Below, in pieces: positions 1 to 64,000 of a stretch of 64,000 bases of DNA; position 1 is the stretch's first letter, and each line of letters starts with the position of its first letter. The notes beneath the pieces are model-generated. The model did not search any database and was not told the origin of the DNA. It was given only the letters and a program-made list of their open reading frames with translations. The DNA comes from Macrophomina tecta (taxonomy: Eukaryota > Ascomycota > Dothideomycetes > Botryosphaeriales > Botryosphaeriaceae). The stretch lies in assembly GCA_024180945.1 (NCBI GenBank), contig JAKSGN010000007.1, positions 3,038,001 through 3,102,000 on the forward strand, read 5' to 3'. The position numbers and the translations under genes are program-made.

Positions 1-1964
1 TTGGCTGGCTCTAGGAATTCGTACTTGGAAATGAAATTGTGTTTTGCCGACGGGAAACTTGCAGCATGCATCGTGTACTCGAATTGTTGCTCCAGAACTT
101 GGTCAAGTTCGATGTTGTACTTCTCCATGAGGCGAACCTGCAACTTCTGCTCCTCGAAGTTGCGGATGTCTGTAGAAGCAACACCTAGTACCATCCACGA
201 ACGGACCTCAGAGAGCTGCGAGGCATAGAGGGGCACCAGCTCGATCTTGCCAGCCATGCGCAAGAAATCGATGTAGCTGACCAACACGTTCTCATAGATT
301 GAGCGGTCGGGTGAGCTGTCGATATCCAAACCGAAAGCCTTTTTGATGAGCATCATATGGGAAACAACCCTGATTGCATCGTAGCTCTCTGCAAGCGCAA
401 GGAACTGCTCAGACGTCTCACGGTCAACGACTGGCAGGAGCGCGGACTGCCCTCCCTCGTTCGCTTTCCTCGAAAGTGCAATGCCCAAGTTTTTGGCAAG
501 GTCGTCAAACGATTTTCCAATCAAAGCTCCTTGGATCATCTTCATGGGCTCGCGACTTTCTTCTCTGGTCGGACCAAACTCCGCCAGGTAATCCACCACA
601 AAGCGATTTGCATTGGGCGAGCTGCCGGCCATTTGAAGGGTGTTTGTTGGTGCTCCAAGCCGCGGGGTAGTCTGAGGTACGCCTTCAGGAAGCCTCTGGT
701 GCAGGAATTGGTCCCATTGGGCCAACAGCACATTGTTCAGCCGAATGTACAGGAAATCGTCCCAGGTCTTGCAAACTGGCTCTACCGATGGGATATCGCC
801 AGCTAAAAGGCCATAGACCGCGCGCTCGAAGTCGTTCTGGCCCGCCTGAGCAGCGGCGTAGCAGACCCGACGCCACAGAGATCCTACGTTGGCACCACGC
901 AGAGAGGTCCGACGGTCAAGGTTATCGTAGGATTTGCCCAGGGCAACAGCTCGCCACTGCTCATTGTGCTCGTTGCACCAGTCTCGGATCTCTTGCCAGG
1001 GCTTGCCCCGTCTCATCATCTCCCACAGTGCCATCCAAACGGCTTTTTCGTAATCCTCATCCGACTTCTCCAAAACACGAGCTTGGCGTGTTGGCGCATC
1101 CGGATCCAGTTGGTATGCCATGGGTTCACCGGTGTCGTCTCGTCGGACGTTGGCGAGGGCCTTCTCCGCAGACTTCTCGAAGGGGCGAAGTCTCTTCTCT
1201 TGCTTGAGCTTCAACTTCGTGTCTAACCAGCCCTGCGACCAAGTCCCGCTACCCCGACCGGACCTCTCCTCCATGATGGCTGAGATCTCCTGGCCCGCTG
1301 AATCTGCGGTCTCTTCCAGCCAACGAAGGATGAGCTCCCTTTCCCGCGCATTGTCTTCCTCAAAAATAAAACGGTCCCATACTTCGCCTTCAGGAGTGAA
1401 CCTATGCAGAGCAGGCATTCCCGTCAATGCTTTCTTCTTGCTGCTGTTAGGGTCCGTTCCCGGCTCATGCTGGTCATGCTCCAAAAGCGTCCGCAGCAAT
1501 TCCCACGTTGCGACCTCCGACTGCCACTGCTTCAACATAGCCCGTGTATCAATACCGGGAGCAGTTTCATCTTCTTCAATGGATTGAATTATCTCAGAAT
1601 CGCGCACACGGTCGAGACGCTTGTTGGATGCTCCTCGCGACTCCTGCGCCAGTTTCTTCCGTAAAGTGCGGACATTGGCCTCGGCGTCCTTCTTGAGCTT
1701 CTGGACCAAGTCCAAAGTCGCATGGTGCTTCTGAACTGGAGTGACGTTCTTGTCGGAAATGTCCTTCAGCCAGCTGTCAACGCTTTCGGCGAACTTCTCG
1801 ACTTCCTTGCCAACGCGTTCAGCCATGGATCGCAGCGGGTGGAGGTCTTCATCGTGGGCGCGGTAGGTAAGACGGAGGGCGGTCTGATCAGAAGCAACGC
1901 TGGCCTGCGAACCACGTCGCGACCTTCGCCGGGGCGCGGATGATGGGCGGGCGATGGGAGCCAT
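1..1964 (-). CDS. NUP84: Nucleoporin Nup84/Nup107 (partial, C-terminus off the left edge)
   Basis: Scaffold nucleoporin of the Y-shaped (Nup84/Nup107) complex of the nuclear pore. One open frame runs from the ATG at 1964 to the window edge without an intron, giving about 654 residues. The first 40 residues are basic and Ser/Arg-rich; the rest is predicted alpha-helical. Family-like stretches are visible: a WxAVALGKSYDN region, the AGQNDFERAVYGLLAGD block near residue 380-395, TWDDFLYIRLNNVL just after it, and LVPLYASQL near residue 580. These match what I know of the Nup84_Nup100 family (inference from motif memory, no search). The upstream region is shared with SUMO on the other strand. The missing C-terminus would carry the Nup133-binding tail. 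Confidence 0.9.
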   Translation of the reverse strand, partial: MAPIARPSSAPRRRSRRGSQASVASDQTALRLTYRAHDEDLHPLRSMAERVGKEVEKFAESVDSWLKDISDKNVTPVQKHHATLDLVQKLKKDAEANVRTLRKKLAQESRGASNKRLDRVRDSEIIQSIEEDETAPGIDTRAMLKQWQSEVATWELLRTLLEHDQHEPGTDPNSSKKKALTGMPALHRFTPEGEVWDRFIFEEDNARERELILRWLEETADSAGQEISAIMEERSGRGSGTWSQGWLDTKLKLKQEKRLRPFEKSAEKALANVRRDDTGEPMAYQLDPDAPTRQARVLEKSDEDYEKAVWMALWEMMRRGKPWQEIRDWCNEHNEQWRAVALGKSYDNLDRRTSLRGANVGSLWRRVCYAAAQAGQNDFERAVYGLLAGDIPSVEPVCKTWDDFLYIRLNNVLLAQWDQFLHQRLPEGVPQTTPRLGAPTNTLQMAGSSPNANRFVVDYLAEFGPTREESREPMKMIQGALIGKSFDDLAKNLGIALSRKANEGGQSALLPVVDRETSEQFLALAESYDAIRVVSHMMLIKKAFGLDIDSSPDRSIYENVLVSYIDFLRMAGKIELVPLYASQLSEVRSWMVLGVASTDIRNFEEQKLQVRLMEKYNIELDQVLEQQFEYTMHAASFPSAKHNFISKYEFLEPA

Positions 1965-3464
1965 TGTGCGGGTGGTTTGCGCGACAAATCGAGCGGAGAG
2001 GAGCAGCTGGGGGAGGCCGTGTGGAAGAAAGCGCGTAGGGGATGGCCCGACAGTGTGTAGTTGCGGGTGCTCAGCAGCAAAACATGGGCCGGCGCAGCCA
2101 AAGCGACGGGCAAGCTGCGAAACGCGACAACGACGTGCGGCTGGCGAGCTACTCGCGCTAACGTCCAAGAGGAATAGCGCATTCTGCCACACGCTTAAAT
2201 TCTCTGCGCGCGCCAAAAATTTCGAAGGCCATCAATGTCTTTTACAAAGGAGATCATTAGAGTTGCGATGCAGACGGATCAGTGTTCGTATCGTGCTTCA
2301 GATCTTCTGAGAGTAACGCGCCCTGTCCGCTTATTGCTCTACCCCTCTCGCAGGGGCATGTGAGTGGATTTAGGTATTACGGCGCGACATCTCTCATTGT
2401 CTACCTGATGCTGTCTGTCTACTTGCCTTCGCTCCGCTGCTTCATCTTCAACCTTCAGAGCTGTCAGTAAGGAGGCAGGCACCAGCCGTTGGAAGCACGA
2501 TGTACCTGAGAAGATTGGCTTTGGGGCAGCTCACGCAACATGCGTCATCGCCGTTCCGCTGGTAAAAGGCGTTGCAGCATTCGTACAGCGCGTCGATCTG
2601 GCCGACACAATCAACTACCATCGACCTGCTCGCATCGCGTCACGGGACCTTACCTGACGCTGGCACTTCTCCTCCTTGTAGCCCGACTTCTGCAGACAGT
2701 CTGTCCCTGCGTCAGCGAAGGACCGATTTTTGCGTGCAGCTTGGCGACGCACCTTGGATGGCGCACGCTCTGGGATGGCACGGCGGATCCGTAGTGAGGT
2801 CTTGCTCCAGATTGCCCTGGTGGCGCTTGATTAGCAAATCCCGCGCGACATATGGTTCCAGTGACCCAAATTCGGACGGACCATTGTTTTGAATGAAGCT
2901 GACGGCTACTATTCGTCGAATGCGCTTGGTGAGAAAGAACAGCCCAGAATGTGCTGTGCGATGAGGCTCAGTGGATGATGGATCGAATGGACAGGCGCTG
3001 GAACTGCTGGCAGCCGGCTGCACCGTGCCTGCCGCCTTCCTTTGCCTCTTGCCCTGCGTGACGCAAGACGGCGCTTCCACGACCTCTATGCGCCGTCGGC
3101 TCGGCTTTCCATCGACAACCCCACCAAACTCTAACACCTTCATCTTCCTCTTCCGCCAGCCCTGCCCTCGCTCCACCAGACATCCCCTTCGCCTTCTCTC
3201 GCTGCGTTACTCGCACATTCTCCACGCTTGGTAAGATTATACTTCCTCCAACGCCCGCAACTCTTGCCCGCTGTGCTTGCTTCACCGCTGCCGCGGCCGT
3301 CCCGCGCTCAATCGCGTCGCCCGCCGCAACAGAAACCGGGCTCACAAGCGCCTCACGCCACTGCTGCCTTGCACTGGCAATCCAGCCGCTAATTATCTGC
3401 TGCTTAGACTCCCCACCTCGCCCGTTCCATCCACCAGCCCTCACCGTCTCCAACTCCAATTAAC
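1965..3464. promoter_or_regulatory. Divergent upstream region of NUP84 and SUMO
   Basis: A 1.5 kb interval between two genes transcribed away from each other. The last 230 bases before the SUMO ATG are C/T-rich, as is usual for 5' leaders here. No gene with family resemblance or phase-consistent exons was seen; the ORFs present are short and Arg/Ser/Pro-rich. Confidence 0.5.
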
Positions 3465-3931
3465 ATGTCGGACAACGGATCCCCGAAGCAGGACAACCCT
3501 CAGAGTGAGCACCTGAACATCAAGGTGACCGACAACAACAATGAGGTCTTCTTCAAGATCAAGCGGACTACCCAGCTGAAAAAGCTCATGGATGCTTTCT
3601 GTGAGCGCCAGGGCAAGTCTCCGGCCAGCGTCCGCTTCCTCTTCGATGGTCAGCGCGTCAACCCGACGGACAACCCCGAATCGGTGAGTGGCGGCCACCT
3701 CCGCGTTCCATCTGCCGACCGATCGAGCGAGCGTGTCGCATCACCCGCCGCAACAAGGGCCCTGCGGTTATGGTCGGATAGGATTGTTGCGGCGCGCTCG
3801 CTCGAAATGTTGGATACCAGACTGTGCGCTTGCTAAATTTGGTGCACTAACGCTTATCGTCGCTATAGCTTGAGATGCAAGATGGTGACACCCTCGAAGT
3901 GCACCAGGAGCAAATTGGAGGTGGTTGCTGA
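3465..3931 (+). CDS. SMT3: Ubiquitin-like modifier SUMO (Smt3)
   Basis: Small ubiquitin-like modifier conjugated to lysines of nuclear proteins. Exon 1 is 3465-3683 and exon 2 is 3869-3931. The 185-base intron starts GTGAGT, has CTAAC near 3848 and ends TAG. The joined protein has 93 residues: an acidic/polar tail, HLNIKVTDNNNEVFFKIK, the KRTTQLKKLMDAFCERQ helix, SVRFLFDGQRV, and a C-terminus ending GGC. Cleavage after the GG pair by a Ulp-type protease would leave the conjugation-competent end. The length matches fungal SUMO. The start is the only in-frame ATG before the conserved core. It is unmistakable as SUMO rather than ubiquitin because of the N-terminal tail and the DGDTLEV...QIGG ending. 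Confidence 0.97.
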
Positions 3932-4664
3932 TTCGACGCTTCACGCTACGGACGCAGTGAGATGACCACTCAGTATCTCACACTCAGTCTCCCTTCACAC
4001 GATAAACAAGGCGGTGTTCACGAGTACACGATCGGAGCGATGGACGAAGCGACGGATATCCAAGAAACCTTTCGGCGACTTTCAGGCGAGGGCGAGAGCA
4101 TCACTTGGGCGCTCTTGGCGTCAACCCGGATTTTCTACTTTTTCTTTTCCTTTTTGAGGGGTCTCTTTTGTATCTTAGTGGCGACCTTTGCTTGGCCGAC
4201 AACTAGAGATATGAACATACCTGGCCCTCTTTGACTGCAAGTTCATTCTCGATCCCCATGTTACGGTTTCATTGACTACCGTGGCAGTATATACAGATCT
4301 GATCTATTCTGCGCTCATATACTAGACAGTCAATGACAATTGGGTGGTACAATTGAGGCGATTTCGCAGACGAGCCTCAAGAACAGAGCACCACCTGCAC
4401 CATAGTTTTTGGGCATCGTTTCAGTGCTCATGTAACTCAGCACAGCTCCAAGGGAACGGTCAATCGATAGGAGCTCTGGAAGACAACGCCCGCTCCGATC
4501 CTACATGTCACGGGAATCGGGTCTTTCGGATGGTGAAACGTGGATTCATTCTGCTAATCCTCAAGTCTCTGTGCTCGAAAAATGGCGCTTACAAGCAAGC
4601 TCAGCAGCAGCAAAAAATCAGCACAGCCCAGAACATGTACTCAGGGTCTTCTCTCCGAGCAACC
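3932..4664. other. Convergent 3' interval between SUMO and the succinyl-CoA synthetase-like gene
   Basis: About 730 bases between two converging gene ends. It should hold both 3' UTRs. T-rich tracts lie near 4135-4160. No further gene is seen. Confidence 0.5.
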
Positions 4665-6958
4665 TCAACTCCTCTCTCTCGCCAGCTCAACGCACTTGGC
4701 CGCCGCCTCATCGAAGCCGTCGTACGCATACACCTTCAGTCCACTCTCAGCTACTATCCTCTGCCCCTCAGCCTCGTTCGTGCCCCTCAACCGCACGACG
4801 ACAGGGACCCCCTTTTCCTCCAGGCCCAGCTCGCGGAACGCCAGCAATATCCCCCGCGCGATCATGTCGCACAGCGTCAGCCCGCCGAAGATGTTGACGA
4901 ATATAACGCGTACGCGCGCGTCGGCCAGCAGCAGCTCGAAGGAGCGCTTAACCGTCTCGGCCGTCGCCTTTCCGCCCGTGTCGAGGAAGTTGGCGGCGCG
5001 GCCGTGGTGCGGGGGCAGCGCCAACGCGTCGACCGTGTTCATGGCCAGCCCCGCGCCGTTGACGAGCGTGCCGATGTTGTGCGCGGACGGGTCGGTCGAC
5101 GAGAGCCCCAGCTTGACGTACACGATGCCGTGGGCTTCGGCGGAGAGTTCGTGCGGGTCGATGGCGCCGGGAGAGGTGTCGCGCAGCGCGTGCAGGGCGC
5201 CATGCCGGTTGGTGGAGCGGAATGCTGCGTCGTCGAAGGTGAAGGCGGGCGAGTATATGAGGAGGCCGTCGGCGGTGGCGGAGATGGCAACGTGCGTGGA
5301 CAGTGAGACGGCTTCGTAGGTTTGGAAGAGCGTCCAGAGCGTCTGCAGGAGCTGGTGCGTCGTCGCTTTGGCGGTGGGCGGCGCGGCGTCGAGTTGGAGG
5401 TGCTCGAGGGCGCGGGTGAGGGTCTCCTGAGTGGGCCCGGCGCGGTAATCGAAGGGGATGTAGCGCGCGCGGGCATGGATGTCACGGGGGTGTGTTGAGG
5501 GGGAGACGACGAAAGCCGGGGAGCGTGTGGAGCGATCGATGGTCACGCAGACGTAGCGGGAGTCTTCTTTCTCGTTGGGTTCGCGGGTGGTTTGGATTCC
5601 GTGCTTGGAGAGGAGTTGAGAGGCTTGGGAGACGTTGAGATGAAGGCCGCGACGTTGGGTATTGGTGTTCATGGAGGGGCAGGTGGATGACGGCAGGCGC
5701 GGACGGTGCGAGGTGTGGTAGCCACGACGTTGGCTTACTGAATTCGAGGCGGATGATTGCTGCGCGGAGTTTTGAGTACGGTTTTGCTTCCTTTCTTGTT
5801 GGATTTCCTTACGATCTTTTGCACGTTTCTTCCACTCTCAGCAAGGAGATCCTTCATCACCTCTCCGAATTTGGCTGGGTGGTCCACCATGACCGCGCCA
5901 GCATCCCCAAGGATCCTAGCCTTCGCCTCTGCCAGGTTCTCACCGGGGGCAGGCCAAGCACCCGCATGACCCATTACTCGGTTCGGGGGAGCAAGCTTGC
6001 CGCCAACGAGTGACGCAATCGGCCTATGATGAGATCAGCATGCTTCGATGCCCGCCTTTGGAGTGTTGCTTTACTTCGGATTGGCAGTGCGCTTCCTGTA
6101 ATCCTTGATCCACTCAGCAGCCTCCTCTTCGGCGCGGCCACCGACTTCACCAACCACAATGATGCCCTCGGTGTCCGGATCATGCTCAAATATCTTTAGA
6201 GCATCGACAAAGTTGGTGCCAGCAATGGGATCGCCACCCATCGAAATACAGAGGCTCTGGCCGAGTCCTGCACGGGTAAGTGAAGCTACGGTCTCGTAGC
6301 TGAGAGTACCAGATTTGGCAACAACGCCAACATGGCCGGGAGAAAAGCAAGGCAGTGGCTGAAATCCGATTCGACAGCGTCCAATCGCTGAGATGATTCC
6401 CGGAGCATTGGCGCCTACGAGTCTTGATTTAGATTGGGTGTTCAATATGGAGTGAATCTGGAAGAGGTTAGTAGACAGCCTACGTTGACGTATCTCAGGT
6501 CATCTCCGTACTCTCAAGATATCATGTAAAGGGATATGTTCGGCAACGGCCACGATCAGCGGTATTTCTGCCTCAATGGCCTCCTCGATGGCTGCCGTGG
6601 CCTGATGAGCAGCAACATATATGCCAGTAGCATCGGGCTTCAATTTCTCCTGGGCAGCCCGTACGCTTGGAAATACAGGGAGCCCCAAATGCTCGCCTTC
6701 GCTTCCTGGCTTAACACCGCCAACGATATTAGTCCCCCATGCAAGGGACTCTTTGGCGTTGGCCGTGGCCTGACGGCCGGTGAAACCCTGGAAGATAACT
6801 CGCGTATGCCGGCCAATCTTCAAGTTTGGGATCGTGTCTTCGTAAGATGGTCTAGAACAAGTGGAGGAAAAGGCAGCACATAGGAGAGGGCGCCGAGAGA
6901 GACGTATGCTCCGCGCGGAGGCACACGGCGTCATTGATGTGAGGCGATGAGACAGCAT
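4665..6958 (-). CDS. Fused alpha-beta succinyl-CoA synthetase-like protein
   Basis: Four exons fit phase perfectly: 6958-6512, 6457-6075, 6023-5813 and 5759-4665 (711 residues). The alpha half (to about residue 347) has a Ser/Arg-rich, mitochondrial-like N-terminus, the CoA-binding GFTGRQATANAKESL block, SGTLSYETV, GGDPIAGTNFVDAL and MGHAGAW, which keeps the phosphohistidine of alpha subunits. The beta half starts with an RRGLHLNVSQASQLLSKHGI helix and keeps LVNGAGLAMNTVDAL, ANFLDTGGKATAETV, VNIFGGLTLCDMIA and PVVVRLRGTNEAEG. About 75 residues of the usual ATP-grasp lobe, including the ATP-binding lysine and glycine loop, are absent. The 53-base intron 5812-5760 (GTAAGG...GCAG) joins the halves in frame. 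Without that splice the alpha frame stops at 5735, so two separate genes remain possible. The role is uncertain; it may be regulatory or CoA-ligase-related rather than a normal TCA enzyme. Confidence 0.78.
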
Positions 6959-7616
6959 CGTGAACTGAGGATTGGGTATGACAGGCCTGCTTGTCTACGC
7001 CTACGACGCTTGGAAATGAAGATATTAGCCACGATGAAGCACATATGCTGATATTAGGCGGAGAAGAGGAAGGCCGAGGTCTATTGTCTATAAGGTGCGA
7101 AACTGAGCGGAAATACCACAGTGGGAATAAGCGTGCTGGTGGGGAGCGGCCGGCGCCAGGAGCGACATCGGCCTTCGGAAACCGGAGGCGCTGCATGCCC
7201 CACAGGCGCGCGTAATTCGTGGCCGTGCCCCCCTTTCAAAGGCCTCGGCCCTGCATGAAGGCTCGCGCCTGTCAAGCAGGACTCGTCGCAGGGATCCCCG
7301 CGCGGAGAAACCCCGGTGATCGCCGCTTGGTCACGGAAGCTGCGCAAGCAACTCTCGAGCATGCCAGGGCAGCGACAGCTATCAATAGCACACGACGCCT
7401 TAAAACTGCCCCAGACACCTGTACCGACCCAGAACTCACCAACTCTTTCCATTGAATCTCTTCGCCTGTACATTTTGTCTCCCGTCGCTTCCGCTCGTTC
7501 AGCTTCTTCTCCAGCTCAACGCTCGCTTCTTCCCCGCCTTCACACCCGCTTTCCTGTGCTTCCTCAGGCCACCCAGCACTTCCCAGAGCTTCCGAGTCTC
7601 GTTTTCATCCTCCAAC
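6959..7616. promoter_or_regulatory. Divergent upstream region
   Basis: The interval lies upstream of both the succinyl-CoA synthetase-like gene (-) and the 7617 gene (+). The last 160 bases before 7617 are strongly C/T-rich, like a transcript leader. No gene is seen. Confidence 0.45.
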
Positions 7617-8283
7617 ATGTCGTCCGCCATTCCGTCAGCAGGTGAGCCTCAATCGCAGTCAATTGCGGTGCCATCATCACCAGCAGTGTCCACTAACTAT
7701 CCCGCCCACTACAGAGCTCGAAGCCACCCTCAAAGACCTCAAGATCTCCACCTCCACCGGCACCTCCCCGTCGCACTCGCCCGCCCCCGGCGCCAAGCCA
7801 TCCAAGAAGACATCCAACAAGAAGGACGTCGTCGATTCGTGGGAAGACGCGGCCTCCGACTCGGACGGCTCGGGCACCGAGACGGAGCCGGACAGCACCA
7901 CCTCGCCCATCAACACACTGCAGAAGCACGCCTCTGAGGGCCCGCTTGCACCCCCGCCCACGCCCGCGTCACCGCAGTTCGACGGTCCCTACGGCAGCAT
8001 CGACGCGCGCTTCGCAAACGCCACGGCCGGTGCCGGTGCTGGTGCTGCAGGCGCTGGTGCGGGCAGCGGCCCGGCGCGCAGGCCAGAGAAGACGACGTCA
8101 GTGGCGGCGCGCATGATTGCAGCAGGCATCGGCAGCAGGGCGCCCAAGCGGACGGAGGAGGAGCGTGAATACGACCGTGTAATGCGGGAGAAGGAGCGGA
8201 AGAGGCGCGACAAGGAGAGGGAGGAGGCGGTTGCCGCCAAGCAGAAGGAGGAGGAGGCGAAGAAGGCGGTTTGGGATGACTGA
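7617..8283 (+). CDS. Conserved-type hypothetical protein with acidic patch and charged C-terminal helix
   Basis: Exon 1 (7617-7641) encodes eight residues. A 73-base intron with GTGAGC, CACTAAC and CAG leads to exon 2 (7715-8283), which gives 197 residues. The ATG at 7617 is preferred because its splice phase restores an ELEATLKDLK start and it follows a C/T-rich leader. Visible features are a Ser/Thr/Pro/Lys-rich region, VVDSWEDAASDSDGSGTETE at about residues 48-67, an Ala/Gly repeat near 120-135, and a highly charged C-terminal helix (about 160-197) ending in KKAVWDD. No enzyme motif, membrane segment or signal peptide is visible. I do not recognise the family; the pattern resembles small nuclear or ribosome-associated fungal proteins, but that is only an impression. 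Confidence 0.75.
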
Positions 8284-9752
8284 GGAATAAGTCGGGTCTT
8301 GCCTCTTTTTTTGTATGCTTTCTGATGGCTCTCGTGTTGCATGTTATGTTGTATGGAATTTAGGGTGTAACGTGTAAAATGAAATGGGAAGGGACCGGTT
8401 TTCTGAGGGTTTCTTGAGATGCATTCGATTGGCGTCGGGATGGCAATAGGTATAGTATGGAGTGAATGCATCGTATTGTTGCAATGCTGCGGGGAGCAGA
8501 GCACAAAGAGTGTTAATCAATTATTGCTGCGTCACAGATACAGAGTAGTTGAAATCACGTGCCATGTAGGACTGAGGCGCCCGTCAACTTTGATGGGTGA
8601 CGGAAGCAAAGAATTGCAAGATATCCATGCTAAACTTGGTCTGCCTCCTCCTATGGTGAGCCGGGGCAGGCGTCCTGGGTACGAATGCTCTCACCAGGCT
8701 GTGGACACTTGTTCGCTGGAGGATACTTTGGCTTCCCACGCGTGCTTGTGTATGTCGTTACCATACTCTTGACCTCATTTTTCCTAACTATTTTTTTTTT
8801 CTTAATAGCCCAAGTGCATCTCAATACACGATGTCAGTACGCACCCTTCAGAGATAACTGTTTTCGCCAAGAATTTTAGAGGCGTAGCTATGAGAGAGAT
8901 TCTCGTGGTAGTCAGGCAGTCCATGTTAGGAAAAGTTTACGGCATTACGGAGCCTTCGAGGAAGACGGGGGCGGAGACGGGCATGAGAACGGCCACAGAC
9001 CGACATCACGAGAGCCACTCGGTGCCAGGATCCGCGGGCTGACGATCAGGATGCGAACAAGCATCAAGTAGTGCGGCCTGAACTATGATTTATGCAGATT
9101 GTGCAAGGTTTATGCATTCCATCCCTCGCCCTCGCCCTCTTGGCTCCCGAGCTCTTAGCCCCCACGCATGGCCCGAAGGCCGAGGCGACGCTCAACGTCA
9201 ACGACACAACCGCAATAATCCGCTCAACTTCGTTTTCAGCCACAGATCTCGCGGTCGGCCTCGGCCTCAAATTATGCTGCGCGCCCCGAAAGCTAAGGCA
9301 GCAGCTTTTGACACCGCTGTGCCGCCGCCAGCCTACGAAGTCACAACAGTAGCGTACCAGTGAGACCGCTTCACCAGCTAACAACCGTCCAGGCAGCAAA
9401 GTTAACAATGTGAAAACAAGCCACTCTGATCGGCTGGCTCTACCCAACGCTAGCTGAATGACGAAGCTTGTCCGCGGAAAGGGACCTGCATGCATGTCAC
9501 GCTAGATTGGTGCAGACGCAGTCAGCACCTGATCCTTCAACATGCGTGCGGATCTACTATTTCCGGCCGCAGGAGCATCCGTATAAACCCAGCTTCAGGT
9601 CTCTGCAAATTTGGAGTCATCAACAGACTATCTTCTTTCCTAATCTCCTTTCTCCTCGTTCAACCTCTTCTACAATTTTCAGTAATTCCTCTCCATTTCT
9701 ACCATCTCCGGCAAGAAACATTGAAAGCCTCCCATTCACTTCGTCCCACAGC
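8284..9752. other. Intergenic region upstream of the FAD monooxygenase
   Basis: 1.5 kb with no recognisable gene. It holds the 3' end of the preceding gene, a T-tract near 8790-8803, and the promoter of the monooxygenase with a TATA-like site at 9582. Confidence 0.45.
9582..9587 (+). promoter_or_regulatory. TATA-like box of the FAD monooxygenase
   Basis: TATAAA lies 171 bases upstream of the ATG at 9753 and is followed by a C/T-rich leader. Position and context fit a core promoter. Confidence 0.5.
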
Positions 9753-10952
9753 ATGCCAGCCCCCAGAATAGCCATCATAGGTGCCGGTCCCGGCGGCCTG
9801 ACCCTAGCACGCCTTCTCCACGTTAACGGCATTCCCACCACCATCTTCGAGAAGGACCCGAGCCGGGAGTTCCGACACACGGCCGGTGGCTGCCTTGACC
9901 TGCACGAGCACTCAGGCCAGAAGGCGTTGCGCGACGCCGGGCTGGAGGACGAATTCAAGAAGCACGCGCGCTACGACGGCGAGGCCCTCGTGCTGACGGA
10001 CCGCTTCGGTGAGGAGCACATCAATATCAAGGACGTCGACACAGGCCGCCCCGAGATCGACCGTCCCGCGCTGCGAGACATGCTGCTCGCCTCCGTCCCG
10101 GACGAGTACGTGCGCTGGGGCCATGGCGTCACGCGCGTGGATGCCGAGGACGGGACGCTGCACTTCGAAAACTCTCGCACGGCACGAGGCTTCGACCTCA
10201 TTGTTGGCGCTGACGGCGCGTGGTCGAAGGTAAGGAAAGTGTTGTGCACCGTATCGCCGTTCTACTCGGGCGTTACCGGCTTGGAGTGGTGGCTGCGCGA
10301 TATCGACCGCAAGGATCCGAAGCTGTCGGCCGTGCTGGGCGACGGCTCGTACTTCTCGTTCGGCGACGAGGAGGGCCGGTGCCTGGGCAGTCAGCGCCAG
10401 GGTGATCGTAGTGTTCGCACGTACGCTTTCCTGCGCAAACATGAGTCATGGGTCAAGGATTGCGGTGTCAATTGGGAGGACCGAGAGGCTGCCAAGGAGG
10501 CGTTGCGGCGGGAGTTCAAGGCATGGCCGGAGAAGCTGACCGCTGTGATTGAGGCGTGGGACGAGGGCGCGATCATTCCTCGGCCGCTGTATATGCTGCC
10601 GGTGGGTGTGAGGTGGCCTCATCAGAAGGGCTTCACGCTGCTGGGCGATGCGGCGCATTTGATGACGCCGTTTGCGGGCGAAGGTGTGAATGCCGCTATG
10701 TGGGATGCGATGGAGTTGGCGAATGCCATTATTGCGGACCGTGATGATTTGGATCGGGCGGTTTGGGCATACGAGACGAAGTTGTTCCCGAGGGCGGAGA
10801 AGATTCAGCAGATGACTTGGGATAGCACACGCAGTCGGTTTGACAGGGGAGGCGTGAAGCATCTGAAGGAGAGGTTTTCGTTCCTGCTGGAAAAGAGAGC
10901 GAAGGGGGAGAAGGTGACAGATGCTGGGATTGGGGCGGAGGTGACTGAATGA
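9753..10952 (+). CDS. FAD-dependent monooxygenase, TetX-like
   Basis: Intronless 399-residue flavoprotein of the group A (PHBH-fold) monooxygenases. The start at 9753 places the FAD Rossmann motif GAGPGGLTLARLL at residues 9-21 at the very N-terminus; in-frame codons further upstream are leader. The FDLIVGADGAWSKVR block (about 148-162) is the DG fingerprint, and LLGDAAHLMTPFAGEGVNAA (near 297-316) is the second FAD/ribityl motif. Length and order match TetX-like hydroxylases, which use NAD(P)H and oxygen to hydroxylate small aromatic or polycyclic compounds. No secondary-metabolite cluster genes surround it, so it is probably a stand-alone detoxification or catabolic enzyme. The substrate cannot be told from sequence. 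A TATA-like box lies 165 bases upstream. Confidence 0.92.
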   Translation: MPAPRIAIIGAGPGGLTLARLLHVNGIPTTIFEKDPSREFRHTAGGCLDLHEHSGQKALRDAGLEDEFKKHARYDGEALVLTDRFGEEHINIKDVDTGRPEIDRPALRDMLLASVPDEYVRWGHGVTRVDAEDGTLHFENSRTARGFDLIVGADGAWSKVRKVLCTVSPFYSGVTGLEWWLRDIDRKDPKLSAVLGDGSYFSFGDEEGRCLGSQRQGDRSVRTYAFLRKHESWVKDCGVNWEDREAAKEALRREFKAWPEKLTAVIEAWDEGAIIPRPLYMLPVGVRWPHQKGFTLLGDAAHLMTPFAGEGVNAAMWDAMELANAIIADRDDLDRAVWAYETKLFPRAEKIQQMTWDSTRSRFDRGGVKHLKERFSFLLEKRAKGEKVTDAGIGAEVTE

Positions 10953-12396
10953 GCGTCAGACATGGTGTAGGTCGGTCTGGGTAAGCCTCCCCACTCTGTC
11001 GCGAAGCAAACTATGCGTTCTCCCCTTTTGTACCATTATTTAATCACCACATATAGATAGATCTACCAATGTCTTCTTTCGATCTACGCAATACAGACAC
11101 TGCTTTCAAACAATAGGAACAAGGAGGTTCTGTTTACATCATAAGATCTCGAGTAATGAAATGTATACAATATTGGCTCATGGCGGAATGGGCTTTAGAA
11201 GGCGCTTGAATGGCTTGCGGTAGGGAAGAAGCCTTGGGAAACAGCGTCAAAACATGCTGCTCTAACATTGTGGCAGTTGCACATGAGCCTGGTCATGTCT
11301 TGGGGATGTGAAAAATCCAGTCACCCTCCCCGAACTCTGCACACATGACCAAGAGGCTGCATCAGAAGCCGACAACTTACCCATGTTCGCACCCAGGCAA
11401 CCCACGGCGCACAGGGCATTGAAAGCAGCGGTGAAGGGCAGGGGAAACGGGCGATTGCGTTGCCCTTTCCTCGTGAGCGGCCTGATCGTAGTCCGTTCGT
11501 GGGTGCAGCGCGCCGCTGGCCTTATTAATCAAGCATTGAAAACTTCAAATACATCCACTGCCACAGTGTTCAACTTCTAAGTGAGGGTCGTTCCAAGTCT
11601 GTTGATGGCAAGCTAACGTTCTGATCCTCGATCTTCGTCTTGCTGCCAGAAGGTATTCTCAACTCTGAACCAAAATAACCAATGCCTCTCATCCTCTCCG
11701 GTCTAGAAAAACCGCTCACATGCATAGCAACTTTGCAGGAAACAGAATAAACATGATCGGCCTAGCAGAGGCCCCCTTCAAACGCCGGGTTGCGTTCGAC
11801 ATCTCACTTCGCTGCGTCTCTTAGCCACTGGGTATCATGTGCTATTTAGGAGAGCGGGCAGCAGAGGCAGCAGGGGTCACAGGGGCGCTAAGTGCCGTGC
11901 CTGCAAATACAAGGCGTAGGAAACATGATGCGGCCAAGCTAGCGGAAATTCTGATGCTGGGCAACGACGTCCACGCGTGGTGGGCGTAGCGCCACAGAGC
12001 GCGCTGCGCATCATTCTGGGCCTATCATGCAAGAGTTCGTCGCGCGAAAAGAGGTAAGCTGACTTCTTGCTTCGTTTCGCGCGCCCTCCAAACCCGCGAT
12101 GAGACCGGGGAAAGGCTGGGTTACTGCAGGCCACCAAGCAGCCCGCCAGCTTGTGACGAGGGGTGGATGCAGTCCGTTCCCCGGCAAAACCCAGGCTGCT
12201 CTTCCATGAAATGCGTAAGTGATTGATTCGGCTTGATTTTTTGTTCGCCGCTGTCGAGCCATGTACTGCGATATAAATCCAAGCTGAATCCCATGTCTTC
12301 TCTGCTTTAGTCAGGCTCCATCCAGCAACTGAAAGGCCTTAGCTATTGCTCCGTTTCGCCCATTCCAATTCCAGTTGCACGAACCCTTGTTCAATC
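10953..12396. other. Gene-poor interval
   Basis: About 1.4 kb after the monooxygenase. Short ORFs are present, but none has motif content or phase-consistent splicing. The only clear signal is a TATA-like site at 12272. Confidence 0.4.
12272..12277 (+). promoter_or_regulatory. TATA-like box
   Basis: TATAAA in the context GATATAAATCC, about 120 bases before the putative small ORF at 12397. It may be its core promoter; alone it proves nothing. Confidence 0.3.
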
Positions 12397-12674
12397 ATGT
12401 CACAAACCTGTAAGCTCCTCAGCGGCAATGTGACGCCAGACCGTGCTAACACTGGCTGAAGACTCTACAGAAGGAAAACTCCACCACATCGGCCAGCTGC
12501 TCGACGGGATGGTCCAACAAGGCTATCCTAGCCTTGGTGGCTGCCATAATCATGATAGTCATCCCATTTGCTACGTATGCGATCCGTCATGGCACTCGGT
12601 GTCTCTTGTTCCAGCAATCAGGACTGCCAATGTTTGACTATCCTCCCAGTCAGCTCAACCTCAAGTGCATGTAG
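12397..12674 (+). CDS. Possible small single-pass membrane protein (tentative)
   Basis: A tentative two-exon model, 12397-12429 and 12471-12674, gives 78 residues. A Ser/Thr-rich segment is followed by one strongly hydrophobic stretch, KAILALVAAIIMIVIPFATY, then basic IRHGTR, the profile of a tail- or signal-anchored small protein. The 41-base intron has GCTAAC and TACAG, but its donor GTGACG is poor. A better donor (GTAAGC at 12410) puts a stop straight after the join. A TATA-like site lies 120 bases upstream. It may equally be the remnant of a larger gene. No family is recognised. Confidence 0.33.
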
Positions 12675-13396
12675 TGAGCATAGGATCACTGAAAGCCATA
12701 GAGAGTTCGTCGGGATGTAGAGCCGGGCCTGCCCTTAACCCCCCCCTCCCTTCTTTTTTTTCTTTTATTTTTTCCATTTCGACTCACCCTTCGAGGCTTC
12801 TTTAAGGGAACCTCTTGAGTGGCAAGAGTTATCAGCCTTGCGGATGCGCCGGCCCTATGAAGAATACGTGGGCGAGTAAGGTTCTGGTGCTTTCATCTTG
12901 CTGTATGTTGGCGGGCAAGAATATGAGAAGCTCCTGTTAGTGCATTTTCTCCCTATTTTTGTGAACGCTCCAGCCCATACGCGCTTACTAACTTGTCAAT
13001 ATACACCATGCCGGGGTGGGGAGTACATATGGCTGCTAAAGAAACTCTATATCAGAGTGGAGCTCTGTCTTGTCAAAAAAAAAAAAAAAAATATTAGCAA
13101 TCTCAGAGCGGGCAAACGGTGCTTCGCATCTCCCAGGAATTTCAGGAGCAAATCTAAGGTGGAGCCATGGACGAGTATTATTTTGTCATTTCATTAGCGC
13201 GGCCTGAAGCGCCTCTCTATGTGGACCCACGAAGCTCCAGATACCATGAACCATGAGCCATGATGATACATGCACGCAAAGCCCTCTTTTCGTCCGGGGG
13301 CACGTTATGAACCATTTCCACTTGAACTTGCATCCCGCTGATCTCAACCACTCAAAGCCATTAGATCGCATCTAAAAGGGTGCAGCAGACAATCTT
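12675..13396. other. Intergenic, A/T-tract containing
   Basis: About 720 bases with a C/T homopolymeric stretch near 12739-12775 and a poly-A run near 13074-13091. The rightmost part should be the 3' UTR of RPN9. No gene is seen. Confidence 0.4.
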
Positions 13397-14665
13397 CTAA
13401 GCAGCCCACACATCCTTGCCGACACCCTCGATCCAGTTGCCCAGCTGGTTGACGCTCGAATCCCAGTCCCTCAGCCTCGTCCTCATACCCTCAATCTGCT
13501 TCATATCCAAGACCTTCGGCTGCACCCAGTTGATCTTCGCAACCTGGTCGACCTGATCAATTGTTCCCTTCAGCAAACCCAAGCTCAATGCCTTCATGAT
13601 CAGATGTTCGATTTGGTCGATAGGAACCTTCGTCTCCTGGGAGATGGCCTGGAAGGTCATAGCGCGGTCCTGAGGCGGGCGGCGGAAGACGGTCTCAGTG
13701 AGGGCTGCCAGAGAAATCTTCTGGTAGAGGAACTGTTGGTGCTCCTTGAGCAGATTGTTCTTGGAAATGTTTCCGGAGAGGACGTCGTAGGCGGCCAAAT
13801 CGCCACGATTGAAGGCAAAGAGGAGGTCGCGCAGCCACGCGTGAGGGGTATTCGTGAGGGAGTCGAGGATGGGATGGAGGAGCAACTCGCCGAAGTTGTA
13901 GATGGAATCGGAAACAAGGGCAGCGATGCTCAAGTCGTAGGCGCGCTGCATCGTCTCCTCGCGGGGAAGCTCGGAAATATCGACGCAGGCAAGGAAGAGG
14001 AGAGCATTCTTGTAATACGCAGCAAATTCGTGTTGCGACTAACCACGTCAGCTTCGTCATTCACGGTTGCGACGGAGGCAGTACCTTGTAGTATTCCGCG
14101 TTGACACGGTAGAAAGAGGCGTGTACTACCGTCTCCACAGTATCGAAGGAATCCAAGATGCGCTCGCTCTCATCAAGCTTCTTCCGCGAGTCAGGGAAGT
14201 CGCGAAGCTGTAGTTGAACGCTGGCCGCGGCGACGGTGGCGTAGACGTATGCATCTTGGGAGGCGGGCTTGTTGACCTTGTCGGCAAGGCTCTGGAGGAA
14301 GGCAAGACGCTCCTTGTCATCTACAATGCCAGCATTAGCCTCCAGCACACCAAACGCAAGCTCATATGTCTAATATTACCCTTGAACTGCGATGCGGCAC
14401 TCAGGCCCAGAGTCACGAGCTTCAGCTGGTTGATCTTGTCGGCGAAGGTGCGCACGAAGGTGTTGAAGAGGTTTATCCGCTGGGGGGCGCTCTGGGGGTG
14501 GCTATAGTATTCGATCAGGGTGTTGGTGAGTTCATGCCACAGCTTCCGCTCCCAGTAGTCTTCGAAGTTGAGGAAGAAGGGCTGCAGGTCATCGGGAGCG
14601 GCGTCGCGCTGCTCGGCGAGGTAGTCGGGGATCATCTCCAGGTCTTTGGCCGTGGGTCCAGCCAT
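13397..14665 (-). CDS. RPN9: 26S proteasome regulatory subunit Rpn9 (PSMD13)
   Basis: Non-ATPase lid subunit of the 19S regulatory particle. Exons 14665-14380, 14320-14085 and 14038-13397 join in phase to 387 residues, the usual length. The introns are 59 and 46 bases long. The N-terminal half is TPR-like helical (YLAEQRDAAPDDLQPFF, FEDYWERKLWHELT). The C-terminal half is the PCI domain, with HAWLRDLLFAFNRGDLAAYD, ISLAALTETVFRRPPQDR, QISQETKVPIDQIEHLIMKA and the conserved ending around INWVQPKVLD. The start at 14665 is the first ATG of the family-like MAGPTAKDLEMIPDYL beginning. It is divergent from the complex I subunit gene over a 310-base gap. A TCTGCCACC at 14813-14821 is one base off the yeast proteasome control element, which is suggestive only. 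Confidence 0.95.
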
Positions 14666-14975
14666 GGTGGGCGAGAGTGCGGGAGGAGGGACGGATGGGC
14701 GGGCGGGAGGATGCGAGAGTTGAGAGCTGGGTGTTTGTGATGCGTTGGAGGTGCTGAGGTTGGTGATGTCGGTGCCGGTGGAGCTGCGGCGAGCTTCGCG
14801 CGCCAGGGCCGCTCTGCCACCACTGCAGCTGCCAACCCAATGAGCTCGCCGGTATTCGGGCTGACTGTATCTCCGGCCGCCGACGAGCCCGGCCAAGCCC
14901 AGAGCATCAACCATCTGCGAGTCCTCCGCACTGCTAACCACCATCCCGCCGCTCTCCGCTCTCTCACCCCGCACC
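14666..14975. promoter_or_regulatory. Bidirectional promoter RPN9 / NUO-40
   Basis: A 310-base gap between divergent start codons, so both 5' leaders and promoters must lie here. No TATA box is visible. A PACE-like TCTGCCACC lies at 14813-14821. Confidence 0.5.
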
Positions 14976-16412
14976 ATGGCCCTCGCAAGGAGCTGCTCCG
15001 GGCCCAGCGCCAGCCTGGCCAAGGCATTGGCTGCTCCTCGCCTCTCCGCCCCCTTCGCCCGTCCCGCCCGCCGCGCCGTCCACGATGTTGCGATCACTCG
15101 CACAGGCAAGCCCATCATTAGGATACCTGGTGGCAGGTGAGCTCTGAGCCTGCGTGATCCTGAGTCCTGGAGCTTGAGCTGACATCAAACCAAATAGGTC
15201 ATCGCTCGGAGGTTCGAACCACGCATAACCCACCGTTCCGTACCAATGCGACTAACTCCTTCGCAAGGCCACACCGCAACCGTCTTCGGCGCCACCGGAT
15301 TTCTGGGCAGATATATCGTCAACAGGCTGGGTGCGAACCCCCACCAAAAGTTCCATAGCACAGGTGCTGATTCGTGGGCTTCACAGCACGCCAGGGTGTT
15401 ACCGTTGTCGTTCCTTTCCGGGAGGAGATGGCCAAGCGTCACCTGAAGGTTGCCGGTGACCTCGGCAGAGTTGTCTTCATTGTAAGGCCTTTCAATATGC
15501 GTGGAATAGTGTCTTCGTTAATAAGCGGATAGGAATACGACCTGCGCAACACCCAATCAATTGAGGAGAGCGTCAGGCACTCAGACATTGTTTACAACCT
15601 GGTCGGCCGCGACTACCCCACCAAGTCAGTTACCAGCACGAGATGCGCCTGGAACATCATATTCACAGTCTTATAGGAACTTCGACCTCGAGGATGTTCA
15701 TGTTGAGGGTGCTGAGCGCATTGCCGAGGCCGTTGCAAAGTACGATGTCGACCGCTTTGTGCACGTCTCTTCTTACAACGCAAACAAGAACTCGCCCTCT
15801 GAGTTCTTTCGGACCAAGGCCCGCGGCGAGGAGGTTGTGCGCAGCATCTACCCTGAGACTACCATCGTCCGCCCGGCGCCCATGTTCGGCGCTGAGGACC
15901 GTCTTTTGAACCGGCTGGCCGGTCCTACCAACTTCATCACCTCGAACAACATGGAGGAGCGTTACTGGCCAGTGCACGCCATCGACGTCGGCATGGCCCT
16001 CGAGTACATGCTGCACAACGACAGCACTGCCTCTGAGACGTACGAGCTGTACGGCCCCACCAACTACAGCACCGCCGAGCTGGCCGAAATGGTCTCCAAG
16101 GAAATCCTCAAGCACCGCCGCCACATCAACGTGCCCAAGAAGGTTCTCCAGCCTATCGTCGAGATCCTCAACAAGGCCCTGTGGTGGCCCATCTCCTCGC
16201 GCGACCAGGTTGAGCGCGAGTTCATCAACCAGGAGATCGACCCCACCGCCAAGACCTTCAAGGACCTTGACATCGAGCCTGTCGAGATCAAGAGCCTCCT
16301 CTACCACTATCTCAAGAGCTACCGCAGCTCTACCTACTACGACCTGCCCCCTCAGACCGAGCGCGAGAAGCGCGAGGAGCGCAAGTACCTCCACGTCCTC
16401 GACGACCAGTGA
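14976..16412 (+). CDS. Mitochondrial complex I 40 kDa subunit (NUO-40 / NDUFA9)
   Basis: Accessory subunit of NADH:ubiquinone oxidoreductase related to short-chain dehydrogenases. Six exons were joined by phase: 14976-15136, 15198-15211, 15268-15330, 15387-15481, 15533-15624 and 15677-16412 (386 residues). Exon 2 is only 14 bases, yet is needed to give RSSLGGHTATVFGATG. The N-terminus is rich in Ala, Arg and Ser, a mitochondrial presequence. The NADPH-binding motif is GATGFLGRYIVNRL; further family blocks are PFREEMAKRHLKVAGDLG, YPTKNFDLEDVHVEG, HVSSYNANKNSPSEFFRTKARGE and RPAPMFG. The protein ends KYLHVLDDQ, as in the Neurospora protein as I recall it. The five introns are 51-61 bases. Confidence 0.95.
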
Positions 16413-17155
16413 TTCCACCTTTTTCCTTGCGTCCTTTTGAAAGCCCCTTTTGAAGTTTCCAGAGTTGGTAGGGTTCAGCGCCAAAGAAAGAAGATGGGGA
16501 GAGAAGAACAACTTCGTGTGTTGTGTATATAAAGCAAGGCTAGCGCAGTTTCTGGCTGCCCTGTACTTGTAGCTGGCGGGTATACAGGCGAAATGAAAGC
16601 TGCAAAAAGATGAGGATGTGTTCTATCGAGTCGTCCTGTGAACTACACTCAGAGAGCACGCGAAATGGCACAGGGTCAATAGGCTTGCACGAAGTGTTGA
16701 ATGAAACTGGCCAATGCGGTTGATCAAAATCAAGAAAAGGCTTCGATGCTCACGCCCCTCAACGAGTCTCTCGAATTATCCTCGCCTCAATATGTTGACG
16801 GAAACGCCCGAGCGCTTATGCCGATTCGAATTAGACAAAACAAAGATAGCTGGACCGTAGTCCAGTGGATTCCCCCATGGATAACCATCCTTCCCAAAAA
16901 TCCATGACCTCCGCAACATCTTACCGATGTCTCTCCAGTGGTAGACAATAAACTAACAACACGGTGCAAGTGAAAGGGGCAAAAAAAAGAAAGCAATAAA
17001 CAGAATGAACGCCCCTACCCTAGCCTCGACCCGCGAACCAAAAAGCGTAGCGAAGGAGTTCAGACCCAGAAAGAAAGAAAGAAAGGAAGATAAAACTACG
17101 GGCTACGTTCGGCAGTAGAGGAAGAACAGAAATCAAGACATTCCGGGACGTCTAA
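16413..17155. other. Convergent 3' interval
   Basis: About 740 bases between the ends of the NDUFA9 and UBP8 genes. It is A-rich in places (16980-17100). The 3' UTRs of both genes are expected here and no gene is seen. Confidence 0.5.
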
Positions 17156-19033
17156 TCAACCCTCCAAACTCCTCACCACGTATACGAGCAGGTACGCCTC
17201 GGCCCTGAGCACGTCGGCCTCGCTCGCGAGCACGACCTTGCTGTCGTCGAAGAGAAACCAGTCGCCGTTCTTGCGCGCGTAGCTGACATAATGGCCCGAG
17301 TCGATCTTGCCCTTGTGCACGATGACGCTGGCGAGCTCGTACATGCAGGTGGGGATGGGGAGCAGGCCCTTCGCATCCTTACTCGCGGTGCCGTTAGCCG
17401 TCGCATCTTTAGGTGAGGAGGCGCGGCCGCGGGTGGTGTAGGGGTACAGGTCGAGGGAGAGCGGGAAGGCGATTTTGGTCTCGAGCTTAGTGGAGGTGGA
17501 TTTGGAGGTCTCGAAGCGCTTGAGGTGGATGGGCAAAACGGGGGGCAGCTTCTTGATGCTGAGCTGTTTGGTGGCATTCTGCTGGGTGCCACCGCACTTC
17601 TCACACGAGTAATCAGCCGCGGGGAGCTTCTCCTTGGCCGTGAAGCGGTCGAGGCAATCGCGCAGGTCAAGCGTCTGATTCTTCTCCGTCGACGATGAGT
17701 CGCCGCCCTCCAGCTTGCGCTTCTTTGCCTGCGAGCGCAGGTCGAGCGAGAGGTCCATGACCGGGTCGATTGCCGTTGTGACGTTGCGGCACTTGTCACA
17801 CGTAACGGTGCTCTGGAGCTTGCCGGAGAAGGTCTTGTGGATGAGACAGGCGCAGTCCCCCTCGCCGTCCTTTCCGTTGCTGTCCGTGCCGTCGTTTTCT
17901 TGGTGGAGGTTGTTGAGGATGAATTGCATGTATTCGTGAGCATCCTGCTGCGAATAGCCTGCCAGCGCCTAATTGATAATCAGCAGGGACCTCTTAAGTA
18001 CGAACACGAGGTGCAAAGGTGGTATCTCCATACCTGTGCGCCGGACCAGCTACCCAGCAGCATGTTTACGGCGCCGTATCCTTCAGTCTTCTCCAAAGAA
18101 TAGTATTCCGTGAATATCTCATCTAGGGCGCAGCTGGTGCACGCTTCTCTATCGCAATCCTTCGACAGGTGGCCCTCGCCCAGGTAGAACGCCTTTATGA
18201 ATGGATTGTGTATGAGACACTGCAGGATGACGCTCATGAAGCATGTCTGGCCCATATTATAGAGTCCTCGAAGGCCAATAGCGCGACATGGAGCGAAAGT
18301 AGAGTTCTGGGCGACGAGGCGGTGATCTTCGGGTGTCATGGTCTCTTCTAGTTTCCTCTTCTTGCGGCCTATCCAAGCCAGTCAGTCTGGCCTCGTCCTG
18401 CCGAACCTATGGACCAATTGACACTGACCTTGTAATAGTCGCACGTTCTCGAGCATCGGATCGTAAATGAAGTCCTTGCATTGCTGGCAGTAAACGCAAC
18501 CTTGCTTTGATTCCACAGCTGTTCACCAGAGTTCAGTAAACCGTCGCGCAAAGCCCATTACAGCGGGGGAGGACGCATACAGAAAGCATGCTTCTTCGCC
18601 TCAAAGTGTTCATCGCGCAGCTCAGCCGTGAAGACTCCGACGCACTGCAGGCACATGTACGTCGGCTTGAGCGAAAGGACGGGGCGACTGTCGCCGTTGA
18701 GGCTGGAACGGTGGGTCTGCGGTATTATGCTGTGGCGGTCGTGGATCGTATGGATAATGTTTGTGTACTGCTGCACCAGTACCTTGCGCCGCTCTGCGAA
18801 CAGCGGCTCGAGGTGTTCTGGATAGCAAGAGGCAAATGTCAGCTTGGCCAGAATTCAACCGACGGGAGCGCAAACGGCGCTCTAAGCGCTGCCGGAACCA
18901 CCGAAGTGTAGGACTCACCGCAGCCGTAGAGTATCTGGGGCAGGTTGCTCGTGCCGGTAAGAAGCTTGCCCTTCGTAATCTTCGCATTCGCGGCCGGTCC
19001 AGCCGATTTCGGGGTCACGGTGATGGTGTCCAT
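17156..19033 (-). CDS. UBP8: SAGA-complex ubiquitin hydrolase Ubp8 (USP22-like)
   Basis: Deubiquitinase that removes ubiquitin from histone H2B within SAGA. Exons 19033-18919, 18817-18581, 18518-18429, 18368-18034 and 17968-17156 give 529 residues, close to fungal Ubp8. The N-terminal ZnF-UBP domain (about 35-145) shows CLQCVGVF, HFEAKKHAFSVES and GCVYCQQCKDFIYD. The catalytic domain begins GLRGLYNMGQTCFMSVILQCL with the nucleophile Cys near 190, followed by YSQQDAHEYMQFILN. Paired CDKC and CEKC are the structural zinc site. SGHYVSYARKNGDWFLFDD holds the catalytic His near 485. The ATG at 19033 (CCACCATGG) is preferred over in-frame codons upstream. It is the same strand as CCR4 but separated by 1.3 kb. 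Confidence 0.93.
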
Positions 19034-20324
19034 GGTGGAAGGGAGGCGATGGTGAGGGGCTCCAAGTGATGCGAATGCCAGAGGATGGCGCGCGCTACAT
19101 GGCGCTCCTGCGAAGCAAGGTTGTGAGCGAGCTTGTGCGCGGCGCGGAGGCAAGGCTGGTGGAGAAGTCCAGTGTCAGATAGTAGAGTCGCATTAGCGCG
19201 CAGTAGACGAGGGACCTGCATGAGTCGCCGCCGATCCACTATGGCGGATCTCATCACGGCTGAACCCGCGTCCACTTTATCCGCTTTCCGTCACCTCCCC
19301 GCTCGCGACCGCTTTCTATACATGGTTGGTGCAGCCGATATGTACCAATGACTGCTCCTGTCAACAAAAAATGGCAAAAGCTCAAGGTCATCACTCGATA
19401 ACTCAGTCGTGGTCGACGAATACCCAGTTTCCCCACAGAGCTCGATGCGTCTTCGGCAGTGGTTCGTGGCTCGCCTCTGTAAATCCCCAATTTCCGGTCA
19501 GACATCACAGCATGCTCGACGAAAGGATGGTTCGACGCCGTCTAATTCCGGAGACGGCGCATGTGGACTCGCCATAAGGGCGAACAAACTACCTAGTACA
19601 TCGTTACATGAAAAAAAGAAAGGGACGAAAGACTAGACGGACTCGTCGAACTACACCAAGAGAGGCGCACAACGCAATGCAAGAGAAGAACACCCTTATC
19701 CAGACCGTAAAACAATCAACCACAAAAATAAAGGACGCGGTTGGGCCGGCGTGAAACACGAATGCTGCCAGGCCACAAAGACAGACTACAGGCCAAGGCG
19801 GAAAACCGAAAAGACGGCAGTGAAATGACAATTCTGCGCCAGATTCCCCCGAGAAAGGTAGCAATGAGAAGATTGAGACGAACACTCTCTAGTCAAAACT
19901 GCTCAGCCGCCAGTGACCGGGTGAAGCTCGATAGGCAGCATGAGTGGGACAGGGACTGATTCGCAACAAATAGTTACCTCCAGATGCCCACACCGCACCA
20001 CAACGCCAACTAGAGTCGACCTCCATTCCCAAGCCTCTTTTTTTTTCGCGTTCGATGAAAATGACCGCTTGAATGCTTTGTCCAGCCTCCCATTCGTCCA
20101 TCCCTTGACCGCTAGCACCGGAGACTTGTGGAAGAGCAAACCCGCAAAGCATCAAAAACCAGTAACACCGCTTCGTTCATTCGGGAGTAAAGGCATTCGC
20201 TCATGACGATACGAATTCCCGTTGTACCGCAGCGCCATCCGTATGATACCCAACTGCTGGCCATACAATCCAGCGTGCTGAACCACCTGACATGCAAAAG
20301 AGGAAAATGGATCGTTGGACATGC
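19034..20324. other. Interval between UBP8 promoter and CCR4 3' end
   Basis: 1.3 kb upstream of UBP8 and downstream of CCR4. Several short ORFs exist, but none looks real. An A/G-rich stretch lies at 19610-19690. Confidence 0.45.
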
Positions 20325-22707
20325 CTAGCGACGATCCCGCTGCGGCCCAAAATCGGCTTCTACAGTCTTCCTCTCTTTCCGGCTTTTGAACACAAATTCC
20401 GCTAGCAATGCCAGGTGATCACTGGGGAAGTGGTAGTTCGGGAAACCAGGGACGCGCTGCATGTATTCCTTGTCCACTTCTCCCAGAAGACCAGTGGCAT
20501 TGAGCGCGTTCGTCGAGTAGAAGACGTAGTCGATGACTCCGGTAAATCCAGGCGTGTAGTTTGTGAAACTGAGCTCGCCAATGTTCGAGTAGCTTGACTT
20601 GAGACTGAAGGGGTGAGACATGCCCTGCTTCGTGAAGTGACCGTATTTGTAATTCCCAAGATCCGAATGGTCGCTGGAAAGAGAACCATGGGTAATCAAT
20701 TCGTACACTCCAGAGTCAGGAGTTGAGTTGAAATCACCACATAGAACCAATGGGATTTGCTGCGGCTCCGAGTACGTCATCGAAGGTGCTGGCTCCGGTA
20801 AGGGTTCTGCAGGCTCCTTTGAGTCATCGTCATCGCCATTGGCATACTTGTACACCGACTTGTCGCTGCATGATGGCCAATTGACGTATTTCTCCGCGAA
20901 TTTCTGGATCTGCTCCATGAGAATGGCGACCTGAATAACCTTGACATCCTTGAAGATGGGCTCCCAACAAACGTGCGAGTTGACGACCATGAGGCGAGCT
21001 CCAGTTTGGCGAACCTCGAAGAAGGCTGAAACAGCGATGTTGTCCTTGGGCATGACACGGTTAAAGATATCGTGCTCGCCTTTCATATCAGGTCGGTTGA
21101 TTGCCAACTTAGCAAAATCGAGGAGCTGTTTGTCGAGCAAGATGAACCTTAAGCGTATTAGCATATCCAGCAAAACAACGACGTGGATTTAAGGACACTC
21201 ACTTGCTGTTCTTGTAAAAGATGCAACAGCCGTCGACAAACTTAGCTTCCTTTTCAGTCATTGTCCTTGACCTCGACTTCTGCCAGTAGACACCTTTGTA
21301 GTCATCGTGGGCCAGCGCAGGACGGAAATACTCATGATAGCTATCGGAATCGATCTCTTGGAGACAGATAATATCTGGTTGGCGGCTACGGAGCTCCTGC
21401 AGTATGAGGTCTTTTCTGTGGTCCCACGATAATGCTCCAGAAGGCGTGTACCCGAAGTGAGATTGTGTGGCCATCCTGTCGCACAGGATGTTGTAGCTCA
21501 GGACTTGGAACTTCTCGTCCGCAGCGGCGGGGGTGTCGTCAAGCACAATCCAGTCACGTTCCGTGGGGGGTTCTGGTCCTACAAATTGGTCAGGGATAAA
21601 GTTCAGGCAATTGATCGAAATCGACTCACCCGGCGCTTGCTCGCGCAGGTATTTGATCAGTTCGGTCGTGCCATGTTCGACAATTATGCTCTTCAGCTGC
21701 TCGTCGAGGTTGGCGTTGCCCTCGATACCGAGCATTTCCAATTGATACAAGGAGCCCATTTCGTAGGGCAGGGTCTCAATGTTATTGTCGAAGAGCAAAA
21801 GCTCCCGAAGATTGACTAGCATACCGATCTCAGGGGGTAGCGTACGGAGCTCATTTAAGGATAGATCCAACTCCCTCAGGTTCCTGAGCTTTCCAACCGC
21901 GGAAGGAAGGAACGTGAGTTTGTTGAAGTTCAGATAAAGCTTAGTAAGGAAGGTATAGTCAAACAGAACCGGAGAGAGAACTTTGAGATTCTGGCCACCG
22001 AGATCCAGGGCCTTCCATATCTGCGAGTCATCCTTGTCGTCGACATTCGTGGTCCGATTGCGCCCTTCCTTCTCTGGCTCCTTTGCAACTCCATTTGCCT
22101 GTGCAGTCGTTACAGCCTTGTTCGTTGATGGGTGGTTACGCGCGTGCGAGTGGGATATAGTCATCTCCCGAGCGTGCTGCGCATACTGCAGCTGCAAACC
22201 CCAATGCTCATTCGGCGCCTTGGCGAGATTGCTATGTACGCTTCCCGGGGTGCCATTCTGTAGGTGATTGGCTCCGAAATGCGGCGTCGCGTTTGCCAAG
22301 GGACCGCTCGAGATGTTGTGCTGGTGGTTACCAAAGTTTGTCCCATGCGCGCCGTGAGCACCGTGGTCTTGATGTTGGGGGTGCTGGTGATTCTGATGCT
22401 GATGATTCTGGTGCTGTTGGAACTTGGCAAGATTCATTTGCATCGCAAAGCGCTGCTGAGAGTTGCCGTTCAGCATGCCGTGCTGCCCTTGCTGCGCATG
22501 CGTCTGGTTGTACATGCTGAAAGGATTGTGCGCAGGGGACTGCGGACCAGGCGAGCGTGTTGGCGAGGGGGTGTCGGGGTTAAAACCTATTCTACCACCA
22601 CTTGTGACCGGTGATCCTGTGCGGGTGAGGTTCCTCGGCAGGTGTGTCTGTTGGTTGAAATAGAACTGCCCGGCTCCCTGCTGGAACCGGTAAGGACCAT
22701 CGGCCAT
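20325..22707 (-). CDS. CCR4: CCR4-NOT deadenylase Ccr4
   Basis: Catalytic poly(A) exonuclease of the Ccr4-Not complex. Exons 22707-21203 and 21147-20325 join through a 55-base intron (GTGAGT, GCTAATA, AAG) to 775 residues. The N-terminal 230 residues are low complexity, with a Gln/His/Asn repeat near 105-125. Leucine-rich repeats follow (LYLNFNKLTFLPSAVGKL, LDLSLNELRTLPPEIG, LLLFDNNIETLPYEMG), which dock the Caf1 nuclease. The C-terminal half is an endonuclease/exonuclease/phosphatase domain with VLSYNILCDRMAT, IICLQEID (metal-binding Glu), LVVNSHVCWEP-like, LCGDFNSTPDSGVYE and FPSDHLALLAEF (catalytic His). All key residues are present. The order LRR then EEP separates it from nocturnin-type paralogues. 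Confidence 0.96.
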
Positions 22708-24093
22708 CTACAGTGGAGAGACGGCCTCGAGGATGTGCGGGATAAGCCGTATGCCGCTATTAATGTGGGTACGGGAGTGTGGATAGAGTCCAGTGCGGGC
22801 GTTAAGTGAGCGGGAGAGGTTGAGGACGGTGGTGTCTTCTTCGCATTAACATGAGCAACCGCGCAGCCGACACTCATCAAATGAATGCAGGGGGAGATCC
22901 GCCGCAGCGCGGTCCGCTATGCCACGCCAACAAGCCCAGTGCGTCGTCCTAGCAAACAAGCAGCGCGGTGATGTTTATGCTTGCGGGACCGAGGCTGGCG
23001 GGAGTGGGAGCTTGCGCGAGGCTAGGGAGGGGCAGCAGGTCGCCAGGCGTCGAGTTTTCGCGGGCGTTAGGGGTGGGCAGCTGCGGCAAGACGCACGCGT
23101 GAGCTTGAGCTTGAGCAGGAGTGTTTTGGCTGGGAGGCGGGTGGTCTGGGATGACGAGACTGTTTCGCCGGACGGACCTTTGAAAATAGCAGGGTAAAGG
23201 ACTGGCCGTCGCTGTTCTCAGGGCAGGAGCCGGGCAGCCGGGCTGGAATCAATGGCGGCAGGGCGCAGGCGCAAAGAATGGTGTGGACAGTCGAGGTGCA
23301 CGGTGGGATGGTGGTTGACGGCGGCGGGCCTGGTGGTCCTCCAGCTCGCGCGGCGGAAAGAGCACGGTTCGGGTCACCAGCACGTGATCTGACGGGCTGC
23401 TCAGCGCACTTGCAGAGCTACGGTCTTGCATCCGGCGGCAGCATGACGGGATGGACAGACAGGGCGAGGGACCCGCCCAGGCGGATCATATCAGGCTGTC
23501 GGCGGCGCTGTGTTTCGCACGCCATGCCTGCGATGGCCTGTTTGTGCCTGCGCGCTGCCGTCGTCTGCCTCTCTCCCACTGCGCCCGGCGAGCCCAGGTG
23601 CCGCCCCTCGGGCGCGCCAGCGCCAGCGCCAGCGCCAGCAGCTCCAGCGCGCGGGACCTTGGGCAGAAATACGCATACCTTCGAGCTCCGACGCCGCAAG
23701 TTGGATGATTGGAGCCCGCCCACCTCGGCTTCACGTCTCTGAGGGGACTAGCTGAGCCTCAAGCATGCCATATTAGTAGTAGGGCGGGCTGCCAAAGTGA
23801 AGCATCAACGGTCTCACCTGAGGCTGAAGCTTGCTGCGATTCATAGCTGCGCCCTGGCTAGATTTTTCCACTACACACTCCACGCCCATCCTCCTCCCAC
23901 CCCCAACATACCCGCACAGTCAGCTGTTTCGCTGCCTGTCCATGCCTCAGGCGGAGCTCGCCATCCGCCTCTCCCATTCCGCCGTGCCGCGGCCAGCGGG
24001 CCATTCACCGACGCTCGAGCGCCGCTCTTAATAAGTCCGATACAGTGGGGAAGCTGATAAAGCGGGATACGGGCCCCGGGCCGACGACTCAGG
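22708..24093. promoter_or_regulatory. Divergent upstream region of CCR4 and the methyltransferase gene
   Basis: 1.4 kb, GC-rich, with many overlapping chance ORFs on both strands and none convincing. It contains a short CGCCAG repeat at 23615-23640. Confidence 0.45.
23615..23640. repeat. Short CGCCAG tandem repeat
   Basis: About four copies of a six-base unit (CGCCAG) in non-coding DNA. A low-complexity microsatellite. Confidence 0.6.
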
Positions 24094-25487
24094 ATGGAAT
24101 GGTACATGGTAAAGATTCACCCTTTCGACACATCAGGGGGGCGCTGTTTCCACTCCGTGGATCATGGCTTTATGCTAAGGGCCGAAACTAGTACCGCTAC
24201 CAAAATGTGCCCTCCTCCCAGCTCCAGCGCCCGAGGACAACTGCTGCCGCTGACGACCTGGAGGGGCTTCTGAGTCGAAATTCCATCCTCGCACCAAGCA
24301 ACGTGAGCGCGCAATTGGCCGCCATGGAAGTCGCCCGCGGCTCCACCTCCAGCTCTCAGTCCACCCACAGCAGCGGCGACAGTCACCAGCCGCTGCTCAC
24401 TCCCTTCGCCATCCGCCATGGTCGCCGATACCTCAGAGACGTGCCCTACCCGCTTCCCTGCGACCTGCCTGAGCTACAGCGCCAGAACCTGTCCACCCTG
24501 CTCTCCGTCACCGCCTTCGGCAAGCCGCTGTGCTCGCCGCGCATCAAGGACATAGCCCCTAAGAAGGTCTTGGAGATCGCGTGTGGAAGCGCATACTGGA
24601 GCTCGCTGGCTCATGAGTATCTTTGCACTCTCGGCTTCACCGACGTCGAGTTCACCGGCATCGACATTGTTCCCATGGCCGCCGATCTGAGCAAACAGGG
24701 GATCAAGTGGCGCTTTGTCCAACACGACCTGCGCAGGTTCCCGCTGCCTTTTGACGACGACGAATTTGACATCGTCATCTGCAAGGATCTCGGTCTTGTC
24801 ATTCCCACAGGTGTTCCTTCGCAGAAAGCTCTGGAAGAATTCATTCGCGTATGCAAGAAAGGAGGTAATTTCGAATGCTGGGACGTGGACTCTGTCATTC
24901 GGTCTTTGCTGCCACACCCTCCGCCGCCGCCTCGCCAGAACCATGAAGACGAAGACCAGTGTGCAAAGACCGCAACGTTTATGATTTCGCCGTCTACCCC
25001 GTTCGCCAGTTGCCAGAACAGATACCTACAAGATGCCAGCGATTGGATCCAGGAGGCTGTTGAGAAACGACAGTTGTACACGATGCCGTGTTCGCGCATA
25101 TTGCAGCTGCTTTTGCAAGAAACCGAGACGTTGAAAGATGTGGATTACCGCAGAGTGGCCATCCCCCTAGGTGAAATGCGCTGGGAGAGGGAAGTGGGTG
25201 GCGAGAAGAGATCGCTGAAGCGCAGAGATAGTGAGCTCGGAGGAAAGCTCAGACCAGGCGAAGACTCCATTTTGAACGAGGAGCAAGCTGCTTTGAGGCA
25301 CACAGCACTTACTGTGGTTATCCAGTTGATCGAGAGCTTGGAACCTCTACTCAAAGAGGTCAGTGGAAAGAATCAGGAAGAATGGCAACGTTGGTGGGGC
25401 TGGATGATGGATGATTTGTTGCAGCAACGGGGTGCTTCGAGTGGAGAATGTCTTGAGATCGGAGCATGGTGGGCCGAGAAGTTTTAG
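24094..25487 (+). CDS. SAM-dependent methyltransferase-like protein
   Basis: The long frame 24192-25487 carries a class I methyltransferase core: KKVLEIACGSAYW (motif I), VEFTGIDIVP (post-I), a DLRRFPLPFDDDEFDIVICKD motif II-III region, and a C-terminal helical part with acidic/basic linkers. The frame opens just after a stop at 24189, so the start must be spliced in or internal. A five-codon first exon at 24094-24108 followed by an 83-base intron (GTAAAG...ACTAG) joins in phase and gives 436 residues. The alternative is the ATG at 24324 with a good Kozak context (396 residues), which loses a plausible DDLEGLLSRNSIL segment. The substrate is unknown. It resembles uncharacterised fungal proteins with a RHGRRYLRDVPYPLPCDLPEL entry segment, which I recall only as hypothetical. 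Confidence 0.82.
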
Positions 25488-25736
25488 CTGGAGCTTTATA
25501 CCCATTCTATCGTTTCTTTTGTTCTGCTTTTTCTCATACCCCTGCCAGCTCGGATCTTGCAAGGATGGCGTCAAGAAATATTTCGGCCTGCTCATGTGTG
25601 GAGAGAACAAACATTCATCCGAACATAGGTGTCCAGAAAACAAAAGTGACATTCACGATCGCATAAGTGCTTCATCTCTCCACAGAATACGTTGCAACAC
25701 TTCTCGTGCGGGCCTCATACAAATCCCCAGGCTCAG

Positions 25737-26172
25737 TTAGGTCTTGTCATATCTCTGACGCAATGTGCGGTATCTCTTCAGATAATATCTGTATATTGGG
25801 TCAGCCAAATAGACTTATATAGGACGCATAAGCGGTGTGCCCGTGGTTCAATAGACATACAAAGCCTCAATTTCTGCGATATCAGTCAGCTGTGGCCTTA
25901 TATCAAGAATGCCTGTCCTTACCTTTTTTCACGAACTCGGCTCTTTCTATGCCTCGCCTGATCTTCTGTTCATCTCTTAATCCGGCTTGGCTTGCAAAAG
26001 CTTTGTGGAGGCGGGTTCTGTAGAAGTCGTATCCTTGCGGGTATTCCCTGCCGAGGTACAGCAACTCTATCTCGGCATCAACAGCTGTTGGCCGATCCGG
26101 TGGACAAAAGGAAGAATCACCTTTGTAGATCCGGATGACCTGCTGGCGCAGTTCCGGGTTAATCGACGCCAT
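25737..26172 (-). CDS. LYR-motif protein, LYRM5/ETFRF1-like
   Basis: Small mitochondrial LYR protein. Four exons, 26172-26121, 26066-25923, 25873-25861 and 25788-25737, join to 86 residues; exon 3 is only 13 bases. The joined sequence has the family hallmarks in order: RQQVIRIYKELLYLGREYP, the YDFYRTRLHKAF helix, LRDEQKIRRGIERAEFVKKE, and IEALYYLKRYRTLRQRYD. This pattern matches human LYRM5 (ETFRF1), which removes FAD from electron-transfer flavoprotein; that function is inferred. LYR proteins of this kind also bind acyl carrier protein. The single-frame reading without splicing would insert non-family residues after IYK, which supports the introns (54, 49 and 72 bases). Confidence 0.88.
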
Positions 26173-26512
26173 GGCGCGACGGTGGCAGAGCCAGATTCGT
26201 GCGATCCAAAGCAGGTGGTGTGACAAGCGCGGCGAGAGGTCGAGCGGAGCGAAGGATGTGCTCGTCGAGGAGTTGCTTTTTCGGAAGAGGGACTGACGTC
26301 GTGCTTGCAGCGGGGCCGAGAAAGCGTGGCTGGCGTTCCTCGGGTGCCTTGCGCCTCTTGCGCGACTACCCCGCGGGCTGCGTCCGTCAATCTCAACTTT
26401 GTCTGAACCGCCCTGCATCAGCCCGTCATATTATTACCCATTGAAGGCTGATCCTCGTCATTTTTCGTGTCACCTCACCTGCTCTTCTGACCATTGCCAT
26501 TCTCGCACAACT
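26173..26512. promoter_or_regulatory. Bidirectional promoter between LYRM5-like and thioesterase genes
   Basis: A 340-base gap between divergent start codons, which must hold both promoters. No TATA box is obvious. The right end is C/T-rich. Confidence 0.45.
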
Positions 26513-27704
26513 ATGAAGCTCTCCGCTGCCCGCCCGCTGCTCGCGCATCTTGCGTCGCCTCTCCCGGTGTACCAAAGACTTCCCCGCGCGTACTATTCCT
26601 CATTCTCGGGCGATGCCTCTGCACCAGTCACTGCTTCTCTGAGCCCGCGTTGGCTCTCAGACATCAAATCCCGCATCGGAAAATGTATCACATTTGGCCT
26701 AAACTCTGACCAGACGCGTGTCGCCGGGACCGTATTGGAAGAAATTGCACGGGACTGGAGGGAACTTGTTGCAGGCAGCGAAGGTTTCCTGACTGAGAAG
26801 ACTCGGCGCGGTCTGTATAGACAAGAAGTTGTCTGGGGAGAAATGGTACGCTCTTGACAATCCGTCCTGAAAGCTTATTGAGGGCTAATGATCTATTTTC
26901 TTTTTTTGGGGGGGTGGTATTAGGACAGTATGGTGAGATGACCCCTCAAAATCCAGCATGAGAAATTCTCTAAAAAAAAAAAAAATAAAATAAAAAAAAA
27001 CCATAAAAAAATTCATTGACTAAGCTATCTATAAAGGGTATACATTAGCAAATCCGTCGAAACGGCACCTCTACACGAATTTCTGACATATCATAGGCCA
27101 TGTAAACAACGTCGTCTACAATCGCTATGCAGAATCAGCACGCGTCAATTGGTCGCTTAATTTTGCGAATGTTCATGACCCAGCTCACAGACGAGAATGG
27201 ACGGAGATTATGACCCCGAAAGCTGATGGGCTTATCCTTCGGAGCATTCAAACGGACTACAAATTTGTGAGTGCTTCCGACACAGCGGTCCTCCTGCGTC
27301 CTGTTCCACTCTTCGGCCGATGGGCATCTAGCTGCTGACAGCTTGCTATGTTCCAGCCTATGACTTGGCCAGATCGCGTGACCGTGTTGCACAAGCTGCG
27401 GTCTGAGCCTACTGATGAAACGGACTCGTTCATTTTGGATGTCGTCATCCTATCAGAGCGACAACAGAGGCCAGCCGCCCGCTGTGTCGAGGACATTGTC
27501 GTGTATGACTACAGGAAGGGCAAGAAGACACCTCTTAAGCCGTTCATGGTGGAGCAATTTCGTGAGACATTCAAGCTGCAGGAAGCTGCCAAGAAAAAGT
27601 ACGGCGATAGGGTAAGTGCCTTGCTGCAGCGGGTGAGGGATTTGGAGACCAGCAGCTGGGATCGGCCGGACGCAAAAGAGGACTTTGGCAGCGCCAGTCC
27701 TTAA
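26513..27704 (+). CDS. Hot-dog fold thioesterase-like protein, one-base frame mismatch at an exon join
   Basis: Exons by homology-like content: 26513-26845, 26924-26932 (9 bases, DSM), 27097-27266 and 27357-27704. The first 30 residues look like a mitochondrial presequence; next come SPRWLSDIKSRIGKCITFGL and EVVWGEM. Exon 3 reads GHVNNVVYNRYAESARVNW, the acyl-CoA thioesterase hot-dog signature, and exon 4 reads TWPDRVTVLHKLRS and VEDIVVYDYRKGKKTPLKPF. Exons 1, 2 and 4 fit. Exon 3 needs one extra base: the only canonical acceptor (ATAG at 27096) leaves GCC instead of GGCC, and the frame is closed upstream. Either an uncalled base is missing, a non-canonical splice is used, or the gene is damaged. 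The preceding intron is A-homopolymer rich. The role is probably mitochondrial acyl-CoA or acyl-ACP hydrolysis (inference). Confidence 0.75.
26971..27010. repeat. A-rich homopolymer tract inside an intron
   Basis: Runs of A interrupted by single T or CC. Such tracts are prone to length change and to base-calling error, relevant to the nearby frame mismatch. Confidence 0.6.
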
Positions 27705-28967
27705 AGGGCAGCGGAGGAGGTCTTATCAAGCAGACGCGGATCGATAGAATCATCGGGACGAGCATTTACGAATGCGTGTGCGACACGGCCGCACAATATG
27801 CATGGGTGGCAATTGCAAGACAGGTCTGGGTAGCTATATCGGGCAAGGATTATGAGAGACTGGTGCGTTGGGTGACGGCGTTTTTTCAACGGCTCGCGTG
27901 CGCTGGCGTCGAAACAACAGGCGGGGCGGGAGTCGATTGCGGCTGATGCTGCGATGCGGAGAACGCGCGGAGAACCCAAGCCGGCGCTGCAGGACAGAAG
28001 CACCGTAGCGCGTGATCAAGAAGTCTTGTCTCTTCACATTAGCAGGACCCACCGCGGGCTGCAGTCGCGCAGAGGGGCTGGAGACAGGCAGCCAGGCGTC
28101 TGCGAGAGCAGCAGTGAATTCCGACGAAGATCCTTACCCAAGAGCTTGTTTAAGCGGCCAGGATCAAGGGGCAACAGGCCCAGCAGCTAGTCCCTTTCGG
28201 CGACCGGCGGCGTCCTGGCATAACAGCGCCTTGCTCCTATTCGACGGGCAATCTCACAATAGACGGCAGCTCTTGGGCTGCCTGGATGCGCGCTGCTGGG
28301 GCGGGGCTCGCAATCTTCGAATCACCGCCGCTCGCAGCACCATCACGATCGCCTGACGCTGCGAAAGCCGATGCGCTGGAGGTGATCCGCCTTGGACGGG
28401 CGCGTGTAAGGCCTAGCTAGGCCCATTTCGTCCGCAAGCCTTCCGCGATCGACGCTGCGCCGGCGACTCGTTAGGCGGGCGTCATGTGCTGCCGAGTAGC
28501 GGCCGGGAGAGTTTGTGAGATGCTGGCGGCCACGGCTGCGGCGCCCGGCGACGAGGGCACCCACGCCCACCACGCGAACGCAGGCCGCGGGCTGGAGGCG
28601 TGCGCGCTGGCAGATGGCGGAAGGTGCTGCAGGCGAAGGCCGGCGGGTGCGGGCGGCGAGCTTGTTTCGCAGTGGTGCAAACCTAGTCCTGGGGGGCGCT
28701 AGGCCGAAGATGCGCTTGTATGCAAATCGCCAGGCCTGTAGCGCAGGTTAGCGCAGTCATGGCCCTCTGCTGTCTCGTTTCAAAAACCTTCCACTCCATC
28801 GCTCCCACGGCACCGCTCTCTGTCAGCGACAACCACGCCCCGCCCGCCCACCCGACCCCCCCACTGGACCCTGTACCCCTCCTCTTGCGGTTCTGTTCCT
28901 GCGCCGGGCTCAGAGGGCACCTCGTCGAGCCGGCCCTGGGACTTGAAGCCGTCACCGCGGCCTGCTG
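27705..28967. other. Intergenic region upstream of the acrB-like gene
   Basis: 1.26 kb, GC-rich. The last 200 bases before 28968 are C-rich leader-like DNA. No gene is recognised. Confidence 0.45.
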
Positions 28968-31900
28968 ATGCCACCGAAGGGCAAGAGGAACGCGGCGAAC
29001 ACACACGACAAGCGGCATGAGAACGGCCTCGCGGCGCCCGGCAAGCGCATTCCCAAGCAGCGCTCCAATCCCGCTCTCAACGGCCTCGCAAATGGAAAGC
29101 CGCCCTCGAGCACTCCGCCGTTGCCGCCGCCAGATCTAGCTTCCCGCCCAAGCTGCCCGGCTCCTGGCAATGCTGCTGTGCACGCGACTCTCCCGGACAC
29201 CCCCATGCCAGACGACCGGCGCCTGCCTGCCGCCAGGGGCCGCACCGTCTCCGAAGCCTCCCACGACGCTTCGGACGCTGGTTCCGTCGAGCACGCCAAC
29301 GGCGCCGCCGACTCGCACTCCCGCCTCTCGCTGCACCGCGCTGCCGTGCACCAACACCGCTCCCAGATGGGCCACAAGGCCAGCTCCGCCTCGACGGCCA
29401 TGACCATCATCTCCTCGTGCCCCGTCTGGGATGTCGTTGCCATTCTCATCATCCTCCTGCAGCTGCCCTCGACCGTCCTCACCGTCATTCATTTGCTCTT
29501 CGCTACACTCACATTCGTACCTCCGAGCAGCACCGCTTCTCTTTCCAGCCTGCCGAGCTTCAGCGAGGTCTTCAAGGGCTCCCAGGGCATGCCCTCCTTG
29601 GGCACCATCGTCCTGTGTGACCTCTTCGCCTTGATCATTTGGGGTTTCCTTCCCATGTTCGCTCAGGGCGTCGCCTTCGACCTCGCCCAGGCCGTCATCG
29701 CAATCTCGCTGGGAGGCGCCGCCGCAGGCAAAGGCGGTGTTTCGCAGAGTGTACTTGTCTGCGGAGGCATAATCTTCTTTTCTCACGCATACCGTCATCG
29801 CTCGATCCGCCACTATGTTCTCCGCTATCTCCATTTCGTACTCTCCAGGGGCGGATTCGACATCTTTACCCCTCCATCCTCCGATTCGGTCTACCCGGAT
29901 TCCCCACACGTCTCTCACGGCTGGCCCCGCTCCGTGCTGGGCTTACATATACTATCACAGGGCATACTTCGGCTTGGTCGCCGTTGGTTCATAGCCAAGC
30001 AAGATCGACTACCAACTGCAACGTCGAGTAGGAGGACGGATGTCGATGCACCGACCGCACCCCAGCTGCCCCGCTCCGTTCCGGATTCTGGAATAGACAG
30101 CAGTCCAGGGGCGGCGGCCGATGGTCGGCATCCAGGACCCTCCCCCGCAGGCGTCGATGGTAGAGAGAGATCTTTCAGTTCTGTTTCTAAGAAAAAGAAA
30201 AGGCAGGCGACTCAGGTTCGGAGTCAACAACCTTTTTGGGCCGCTATTGCGAGCACAAAAGTTACTTTTTGGAAGGAAGTTCAGCAGAGCAGCGAGTCTG
30301 CTGATAGCCACGAGGCTAATTCAACGGATGTTAATCACATTGGCAACGCTCATTTCAAATTAGGCGAAGATAGGGTATGGATTTTGGATGTTGGTGCGGC
30401 GGAGATCACGTTCGGCGCTAGTGTGGTGGAAAAGAGCGCTGTAAAGGAAAATGGGGGAGAAGAGCAGGAATCGAGTCTTGGAGCGGGCATTGACAAGTCG
30501 AAGCCGTTTTACGTTCGTCTCAACGGTACCAATTGGGCATCCACGTATATCACTTCGGCAAGTCAGGACCAAAAGTCGGGTGACGGGGCAACGAGCAAAT
30601 GGGCGGGCAAGATCTTTGGTCTTACGTCTCAGCAAAACTACAAGTGCGAATTCGTTCGGACCGATGACCGAGTCACCATCCATTCGACTAGCCTCATCAC
30701 CCAGGCCGCTCCAAGTGCTGAGCAAGGTACGTTTTCTCAACGCTGTCTGCAGTCGGTCTCTCTGATTTTATTTGGCTAGCTTCGGCCGTCTCCCCTCCAG
30801 CTCATCAGAGCTTGCGACCGCAATCTCCTCGCACCCTACTCCGGAATAATGTTACGAACCTCGAGCATGAGCTTCAGGAGTTGAAGATGCAGCAAAAGCG
30901 CAACCAGAGATCCCACGGCAAAGCCCTCGCCGCAGCGAAGAAAGAGGTCGATGTTGTGGAAGGCAAGATCCAGACGTCGGGTGGAAATGATGACAGGCTG
31001 AAGCAGAAGAAGAGGCAGCTATCTGAGGCGATTCGCCAGGCAGAAGAGGCCGCCTTGGACATGTCAACTCAAAACTCTGGTCTGGCGAACATTCCCGAGG
31101 AGGATTTAGCCGAGTTCAAGGCGGAGGAACGCAACTGGCGCAAGGAAAAGGACCGGTTGACTGCTGCTACCGAGGAACTTGATCGCTGCAAGGCTGAGGC
31201 TGACAAGGAGGTCTCCAACGCTGAGTCCGAGTACGCCTCGATTGTCAAGAAACGCGAACGTCTTCAGGCCAGACAAGCGAAGCTCAACGAGCAACACGAG
31301 CGCCTCAGTTCGCTTAATGCACAGGACCAGGATGCGCAGGCTCGGAAACTAAACGAACGTGCGGCATTGATGGCTACACGAGCTCAGCACGAGTCGCAGT
31401 ACCTCGGCCAAATCATCCAAAATGAGCACAATGCCCTGGAGATCCAGAACAAGACCATCTACATCAACCAGCAGATCCAGCACCTGCAGGCAATGCTTCA
31501 GCAGCAACAGCAGCAGCAGCAGCAGAATCCCAGCCCGCCGTCTATTCCAACTACTCCAGAAGGCCCTCTTCCTGGCACCACCGGAAATGCTGTGCACAAT
31601 TACACGCCTGTGTTCCAGTTCCCCCCGCTTGCAGGACAGATTAATGGGACTCCTGGCTCTGTTCCTCGCGAAGGTCGCGGTCGATCCAGCTCAATGCTCT
31701 CAGACATGTCTGGCTTCACTGATCACAACGTCGATCCGCCGCCTGCGTACGCACCAATCGCTGCGCCGAACTTCTCGTTCGCCACCGGCGCCTTTGGCAA
31801 CGCTCAATTTGGTCCGTTCAACGCACCAATGATGAACGGTACCAAGGCACGTAAGGGCAGCAGCGGTAGCAGTGGAGGCAGCGGCAGCGGTTCGGGCAGT

Positions 31901-32011
31901 GGTAGTGGACCTGGCAGCCAGAGAGATCCGACGAGCCCGGTCAACAAGACGTCCAGTCCGGTTGGTTCCGCGACCGCGCCTGTGGGTCCTGGTGTCGTTG
32001 GTGGTCCTTAA
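28968..32011 (+). CDS. AcrB-like ubiquitination network signalling protein
   Basis: Two exons, 28968-30726 and 30780-32011, joined through a 53-base intron (GTACGT...CTAG) give 996 residues. The N-terminus is basic and disordered with Pro/Ser stretches to about residue 140. Three hydrophobic segments follow at about 150-180 (VAILIILLQLPSTVLTVIHL), 205-240 (LFALIIWGFLPMFAQGVAF) and 260-275. A long coiled coil spans about 600-840. Then come a poly-Gln run, a Pro-rich segment and a Ser/Gly repeat. This architecture matches AcrB of Aspergillus, known from acriflavine-resistance mutants and linked to the CreB/CreC deubiquitination pathway; the assignment rests on architecture and recalled sequence. 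It is probably an endomembrane protein with a cytosolic coiled coil. Confidence 0.85.
31499..31525 (+). repeat. CAG repeat coding for poly-Gln
   Basis: Nine Gln codons, eight of them CAG, after the coiled coil of the AcrB-like protein. In-frame and therefore length-variable without frameshift. Confidence 0.8.
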
Positions 32012-33212
32012 GTTTTGCACGCGCTCCTTCTCCTGATGTGCTCTATGCTCGGCCTTAGCCTTTTGACTCGAGTAGATAGCCCTTGTGGAAAATGCATCCG
32101 TTGATTTCTTTTTCTCTTCTACATGATCCCAAATGCAATCGCGACTTTTGCATGTGTCAACCTCTGCTTTTTCTGAAGTTGAGCACAAAAGGCGTACGTC
32201 ATGCCCGGCGGAGCCGGACTCTTCTGAAACGGCGGCGTTCATGTTTCATGCTGGTAGCAGTGGCTAACTATAACGCAATGCGTCCCAATGCTTTTCGAGA
32301 AATGATTGGTTGGAGCTTTCCAACTATACTTGCCCGTGTTGCTCTCTTGCCCGCTGAGGAATACGTCGACATACGTTGATCGAGCTAATTGTGGGACACG
32401 TCATACACATCTCATACGAACATTGTTTTTTTTGAAGCCTTACGCATCACCTTCTCCTCATGGCTCCAGTGATTTTTATAGAATTTCCAAGCGTTCCTTC
32501 ATTCGTGCAGTCTCTTCATCTCATTATCATTCCAAAAATTAGTCACATTTGCAATACTGAGTCGTGAGCTATTTCTGGGAGTTAGAAAACGCATGTAACG
32601 GACCAGCCGATGTACAATATGAAAATAGTTGCAATGTTTTCAAATCAGCTTTCTTCTGTTGTCCCAGTCCTCCTTTAGTACTGCTTCTCCAGTTTTACAG
32701 CTTCGAGCCGTTCGATAATTATGAGGAGGTGAGGGGCTCCAGTGAAAATCTCGAAATATCCATGACTGGGAGCTGTTCGCAAAGGTGACGGAAAGAGACC
32801 GAAAAGTGGCCATGTCCTCAGTGATTTGTGGCATTCTTGTACGCTGGATCTAAGTTGACAGCCATTGCATTCTCGTCTGTTCATCTGACCGTTGATAAAC
32901 AGGAGCAGGACCGGTACATGGCTGATGTCACAAGGCAATCGCAATCAATCGGCCCGAACCGCCAGCATCGGAGTTGAAATCAAAGAAGGGTCTTCAGCAA
33001 CCATGGATTGGACCACCAACAAAGTGAGTGGTTGACGTGCGAATTTTCCCGGCCACTAAAAGTTGCGAGGAACAAGCTCTGATCAATTAGCGGGAAGCGG
33101 AAATCCGCGGCCTTGTGCGCTTGGTTGCTCGGCAGGTTCCCCACACTGCGTGACAACCGTCAAGAGCTTCAGCCGAGCTGGAGCTCCCCGAAAACACATC
33201 CTTCCACACGCC
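32012..33212. other. Intergenic interval
   Basis: 1.2 kb between the AcrB-like gene and the hydratase gene. A/T content is higher than in the neighbouring coding DNA. No gene is seen. Confidence 0.45.
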
Positions 33213-34184
33213 ATGCCACCAGCGCTCAACCGGGTACCGCTCTTCGCGCGTGCGCTCTTGCGCAACGCGCCCGTCAATTCCCGGGCGAGCTCCAGCTCCT
33301 CACAGCCTCTTGTCAAACTCACCAATATCCCCGCTCCTCACAGCGGTACCATTCGCGTGCTCTCGCTGAACCGGCCCGAGGCCCGCAATGCCATCTCGAA
33401 GGCCCTCCTTTCAGAGCTGATCCGGCACGTCAATGACATCCACCACGAGGGCAACAAGCCCACCACGCGCGCCCTCATCATCGCCAGCGAGATTGACACC
33501 AGCTTCTGTGCCGGCGCCGACCTGAAGGAGCGCGCGACATTCACGCAGGAAGAGTCCGACACCTTGCACACGGCCCCAACAAGACAGAGACAAATACTAA
33601 CATAGCACGTCAGGACGGCCGACTTCCTCGCGAAGCTACGCGGCGCCTTCAGCTCCATCGCGAAGCTGCCTGTCCCGACCATCGCGGCCGTCTCGTCGCT
33701 CGCGTTCGGCGGCGGCCTCGAGCTCACCCTCACCGCGCACCTGCGCGTCTTCGGCAGCAACGCCGTCGTGGCCCTACCTGAGACGCGTCTCGGCATCATA
33801 CCGGGCGCCGGCGGCACCTACCGCCTGCCCGCGCTGATCGGGCTCAACCGCGCGCGCGACCTCGTCCTGACGGGCCGGCGCGTCGCCGGGCCCGAGGCGT
33901 ATTTCTTGGGACTGTGCGACAGACTGGTGCAAGTGCTGCCCGAGGAAATGGGGCAGGAGGGCGTGGCGCGGAAAAAGGTGCTGGACGAGGCTGTCAGGGT
34001 GGCTATGGAGATCTGCGAAGGCGCGCCGATTGCGATTCGCGCGGGGCTGGCGGCCGTGGAGGGTTGCGCGGGCGGGGAGGCTGTGGAGAACGAGATGTAT
34101 CAAGCGGTCGTGGATACGGAAGACAGATACGAAGCTCTTGCGGCGTTTAGGGAGAAGAGGAAGCCGGTCTTTAAGGGCAGGTAG
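33213..34184 (+). CDS. Mitochondrial enoyl-CoA hydratase, AUH / methylglutaconyl-CoA hydratase-like
   Basis: Crotonase-fold hydratase, probably the leucine-degradation step that hydrates 3-methylglutaconyl-CoA. Exons 33213-33553 and 33614-34184 give 303 residues. The N-terminal 35 residues are Arg/Ser/Ala-rich, a mitochondrial presequence. Core motifs are VLSLNRPEARNAISKALL, SFCAGADLKERATF (oxyanion loop), AAVSSLAFGGGLELTL (catalytic Glu) and LPETRLGIIPGAGGTYRLP (second Glu, AUH-type). The C-terminal helices end EKRKPVFKGR, as usual. The 60-base intron has a perfect TACTAAC and CAG, but its donor reads GTCCGA. It is chosen because only this site gives the in-frame EETADFLAKLR join. Substrate assignment within the family is tentative. 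Confidence 0.92.
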
Positions 34185-34897
34185 TGAAGCTACGGGCCGG
34201 GCTGAGGTAAGGTTGAAGTCTGAAAATCATGTGTAAAATAATAGCAAGGCTCCCGTGTTCTGGCTCACTTGGGGATACAGGGGCCGTAAAAGACGCAACA
34301 GAAAGCCGAGACCTCCCACAATGCTGGAAGCGGAGCGGCATGAGACATTTGAGTCTTCAAGACTTTCCATGTCGTCAGCGTTTGACAAAGCGTTAATTGC
34401 ATTACTGAATAACATATCGCAATCCTCATTCGCTAGTCAAGGTCCATGCGCCATTAAATCTGCTTGTGCTTGGGCAGGACAACTTTGTACTCTCGTACCT
34501 GAGAGACCTTTGCCGCATCGGGTAAGGGCTGGCGCGAAGCTGGCGGCAACTGGAATGCTGCGGCGCAGTCTGGACATCTGCGACAGCGGCGGAGACGGAA
34601 GCAGCTAAGACAGCGACGTAAGCAGTTGGGCAGCAGGCGGGCGAAGCGTGTAGAGAGTTTGCGAGGGTTTACAAAAGGCCGAGTTCTCCGGGGTGTGGAG
34701 AGATGGTTCCGTAGTGGGGTCGCGCGTATGGGGCAGGGATGTGACGTGGGATGGACCACGCCCGAGAGATCGACTCGATAATCAGCGCTCCAAGCCTCAC
34801 CGAGCTTCTCACTCTTCGATCCGCCGCGTCCACCATGTCCACGCGCCTGCTGCTGTACTCATGATGCTCTGCTGATTTCCTGGACCACCCCTCCGCC
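34185..34897. other. Intergenic interval
   Basis: About 710 bases: the end of the hydratase transcript and the promoter of the next gene. Only short chance ORFs are present. Confidence 0.45.
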
Positions 34898-36850
34898 ATG
34901 TCAGGCAACCCTTTCCGCCGCTCCCAGCCGGCGTTGCCTGCCCTGCAGCCTGCCAGCACCACCGGACTTGACGGATCCCGCGAGCTCGCCGACGCTTGGC
35001 CGCCCGCTGACCAGAAGGGTAGATGCAGGCCCCTCCAAGCCCTGTGCCGTTCGAGCAGCTGTTGACCCAATGCCATAGTGCCCGCGCGGACAAAGAAGCA
35101 TGTCCGTCTAGCCTCTCCCCCGGCCTCTCCGCCGGAACCATCGAGTCCGGAAGTAGACGACAGCCTGACCAGACGACTGAGCGCTGCCCACCATGCTGGC
35201 TCTCCGCCGCCGCCCGTTGACCTTAGCGACGCTTTTTCGGACGATACTGCCGACGATCCCTCTGAGGACAGCCCGATCCACCAGGACGACGAGGACGACG
35301 ATGCGCCACTGAAGCCTGCTGCTTCCGGACACCCCGCAAAGATGGATACCATATCACGGAGCTCGGGAGTGCCAAACCCCTTCGATAGAACCCTGGCGAA
35401 TATCGAGCCCTCAGCGCCGCAAAACGTCTTCAATTCAGAGAAGGCCAGTTCGGGCGAACAAACGGCGGCGGATCGGTCGGCTGGTCACAAGGCGAAGGGC
35501 TCCATGGATGTGGATTCATTCAAGAGGCTACTCCTGACTGGAAGTGCCGCCCCGAATGCCTCCAGCAGGTCTCCAACTACGGACGTCCAACCAAGGGCTC
35601 ATATCACCATAGGAGGCGATACAAGTAGTGGTACTGAAGCCTCGTCTATTTCCCGGAATTCGCTGTTTGAATCCGTTCTACAAGTGCACGAGGACTCTCC
35701 CAGGAGTTCCTATGAGAGAATTTCATTCGACGCCGGCAACGACGACGACCAGTCTACCCTCATAAGCGGCGACCGGAAACCAGGGAAGAAGAAGCCGCCA
35801 CCTCCGAAACATCGACATGGAAAATCCATCACGAGAGCCCCGCAGGTGGTATCATTTTCCGATTTTTCTCCCACATTTGAATCTCCAAACGCAAGACCTG
35901 AGGGCCCAAGGCGGACGCCTTCGGATATGCATAAACCGTTACCTCCACGACCTCGAGGATCCTCAGGCCCTAAACAAAAAGATCTCCCCTCCTCACCACC
36001 CGCCGAGCCTGTTCCTCCCAAGGATGCAGCGCAGGGTCAGCAGTCTACGGATCAGCCGGCGGAGGATTCCCCCCCACCTACTAAGACCCCGGAACCCCCC
36101 GCCGCGCCACAGCGGCGCAAACCTCCAACTCCGCCAATCTCCCGGCGGCACAGCCAACTCAAGTCGTCCGACTCCCGGTCCCGCAGCAATTCAGCAGCAA
36201 CCACGACCACGTTGTCGTCCCAACAAGAAGCGGCAGCATCCTCTCCATCAGCCGAGCAAACACCGACGACCACGCCTCCGCCCCCTCCGGCAGCTGCCGC
36301 GCAGAACAAGCCCCCACCCCCTCCGCCCGCCCGCCGCTCCGGCGCTTCCTCTTCCGCCGCAGACGTCGTCGGCGCCGGCACGAGCGCCATCAGCCGCTCG
36401 TCCTCACGCCGCTCTACCGCCAGCTCTATGCAGAACCCCCGCCGCGCCTCCCACCGCCTGTCTGGCTCGGCCCTGGACATGACTAGTCCACCCAACAGCG
36501 CAGTAGGCGTGGGACCCCCTCCCCCTCCTCCAAGGCGTGGTAGCAGCAAGAGCAGCTTCGAGATGCAGCGGCCCAGTGCAAGCATCCTGGCTGCGGCGGG
36601 TGTGGGTGGGAGTGGAGACGGCAGGCGCGAGAGCAGCGAGTACAAGAGGCGGAGCCGGACAGCCAGTGGGGCGAGCGAGCGGGTTTTGGCGGGTTATGCG
36701 GAGGCTGATGAGGATGGTGGTGGGAGTACAGGGGTTGCCAGTCCGAATGGGATGGGCGGCGCTGTGGGTGGTGTGGATCTATTGAGCGAATTGGATAAGC
36801 TGCAACAGGAGGTCGAGGCGCTGAGGCAAAAATCTGCCACGAAGGCGTAG
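34898..36850 (+). CDS. Proline-rich intrinsically disordered protein
   Basis: Two exons, 34898-35018 and 35079-36850, join across a 60-base intron (GTAGAT...ATAG) to 630 residues. The first exon begins MSGNPFRRSQ and the join reads DQKVPARTKKHVR. The protein is dominated by Ser, Pro and acidic tracts, with poly-Pro blocks (KKPPPPKHR, TTPPPPPAAA, KPPPPPPARR, GPPPPPPRRG) that would suit SH3, WW or profilin binding. VPNPFDRTLANIE near residue 140 resembles an NPF endocytic motif. A short coiled coil, LLSELDKLQQEVEALRQK, closes the protein. No enzyme domain is present. The combination of NPF and poly-Pro suggests an actin-patch or endocytosis role, but this is inference. I do not recognise a named family. 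Confidence 0.85.
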
Positions 36851-37764
36851 GTGGGGAGGAAGCATTGATGGGAGGGCGACCTAAGTGCCTTGCAGAGTGT
36901 TTTTTTTTTTTAAATAGGACATGCTGTGGAAGTTCGCCGTCATACACATACTCATGCACACATTCATATTGTATGTTGTCTTTTCTCCCGTTTCTCGGTA
37001 CGTCCCATCTTCCATCTTTTCTCCTGACTCTTCCCTGTGTTGGACCGCTGTCATTTCACTCTTGAGGGTTATTGGGGTTTGCCTCGTTCTTGTGTCGGAC
37101 CTTTTTTTTTTTTTTTCGTCGAAAGGAAGTGTAGGTGCATTGGAAATGGTTTGGGAGTTTGTTTTCTTTCCTTTTCGGCGCAGAGGAGTAAGTGGGATGT
37201 GCTGAGGGAAGGGGGGGATTCTGCATCGCGCACGTTTTCGTTCACTCTCTCATTTTCTCACTTTTCCCCCTCTCTTTCTTTGTTTGTGTGTCAGATGGGT
37301 GTCTCATTTGTCTTTTCCCAAGCTTTATCGGGGAAGATTTCTCGTTTTATCTCATCATCATTGGATCATCTCATCTCCTTGCTGTTCTCTCCTGAGTGGA
37401 TATTGGTCTTCTGAGTCAGAAATGTAGGGAGGAGGGAATGGTTGCGTACATTGAGTTGGTGAGGTCTTGATCAATGGCATGTGCTCTTTCATCTAGATGC
37501 CCTGCTCCTAGTCTGCATAATGGATGTAGGTGGGTGGGAGGTGAGTGCGGATGTAAAAAGCTGAGTCTTTTCCCTTGCGTTGATCCACTATCTACAACTC
37601 TAATCTTCTCTGTGCCTGTGGGCAATCCGTATGAACGCCAGCGCTGATGCTCTGAAAAGACACGATTGGGCATGGAACGTGGCGCCCTCTAATAAACTTG
37701 TGATGATCTTTCGTCATACAATCCTTCCTATCCTCCTAGTTAACAATACAGTACAGCCATTGCT
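36851..37764. other. Convergent 3' interval, T-rich
   Basis: About 900 bases between two converging gene ends, with T-tracts at 36900-36911 and 37103-37118 on the + strand, plausible 3' processing signals. No gene is seen. Confidence 0.5.
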
Positions 37765-39180
37765 CTACCAGTACATGAGCCAGCCTGTCTCTGCGCCGAA
37801 CCATCGCCTCGCCAGTCTCGCTCCGCTTTCAGTCGGCTGGCTGAACGCCACTTTCCCCTTGCGTATCCGCTTTGTGTCCTGGCTGGAGTAATAGCCGCAA
37901 AAATCACGGGCCGCGGCGTCGAGCAGGGCGGTCGCGACGCCGTGATGGCGGTGGGAGGACGAGACCCAGATGCGGGAGATGCCGAGGTGGGCTGGCAGGG
38001 AGGTTGGGGAGGTGGTTATTGGGGATGTGTTAGCTTCTGTTGTTGGTGCAACGGCTAGTTCTTCCTCGGTGGGGGGTTGAGGGGAGTCATCTGAGGGCGT
38101 CGTGTTGGTCCCGACTATGGACGTCTTGACGGAGTTTGTGGCGTCTGTGGGCGGAGTTCCGACCCGGTATGCTTCGCTAATGCGTTCTCCGAGGCAGAGG
38201 CCTATACACTTCGAGCCCCTGACATAGATGTATGCCTTGAAGCGATCTGCGCGCAACGTTGGCTCTTCCCGTTCCTTTTCCGCGCTGCAGTCATTCGTTG
38301 TGCCAGATCTCAGTGGCTTCGGCCCGGCCTCGTCTTGGGCCTTCGATGCGTCTCGTTCTTCACTCTCCTCTTCTCTTCCTTTGACAACAACTTGTCCCCA
38401 CAACTCCTCCTCCGGAATCTCCACTGCCCCCAGCTCCCTCTCCACGACGTCCAACACCCTCCTTACCCGCGTCTTCGCCGCAGCCCTATCTCTCCTCCCC
38501 ACTGCAACGATCACGTCTCCATCAATGCCCTTCTCCCAAACGACCTCACCAGTTCCTTTGGCCGCACCGCTACCGCCCCTCGCGAACACCTTCCCCACAT
38601 CCACACCACCGACATTCATAGCATGGAACCGCTTATGCAGTGCTAAATCCTCCGCATTCGACGGAACATAAGCCATTCCGCACGTCTTACACGTCTTCTG
38701 CACGGGCGTTGTGCCCAGGTCTAGTTGGAGCTGCGTCAGACGGCGCGGCTGGGGCTTCTTCTCCTTCACCGCCGGCGCCGGGTCTGGAACTGCGTTGGCG
38801 CTGGCACTTGTGCTGCGTTGCTCGGCGAGAGGCTGCGGGATTGGTTTGGCGACGCCATCGGATCGCGCTGCTGCCTTGCGCGCGAAGAAGGCGAATGTCG
38901 GACGGCGCTTCGGCAGCGGTAGCGGGGAGGTCGAGGTGTCTGTCGTGGGCATCGGTGGGGGAGATGAGGGAGGAGTGGATGGAGGGAGCGTGGGATCGCT
39001 GGAGCCGCGGGGCGGACTGGTGCACGGGGTCGAGGGAGCGTCGCTGCGGAGGAGAGGGTCGGCGTCGCGGTGTGGTTGGAGCGCGTCGTCTTCATCGCTG
39101 GATGAGAGGATGCGGCGGCGTTTGACAGGCGGTTCGGAGGCGAGGTAAGTGGATCTCCTGAGCCGCGAATAGGTCTTCAT
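37765..39180 (-). CDS. ECO1: Sister-chromatid cohesion acetyltransferase Eco1 (ESCO)
   Basis: Acetyltransferase that acetylates Smc3 to lock cohesin during S phase. It is intronless, with 471 residues from the ATG at 39180; fungal Eco1 proteins also begin with a TYSR motif, as here (MKTYSRLRRS). The first 150 residues are disordered and contain KRRPTFAFFARK and a PCNA-interaction-like RLTQLQLDLG at about 155. A C2H2 finger follows (KTCKTCGMAYVPSNAEDLALHKRFHAMN). The acetyl-CoA domain has GISRIWVSSSHRHHGVATALLDA and the catalytic end FSQPTESGARLARRWFG. All family landmarks are in order. It is divergent from a GNAT gene. Upstream in-frame codons exist but belong to the 5' region. Confidence 0.94.
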   Translation of the reverse strand: MKTYSRLRRSTYLASEPPVKRRRILSSSDEDDALQPHRDADPLLRSDAPSTPCTSPPRGSSDPTLPPSTPPSSPPPMPTTDTSTSPLPLPKRRPTFAFFARKAAARSDGVAKPIPQPLAEQRSTSASANAVPDPAPAVKEKKPQPRRLTQLQLDLGTTPVQKTCKTCGMAYVPSNAEDLALHKRFHAMNVGGVDVGKVFARGGSGAAKGTGEVVWEKGIDGDVIVAVGRRDRAAAKTRVRRVLDVVERELGAVEIPEEELWGQVVVKGREEESEERDASKAQDEAGPKPLRSGTTNDCSAEKEREEPTLRADRFKAYIYVRGSKCIGLCLGERISEAYRVGTPPTDATNSVKTSIVGTNTTPSDDSPQPPTEEELAVAPTTEANTSPITTSPTSLPAHLGISRIWVSSSHRHHGVATALLDAAARDFCGYYSSQDTKRIRKGKVAFSQPTESGARLARRWFGAETGWLMYW

Positions 39181-39664
39181 GACGGTCGTGGGAAGGGCGC
39201 GCTGCGCCGGGGCGGTGCGGCTACGAATTGAGAGATGTGGATTGCGGGAGGAGACGCGTCGCGTCGAGGGCGTGACGGACCACGCGGCGAGGGAATGGAA
39301 GGTGGGCCGACCGAGCGTTTGCCGAGGAGGCTGGTTGGCGCATCTCTCGCTGCCGTCATCAATCCTTCTCTCACCCCTCGGTTCCAGAAGCCCAAAGACG
39401 GGGTGCACTGTCGGCACGGCCGCTGTAACACCGCTGTACACCCATAGGCCCAGCTGCATGTAAGATACGATAATGTCACCTTCCTTTTCCACTGTGGCGC
39501 TTCATCGTGACTCGGGAGAATGACTGGTCGACGGCTTCAGCTGCGGATAAATCAGTCCTTATGTACCTTTCACGTCAATCTTCAGCTGCTCATTCCTTGG
39601 AACATCCCTCCCTCACTGTTCAATAGCAACGACCAGAGCAACGTGAACCAGTAGCACGGATCCA
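39181..39664. promoter_or_regulatory. Bidirectional promoter ECO1 / GNAT
   Basis: A 484-base gap between divergent starts. The ECO1 frame stays open into it, but no family sequence lies there. No clear TATA box. Confidence 0.45.
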
Positions 39665-40375
39665 ATGGCGGACAACAACGAAACCACCTATCCCTTCCCA
39701 CCGCCGCCCCTGCTCTCCCTCAAAACCTGCATCATCCGTCCCTACCATCCCAGCGATGCTGAGAGCCTCGCCACACACGGAAACAACCCCCGCATCGCCC
39801 AATGGATGACAAACATGTTCCCCCACCCCTACACTATCGAAAAGTCCCATGGCTGGATCGCCATGAACCTGCCGAAACCCGACACCAGCAAGACCACCGC
39901 CTTGCCAGACCCAGCTGCCCAGCAGCCATTTTCGACCCCTCCAACCGCCGTTCCGGCTACCACAGAACCGCTTGTAGCCTGGCCTGCAACCCTTCACTAC
40001 GCCATCTGCGTTGACAGTGAATGCGTCGGCAGCATTGGCCTTAAACCCGGCGTGGATGTGCATGTTCGCTCAGCCGAAGTTGGCTATTGGCTTGGCGAGG
40101 CAGTCTGGGGGCGTGGCATTGCGAGCGAAGCCACGGCGGCGTTCGTCGACTGGGTGTTCGAGAACGTGCCGCATCTGGAGCGCTTGGGCGGGAGCGTGTA
40201 CAGCGGAAATGGGGCGAGCGAGAGGGTTTTGAGGAAGGTAGGCTTCAAGAAGGAGGGCGCTTTGAGGAAGGCTGTGTGGAAGTCAGGAGTATGGTACGAC
40301 TTGGAGATGCATGGGCTGCTGAGGGATGAGTGGGTGGAAAGGAAGCAGGCCACGAGTAGCGAAAGGAATTCATGA
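39665..40375 (+). CDS. GNAT acetyltransferase, RimJ/RimL-like
   Basis: Intronless 236-residue protein with an Acetyltransf_3-type fold: CIIRPYHPSDAESLATHGNNPRIAQWM at the start, CVGSIGLKPGVDVH, EVGYWLGEAVWGRGIASEA (acetyl-CoA loop near residues 138-156), and ASERVLRKVGFKKEGALRKAVWKSG. This is the layout of RimJ/L-like N-acetyltransferases that act on ribosomal proteins or on small amines and toxins. The insertion at about 73-108 is Pro/Thr/Ala-rich and unusual. No signal peptide is visible. It is divergent from ECO1, although they are unrelated GNAT branches, and the pairing is likely accidental. Confidence 0.9.
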   Translation: MADNNETTYPFPPPPLLSLKTCIIRPYHPSDAESLATHGNNPRIAQWMTNMFPHPYTIEKSHGWIAMNLPKPDTSKTTALPDPAAQQPFSTPPTAVPATTEPLVAWPATLHYAICVDSECVGSIGLKPGVDVHVRSAEVGYWLGEAVWGRGIASEATAAFVDWVFENVPHLERLGGSVYSGNGASERVLRKVGFKKEGALRKAVWKSGVWYDLEMHGLLRDEWVERKQATSSERNS

Positions 40376-40958
40376 TTAACAACCAAGGCGGAATACTAAG
40401 AAACGTAATGGAAAATAGCTGTAGGTGCGAGCATTTCTACCAGCCGACTATTCTCAATACTTATTTCCGCTTGCAGCAGGACAAGACAGGCAGAATATTC
40501 ACAGAGAGACTTTTGTCATCATGTTTTGCGCAATCTAACGCAATTGAAGTACACGTCAATTTCATGGTAATTCGCAAGTGTTTCTCGTTGTACATAGTGA
40601 GTCTCCGGCCCTACTCCTCCCACTGCTGTGCGGCACAGCCGTCGCTTGCTGGAACGACGGGGGGTTGGGCGGCTACAGTAGCGATCAACCTAATAAACCT
40701 GGCGCCTGGTTCCCTGCGCACCGATGGAATGATATACGCGCCTGCTGGCAAAAAAATGATCCACTTCACCTGATTCGCCGTTGGACGTATGTGGTTGCTC
40801 GAACCACACCTGGTGCGGCACAGCTGCGTTGCGATTACAAGCGAAGTCTTTAGACAGGCTATATTTTTTATCTTGCAGGCATTTTTCATTTAAGTAGGAG
40901 GGATGTGGCGCTCGAGGGAGCCGGCGCACAACCAACCAAATATCCTTCCACTCTTTCC
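40376..40958. other. Intergenic interval before the glycosyltransferase remnant
   Basis: About 580 bases. No intact gene is seen. The right end may hold the lost 5' part of the family-25 glycosyltransferase. Confidence 0.4.
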
Positions 40959-42311
40959 ATGCGCGCAGCGCTCTGGCCGGCCCCGGGGGGCTTGCCATCG
41001 TCTTCTTCCTTTTCTTCAGCTTCAGCCATACTGATTTCATGCCTCTGCCTCTGGACAAAGCTACCGCCAATTTAAATAATACTGATGTCCTTCAAGACGT
41101 GTTCAACAAAACATTTGGGGTCAGTATGAGGCTCTACCTATAGAATTTCTTCACTGACAAGCCATGCAGTTTCAGAAGATTTTCGTCATCAATCTTCCGT
41201 CGCGCACCGACCATCGCGATTCCATTTCATCAGCTGCTGCTTTCTCGGATCTGCAAATCGAATATGTGGATGGTGTCACTGAAGTCGAGGAAAAGACGCT
41301 TCCCCCAGGAGGTAAAGAAGTGAACCTCAATGGTAACTTGGGCGCCTGGCGCGCACATGTAAATGTGGATCAGGGAGTAAGTCACAGTAACAGAGCCCCA
41401 CCTACGAGAAGTCGTACTAGTGGCGTCCGACCTAGAAGAAGTGGGCACCCACCGAAGTGAGTGGCTGCTAAACATCACCAGAATAGTCGAAGAAAACATC
41501 ACTTCAGCACTCATTCTCGAAGATGACTCAGACTGGGATATCCGCATCAAATCCCAGATGCGAGACTTCGCAAGGGCATGACAGCTCCTCTTACAGCCCC
41601 ATGCTAGGCGCACCAGACCAATTCTTGGATCCCACATACCCCCAACCGTCCGCCGGCCAAGCGGCCGAGAACTTCATCCTCGGCGGCAACAACCATATAA
41701 CGCCCGCCACGATCTCCCCCTCCGGCGACCTCGACCGGTGGGACATCATCTTCTGGCTCGGCCACTGCGGCGTGCGCTTCGCGCGCGCGAGCGACCTCAA
41801 CGCGCCACTCGGCCGCGTTGTCATCGCGGACGACCCAACGATGCCGGAGCCGCAGCACATCAAGATGCAGTTCGGCAACGACGAGCTCGTCCGCGAGTAT
41901 CCGGCGCACACGCGCGTCGTGTCGCGCGCGCAGATGGGCACCTGCACGCTGGCATACGGCATCTCGCAACCGGGCGCGCGCCGCCTGCTGTACGAGCTCG
42001 GCCTGCGCAAGATGACGGGCACGACGGACACGACGGACATTATGTTCCGCTCCGTGTGCGACGGCGTCGACGGCCGGCCCATCCGCGCCTGCTTGACCGT
42101 CCAGCCGCAGCTGTTCCAGCACCACCGCGCCGTCGGCTCCAAGGCCGCCTACAGCGACATCACGGACCACGGCGACGATTACAACGGGCGCGCCTTCACC
42201 CGCAACGTGCGCTGGAGCACGCGTCTGAACTTCCCCGAGCTGGTCGAGGGGCAGACGGACTATATCGACCTATTCAAGGTTGGCGAGAAGAGTCCGGTAG
42301 ATGAGTTTTAG
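40959..42311 (+). pseudogene. Decayed glycosyltransferase family 25-like gene
   Basis: Homology-like content runs from a signal-anchor region (about 40960-41040) through FQKIFVINLPSRTDHRD, YVDGVTE, GNLGAWRAHVNV, IVEENITSALILEDDSDWDIRIKSQM, LDRWDIIFWLGHCG, AQMGTCTLAYGISQPGARRLLYELGL and PQLFQHHRAVGSKAAYSDI. This is the order of fungal GT25 (LPS-type) glycosyltransferases. The reading frame is broken at several points. The anchor reads in frame with the ATG at 40959 only if one G were added to the G-run near 40985. The join around the GTAAGT intron at 41377 is out of phase. TGA at 41579 replaces a probable CGA. The frame shifts by one base at the CCCC near 41600. The first intron (41125-41169) is normal. 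Several independent lesions point to decay, though homopolymer errors could explain two of them. Confidence 0.75.
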
Positions 42312-43223
42312 GTGGCTGGGTCCAATGGCATCACCTTGTAATTTTTTTTTTCTGCGCTTTATTTCCCCCCCATGTGTATCAAGATATCCCCAGGCCTGGC
42401 GCACGGAGCAGAGGCACTTCCCTGAGGAGTGCTTATCAGCGAATTGTTCATATTTTATGGCACTTTCTGAGCACGCTCTGGGCGTGAGGTTTTTTTTTTT
42501 TTTTTTTTTTTTTTGGAAATTGTATATCCATGCCTCCCATGCAGGCCAGCGCCGATTTCCCTCCGCTGGTTGCATACGTCACAGTTCCGATTCTATGCAA
42601 GCCGAAGGAACGCATCGGCCCACGAGCACTGTGGGAGAGTGCGGGCTGGGAGTGCGGACGAGTGCTTCAGCGCCCCACCCATATTCGCGCATACCGCCGC
42701 TACACTGTTGCATCCATCCTTGCACGCCACTTTATTTGGGTTTCCGGAGCACCTCCGATCCACAAGGCACTACATATTCACCGCTGAATACTCATGTAAT
42801 GATTCTGTGCCTAGTCCCGCGGCGCCACCCTGGCGCGCAAAGCCCATCGCCCGCTCATCACGCAGGTGTCCCACCGTAGAGATAAGTGCTGTGAACGGTG
42901 AGGAGTCTGCCTCCAACCAATCCAAGCTGAATGTAGCACCAACTACCTGGAGACGAACCCAGTGCCTTATGGTGTGTTCATGGCGGGATTCTTTCAAGGG
43001 AAAGCCTCAAAGTAAATATTTCTGTACTTACTCATGACAACCACCCCACCCACAACCAAAAACTTTCAAGAAATGCATACGCTATTGTATAGATCGCATC
43101 ATGACAGAAGTCGCCAGGCTTTGCCCACGCAGTACACACACACAGGCCTGCGGTCTGTGTCTATAGGAGCATTGAGCGGGTGGGAGACGAGCACGGGTAA
43201 CAAAATCAAAAAGAAATGAGTGG
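42312..43223. other. Intergenic, with a long T run
   Basis: About 900 bases without a recognisable gene, including a 25-base T run at 42490-42514. Confidence 0.45.
42490..42514 (+). repeat. Poly-T run (25)
   Basis: Uninterrupted T homopolymer in non-coding DNA. It could be the tail of an old retroposed insertion on the other strand, but no insertion body is visible. Confidence 0.7.
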
Positions 43224-43359
43224 TGAGGACGGTGCGATTTGAACGCACAGCCTTCAGGAATTTCCATGAACTGGAATCTGACGCTGTTTATCGTTAGATT
43301 TGAGTCTCTTCGGGGAACTTGTGAGTTATGACTTACCGCTACCGTTGCGCCACGCCCCC
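43224..43359 (-). tRNA. tRNA-Trp (CCA), copy 1, with two introns
   Basis: On the minus strand the gene begins GGGGGCG and ends CGTCCTC plus discriminator A, a seven-pair acceptor stem. The A box reads TGGCGCAACGG. The D stem is GCGC/GCGC, but its 3' strand is split after GCG by a 53-base insert (43284-43336). The anticodon loop is TTCCAG with anticodon CCA at 43274-43272. A canonical 11-base intron follows position 37 (43270-43260), with TGGAA complementary to the anticodon side. The T arm is GTGCG TTCAAAT CGCAC. A T-rich terminator follows the 3' end. In the mature form the anticodon stem has four pairs plus an A31-C39 mismatch, shared with copy 2. Confidence 0.9.
43284..43336 (-). other. 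Ectopic D-arm intron of tRNA-Trp copy 1 (spliceosomal-like)
   Basis: A 53-base insert in the D stem of the tRNA. It begins GTAAGT, has TCTAAC ten bases before the end region, and ends ACAG. Removing it restores GCGC pairing and a normal tRNA-Trp. The signals equal those of mRNA introns in this window. No bulge-helix-bulge pairing of its ends was found by eye. Confidence 0.75.
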
Positions 43360-44103
43360 AACTGTGAAATTATTGTGGGTGACAAGGTAAATATACAGTA
43401 AGAAATTGCGCGCAATCTGAGAGGCCGCTTAAACCGAATGCAAATGCGGGGCATGGTGGACGCTGGCCTTAGTCATCCCGACATACGTTTCAGGTTCTTG
43501 CTGTGCAGGCTTGAGGGCGTGCGAACTTCAAACTGTCGAATGCACTACGCTCGACAATCTCCCGCACCGAGCTCATACCGCGCCGAGTTTGCCATTAGCA
43601 ATTCAATATTATCTTTTCTTTTGCACCTTCCTTGGGTCCATCTCGAGAACCGGCAACCGGTGTGTCCTCGTACACTCGAACCCCTCTTCAGCAGAATCGC
43701 TAGGGGTTTTTCGGTCACTTCGGCCGGACTCTTCTGCATAAGTGGTCTGCTGTAAAAAAAAAAAAAAAAAAAAAAGGTTCGCAGCAGTGACCGCGAAAAT
43801 AGACTATGAGTATTTGAAGACATCTTGTCCGAAACACATGCCCTCATTAGTTGTGCACGCCCGTCCAGACGAATGCTTCGACCCGATGCTGTTACGTATA
43901 TCATTTTGCAATTCTATCGGATCCCGCCTCGTAGCATAGACGGCTACGCTTGGAGACAGTTGTTCCTCTCGGCCTGCTCTTCACTTGTCCGTCAAGCTAG
44001 CGGAGCATCCGGGCCTAGACCGGATAGTCTCCACCCGACGCCGCAGAGGAGAGTCATTCAGAGCATGCAGCTGACCAGCCATAAGAAATTGCAAAAAAGG
44101 ATA
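43360..44103. other. Interval between the two tRNA-Trp genes
   Basis: About 740 bases with no gene recognised. It contains a 22-base A run at 43754-43775. Confidence 0.45.
43754..43775 (+). repeat. Poly-A run (22)
   Basis: Uninterrupted A homopolymer between the two tRNA genes. No retroelement body is seen next to it. Confidence 0.7.
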
Positions 44104-44248
44104 TGAGGACGGTGCGATTTGAACGCACAGCCTTCAGGATATTCCAAGATAGGATCTGGAATCTGACGCTATGAAAGGAATTAGTATTGTGAGTCTTCAG
44201 GCGAGTCGAGTCAGGGCGTGCTTACCGCTACCGTTGCGCCACGCCCCC
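44104..44248 (-). tRNA. tRNA-Trp (CCA), copy 2, with two introns
   Basis: Exon sequence is the same as copy 1: GGGGGCG acceptor strand, TGGCGCAACGG A box, GTGCG TTCAAAT CGCAC T arm, CGTCCTC 3' strand and discriminator A, followed by a T6 terminator. The canonical intron after position 37 is 16 bases here (44055-like layout at 44155-44140) and again carries TGGAA facing the anticodon. The D-stem insert (44169-44225) is 57 bases. The two copies lie 745 bases apart in the same orientation. Their intron sequences and flanks differ while the exons match, so the exons are under selection and both genes are probably functional. Confidence 0.9.
44169..44225 (-). other. Ectopic D-arm intron of tRNA-Trp copy 2 (spliceosomal-like)
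   Basis: A 57-base insert at exactly the same D-stem position as in copy 1. It begins GTAAGC, contains TACTAAT, then a pyrimidine tract TTCCTTTC, and ends ATAG. Apart from a short GAAGACTCACAA-like stretch its sequence differs from copy 1, but the splice-signal positions are kept. Confidence 0.75.
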
Positions 44249-44786
44249 ATGTTGTTGGGTTAAAAATTGCCCAAATCTAACTTGTACCTTTGAGAAACTG
44301 CTACAGGCTTAGGCCAACACGTTTGTACGGCACCAAAAAGGGCGGAAGATGCTGCTTGTAGCGGGCTTTGACGGTTGCATCTGGGGAGATTGCTGGGCAG
44401 ACCGGTCTGAGCGTCTGTGTGTTCGCTACCGTTTCCCCTTTAGCCGAATGACAAGCTTGCCGTGATTCTTCCATCACCGAGGAAGCTGGAGCATCGGAAA
44501 TCAGAACAGCGGAACGGTGGGTTGAGTTTGTGAGACCGATGGCAGGAATATCTCAGCCTTAGTCACGTAGCTTCTGCCTGTTCCAAGCAGGCTTTAGAAC
44601 GGGACGATATGATGCATTGCTCGTACAAACTTAAGAGGATGTTCTTGCAAACATTGCAGTAGTTTTACAATGCTGAGCTAGGAGAAGTGAACGAGACTGG
44701 GCGCTGGATATGCACTGCCTCTCGTCACCGAAGACACTGTGTTTTCAATGCTGGTGGAATACAGAGCATGATGCCTGAGCAAACGG
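44249..44786. other. Intergenic interval
   Basis: About 540 bases upstream of tRNA-Trp copy 2 and downstream of the 44787 ORF. No gene is seen. Confidence 0.45.
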
Positions 44787-45692
44787 CTATTTCCCGTCAC
44801 TGCCCGAGGAATGGAGAAGTCTGGAATACACGACACCCCTGCCCCGGCTTCTCAACTCGTCGTATAAGTTTGGATGCCATGCGTTGCCTCGTTCAAAATA
44901 GCGGGCATTGTGAGACATATCGTCAGCAAAACAGACGCCAAGAAGATCCAGATTCTCAGTTCTGCATTTTGCTAAGCCGTAAGGCCCGAAATCAACGAGT
45001 GTCGTCCCTATTGCTGTATCGTCGTCGCTGTTGATACGCAGATCAAGTGAGTGGAAGGCAGCCGTGAAGTCGAATGCTTGGTATGTCGGACCGGACTTTG
45101 CGACGATTTGGTGCCATGCACTTGGGTTTCCATTGTGCTTGCGCGCCTCCTGCATGATCCGCAGGATGACTGGATCCCCAATACTGACAGATGGATAGGT
45201 GGGAAGGAGCCATTTCCCCAGATCAACAGGCTCAATCTCGATGGCGATTGAGCCGAAGATGGTGGCCGGAGTGCGTTCGTGGTGATCGGGGTGCTTCCGG
45301 ATCTCGAGAGGCAAGGCGAGCACATCAGACAGATGCAGGAAAACGCCGTCGACGTGTGGGCTTGAGTCAAGAGCAGCCAGGACATGTGAAAGCTTGGAGT
45401 GGCATCTTGGGTCATGACGAGTCTTTCCCTGTTGCCACTTTTGCCAGCCCGTCATGGTCAGCTGTACGTTGCGGCAGCCGGCGAGGATGTGCGGTTCAGC
45501 AATGGATCGCGAGGCCTCGTCGAGGCCCAGAGGAACAGTGCCGCTGAGTGCAGCGTACGAGCGCAATTTCATCAATTGTATGGAACCCAGAAGGAAGCGC
45601 TGCTGGAGGATGCGTTGCGCGTCGGGCCGTGGCTTGAGCAGTAGCGGGGGTGCAGTGGCTGTTCGACGATGCACATGAGCTACTCCTTCCAT
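44787..45692 (-). CDS. Hypothetical protein
   Basis: A 301-residue uninterrupted frame from the ATG at 45692. The composition looks globular rather than random: HVLAALDSSPHVDGVFLHL, TIFGSIAIEIEPVDLGKWLL, SAWHQIVAKSGPTYQAFDF, TTLVDFGPYGLAKCRTENL and NLYDELRSRGRGVVYS. No membrane segment, signal peptide or known motif was recognised. It is divergent from the rvt gene with a 690-base gap between starts. GC-rich DNA in this region also gives long chance frames on the opposite strand, so the ORF could be spurious or may have an unrecognised upstream exon. No function is proposed. Confidence 0.5.
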   Translation of the reverse strand: MEGVAHVHRRTATAPPLLLKPRPDAQRILQQRFLLGSIQLMKLRSYAALSGTVPLGLDEASRSIAEPHILAGCRNVQLTMTGWQKWQQGKTRHDPRCHSKLSHVLAALDSSPHVDGVFLHLSDVLALPLEIRKHPDHHERTPATIFGSIAIEIEPVDLGKWLLPTYPSVSIGDPVILRIMQEARKHNGNPSAWHQIVAKSGPTYQAFDFTAAFHSLDLRINSDDDTAIGTTLVDFGPYGLAKCRTENLDLLGVCFADDMSHNARYFERGNAWHPNLYDELRSRGRGVVYSRLLHSSGSDGK

Positions 45693-46383
45693 GCGCCTGG
45701 CTTCCCATTGTGCCGCACCAAGATAGCTGGCAGGCTACGGCCGGAATTGTGCAGGAGCAGGGCGTCCGCGACACCGGGCTGAAATTGAGTCGTGCGCAGC
45801 GCCGGCCACATGCCAAAACTAGAGCGGGGCACCACGCCGACGGTGACGATGGCTCTAGGCAGGCGAAGTTGGTTGCGGCGTCATGGGCGAGAGAGAGTCT
45901 GCCCAGGCAACCCTCCGCTCGAAGATGCTGCGCAGGGCCGGGCGGGCTGGTGACGGCGACACCGGCGGGGAGAAGGTGTCGCAGAAAAAGGGCGCAGGCA
46001 GGCGGCGACGGTGCTGGTTTGAGAGCGCTCGGTGGTCGGCGATCGGCGCAATGAACGGGCTGGCAGGCGAGCTCCAACATGGACCTGCAGCTGCCTACCC
46101 TTCTGCCTGTGCTGCTTCTCGCCATCCGAGGCGGAGCTGCAGCTGCCAGGCGGCAGACGCCTTGACTCACGGCGATCCTTCGTTCGATGGTGTCCGCTTT
46201 GGTTTGCCGCAGCGCACGCTGTTCTCCGCATGCAGCAAGCTCGCCGCTTCCACGCCCTATAAGCAGCCGTGTGCCTGCCTTTCGCAGCTTTCTCCCCATC
46301 ACCCCCTCGTCTCTTCTGCGCTCCCGCCCCGTACTCCCAGGTGAGCGATTTCCCTGCGACTCGTGCCCCATCCATCTGTTAAC
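45693..46383. promoter_or_regulatory. Upstream region of the rvt gene
   Basis: About 690 bases, GC-rich. TATAAG at 46258-46263 lies 121-126 bases before the rvt start and is followed by a C/T-rich leader, so it may be the core promoter. Confidence 0.45.
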
Positions 46384-49206
46384 ATGGACGCCAGAGGTCG
46401 AGGAAGAGGACGAGCCGGCTCCAGAGCTAGAGGTCTCCTCCGTGGAAGAGGTCGAGGTGTCCCTCCCTTCTCCATTCCCTTCTCCACAATCCGCTCTGCG
46501 CAGTCTTTCGCCGCTGTCAACAAATCCACCGACATGTCTGGAGGTGCCGTTACTTCCACCTTGCGCCATGTCACAGACCGCAAGCTTGCCAAGCTTGCAG
46601 AGCACCAGAAGTCCTTCGAAGCCCAGAAGGCCGAGTTGCTCCATGCCTGTGCAACCGAGTCCGATGCCGCCGAAAAAGTCCGCATCCTGATGGCTGGTTT
46701 TAAGAAAAACGGCATCCCCTACAGCCAGGGAGAGGCTTCCGCCAAGAACATCGAGGGGTTTCTTGAGCAGGCCCGCCATGACCCGTCCGTATCGGCTACC
46801 TTGCTCCAGGATTGGCGCGCTTGGCTGGAGCAGAACCTCGACATGCATACCGACAAGTACAACTATGCCGATCTCTTCGGACGTCTGGTCACCGAGTGGA
46901 TCGAGAACCCGAGCGACGCCATGGACGAGCTCAACGCTCATAGCGCTGCCGCCGCCACCACTCACTCCCGCCCTCCCAGCGATGAGGCAGAGTCATTTGA
47001 TATGATTGGCCGCGAGGAGATGCACGAGCAGCGCAAAATGCTAGAGAAATTCATCTTCAATGAGCCCACCATCGACACTGCTGCCATCAAGAAGTACCTC
47101 GACGATCTCTTCATCCCTGTTCCGAAAGCCAGAGGTGCCCAAAAGACTTCGCTGGAGCAACTTCGCTACAACATTTCTCACTGGGATGGCATCATCCATG
47201 TGGATGAGGACACAATCCGCTCAGCCATCCAAGGCGTCCTGAAGGCCGATCTCTTCACCGGCCCCAAGCGGGAAGTGCTCGTTGACCTCAAGTCGCGTCC
47301 GGAAGTGATCAAGGAAATGGTTGATGTTCTGCGCATGGATCTCGACTCTTTGAAGAGCTGGAACTGGCCTGGTCCCGTTCCGGTCCTGTTGCGCCGGCAG
47401 TTGAATGGCAAGTACCGCGCATACATGGACGAGGAGGTCCACACGGCCATTCTGGTCCACGTTGTTGGTGCCCATCTCGCTGTCATGCTGAGGAATGCTT
47501 TTATGGCGCACTTCAATTCCGGCGCATGGGTCCAAGCTCCTTACCGCGCAATGACAAGGGTGGACAGGCAGCGCCGCCATTACTTTCTTGGTAAGAAAAA
47601 CGTGCAGGCCGATCGTTTTTCGGTCCGCGAAATGCGGCGTTCAACTTTCCGCGACGACTGGTTCATGACGCAGATGCCTACCACTGTGGCAGAGGGAAAT
47701 CGCGACTACGGCGACGAAGCCTCGGATTCAGATGAAAACGCCAAGAGCCCGCTCGAAATCAAGCAATCTCTGCTCCGCCTTGCCACCACCGAGATGCTCG
47801 TCAACAAGAAGCTGTATGGCGAATTCACAGTCTTTACCAGCGACTTCAAGTGGTTTGGCCCTTCGATTCCCCATGCAACCATGTACACTGTTCTTGAGTA
47901 CTTCAATCTCGACCAGCGCTGGCTGGATTTCATCAAGAAATTCCTCGCAGCTCCTCTTGCCTTCACTCAGGATGGTTCAGCTGCAGAGCCAAAGGTCCGC
48001 AAGAACGGCATTCCCATGGGCCACGTGCTGGCAGACGCTCTTGGCGAGTCGGTCCTCTTCTGTCTTGACTTCGCTGTTCACCGCAAGACCAGTGGAGCCG
48101 TACTGTACCGTTTCCACGATGACCTGTGGTTCTGGGGTCAAGAGAGCACCTGTGTGCAAGCGTGGCAGACGCTGCAGGAGTTCTCGGCAATTATGGGGCT
48201 GCAGCTGAACGAAGATAAGACGGCAGCCGCGAAAGTTGTCAGCTCTGACAACCACAGCTTAGCTCCGTTGCCCAAGAAGTTACCTCGGGGCGTGATACGT
48301 TGGGGCTTCTTGAAGCTCAATCCTGAGGAGAGCCGTTGGGTCATCGACCAAGTCCAGGTTGACGACCACATCAAGGAGCTGAAGCGTCAGTTGGAAGCGT
48401 GCCGCAGTGTCTTCGCCTGGGTACAAGCCTGGAACAGCTACGTCGCACGCTTCTTCACGACCAATTTCGGGCAGCCAGCTTTCTGCCTCGGCCGCGAACA
48501 TCTCGACATGTGCATTGAGACTTTCGAACGGATCCAGCGCTCTCTCTTCACTGAGTCGGGTGCTGGAAATGTCGCAGATCACCTACGTGGGGTCATCACA
48601 GAGCGGTTTTCTGGAGCCACGGCCATCAACTGCGGGCGTCCCATCCCCGACGCTTTCTTCTACTTTCCCGTTGAGCTCGGTGGCCTTGGTTTGCTAAACC
48701 CTTTCGTACAGCTGTACGCCATGAGGGAATCCTCGCGCAAGGATCCAGCCGAGGATCTCGAGCAGGCTCTCCTTCGTGAGAAAGAAGCTTACGAGGAGTT
48801 CAAAGAACGTTTCGAGGCCGGCGAAGTCCCCTTTGACGAAACCACGCCGAAGAACCTTGAGAGCGAGCCGTTCATGAGCTTGGAAGAGTACATGCGCTTC
48901 TCGGAGCAGACTTCAGAGCAGTTAAGCGACGCGTACTCGACCCTCCTTAGTCCAACGGATGAGGCCATGGTCGACCATTCTCCTACAGTGGATACGGCTA
49001 TGAACAAGCTCCCGTCCGGAAAATACAACACCAGTGGGTTCAGTAACAGTTGGCTTGAGCTCAAACCGTACTGGAAGTGGATCGTTGCGCTGTATTTTGG
49101 CGAGACGGAGAAGCGGTTTGGTGGCCTGGCCATCTGTGAGAAGGGTTTGCTGCCGCTGGGGCTTGTCAGCATTCTGCGCAGCGAGAGGGTCAGGTGGCAG
49201 GGATGA
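46384..49206 (+). CDS. Stand-alone reverse-transcriptase-related protein (rvt family)
   Basis: A single 940-residue frame with no introns. The start at 46384 opens an RGG-like basic tail (RGRGRGRAGSRARG); an alternative ATG is at 46534. An N-terminal helical, coiled-coil-like region runs to about 250. The polymerase core follows: motif A FTSDFKWFG (Asp near 487), motif B KNGIPMGHVLADALGESV (about 541-557), motif C YRFHDDLWFWG (Asp pair near 579-580), then LQLNEDKTAA (motif D/E) and a long C-terminal domain. There is no endonuclease, integrase, gag, LTR, poly-A tail or target-site duplication, so it is not an active retroelement. This fits the domesticated single-copy rvt genes described in fungi and some bacteria (Gladyshev and Arkhipova), which keep the catalytic aspartates. 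The cellular role is unresolved. Confidence 0.88.
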   Translation: MDARGRGRGRAGSRARGLLRGRGRGVPPFSIPFSTIRSAQSFAAVNKSTDMSGGAVTSTLRHVTDRKLAKLAEHQKSFEAQKAELLHACATESDAAEKVRILMAGFKKNGIPYSQGEASAKNIEGFLEQARHDPSVSATLLQDWRAWLEQNLDMHTDKYNYADLFGRLVTEWIENPSDAMDELNAHSAAAATTHSRPPSDEAESFDMIGREEMHEQRKMLEKFIFNEPTIDTAAIKKYLDDLFIPVPKARGAQKTSLEQLRYNISHWDGIIHVDEDTIRSAIQGVLKADLFTGPKREVLVDLKSRPEVIKEMVDVLRMDLDSLKSWNWPGPVPVLLRRQLNGKYRAYMDEEVHTAILVHVVGAHLAVMLRNAFMAHFNSGAWVQAPYRAMTRVDRQRRHYFLGKKNVQADRFSVREMRRSTFRDDWFMTQMPTTVAEGNRDYGDEASDSDENAKSPLEIKQSLLRLATTEMLVNKKLYGEFTVFTSDFKWFGPSIPHATMYTVLEYFNLDQRWLDFIKKFLAAPLAFTQDGSAAEPKVRKNGIPMGHVLADALGESVLFCLDFAVHRKTSGAVLYRFHDDLWFWGQESTCVQAWQTLQEFSAIMGLQLNEDKTAAAKVVSSDNHSLAPLPKKLPRGVIRWGFLKLNPEESRWVIDQVQVDDHIKELKRQLEACRSVFAWVQAWNSYVARFFTTNFGQPAFCLGREHLDMCIETFERIQRSLFTESGAGNVADHLRGVITERFSGATAINCGRPIPDAFFYFPVELGGLGLLNPFVQLYAMRESSRKDPAEDLEQALLREKEAYEEFKERFEAGEVPFDETTPKNLESEPFMSLEEYMRFSEQTSEQLSDAYSTLLSPTDEAMVDHSPTVDTAMNKLPSGKYNTSGFSNSWLELKPYWKWIVALYFGETEKRFGGLAICEKGLLPLGLVSILRSERVRWQG

Positions 49207-50825
49207 AGGAGAGGAGAGGATGAAGGGACGGATTTGAAGGTACCATTGCATTGATCTGGCGTATTTTCGTTGGCGGCTTGAAAGATACCACACTCAGCTT
49301 TGTTTGGAAGCATCGGAAAAAAGGAATCGGCGTGAAAAGGGACTTGGGTCATGACTGGGCACCGAGAGAACGCAGAGTAAAGAGGAGCCGATAGAGAAAC
49401 AGAACGGGAAAGAGAAGCAGATGTATCATAGCATGCATTACTCAGCGTATAGCCACAGAGGCTGCAGAACAAATCGCTCACTCGCTGCAGGAAAATAGGA
49501 TATACCTCATCTCAGCCTCATGTTCCATCTTTGTGAGATCAATGGACTGAGCGGTTGAGAGTGACATGGGCGATGTCCAGGATTTATTCTTTCCAGACAT
49601 TTTTCCTCTTGAAGTTCACAACGGCGTAATTGCTGAAATATCGTGCGGCGCGAGGCTCCTTAGTTCGGAAGCACCTCAGGGGGGGAGGGGGAGGGTGGTT
49701 TCAAGCCAATCAGTCCACCTCCGTGCAACATGGGCGCCTCGAACGTCTTGCGCCTGTTAATGTGAAAGCGGAAAACTGAGCGAGCGGTTTGGCTGGCTGG
49801 ATGGATGGATTGATTGATTGATTGATGGCAGTACGCAGACTGATGGACACAGGGAAGAAAAAAAAAAAAAAAAGGATCCATCTCGCACATAAGGAAGGTC
49901 TCGGGAATAAAAAATAAAAAATGAAAGTGGTACTTGTTTCCGATAATTCAAAACATACACCAGACTCGGCGACCGATATCAATAAATAGCGCGGGTGTAG
50001 CGAGTCGAAGGAAGAATGGAAGGGAAGAAGGAATAGGAAGAAATGTTCATCTTCGCATTGGATTGCGCGCACGCATAGACGGCCAAGCAAGAACGAGGGA
50101 GAAAAGCGCGATGGACCAATGTGGCGGGGTGAGCCTATCGAGTGAAGAGGAAACACCAGCCACCTCTCCTCATCCCGGTCCAGATGAGATGGGATGCGTC
50201 GACTAACGCATTGAGCCGTTGCTGGCCACCCAAATGTGCATGCGTTGTCGATCCACGCAGCCGCAGTCCCGCCTGCTGCCGCCGCCACCGCTTCGTATTC
50301 GCGCACATTTGGGACGGTCACCGGGGTGTTGAAAGCCAGGAAAAAGCTTGTCTTTACTACCCATGTTCCTTACCTCACCCCTTCCTTTTCTACCTGTGTC
50401 TGGGCTTATGCACCCTGCAAATTTGGCTTCCAATCGGGCATCACTGTTGCCGTCTGATACTATTGTTCGAAGCACAGCGTCTATGTCAGCCTCGGTACTT
50501 CCATGCAGCTAGCCGACAGCCTGCGGAAACATTTGTAGGACGAGCGGGCTAGCAGCATGTAGTACTCCCTGCGCAACCTCGAAATTCAAGTCTACTGTGC
50601 TTAGTTTGTATTACATCGGAGCCTCTCGTTTGGATTCATACATCGAATGTAGGATGACAGGAACATGTAGCGAGCGGAAGCAACAATAGATGCAAGTGGT
50701 GAGTGGTGCATTGTTGAAGCATGAGGCAAGAAATTGTTGACATGAACAAAGAAAAGCACAATTTTAGTCAAACGATACCGACGCATGATCCCACATGTTC
50801 CACACATACTTGGACGGAGTGAGCA
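49207..50825. other. Convergent 3' interval
   Basis: 1.6 kb between the ends of the rvt gene and the wall-protein gene. It contains a tetranucleotide repeat at 49791-49828 and an A run near 49858-49873. No gene is recognised. Confidence 0.45.
49791..49828. repeat. GGCT/GGAT/TGAT tetranucleotide repeat
   Basis: Tandem four-base units that shift from GGCT to GGAT to TGAT. A simple microsatellite in non-coding DNA. Confidence 0.7.
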
Positions 50826-52440
50826 TTAGAAGAAAGCTGCCACAAGAGCAAGAATTATGGATGCAGCGGAGGTTCCCACAGAGAACTTGCCGCCAACGCC
50901 CTGGAAAACAGACAGCGGAACCGTCGGACCAGGAGGGATGCTGCTGACATTATTGTAGCCCGTTGTGACTGGGGCGGCAGTGGTAATGGCAGAAGAATCC
51001 AGAGAGTTGGGGGCAATCACCGAAAAGGTCGTTCCATTGCTGGACGCGGGAGTGAAAGGCGAAACGACTGGTGTGAGGGTTGTTGTGGGAGCTGCCTCAC
51101 CCGAGGTCGAAGACACGTCTGTGGAGGCCGGGAGCGCACCAGTGTTGTCACCAGTACTTACCGGGAAAACCGCAGTGCTGGATGTCCAGGTATCGACAGA
51201 AATCACAATCAGCGGAGAGTACGAGGTCGTCGAAACCAAACCGCTACTGGCAGGCAGGCTCATGGAAGCCTCGGCAGAAAGGCCAGTAGTTACTCCAGTG
51301 TAAAAGCTGGTGGTCGAAGGGAAATAGCCTGAAGGCCAGGTTGTGACATTGATACCCAAGGAGCTTTGAGAGGGGGAAGACGTCGTCACCGGATAATTGG
51401 ACGATTCCGGAAGTACCGAAGCCAGAGGCAAGCTGACATAGCCGGTAGACCCAGGCAGGCTAGATGGCAGGAGGGAAGAAACAGCGTAGCCAGTGGACAG
51501 ACTGGCAGACACCGGAAGCCCTACGGTAGCAGAGGTGCTGGGTGGGTTGGGAGCATAAGAGATGGTGAATTCCGAGGGATACACTACCGATAACGTGTAC
51601 GTGGATGTCGTTGTGATGAACGATGAAGGGCCGTCCAGAGTGATGGTATCCGAATGTGTGGAAATGATTGTTGAGGGCCATACGAAGGAGGCATTGACCG
51701 GAGGCCAGAACAACGAAATCGACGTGAAGCCGGTATTATAGGTCAGTGAAGAAGTGGAAGTCGTGCCAGCAATGGGTGAGGTGGGCGAAGGGGGCAGGAA
51801 GGATAAGATCAAAGCCGAAGAGCTTAAGTCAGTGGCCCACGGAAGCGCCGTGTCACTGGGTACACTGAAGTTGGGCACCGAGGGGATGGATACCGGAGAG
51901 ACCGTAGGTCCCGCCCAGGAGAAGGGAGCCGTAGTTTCCGAGGAGATGGAGACTGATGAGTACGTAGGGGTTACCCAGGAGAAGGACGTTGTGACTTCGC
52001 TGATGTGCGACGACGTCAAAGTCACCGGGCACACAGTGGTCGAAACCGGGACGTACGAGGTCAAGACCGAAGCAGAGAGGGTGGGGCAACTGGAGACGGT
52101 GCTGGGGCAGCTCGTGACAGTGACCTCGTAGGTGGCGAAGACGACGGATGTGGTGATGGCAGGGATGACGTCGACGAAGATGATGCTGGTTGTGTACTCT
52201 GGCTCGTCTTCGCACGTAGTCAGCAATTAGCGCCAAACTGAACGGAGGCCCCTTGAGGGCAGACACTCACATTGGCGTTCAGCCAGAGCCGTCCCACCAG
52301 GAGGGACATCTGAGGCCCTGTCAGTGCTCAAGCAAGCCTCGGTGGCAGGTCAGCTCGCGGGCCTTACAGCCTCCATGGGTGAGAGCTAGAGTTGCAGACA
52401 CGAGAGCGGCCAGAGCCACGGCAAGCTTGAAGCACTGCAT
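50826..52440 (-). CDS. GPI-anchored Ser/Thr-rich cell-wall protein
   Basis: Three exons: 52440-52368 (signal peptide), 52309-52271 and 52207-50826, giving 497 residues. The first exon reads MQCFKLAVALAALVSATLAL, a clear secretion signal; the join continues HGGYVPPGGTALAERQYEPEYTT. An alternative acceptor 12 bases upstream in intron 1 breaks the later phase, which decides the model. The body is rich in Ser, Thr, Val and Pro, with two Cys pairs near the start (SCPSTVSSCPTL, TTVCPV) and many potential O-glycosylation sites. The C-terminus ends in a hydrophobic SIILALVAAFF after a small-residue region, a GPI attachment signal. No enzymatic motif is present, so a structural mannoprotein or adhesin-like wall protein is likely. 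Confidence 0.83.
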
Positions 52441-53700
52441 ATTTGCGAGATTTCAATGGGATCAGCAGTACTTGAGGAGCTGGGAGCCAAGGCAGAAAGA
52501 GATGGGAAGAAGAAAGCGGCGAAGCCGAGAGAGATGCGGAACGACAGTCGTCAGTTGGCTGAGAGGGAGAGAAAGAGGGGGAAGAAGATAGGAAAGTCGA
52601 TTGAAATATTGGCTGGAGCCTGCTGGGAGCGAGGAAGGAGCGAAGCTGGAAGCTGCGCGCTGGCCGCCGTCAATGAGGCCGCTCATTCAACACGGAAGTC
52701 GCGACAAGCCTCCCGTCAGCAACGAGAAGCAGCCTTGGCTGGCTGCGACAACAATCCATCACGCAAAATCAAGCAGTGCAGAAGGCAATGGCATTGACCC
52801 TTCGCCTGCCACGAGACGGGTAGCCAATTTTCAGACTCGGTGAGAGCGCCGCATGGTGGAGGTGGTCCGCCCAACTGTGGATGAGGGGGGTCATTGCTGC
52901 TTCCCAGCTTTTTGAGTGAATTCTCGGCATAGCCGTTGCCATGACAGCTGCGGATGTTTGCACGGAGGTCGTCGCACTGCCGAGCCCGCCGCCGTCGCAG
53001 CAGCAGCTTCGCGTCTGCATACCAGGCAGGCGCAGTGACCAATGGGCGTCCGCATGGCCATACAGTGCCCGCAGAAGGGAGTGGATCTCCGTTCCTTTGG
53101 CTGATGTAGAGATCAAGCGCAGCGGGAGGGGTACGGCGCCCGGCCTTCCAAGATGCCCACCAGCTGCAGCTTGGAAATGACGGCGGGCTGCACGACTGGC
53201 GGACGATTCGCAGCGACGGCCGCACAGGAGCGTTTCAGCTTTAGAGGTTGCACAGAAGAGCGGCCAGGCTGCTGCGGGCGCCCAGTCAGTTGGCTGCATC
53301 TGCGCGCAGCAAAAAGGGCAGGCACAGACACACGCCCCCCGGCCCGCCCATCTGGTCACCCCGGTCCGTGCGCTCGCTTAGCGTCCGCTGCTGTTCATAA
53401 AAGCCATCCTACCCGCCAGCTCCTCCCCCTTCTTCCTCCACCGAACACCTTCGCAAGGCATTGCTAGGCGTCAGGTAAGCTTTCTTCGCTGCCTTTGGCC
53501 GGGTCCTCGCGCTGCAGTCTCGATTGAGCCTCATCTTGAGCTCCACCTGATCTGCATCGCCGCGCCCAGCCACCACATTCGCATCCAGCCGGCTCACTCT
53601 TCTTCATCGCAGACATCGATCCACGAACATCTCGCTTTGAGCCTCGATCACATCTGCTTTGGCGCGCAGAATTTATCCAATCGCTACGACAATCACCAAG
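52441..53700. promoter_or_regulatory. Divergent upstream region of two wall-protein genes
   Basis: 1.26 kb separating two divergent GPI-type genes. The C/T-rich leader of the right gene spans about 53400-53700. No other gene is seen. Confidence 0.45.
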
Positions 53701-54339
53701 ATGCTCGGTCTTAAGGTCTTCCTCACCTTCGGCCTGGTCGCCATGGCCTCAGCTGGTAAGTTGGCTCACTTCTCTTTGGACCATCAGTGATAACACCAGA
53801 TCCTCCTAGGCAACCTTGCCGGTATGAACGATCTCATCCGCCGTGACGAGTGCCCCGCTACTTATGTCACCGTCACCGTCACCTCCTGCGGCGCTGCCCC
53901 CGGCACCTCTACCGCCGTCGTTCCTGGTACCACTGGCGCCCCCGAGACCACTCCCGCTTCCAACCCCGGTGGTCCCGAGTCCTCCGCTGCTCCAGTTGCC
54001 ACGTCCGCTCCCTCTGGCACCGGATCCGCTCCCGGCGAGACCACTGCTGCTGGCGCCACCGGCTCCGCCCCCGCCTCGTCGGCTCCCTCTGGCACTGAGA
54101 CGCCTGCTCCTTCGTCTGGTGCCTCCGGCAGCGCCTCGAGCCCAGCTGCGTCGTCCTCGGCTGCTGGCTCCAGCGGTGTCGGGAGCTCCGCCACTGCCAG
54201 CGCCAGCGCCAGCGCATCTGCTGCCACCTCGGCCGCTGCCTCGTCAACCGTTGCTCCTAACAGTGGCGCCTCGGCTATCAAGCTCGACAACGCCATGGCA
54301 GCTCTCTTCGCTGCTGGTGTCTTCGTTGCCCTGGCCTAA
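53701..54339 (+). CDS. Small GPI-anchored Ala/Ser/Thr-rich wall protein
   Basis: Two exons, 53701-53755 and 53810-54339, joined across a 54-base intron (GTAAGT...CTAG), give 194 residues. Exon 1 encodes MLGLKVFLTFGLVAMASAG, a signal peptide. After a short RRDECPATYVTVTVTSCG segment with two Cys, the rest is Ala/Ser/Thr/Gly/Pro repeats, including an ASASASAS run. The end KLDNAMAALFAAGVFVALA is a GPI-signal-like hydrophobic tail. This is a typical heavily O-glycosylated small wall or surface protein. No paralogue relation to the larger neighbour can be shown beyond composition and the shared divergent promoter. The repeats explain the long open frames on the other strand. Confidence 0.87.
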
Positions 54340-57300
54340 GCGCGCCCGTACGTTCAACGTCAACTGACGTTTTAGACCTTTCCAGCTTTTTTTATTTTCG
54401 TAACGAGCGATATGGGTTCACGGAGTCACGTCTGATGACGGGTTGACTTTTGGGTCACGGGCATGGATCGTGGGATGGTAATGGCAGGCGCGAGGAGATC
54501 TTGACTATCAAAACATGGGTCTGTAATTGAACTCCAGCATAGCGGGGAGGTCACACTTGGTGGACTCATTTTTTCTTGTTTGTAGTTTCACAGGCATTGA
54601 ACAATAGGAGTCGCCGTTGACCTCGCCTCCGGGCGCTCTGCGCGTGTGGGTTGCTGGCTACGTGTCGCACAGGGTCACAGCAGGCGGAGCGCCTCCAGTT
54701 GAGCGGTTGGTGCGCTGAAACACTCCACGAATCTTGATGTGCATCCCTGCGCGCATTGATCGCTGATTCACTAGCGCCCGGTGTCCCGCACCGGCGAGTC
54801 AGGCGGCGACCGGGGTCCCTGAGCCGCGACGGGGCCCATCAGCGGCCGTACCGCTGGCGCACGGCTCGAGAAGATAAGGAACAGGCAAGCCTGGGCCAGC
54901 GAGTGACGCCAGCCGTCCAGCCACCACCGTCACTCCAGCGGCGTGCCCGCCAGCGAAGCCTGCGCTCCAGCCACCGCCAGCCATCTGCCATTCGCGACCA
55001 TGGCGCCCGACGACACCGGTCCGACGCGTCGAAGCGGGTAGAATGCTTCCAAGGGTCTCTTCTTCATTCCGACAAGCTATCGCTATCTCTGCAGCCATGA
55101 CAGGGATGCCGTTCGAACCACACCATCTCTGTCCGAGAGCTTGTTGGCCTGCGAAACCTGGGACCGCCCTGGAGCAAGGCACGGGGCACAGCGGATTGGC
55201 CCAACACCGGCTTCCATTCGTCGCAGGTGGCAACAGCATCGGCATCAACGAAAGGGATGCCAGCGACGCACGCGGCGATAATGGATGGCAAAGCAAGCGG
55301 GAGAGGCGCGTGACGCCGACGCGGCTCCCCTCACGCCAGAGAAAGCAACGGCGGCGGGCGCTCCCACGTTCCCGCCTGGGCTTCCCGCCACCGGCCTTCT
55401 TTTCTCCCTTCGCTCTGTGCGCTGCTCGCCTGTGTTCACCATCCACACCGAGCGTTACATGGGCACCTAAGTCATGCCAATGCCTGGGGGCAATTGTGTG
55501 CGATACCAGCCATCATCACCGAAGCCGCGAACGGGGTTGCGGAGACGGATGATCGAAGGTCCAATGGCCGCAGCTGGGAGCTAGCGTGGCTGTCCCCGCT
55601 CTCTCTTTCTGCACTCAGTAAAGGGGATCCAGGACACAGGGCGCAAAATGTGACGCCTGTGTTGTGCGACGGGCGGCATGTTAGGATCGTTGCACCACGA
55701 CAGGAGTGGTTACCGCCTGTGTGGCGGATCAACCTCGTTGTCATCATGAGCGTCGATTGCTCCGTGACCGACCGTGAGCAGCAGTTGGCTCTCCAACGTG
55801 GTGCCTGAGTCGGGTGTTGTGGCGTTGTTGGTTTTTGTTAGCATCCGATCGGTTGCACCACGAATCGACTTTCTTGACTGCGGGTGCATCTGTTTATCTT
55901 GGTTCTCGTCGGTCATCCTGGCATCTTGGACATTAACGACTGCAAATGATGGTTACGTCCCGCGAGTATTCTGTTTGACAAGACCGGAAAAAAAAAAAAA
56001 CCACCCGCCTTGGGGGGAAGAAGCAGATGCTGGGCAGCTGCACTGTCCATACAAGGCATGGCGGATATGCATTCGCAAATGAGGAGATGCGGAAAATCAC
56101 ACGAATCCACGCCTCTCTCTCCATCCCTCGCTCTCCACGGAATGCCCTAGTAGATGGTTGAAAATAATGAGCCGCCGCCACTGCCATTGCACGTCCCTTC
56201 GCCTCTCTTTTCTCGATTCGCACCATGATCTTCGCAGCTCCCAATGGCGCCGCATGCATCGGAGTCCCGTTGCCCAGAACCCAGCCGGACCTCGTAGTAC
56301 AATCATTTTCCCACTCTTTTCTCGGCTAACCCAACTCCAGCAAAGGCGCATCCGAATTCTAGAGCTTATCGGCCTGCACCCCACTGTCAGCCCCAACCAC
56401 ATGCAGAAGGGAACGAAAGGACCTTGAACATACCCCGGTTCAGCGCAACTGAAACGCGCGGCGGCTTGATGAGAGCCGCTGGCGCCACCACCAGCCAATC
56501 ATATTGTACGCGGCGAACCAGCTTGTTCTAACCAGACACCCAACCTACGCCTCATACCCAACAAACAGCCCACGGCATGCCGTCTGGCCGCAATTGCTAC
56601 GTGCCTTGTCGTATAGGCGATCCTTGAGTATCCCTCCGCAACTGATACGTTCGGCCCAACCGTTCATTGTGGGACACATCCATCCATTCGCCGATGCCCT
56701 CGCCGACTACCTATCGGGTGATGAAAACAAGCAAGAAAAGCTTTCCGCACCACACCGGCAACGCGTCATGCTGGACGAATGGGGTGGGTGGGTGTGATAA
56801 CGTACCCAGTACCTGCATCGGCAGCTGTGCCTGTATGTATATGCGAATATCCGCCAATCAGGATCGGCATCCGGGGTCTTTTTTCCGCTGTGTTCGACTG
56901 GAGTCCACCCCAGCACGTATGCTAACCATCGTCGGCAACCGGCCCGGCCGACTTCGACGAAAGTGCAAATTGGCGCGGCTGGCTTGTCGAAATTCCTTGG
57001 AAACCGTGTCGTCAGCGCCGGGCCGGGGGTGGCTGCGGCCGGGTGCGGAAAGCGGCCGCTTGGTTTGGACCGGGATGTGGACACCCCGGTCCGAGCGGCC
57101 TTGGTATATGGTGCGGAGGTGGAGATAAAATTATGGTTGTTGGTGCAGTGGAAAAGCTCGATCCGGCGCGCGATTTAGCTTGTTTGCAGGCGTTGGTGGA
57201 AGATGTTCGTTCCGCGGTGTGTCTCCTTTCGATGAGCTGTTGTTGTAGGTGACAGCGCGGACGCGGGGATGCTCCTGGTCGGTGGGTGTGATTTGGCTTT

Positions 57301-58816
57301 CAGGGATTTCGGTGAAGGTTCGCTCCGACTGCATCTTCCTGGTGCTACTGACATTCGTGTTGAATCCGGCCATTTCGGTATCCTTGTTCGAGAGTAAACT
57401 TTCGGGCTGCTATGTGTCGTTGGGGGAGGATTGTTTGCAGGACGTTCCTTGCATATCACGCTCAAGTATGCGAAATCGAGGTCATGCTCTTTCCCATTGT
57501 TTCCTTTGCTCACTTTATGGCTATTCATGGGCGTTGATAGCTGACCTTGCTTATTGCGTTCATTTTACGATGCAATGGTTTGCGAGCGGTAAGCACACAG
57601 AATATGCTTCCAAAATCGCATTCGTAGAGAAGTATGCCCATATTGCAACATATCTCTCCCCAGGCCCTCTACAATCTACTCTCTCATTCCTTCGTTTCTA
57701 TAAAACAAAAGAGAGAAAAGAGTTACATCGAAGCCTCGAACGCGCCAAGGTCGGTTCCCGCCAAATCACATAAAGATGCCTCAAAGCAAGCACACCAAAA
57801 GCCAAAAATGATTAAGCATACGCGAACCTTTCGAACCTTCCATGACCCTTCGAACTCTTTCCATGACCTTATCTTCGATCAGACGGTCACAGGCTAAACA
57901 CCTTGACGTCAAAAACAATTCTTTTTTTTTTTTTTGTCCCCGCAATGCCCATTTTTCGCACTCCGACAACACTGCCTCGCCTCTTGTCTTCAAAGCAAAG
58001 CCATCGTCACCCTACCCCTTCCCATTCCCGCCTTGCCACATAAGTGTCGATCGAATGACGAGCGAGAAAAGTTAGGATGCATTCTCAGTCCCACCGAATG
58101 TCGTCATGATCAGGACCGGGCCTGCACCACAACTAATCCGTACCGTTCGACGCTACCGCCCTCCTGATGAGCGTAACTTCGTGGTAGCCGAATGGCACCA
58201 AAAAGCAGCCAGAAGTGCGGTACACATAGGCGCCTCCGACGCAACAGTACACTGCTGACGTAGGCGGGAAGAGCAATAAACAGCATGGTAGGCGCTGAGA
58301 CACCGTGTCAGTTTGAGTTACGTGGCGGCCGGCACACGGCTCTGAGCGCCTGCGCCTGCAATAATGGTGGCTGACAAACAGAGATGTCGGCATACCTGGG
58401 AAATACTGTCGCGTGGACCGCTTAGCTCGTGGTGTGTCGAGTAGAACATGTCTTCCAAAACCGCGTGGCGAACTATATGCGCCAAGCTTGATAGATAGCA
58501 ATAAGAGGCGCGTTTGCGTAGTGGACAGAGACAGGTGATAGCAAATAAGAGATAGTAGGCGTGATGAAAGCCATGAAATTTGATATTTTATTTCATACAT
58601 AACACTCTCAACTTCACAAACACTTTTCCCAAAGCGCGAAACACATGCGTACATGCACACAACGGAAACAAGCCATGCAGCAAGCCTACTTTACCTCACA
58701 ACAGACAAGACTCACCGCCGATACTTTCGCGCAGAATGCTCTCAAAACCGAGCGCTCCAATTCTCTCACGCCAATTCCGCAATCGCATGATAATACTCTC
58801 GCAAAGTTCTTGTCAA
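54340..58816. other. 4.5 kb interval without a recognisable gene
   Basis: The largest gap in the window. ORFs up to about 215 residues occur on both strands, but all have skewed Arg/Ser/Pro or Cys composition and no motif, signal peptide or phase-consistent exon chain was found. A/T content rises to the right of 57200. Poly-A (55989-56001) and poly-T (57924-57937) tracts are present. It could hold a non-coding RNA or a lineage-specific short gene, but nothing supports a specific call. Confidence 0.4.
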
Positions 58817-61800
58817 TTACTCCGCCTGCTCCGCACACACAGGACAGCCACCACTGATAGCATTCCGAATAAGGTGCGCGTGCGCGACCTTGGCACCGAC
58901 GCTATGACTCGAGGTGTCCGGATCCTCTGCGAATTGCGCCTGCAGCATCGAAGCAGCGGAAGCGCTGGACCCGGAGCCGGCAGACTCGAGGAGACAAGAA
59001 AGGTGGTAAACGTGGCCGCAGGCAAAGCCGATGAGAGTTTCCTTCTCTATAGATTGAAGTTAGTATAATAACTAGTAACGACTTTCCATCGTAGTACGTA
59101 CCATCTTCTGTGAACGCCTTGTTGCAGCCGACGCAGTGCCCAGGTTTGATGCCGCTCGGAGTGTGTACATGCTGCTTTTCAACCGCCGACGGTTCAGCCG
59201 ACTCCTGTGCCTCGGACAGTGGCTCTACAAACACATCCACATGTTCCGGCTGCTTGCCAACCACGTCGAACTTGACGCCCCTCTTCCTCCCCGCTCGCAA
59301 AGTCTCCATCGCCGAAGCTACTTCGCTCCGCAAGACCTTGGCAACGCCGTCACTGATGCTGAATTGGATTTCGTACTCCCTAACCATGCGTCTGATACCA
59401 TCTCTAAGACCTTCGATCTCCAGACCTTCGGGAATCCGACGGACTAACGTGATCGGATCAATTGCTGTTCCAACCTCTTCCAGGAGACCGCGGATGAAGT
59501 GCGGTTTGTCCATGCTATAGTCAAGCAGGTCATTCCAGAGATCTGGATCGTCTTGTTCCTTTGCAAATGAGATAGCGTAGGAAACATCACCCATCTTGTC
59601 AATGATTAGGAACAAAGCTTTCTTCACTTCGCCTGTCTTCGAGAGGATGTACCTATCAGTTTGTCAGTTTATGTCTTATTTACGCAGGGGTAGTTTTCCC
59701 TTACACAAGCTCTGGGATGTACTGCCGGGCATCACAGACAGCGCAGGCCTTCTCGTAGTCATAGCTATGCGAGGATTTGAGGAATTCCATGAGGAGAGGC
59801 CTGTCATACTCAGCAAAGAGCTCGACAGCGAGGTCTCCAAAGTCTTCGACCAGAGTCCTGCCTTCAGCGGCTATGCGCTCGTGTGTTGAGCGAAGTGTAC
59901 TCTCATTGCCATCACCCTTCCATAACGCCCGCATGTAGAAGAAAAGGAAGGGCTTGAAAGATGCCCCCTTTGCCTGAAGTTGGTCAACAACGGTATGAGG
60001 GTTGATCAATCCTTGGTAGGTATTTTCGACAAGTAGCTGTACAGCTTCTGAAGTAGCCTCTCCCAGATCTTCTAGCTGCGCAGTTTTCATCTGCTGCTTC
60101 GAAATCCGGACCATGATGAAACCGGGGATGTCCTCTGCTACTTCGGCCATGAGGCGGTACTCGCGAATGAGAGCCATAGTCGCATCAGCATTCTGCACAC
60201 GAATGTAGCACTGCAGAGCCTGTTTGGGACGACCGTCGGCGATGTAGAGCTTGGCGAGCGCCTCTAAAAGGATGCGCCAATCTCTACCTCTTTCACCTCC
60301 TTCGACAGTATCCTCCGTGACGTCGCCCGAGTTCAGCTTGCTCTCCAATGCATCGATAACACTGTTGACATTGAACAGCTCAGGATCCCAGATATCCAAT
60401 AGCTCTTTCAATCGAACGCGGTCTCGAATAATGTAGTTGCCAAGGACAACCTCGTACACAAGCGAAGGGAGAGGCGGGTGAAGCTGCTTTGTGGGTATGT
60501 ATGGAGCGATGGCGTCGAACTCGCTCGCCTGAGCAAATGTCCATACCCAGTGCTCCCACCTTGACGAGGTCCCAAGAACTTTGCCAGCCACTTTACCAGC
60601 AGTCTCCCAATCCTTAGCAGAGACAAGCTGCTGGAGCCACAAATCACCTATCCGACGCTTCTCCTTTTCTACAGCAGAGTTATGCTGCTTTTCGGCAGAG
60701 ATGGTCGTTTGTGAAGCATCATCGGCGAAAAACTCTGCAATGCTGGGTTTCCGCCTGACCGTTGAAGAAGGCGTACTGACTGTAGGAGAAGCAGGATCTT
60801 CGCCTTGAAGGGTGGATGCCACTATTTCTGGATGATTATTGACAAGCTCCCACGCATCTTCGTAGTTCTGATGTTCCAGAAGCCATGAAAGATGGTCCGC
60901 AAGGTCACGCTTCACGCCAATGACACAGTCGTATGGACTGTGGATGAAAATCTTCAATCCAGCTGAAAATGCCAGAGGATGCGCTCCTTTTGTCAATGCA
61001 TGCCTCGCCACGGTCGAATGACCAGTCATGCTGCGTGGTAAACTTCCTTTGCCATTCTCGTTGCTGCTCCCCAGGCTGGCTATCGAAGCGCCGGAGCTGA
61101 AAATCCTCTGAGCACTTAAACCTGCACCCCAAATACCCTCGCTGATCGTTTCGAGAGCCCCACGTTGGGTCGCTGGAGTGCTGGGTTGTAGTGCTGGGAC
61201 ATAAAGCGTGTTGAGATGGTAATCGGCCGCAGACAGGCTTTCGTATCGGCTGACAGTCAAGGTATCCACATCAACCTCCTCTGAAGTTTCTGCGTCGATC
61301 AGGCGTACTTCAGGCTGGAGTCCGTTCGAGCGGTGGTGAATGCCACGTTTGGTTGTCCCTGGGGCTGTGTCGATGGGATTGTCGTTGTCGTCGCGCGTGC
61401 GGTATGCTAGAACAAGAAGTATGGAAGGGGTATAAAGCGATAAACCAGAAATAATACAGTCATCGAATCGAAGCCTGACCTGGTCGTCAGCATTCACTCC
61501 TCTGGAAAGCATACTCTTACTCACTTATGAACAATGTCTGCTCGTCCAGCAGACCTCTCTCCAATGTTCTTACCAACGCCGGCACCACCTGGGTCAACTT
61601 GGATTACCCATGCCGTGTCTCCCCATCCGACCAAGAGCTTCTCTTTCTTAGGCTTGAGGCGTCTTGACCCATTTTTACTCGGCGAGTTTTGAACATCTGA
61701 AATGTCCGTTCCAGACCGGTTGACGCCGTTCTTGGCGGGGTCATCGTCGTCCGTTTCCAAATTGTTTTCGTCAATCCAATCGATCCGTGCTTTCCAGACC

Positions 61801-62909
61801 GACGCCATATCTTCCCATTGGCCATGGAAGGGTCGATCAACGTGGGCAATGCGTTTCCAGGCAAATTCCGAGTCTACGCCCTCGAGCTTCAGATTCGACC
61901 TCATGATTTTGATCCCTTGCTCGTTCACCCAAGCCACGTATCTTCCAGACAACGACCACTTGATGGTGCTGATGCTGCCCTCGCCTGAATGCAAAATGGT
62001 ATCTTTGCCGGTGTTTGCACCAAGACCAATGGACCCTAGCCAGCCAGAGGCGGCGGCGGTGGCACTGTTGGTATTTGCCTCGGCACTGACGCCCGGGCGG
62101 CCTCCCTGAGTCAAGATGAGATTCCCAGCCAATCCTCCAGAGATATAACTTCTGTCGCTTTTGTACTCGGGAGACAGAGCGACCGAGTTGATGGGCCTGC
62201 GGAAGTTCCTAAGGGTGACATCCTTCTGATCCACCAGAGAGGAGACGCAAACGTGGCCATCAATTGACGAAGTTGCAATATAAATTGAGTTGGATGGAGT
62301 GGCTGGGACGGGCGGCTGTCGTGGCGTTCTGGACGGCGGGGTGGATACTGTTGATGCGGCCGTGCTGCGCCTCTCTGGTGAATGTACGGGCTCGGTTGCA
62401 GTCCTCGTCACGGCATCGAATCTCGCGTCGGGCAATGGCGGAGGGAAAGGGGACATGGACACGGAGGTGACTGAGGCTGAATGTGCGTGGTAGAAGCGCA
62501 GGGACTGAAACGCGGGCAAAGACAGCACATTCTGTTGCACGTTAGCTGAATTGGCAAGGACAGATGGACTGGACTTACAATGTTTCCATTGTGGGTGCCT
62601 ATAATCTATAGAAGCTTAGTATACCTCATCAGGCGCAGCTATATTGCGCATTTGGCCAGAGCATACCATCTTGTCACCGCCGACGACGAAACTGCTCGTG
62701 GCATCGCCACTGCGGTAGACGGAGCCCAAGATGCTGGTGAGGCGATCATACTTCAGCTTGGGCTCCTCGTCTTCCTCATCCTCATCGTCTTCGTCCTCAT
62801 CGCGGTCCGTCCCTGGGTCGCCGGCAGTGCTGGGCTCGTCGGTGGTGCTGTGGCCGTCGTGGAGGTGGGCGACAGCATCGTCATGGAGTCCATTGGGTTG
62901 CGCAGCCAT
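58817..62909 (-). CDS. VPS41: HOPS/vacuolar sorting protein Vps41
   Basis: HOPS tethering subunit for fusion at the vacuole. Six exons: 62909-62667, 62605-62579, 62531-61525, 61474-59705, 59652-59102 and 59046-58817, giving 1275 residues. A very acidic N-terminus (DRDEDEDDEDEEDEE) precedes a beta-propeller-like region (KLKYDRLTSILGSVY, IIGTHNGNI, SSIDGHVCVSSL, SEGSIS-like repeats). LRFDDCIISGLSLYTPSILLVLAYRT closes the propeller. The alpha-solenoid (clathrin-heavy-chain-like repeat) includes ALAKLYIADGRPKQALQCYIRV and YILSKTGEVKKALFLII. The C-terminal RING-H2 shows CVGCNKAF...FACGHVYHLSCL...CPVC. All five introns have family-consistent phase. Two exons are short, the smallest 27 bases. It is divergent from the DUF155 gene. 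Confidence 0.94.
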
Positions 62910-63224
62910 GCTGGGGGCATGGTCTGCAGCGGCAAGAGCTGACGCGAGATGGATGAGGTGTCGTGCGCGCGTGAGGTTGTTGGTGTTGACGAACAGCTCA
63001 TGACGCTGGCGGGCACCGGCCCTTGGCTGCTGATCCCGGCTGCAGGCCAAGCCCCAGCCCTCTGCTCCGAGCTGCCCGCCAGAACGTGCTCTGCATGCCC
63101 GGCAACTACTTCAAACCATCGTCAGAGCTTCTGACTTTCTGCCCACGCATCACTCCAACCTCTCCGTGACCCCGAGGCGCGCCTCTCTTTCCGGACCTAT
63201 GCATCCCGTCAAACTGGCCTGGCG
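62910..63224. promoter_or_regulatory. Bidirectional promoter VPS41 / DUF155 gene
   Basis: A 315-base gap between divergent start codons, so both promoters must lie here. No TATA box is apparent. Confidence 0.45.
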
Positions 63225-64000
63225 ATGAGTTTCCTTCGCTGTCATGCTTTAACCTTCGGCGCTCTAATTGCGCATCCCAAGCCCTCTGCGCTGCCTTCCT
63301 ACCGTCGTCCGCTTGCCCATTGCACGCCCGTGGTACATCTCCACGCCACCCGCCAATTGTCCGGTTCCGCATGGAGGTTAAGGAGCCAGGCAAAAGATGA
63401 AGGACAATCAAACACTGCGGCAAGCGAAGAAGTGACACAGCAAGAAGTGAAGCGCGCGCGAGGCTCGGCCGTCACATCTCCAACCCTCAGAAAAGTCGCC
63501 GTCGAAGCCCAGCGCAAGAGGATGAGGGCAAAGTCTGCCATCCCGAACCCGGATGAGACCAAGGTATACCTTTCGTTCTTGTCCCAAAGTTCTTGTTCTC
63601 ACTCGTAACCAGAAAATCACGGCATACTGCGCTGCGGAAAGATACAACATCTTCGAAGTTGCCCGTTTGGTCCGCACCGAGGGCTATGAGGTCGATCCGT
63701 ATGGCACCGGCTTGTACCCCCAAGTCGTCCACATCCAGGTCAACAATGCACTTGAGAGCAAGGAGACGGGTGACATTCTCATCTTCCCGTCGGGCACACT
63801 TGTAGCATGGAACGTTCCAGAAAGATTATCTTTCCGGCTAGTCCACAAGACTCTGGTTTCTGCAGCCGAAGGACCCCATATGGAAAGCATTGAGACGGAA
63901 GATTTGGCCTATGTCGAGGATCCAACGAGGAGCTCCAGCGACGTTTCTGGGGACACCATTATTCTCGGCACTGGCAGCCCTGAGGACGACACTTCCAGGC
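63225..64000 (+). CDS. DUF155 / RMND1-like mitochondrial protein (partial, right edge)
   Basis: Exon 1 is 63225-63563; a 49-base intron (GTATAC...CCAG) leads to exon 2 from 63613, open to the window edge. The first 50 residues are basic and Ser-rich, a mitochondrial presequence. Exon 2 begins KITAYCAAERYNIFEVARLV, then GTGLYPQVVHIQVN and DILIFPSGTLVAWNVPE, the start of the DUF155 domain shared by human RMND1 and yeast Mrx10-type proteins linked to mitochondrial translation. The C-terminal part, including the transmembrane helix expected in this family, is off the window. Assignment rests on motif memory, not on a search. Confidence 0.87.

Follow-up and report, generated by a model that had tools for sequence, protein, structure and literature searches.

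Spliceosomal introns are taken to be a property of genes transcribed by RNA polymerase II (Pol II), with the small structured RNAs U6 (a snRNA) and also U3 (a snoRNA) known as exceptions, and the introns of eukaryotic tRNAs are assigned to the tRNA endonuclease. In fungi, U6 genes interrupted by introns reportedly occur beyond Schizosaccharomyces pombe, as surveyed by Canzler and colleagues. The present locus, as interpreted here, would resemble the U6 gene of S. pombe, in which the spliceosome removes an mRNA-type intron from a small structured RNA made by RNA polymerase III (Pol III) (excerpts of PMC8917221). The two cases differ in their host: U6 is itself a component of the spliceosome, whereas the host found here, known from its sequence, is a tRNA that also bears an intron of the endonuclease type. 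The introns of fungal U3 snoRNA genes provide another point of comparison. Like those described here, they are GT-AG introns in which an RCTRAY motif precedes a YAG acceptor, at a mean distance of 15 nt, and they mostly lie in the 5' half of the small RNA and recur at a few positions; however, they have an average length of 92 nt, versus 53-68 nt here, and their host is a snoRNA (excerpts of PMC5832005). According to the same 2017 study of fungal U3, frequent interruption by an intron is so far known for no small structured RNAs other than U3 and U6 (PMC5832005).

The paper on tRNAscan-SE 2.0 states that a eukaryotic tRNA gene has no more than one intron (PMC8450103). Insertions in the D or T arm of eukaryotic tRNAs mostly affect one of many synonymous genes, which are supposed to be pseudogenes, red algal and nucleomorph tRNAs being the exceptions (excerpts of PMC4090602). 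Indeed, in Cyanidioschyzon merolae and in nucleomorphs, as at the present locus, several introns can interrupt a single eukaryotic tRNA gene, one of them located in the D arm (excerpts of PMC9602550 and PMC4090602), and one tRNA of C. merolae combines introns in the D arm, the anticodon region and the T arm (excerpt of PMC9602550). In this alga, a decisive role is ascribed to the bulge-helix-bulge fold and to the tRNA endonuclease (excerpt of PMC4090602), whereas here the full fold is missing at the D arm and spliceosomal signals are present. The canonical tRNA introns, located between nucleotides 37 and 38, are also found in the tRNA-Trp genes described below, with their bulge-helix-bulge; the D-arm insert lies elsewhere and does not show the full fold. 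The original prediction knew of no described fungal example of such an intron, and the literature search agrees with it, no published spliceosomal intron in a tRNA gene being found among the matches listed, in a search that left most subscription papers outside; excerpts of PMC13130702 contained nothing on this subject either. The class of intron is known; the host gene is new.

The window, i.e. the whole stretch of 64,000 nt of Macrophomina tecta DNA that was analysed, carries two tRNA-Trp(CCA) genes, both on the minus strand and both interrupted twice. The first one, copy 1 (43224..43359), spans 136 nt including both introns. Its D-arm insert of 53 nt (43284..43336; GTAAGT...TCTAACGATAAACAG) is located between nucleotides 24 and 25, in the 3' strand of the D stem, and is flanked by AGCG and CGTC; it starts with GTAAGT (43336-43331), carries a CTAAC motif starting at -14 from its end and terminates with CAG. 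The second intron, located in the anticodon loop at 37/38 (43260..43270; 11 nt), is a canonical tRNA intron with a bulge-helix-bulge. Downstream of the gene, a spacer of 11 nt precedes a T5 run resembling a Pol III terminator (43208..43212). Copy 2 (44104..44248; 145 nt including both introns) is organised in the same way, with a D-arm intron of 57 nt (44169..44225; GTAAGC, CTAAT starting at -16, TAG end), an anticodon-loop intron of 16 nt in which the bulge-helix-bulge is also present (44140..44155) and, after a spacer of 5 nt, a terminator-like T6 run (44093..44098).

When the 54.1-Mb assembly of the same fungus was searched by BLAST with the copy 1 gene, the window pair and a single additional locus were recovered. 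This third copy, located outside the window on contig C20 (579256-579418), harbours a D-arm insert of 68 nt at the identical site and an anticodon-loop intron of 23 nt at 37/38. The observation is therefore broader than first noted, as every tRNA-Trp gene copy that was found, two in the window and one outside it, carries the D-arm insert. All three genes possess an A box and a B box, and a run of five, six or five T begins 5-11 nt past their 3' end. Furthermore, none of them contains an internal TTTT, which gives weak support as 13% of the window segments of similar size contain TTTT.

The effect of the inserts on tRNA detection was examined with ARAGORN. No tRNA was reported in the raw window, nor in copies 1 and 2 with both inserts kept, even when anticodon introns of 0-150 nt were permitted, and copy 3 with its D insert kept was called Glu or Asn, never Trp. 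After removal of both inserts, all three copies were recognised as tRNA-Trp(cca), with a cloverleaf and a CCA anticodon. With the D insert deleted and the anticodon intron kept, ARAGORN identified tRNA-Trp with an anticodon intron in copies 2 and 3, and Gly(tcc) in copy 1. The minimum-energy fold computed by ViennaRNA for the bare mature sequence is not a cloverleaf. The joined exons of all three copies also show an A31-C39 mismatch beside the anticodon loop, which may be tolerated, modified or edited. For copy 1, these results bear out what the original prediction had deduced from the letters: the tRNA is recognised as Trp(cca) only without the 53-nt insert (and without the anticodon intron), this insert carries GTAAGT, a branch motif and CAG on the minus strand with exact ends, and the gene also possesses an ordinary anticodon intron with its bulge-helix-bulge.

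In all three D-arm inserts, a GTRNG-type donor and a YAG acceptor of the U2 type lie exactly at the ends of the insert. The donors are GTAAGT, GTAAGC and GTAGGG in copies 1, 2 and 3, respectively, that of copy 3 being weaker. The branch motifs are CTAAC, CTAAT and CTAAT, starting at -14, -16 and -16 from the end of the insert, and the acceptors are CAG, TAG and CAG. The original prediction had held that these are the signals of the protein-gene introns of the same region. A scan of the window for pairs of long reading frames joined only by removal of a GT-AG segment yielded 25 candidates distributed over 15 places. Five of them (at 6511, 18033, 30727, 59704 and 61524) were taken as clear introns, with lengths of 50-65 nt and a CTRAY motif at -14 to -18. 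The claim is upheld by this comparison, the D-arm inserts having their CTRAY at -14 to -16 and lengths of 53, 57 and 68 nt (the last slightly above the range of this small sample), with the reservation that the five mRNA introns are inferred and that their choice leaned on the CTRAY motif, which makes the comparison partly circular. A sixth protein-gene junction, recognised by eye in a gene that we take to be CCR4-like, has the form GTGAGT...GCTAAT...AAG. A wider frame-based search for introns returned many candidates devoid of signals and few with them, and was left out of the counts.

How often such a combination of signals arises by chance was estimated by scanning 104 kb on both strands for segments of 50-70 nt that begin with GTRRG, terminate with YAG and contain a CTAAY motif starting 12-18 nt from their end. 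Seven matches were obtained among 4,355,400 start/length combinations, two of them being the tRNA inserts of the window (the insert of copy 3 lies outside the scanned DNA). The five remaining matches, among which there are possibly true introns, correspond to a chance of about 1e-6 per fixed segment, for a pattern picked after the inserts had been seen and with exons that allow a one-base slide of the junction, i.e. two possible registers. As a proof in itself, motif scanning of open sequence was rejected, since the reversed control gave five matches versus seven in the real sequence and the enrichment is hardly visible. The weight of the signal match comes from elsewhere: the tRNA exons fix both ends of the insert, and all three inserts fit. 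A self-splicing intron of group I or group II was rejected, as lengths of 53-68 nt are too short for either class and no Rfam family of any kind reached its gathering score in the window.

These features make it very probable that a U2-type spliceosomal intron has settled in the D arm of a Pol III tRNA-Trp(CCA) gene, the spliceosome removing this intron and the tRNA endonuclease the anticodon intron. In the proposed scheme, a single Pol III transcript would carry both introns. The nuclear spliceosome would excise the D-arm intron by means of the branch A of CTAAC or CTAAT, which would restore the D stem, and the tRNA splicing endonuclease and the ligase would next remove the anticodon intron of 11-23 nt. 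Since cleavage by the endonuclease is measured from the folded body of the tRNA, the spliceosome is likely to act before it.

The original prediction had already raised the alternative that the tRNA endonuclease accepts an unusual site. The D-arm insert would then be an ectopic intron comparable to those of red algal nuclear tRNAs and of nucleomorph tRNAs, and its GT-AG appearance would be accidental. The endonuclease family, PF01974, is present in this fungus, with two matches in the genome, and anticodon-loop introns of up to 61 nt occur in 23 of the 50 other tRNA genes examined. D-arm introns are moreover known in C. merolae and nucleomorphs, as mentioned above. The fold expected for this enzyme was therefore sought at both sites. 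At the anticodon introns, which served as a positive control, a full bulge-helix-bulge is present in all three copies, the central helix pairing TTCC with GGAA or GGAG (four of four pairs). At the D-arm ends, no full bulge-helix-bulge was found in any of 16 registers, the best ones reaching 2, 3 and 3 of the four central pairs in copies 1, 2 and 3; of 2000 shuffled versions of the respective inserts, 286, 495 and 572 form all four. A clear bulge-helix-bulge at this place, which according to the original prediction would have made the insert an ordinary endonuclease intron, is thus not what is observed. Furthermore, the insert lies at 24/25 instead of the canonical 37/38 position.

The missing fold speaks against the endonuclease, short of excluding it. 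Indeed, the eukaryotic enzyme is held to use a ruler mechanism, measuring from the tRNA body, and the ectopic introns of the nucleomorph tRNAs of Guillardia theta are excised (excerpts of PMC4090602), many Guillardia nucleomorph tRNA introns having no defined bulge-helix-bulge (excerpt of PMC3978253). It is because of this mechanism and of these motif-less but excised introns that the endonuclease keeps a small chance at the D arm. However, all three inserts carry the splice signals, for which the chance expectation is about 1e-6 per insert, and these spliceosomal signals are what the inserts have in common, so that an endonuclease intron with an accidental GT-AG appearance is improbable.

The comparison of the three copies makes this last point more precise. 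Their exons are identical at 71 of 72 positions, a single one differing. The inserts have in common their position, donor, branch site and acceptor, and when compared whole with shuffled sequences, they are more similar than expected in each pair (p 0.0485 for copies 1 and 3, 0.0145 for copies 2 and 3 and 0.0015 for copies 1 and 2). Once the signals are left out, the similarity of the interiors falls to the level of shuffled sequences (p 0.64, 0.88 and 0.095 for the same pairs). No shared flanking sequence was detected between the tRNA-Trp loci of contig C20 and of contig C7, which carries the window pair. Signals that are kept while interiors diverge form, at the level of sequence, the pattern of spliced introns, unlike that of decaying genes. 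Between the two possibilities offered by the original prediction, an mRNA-type intron is therefore favoured over the endonuclease acting at a new site, owing to the signals kept in all three copies with diverged interiors and to the lack of a full bulge-helix-bulge. Given its identical position in the three copies, the D-arm intron was probably gained once, in an ancestral tRNA-Trp gene, and then copied with the gene.

Every fungus must possess a cytosolic tRNA-Trp(CCA). The three loci might nevertheless be dead copies, the working gene being either diverged from the queries used or absent from the 37-contig assembly, and the general view that D-arm and T-arm insertions of eukaryotes mostly hit one of many synonymous genes, supposed pseudogenes, would fit this idea (excerpts of PMC4090602). 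An intact tRNA-Trp(CCA) gene elsewhere, which the original prediction had set against itself, was thus looked for. BLAST of the assembly with the joined exons (E up to 10) returned the three known loci only, as did a search with a near-exact T-arm pattern. A pattern combining GGTAG, the CCA anticodon loop and the T-loop, with or without an anticodon intron, matched three places (two in the reversed control), none of which was accepted as a tRNA by ARAGORN; this pattern is confined to genes whose D-loop contains GGTAG. A looser tRNA-Trp pattern was dropped, its 359 matches being fewer than the 389 of the reversed control. The Rfam tRNA search of the genome scored 63 of 1323 first-look candidates and gave 60 matches. 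Globally, these non-exhaustive BLAST, pattern and Rfam searches of the 37-contig assembly found no uninterrupted tRNA-Trp gene.

The non-exhaustive tRNA survey, the confinement of the Trp pattern to GGTAG D-loops and a possibly incomplete assembly leave some room for a working gene elsewhere. However, all three copies found carry the insert. Furthermore, terminators, A boxes and B boxes are present, and the exons are nearly identical while the interiors of the inserts and the flanks of the C7 and C20 loci have diverged, a pattern that dead genes would not retain. It is thus improbable that these loci are dead. Given the need of the fungus for a cytosolic tRNA-Trp and the lack of an intact gene in these searches, it is simplest to assume that the three interrupted genes supply it.

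Another explanation would be that the splice signals serve Pol II transcripts that read through the tRNA loci, the Pol III transcripts remaining unspliced. It is in line with the general knowledge that GT-AG introns normally belong to Pol II, and yet the cell would be left without any spliced tRNA-Trp, since the searches described above revealed no intact gene. A T5, T6 or T5 run lies downstream of the respective genes, and the position of the insert is tied to the tRNA, rather than to a host transcript, on two contigs between which no shared flanking sequence was detected. Such a role in read-through transcripts is hardly credible.

If the D-arm inserts are spliceosomal introns of Pol III transcripts, as proposed, the decoding of tryptophan would depend on the spliceosome because all three copies found carry the intron. 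It seems likely, from the copies recovered in this assembly, that all the cytosolic tRNA-Trp of the lineage would be made by the spliceosome and then by the tRNA endonuclease. This nuclear isotype would then be an obligate client of the spliceosome, and decoding would be coupled to the capacity for pre-mRNA splicing.

The presence of such introns in other Pol III genes was also considered. None of the 50 other tRNA genes examined, out of the 60 Rfam matches, carries a D-arm insert, in a search that favours uninterrupted genes; nine of the 50 are located on contig C17, which we take to be mitochondrial. The length of the anticodon intron varies among copies of one isotype in this set. In a search for related genes, the anticodon and D-arm patterns matched 0 and 7 stretches, respectively, in a collection of viral contigs, and the anticodon pattern matched 17 in a collection of genome contigs; by eye, none of these 24 is a tRNA. 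A single U6 snRNA gene was found (C37:3184782-3184880; 47 of 2731 candidates scored). It is full length, the whole model being matched in 99 nt, and an intron is ruled out for this gene. Since the U6 gene found is uninterrupted, there is no sign that such introns have entered Pol III genes in general.

If confirmed, a tRNA interrupted by introns of both kinds would show that tRNA precursors are accessible to the spliceosome, and would add a class of small RNAs to the clients of this machinery. Two questions would become testable, namely the access of Pol III transcripts to the spliceosome and the entry of spliceosomal introns into genes other than those of mRNAs. Furthermore, tRNA finders can overlook genes of this type, as illustrated by ARAGORN, which reports none in the window, and the isotype could therefore be reported as missing in related fungi.

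One protein encoded in the window shares 99% identity, over 81% of the query, with a protein of Macrophomina phaseolina MS6, a Dothideomycete of the Botryosphaeriaceae; this single gene places the genome at or close to that species. For a VPS41-like exon of the window, the best matches, at 86-89%, came from metagenome sources, and among the 120 matches listed the one named organism was Aureobasidium melanogenum (60%), within length limits that excluded full-length relatives. The surroundings of the tRNA-Trp pair include, about 2 kb away, an open frame of 947 aa (46363-49206) in which a reverse transcriptase domain is recognised (RVT_1, E 2.5e-8) and which we assume may be a domesticated reverse transcriptase. 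An ordinary conserved gene with an ESCO-type cohesin acetyltransferase domain and a zinc finger (37765-39492) also lies near the locus.
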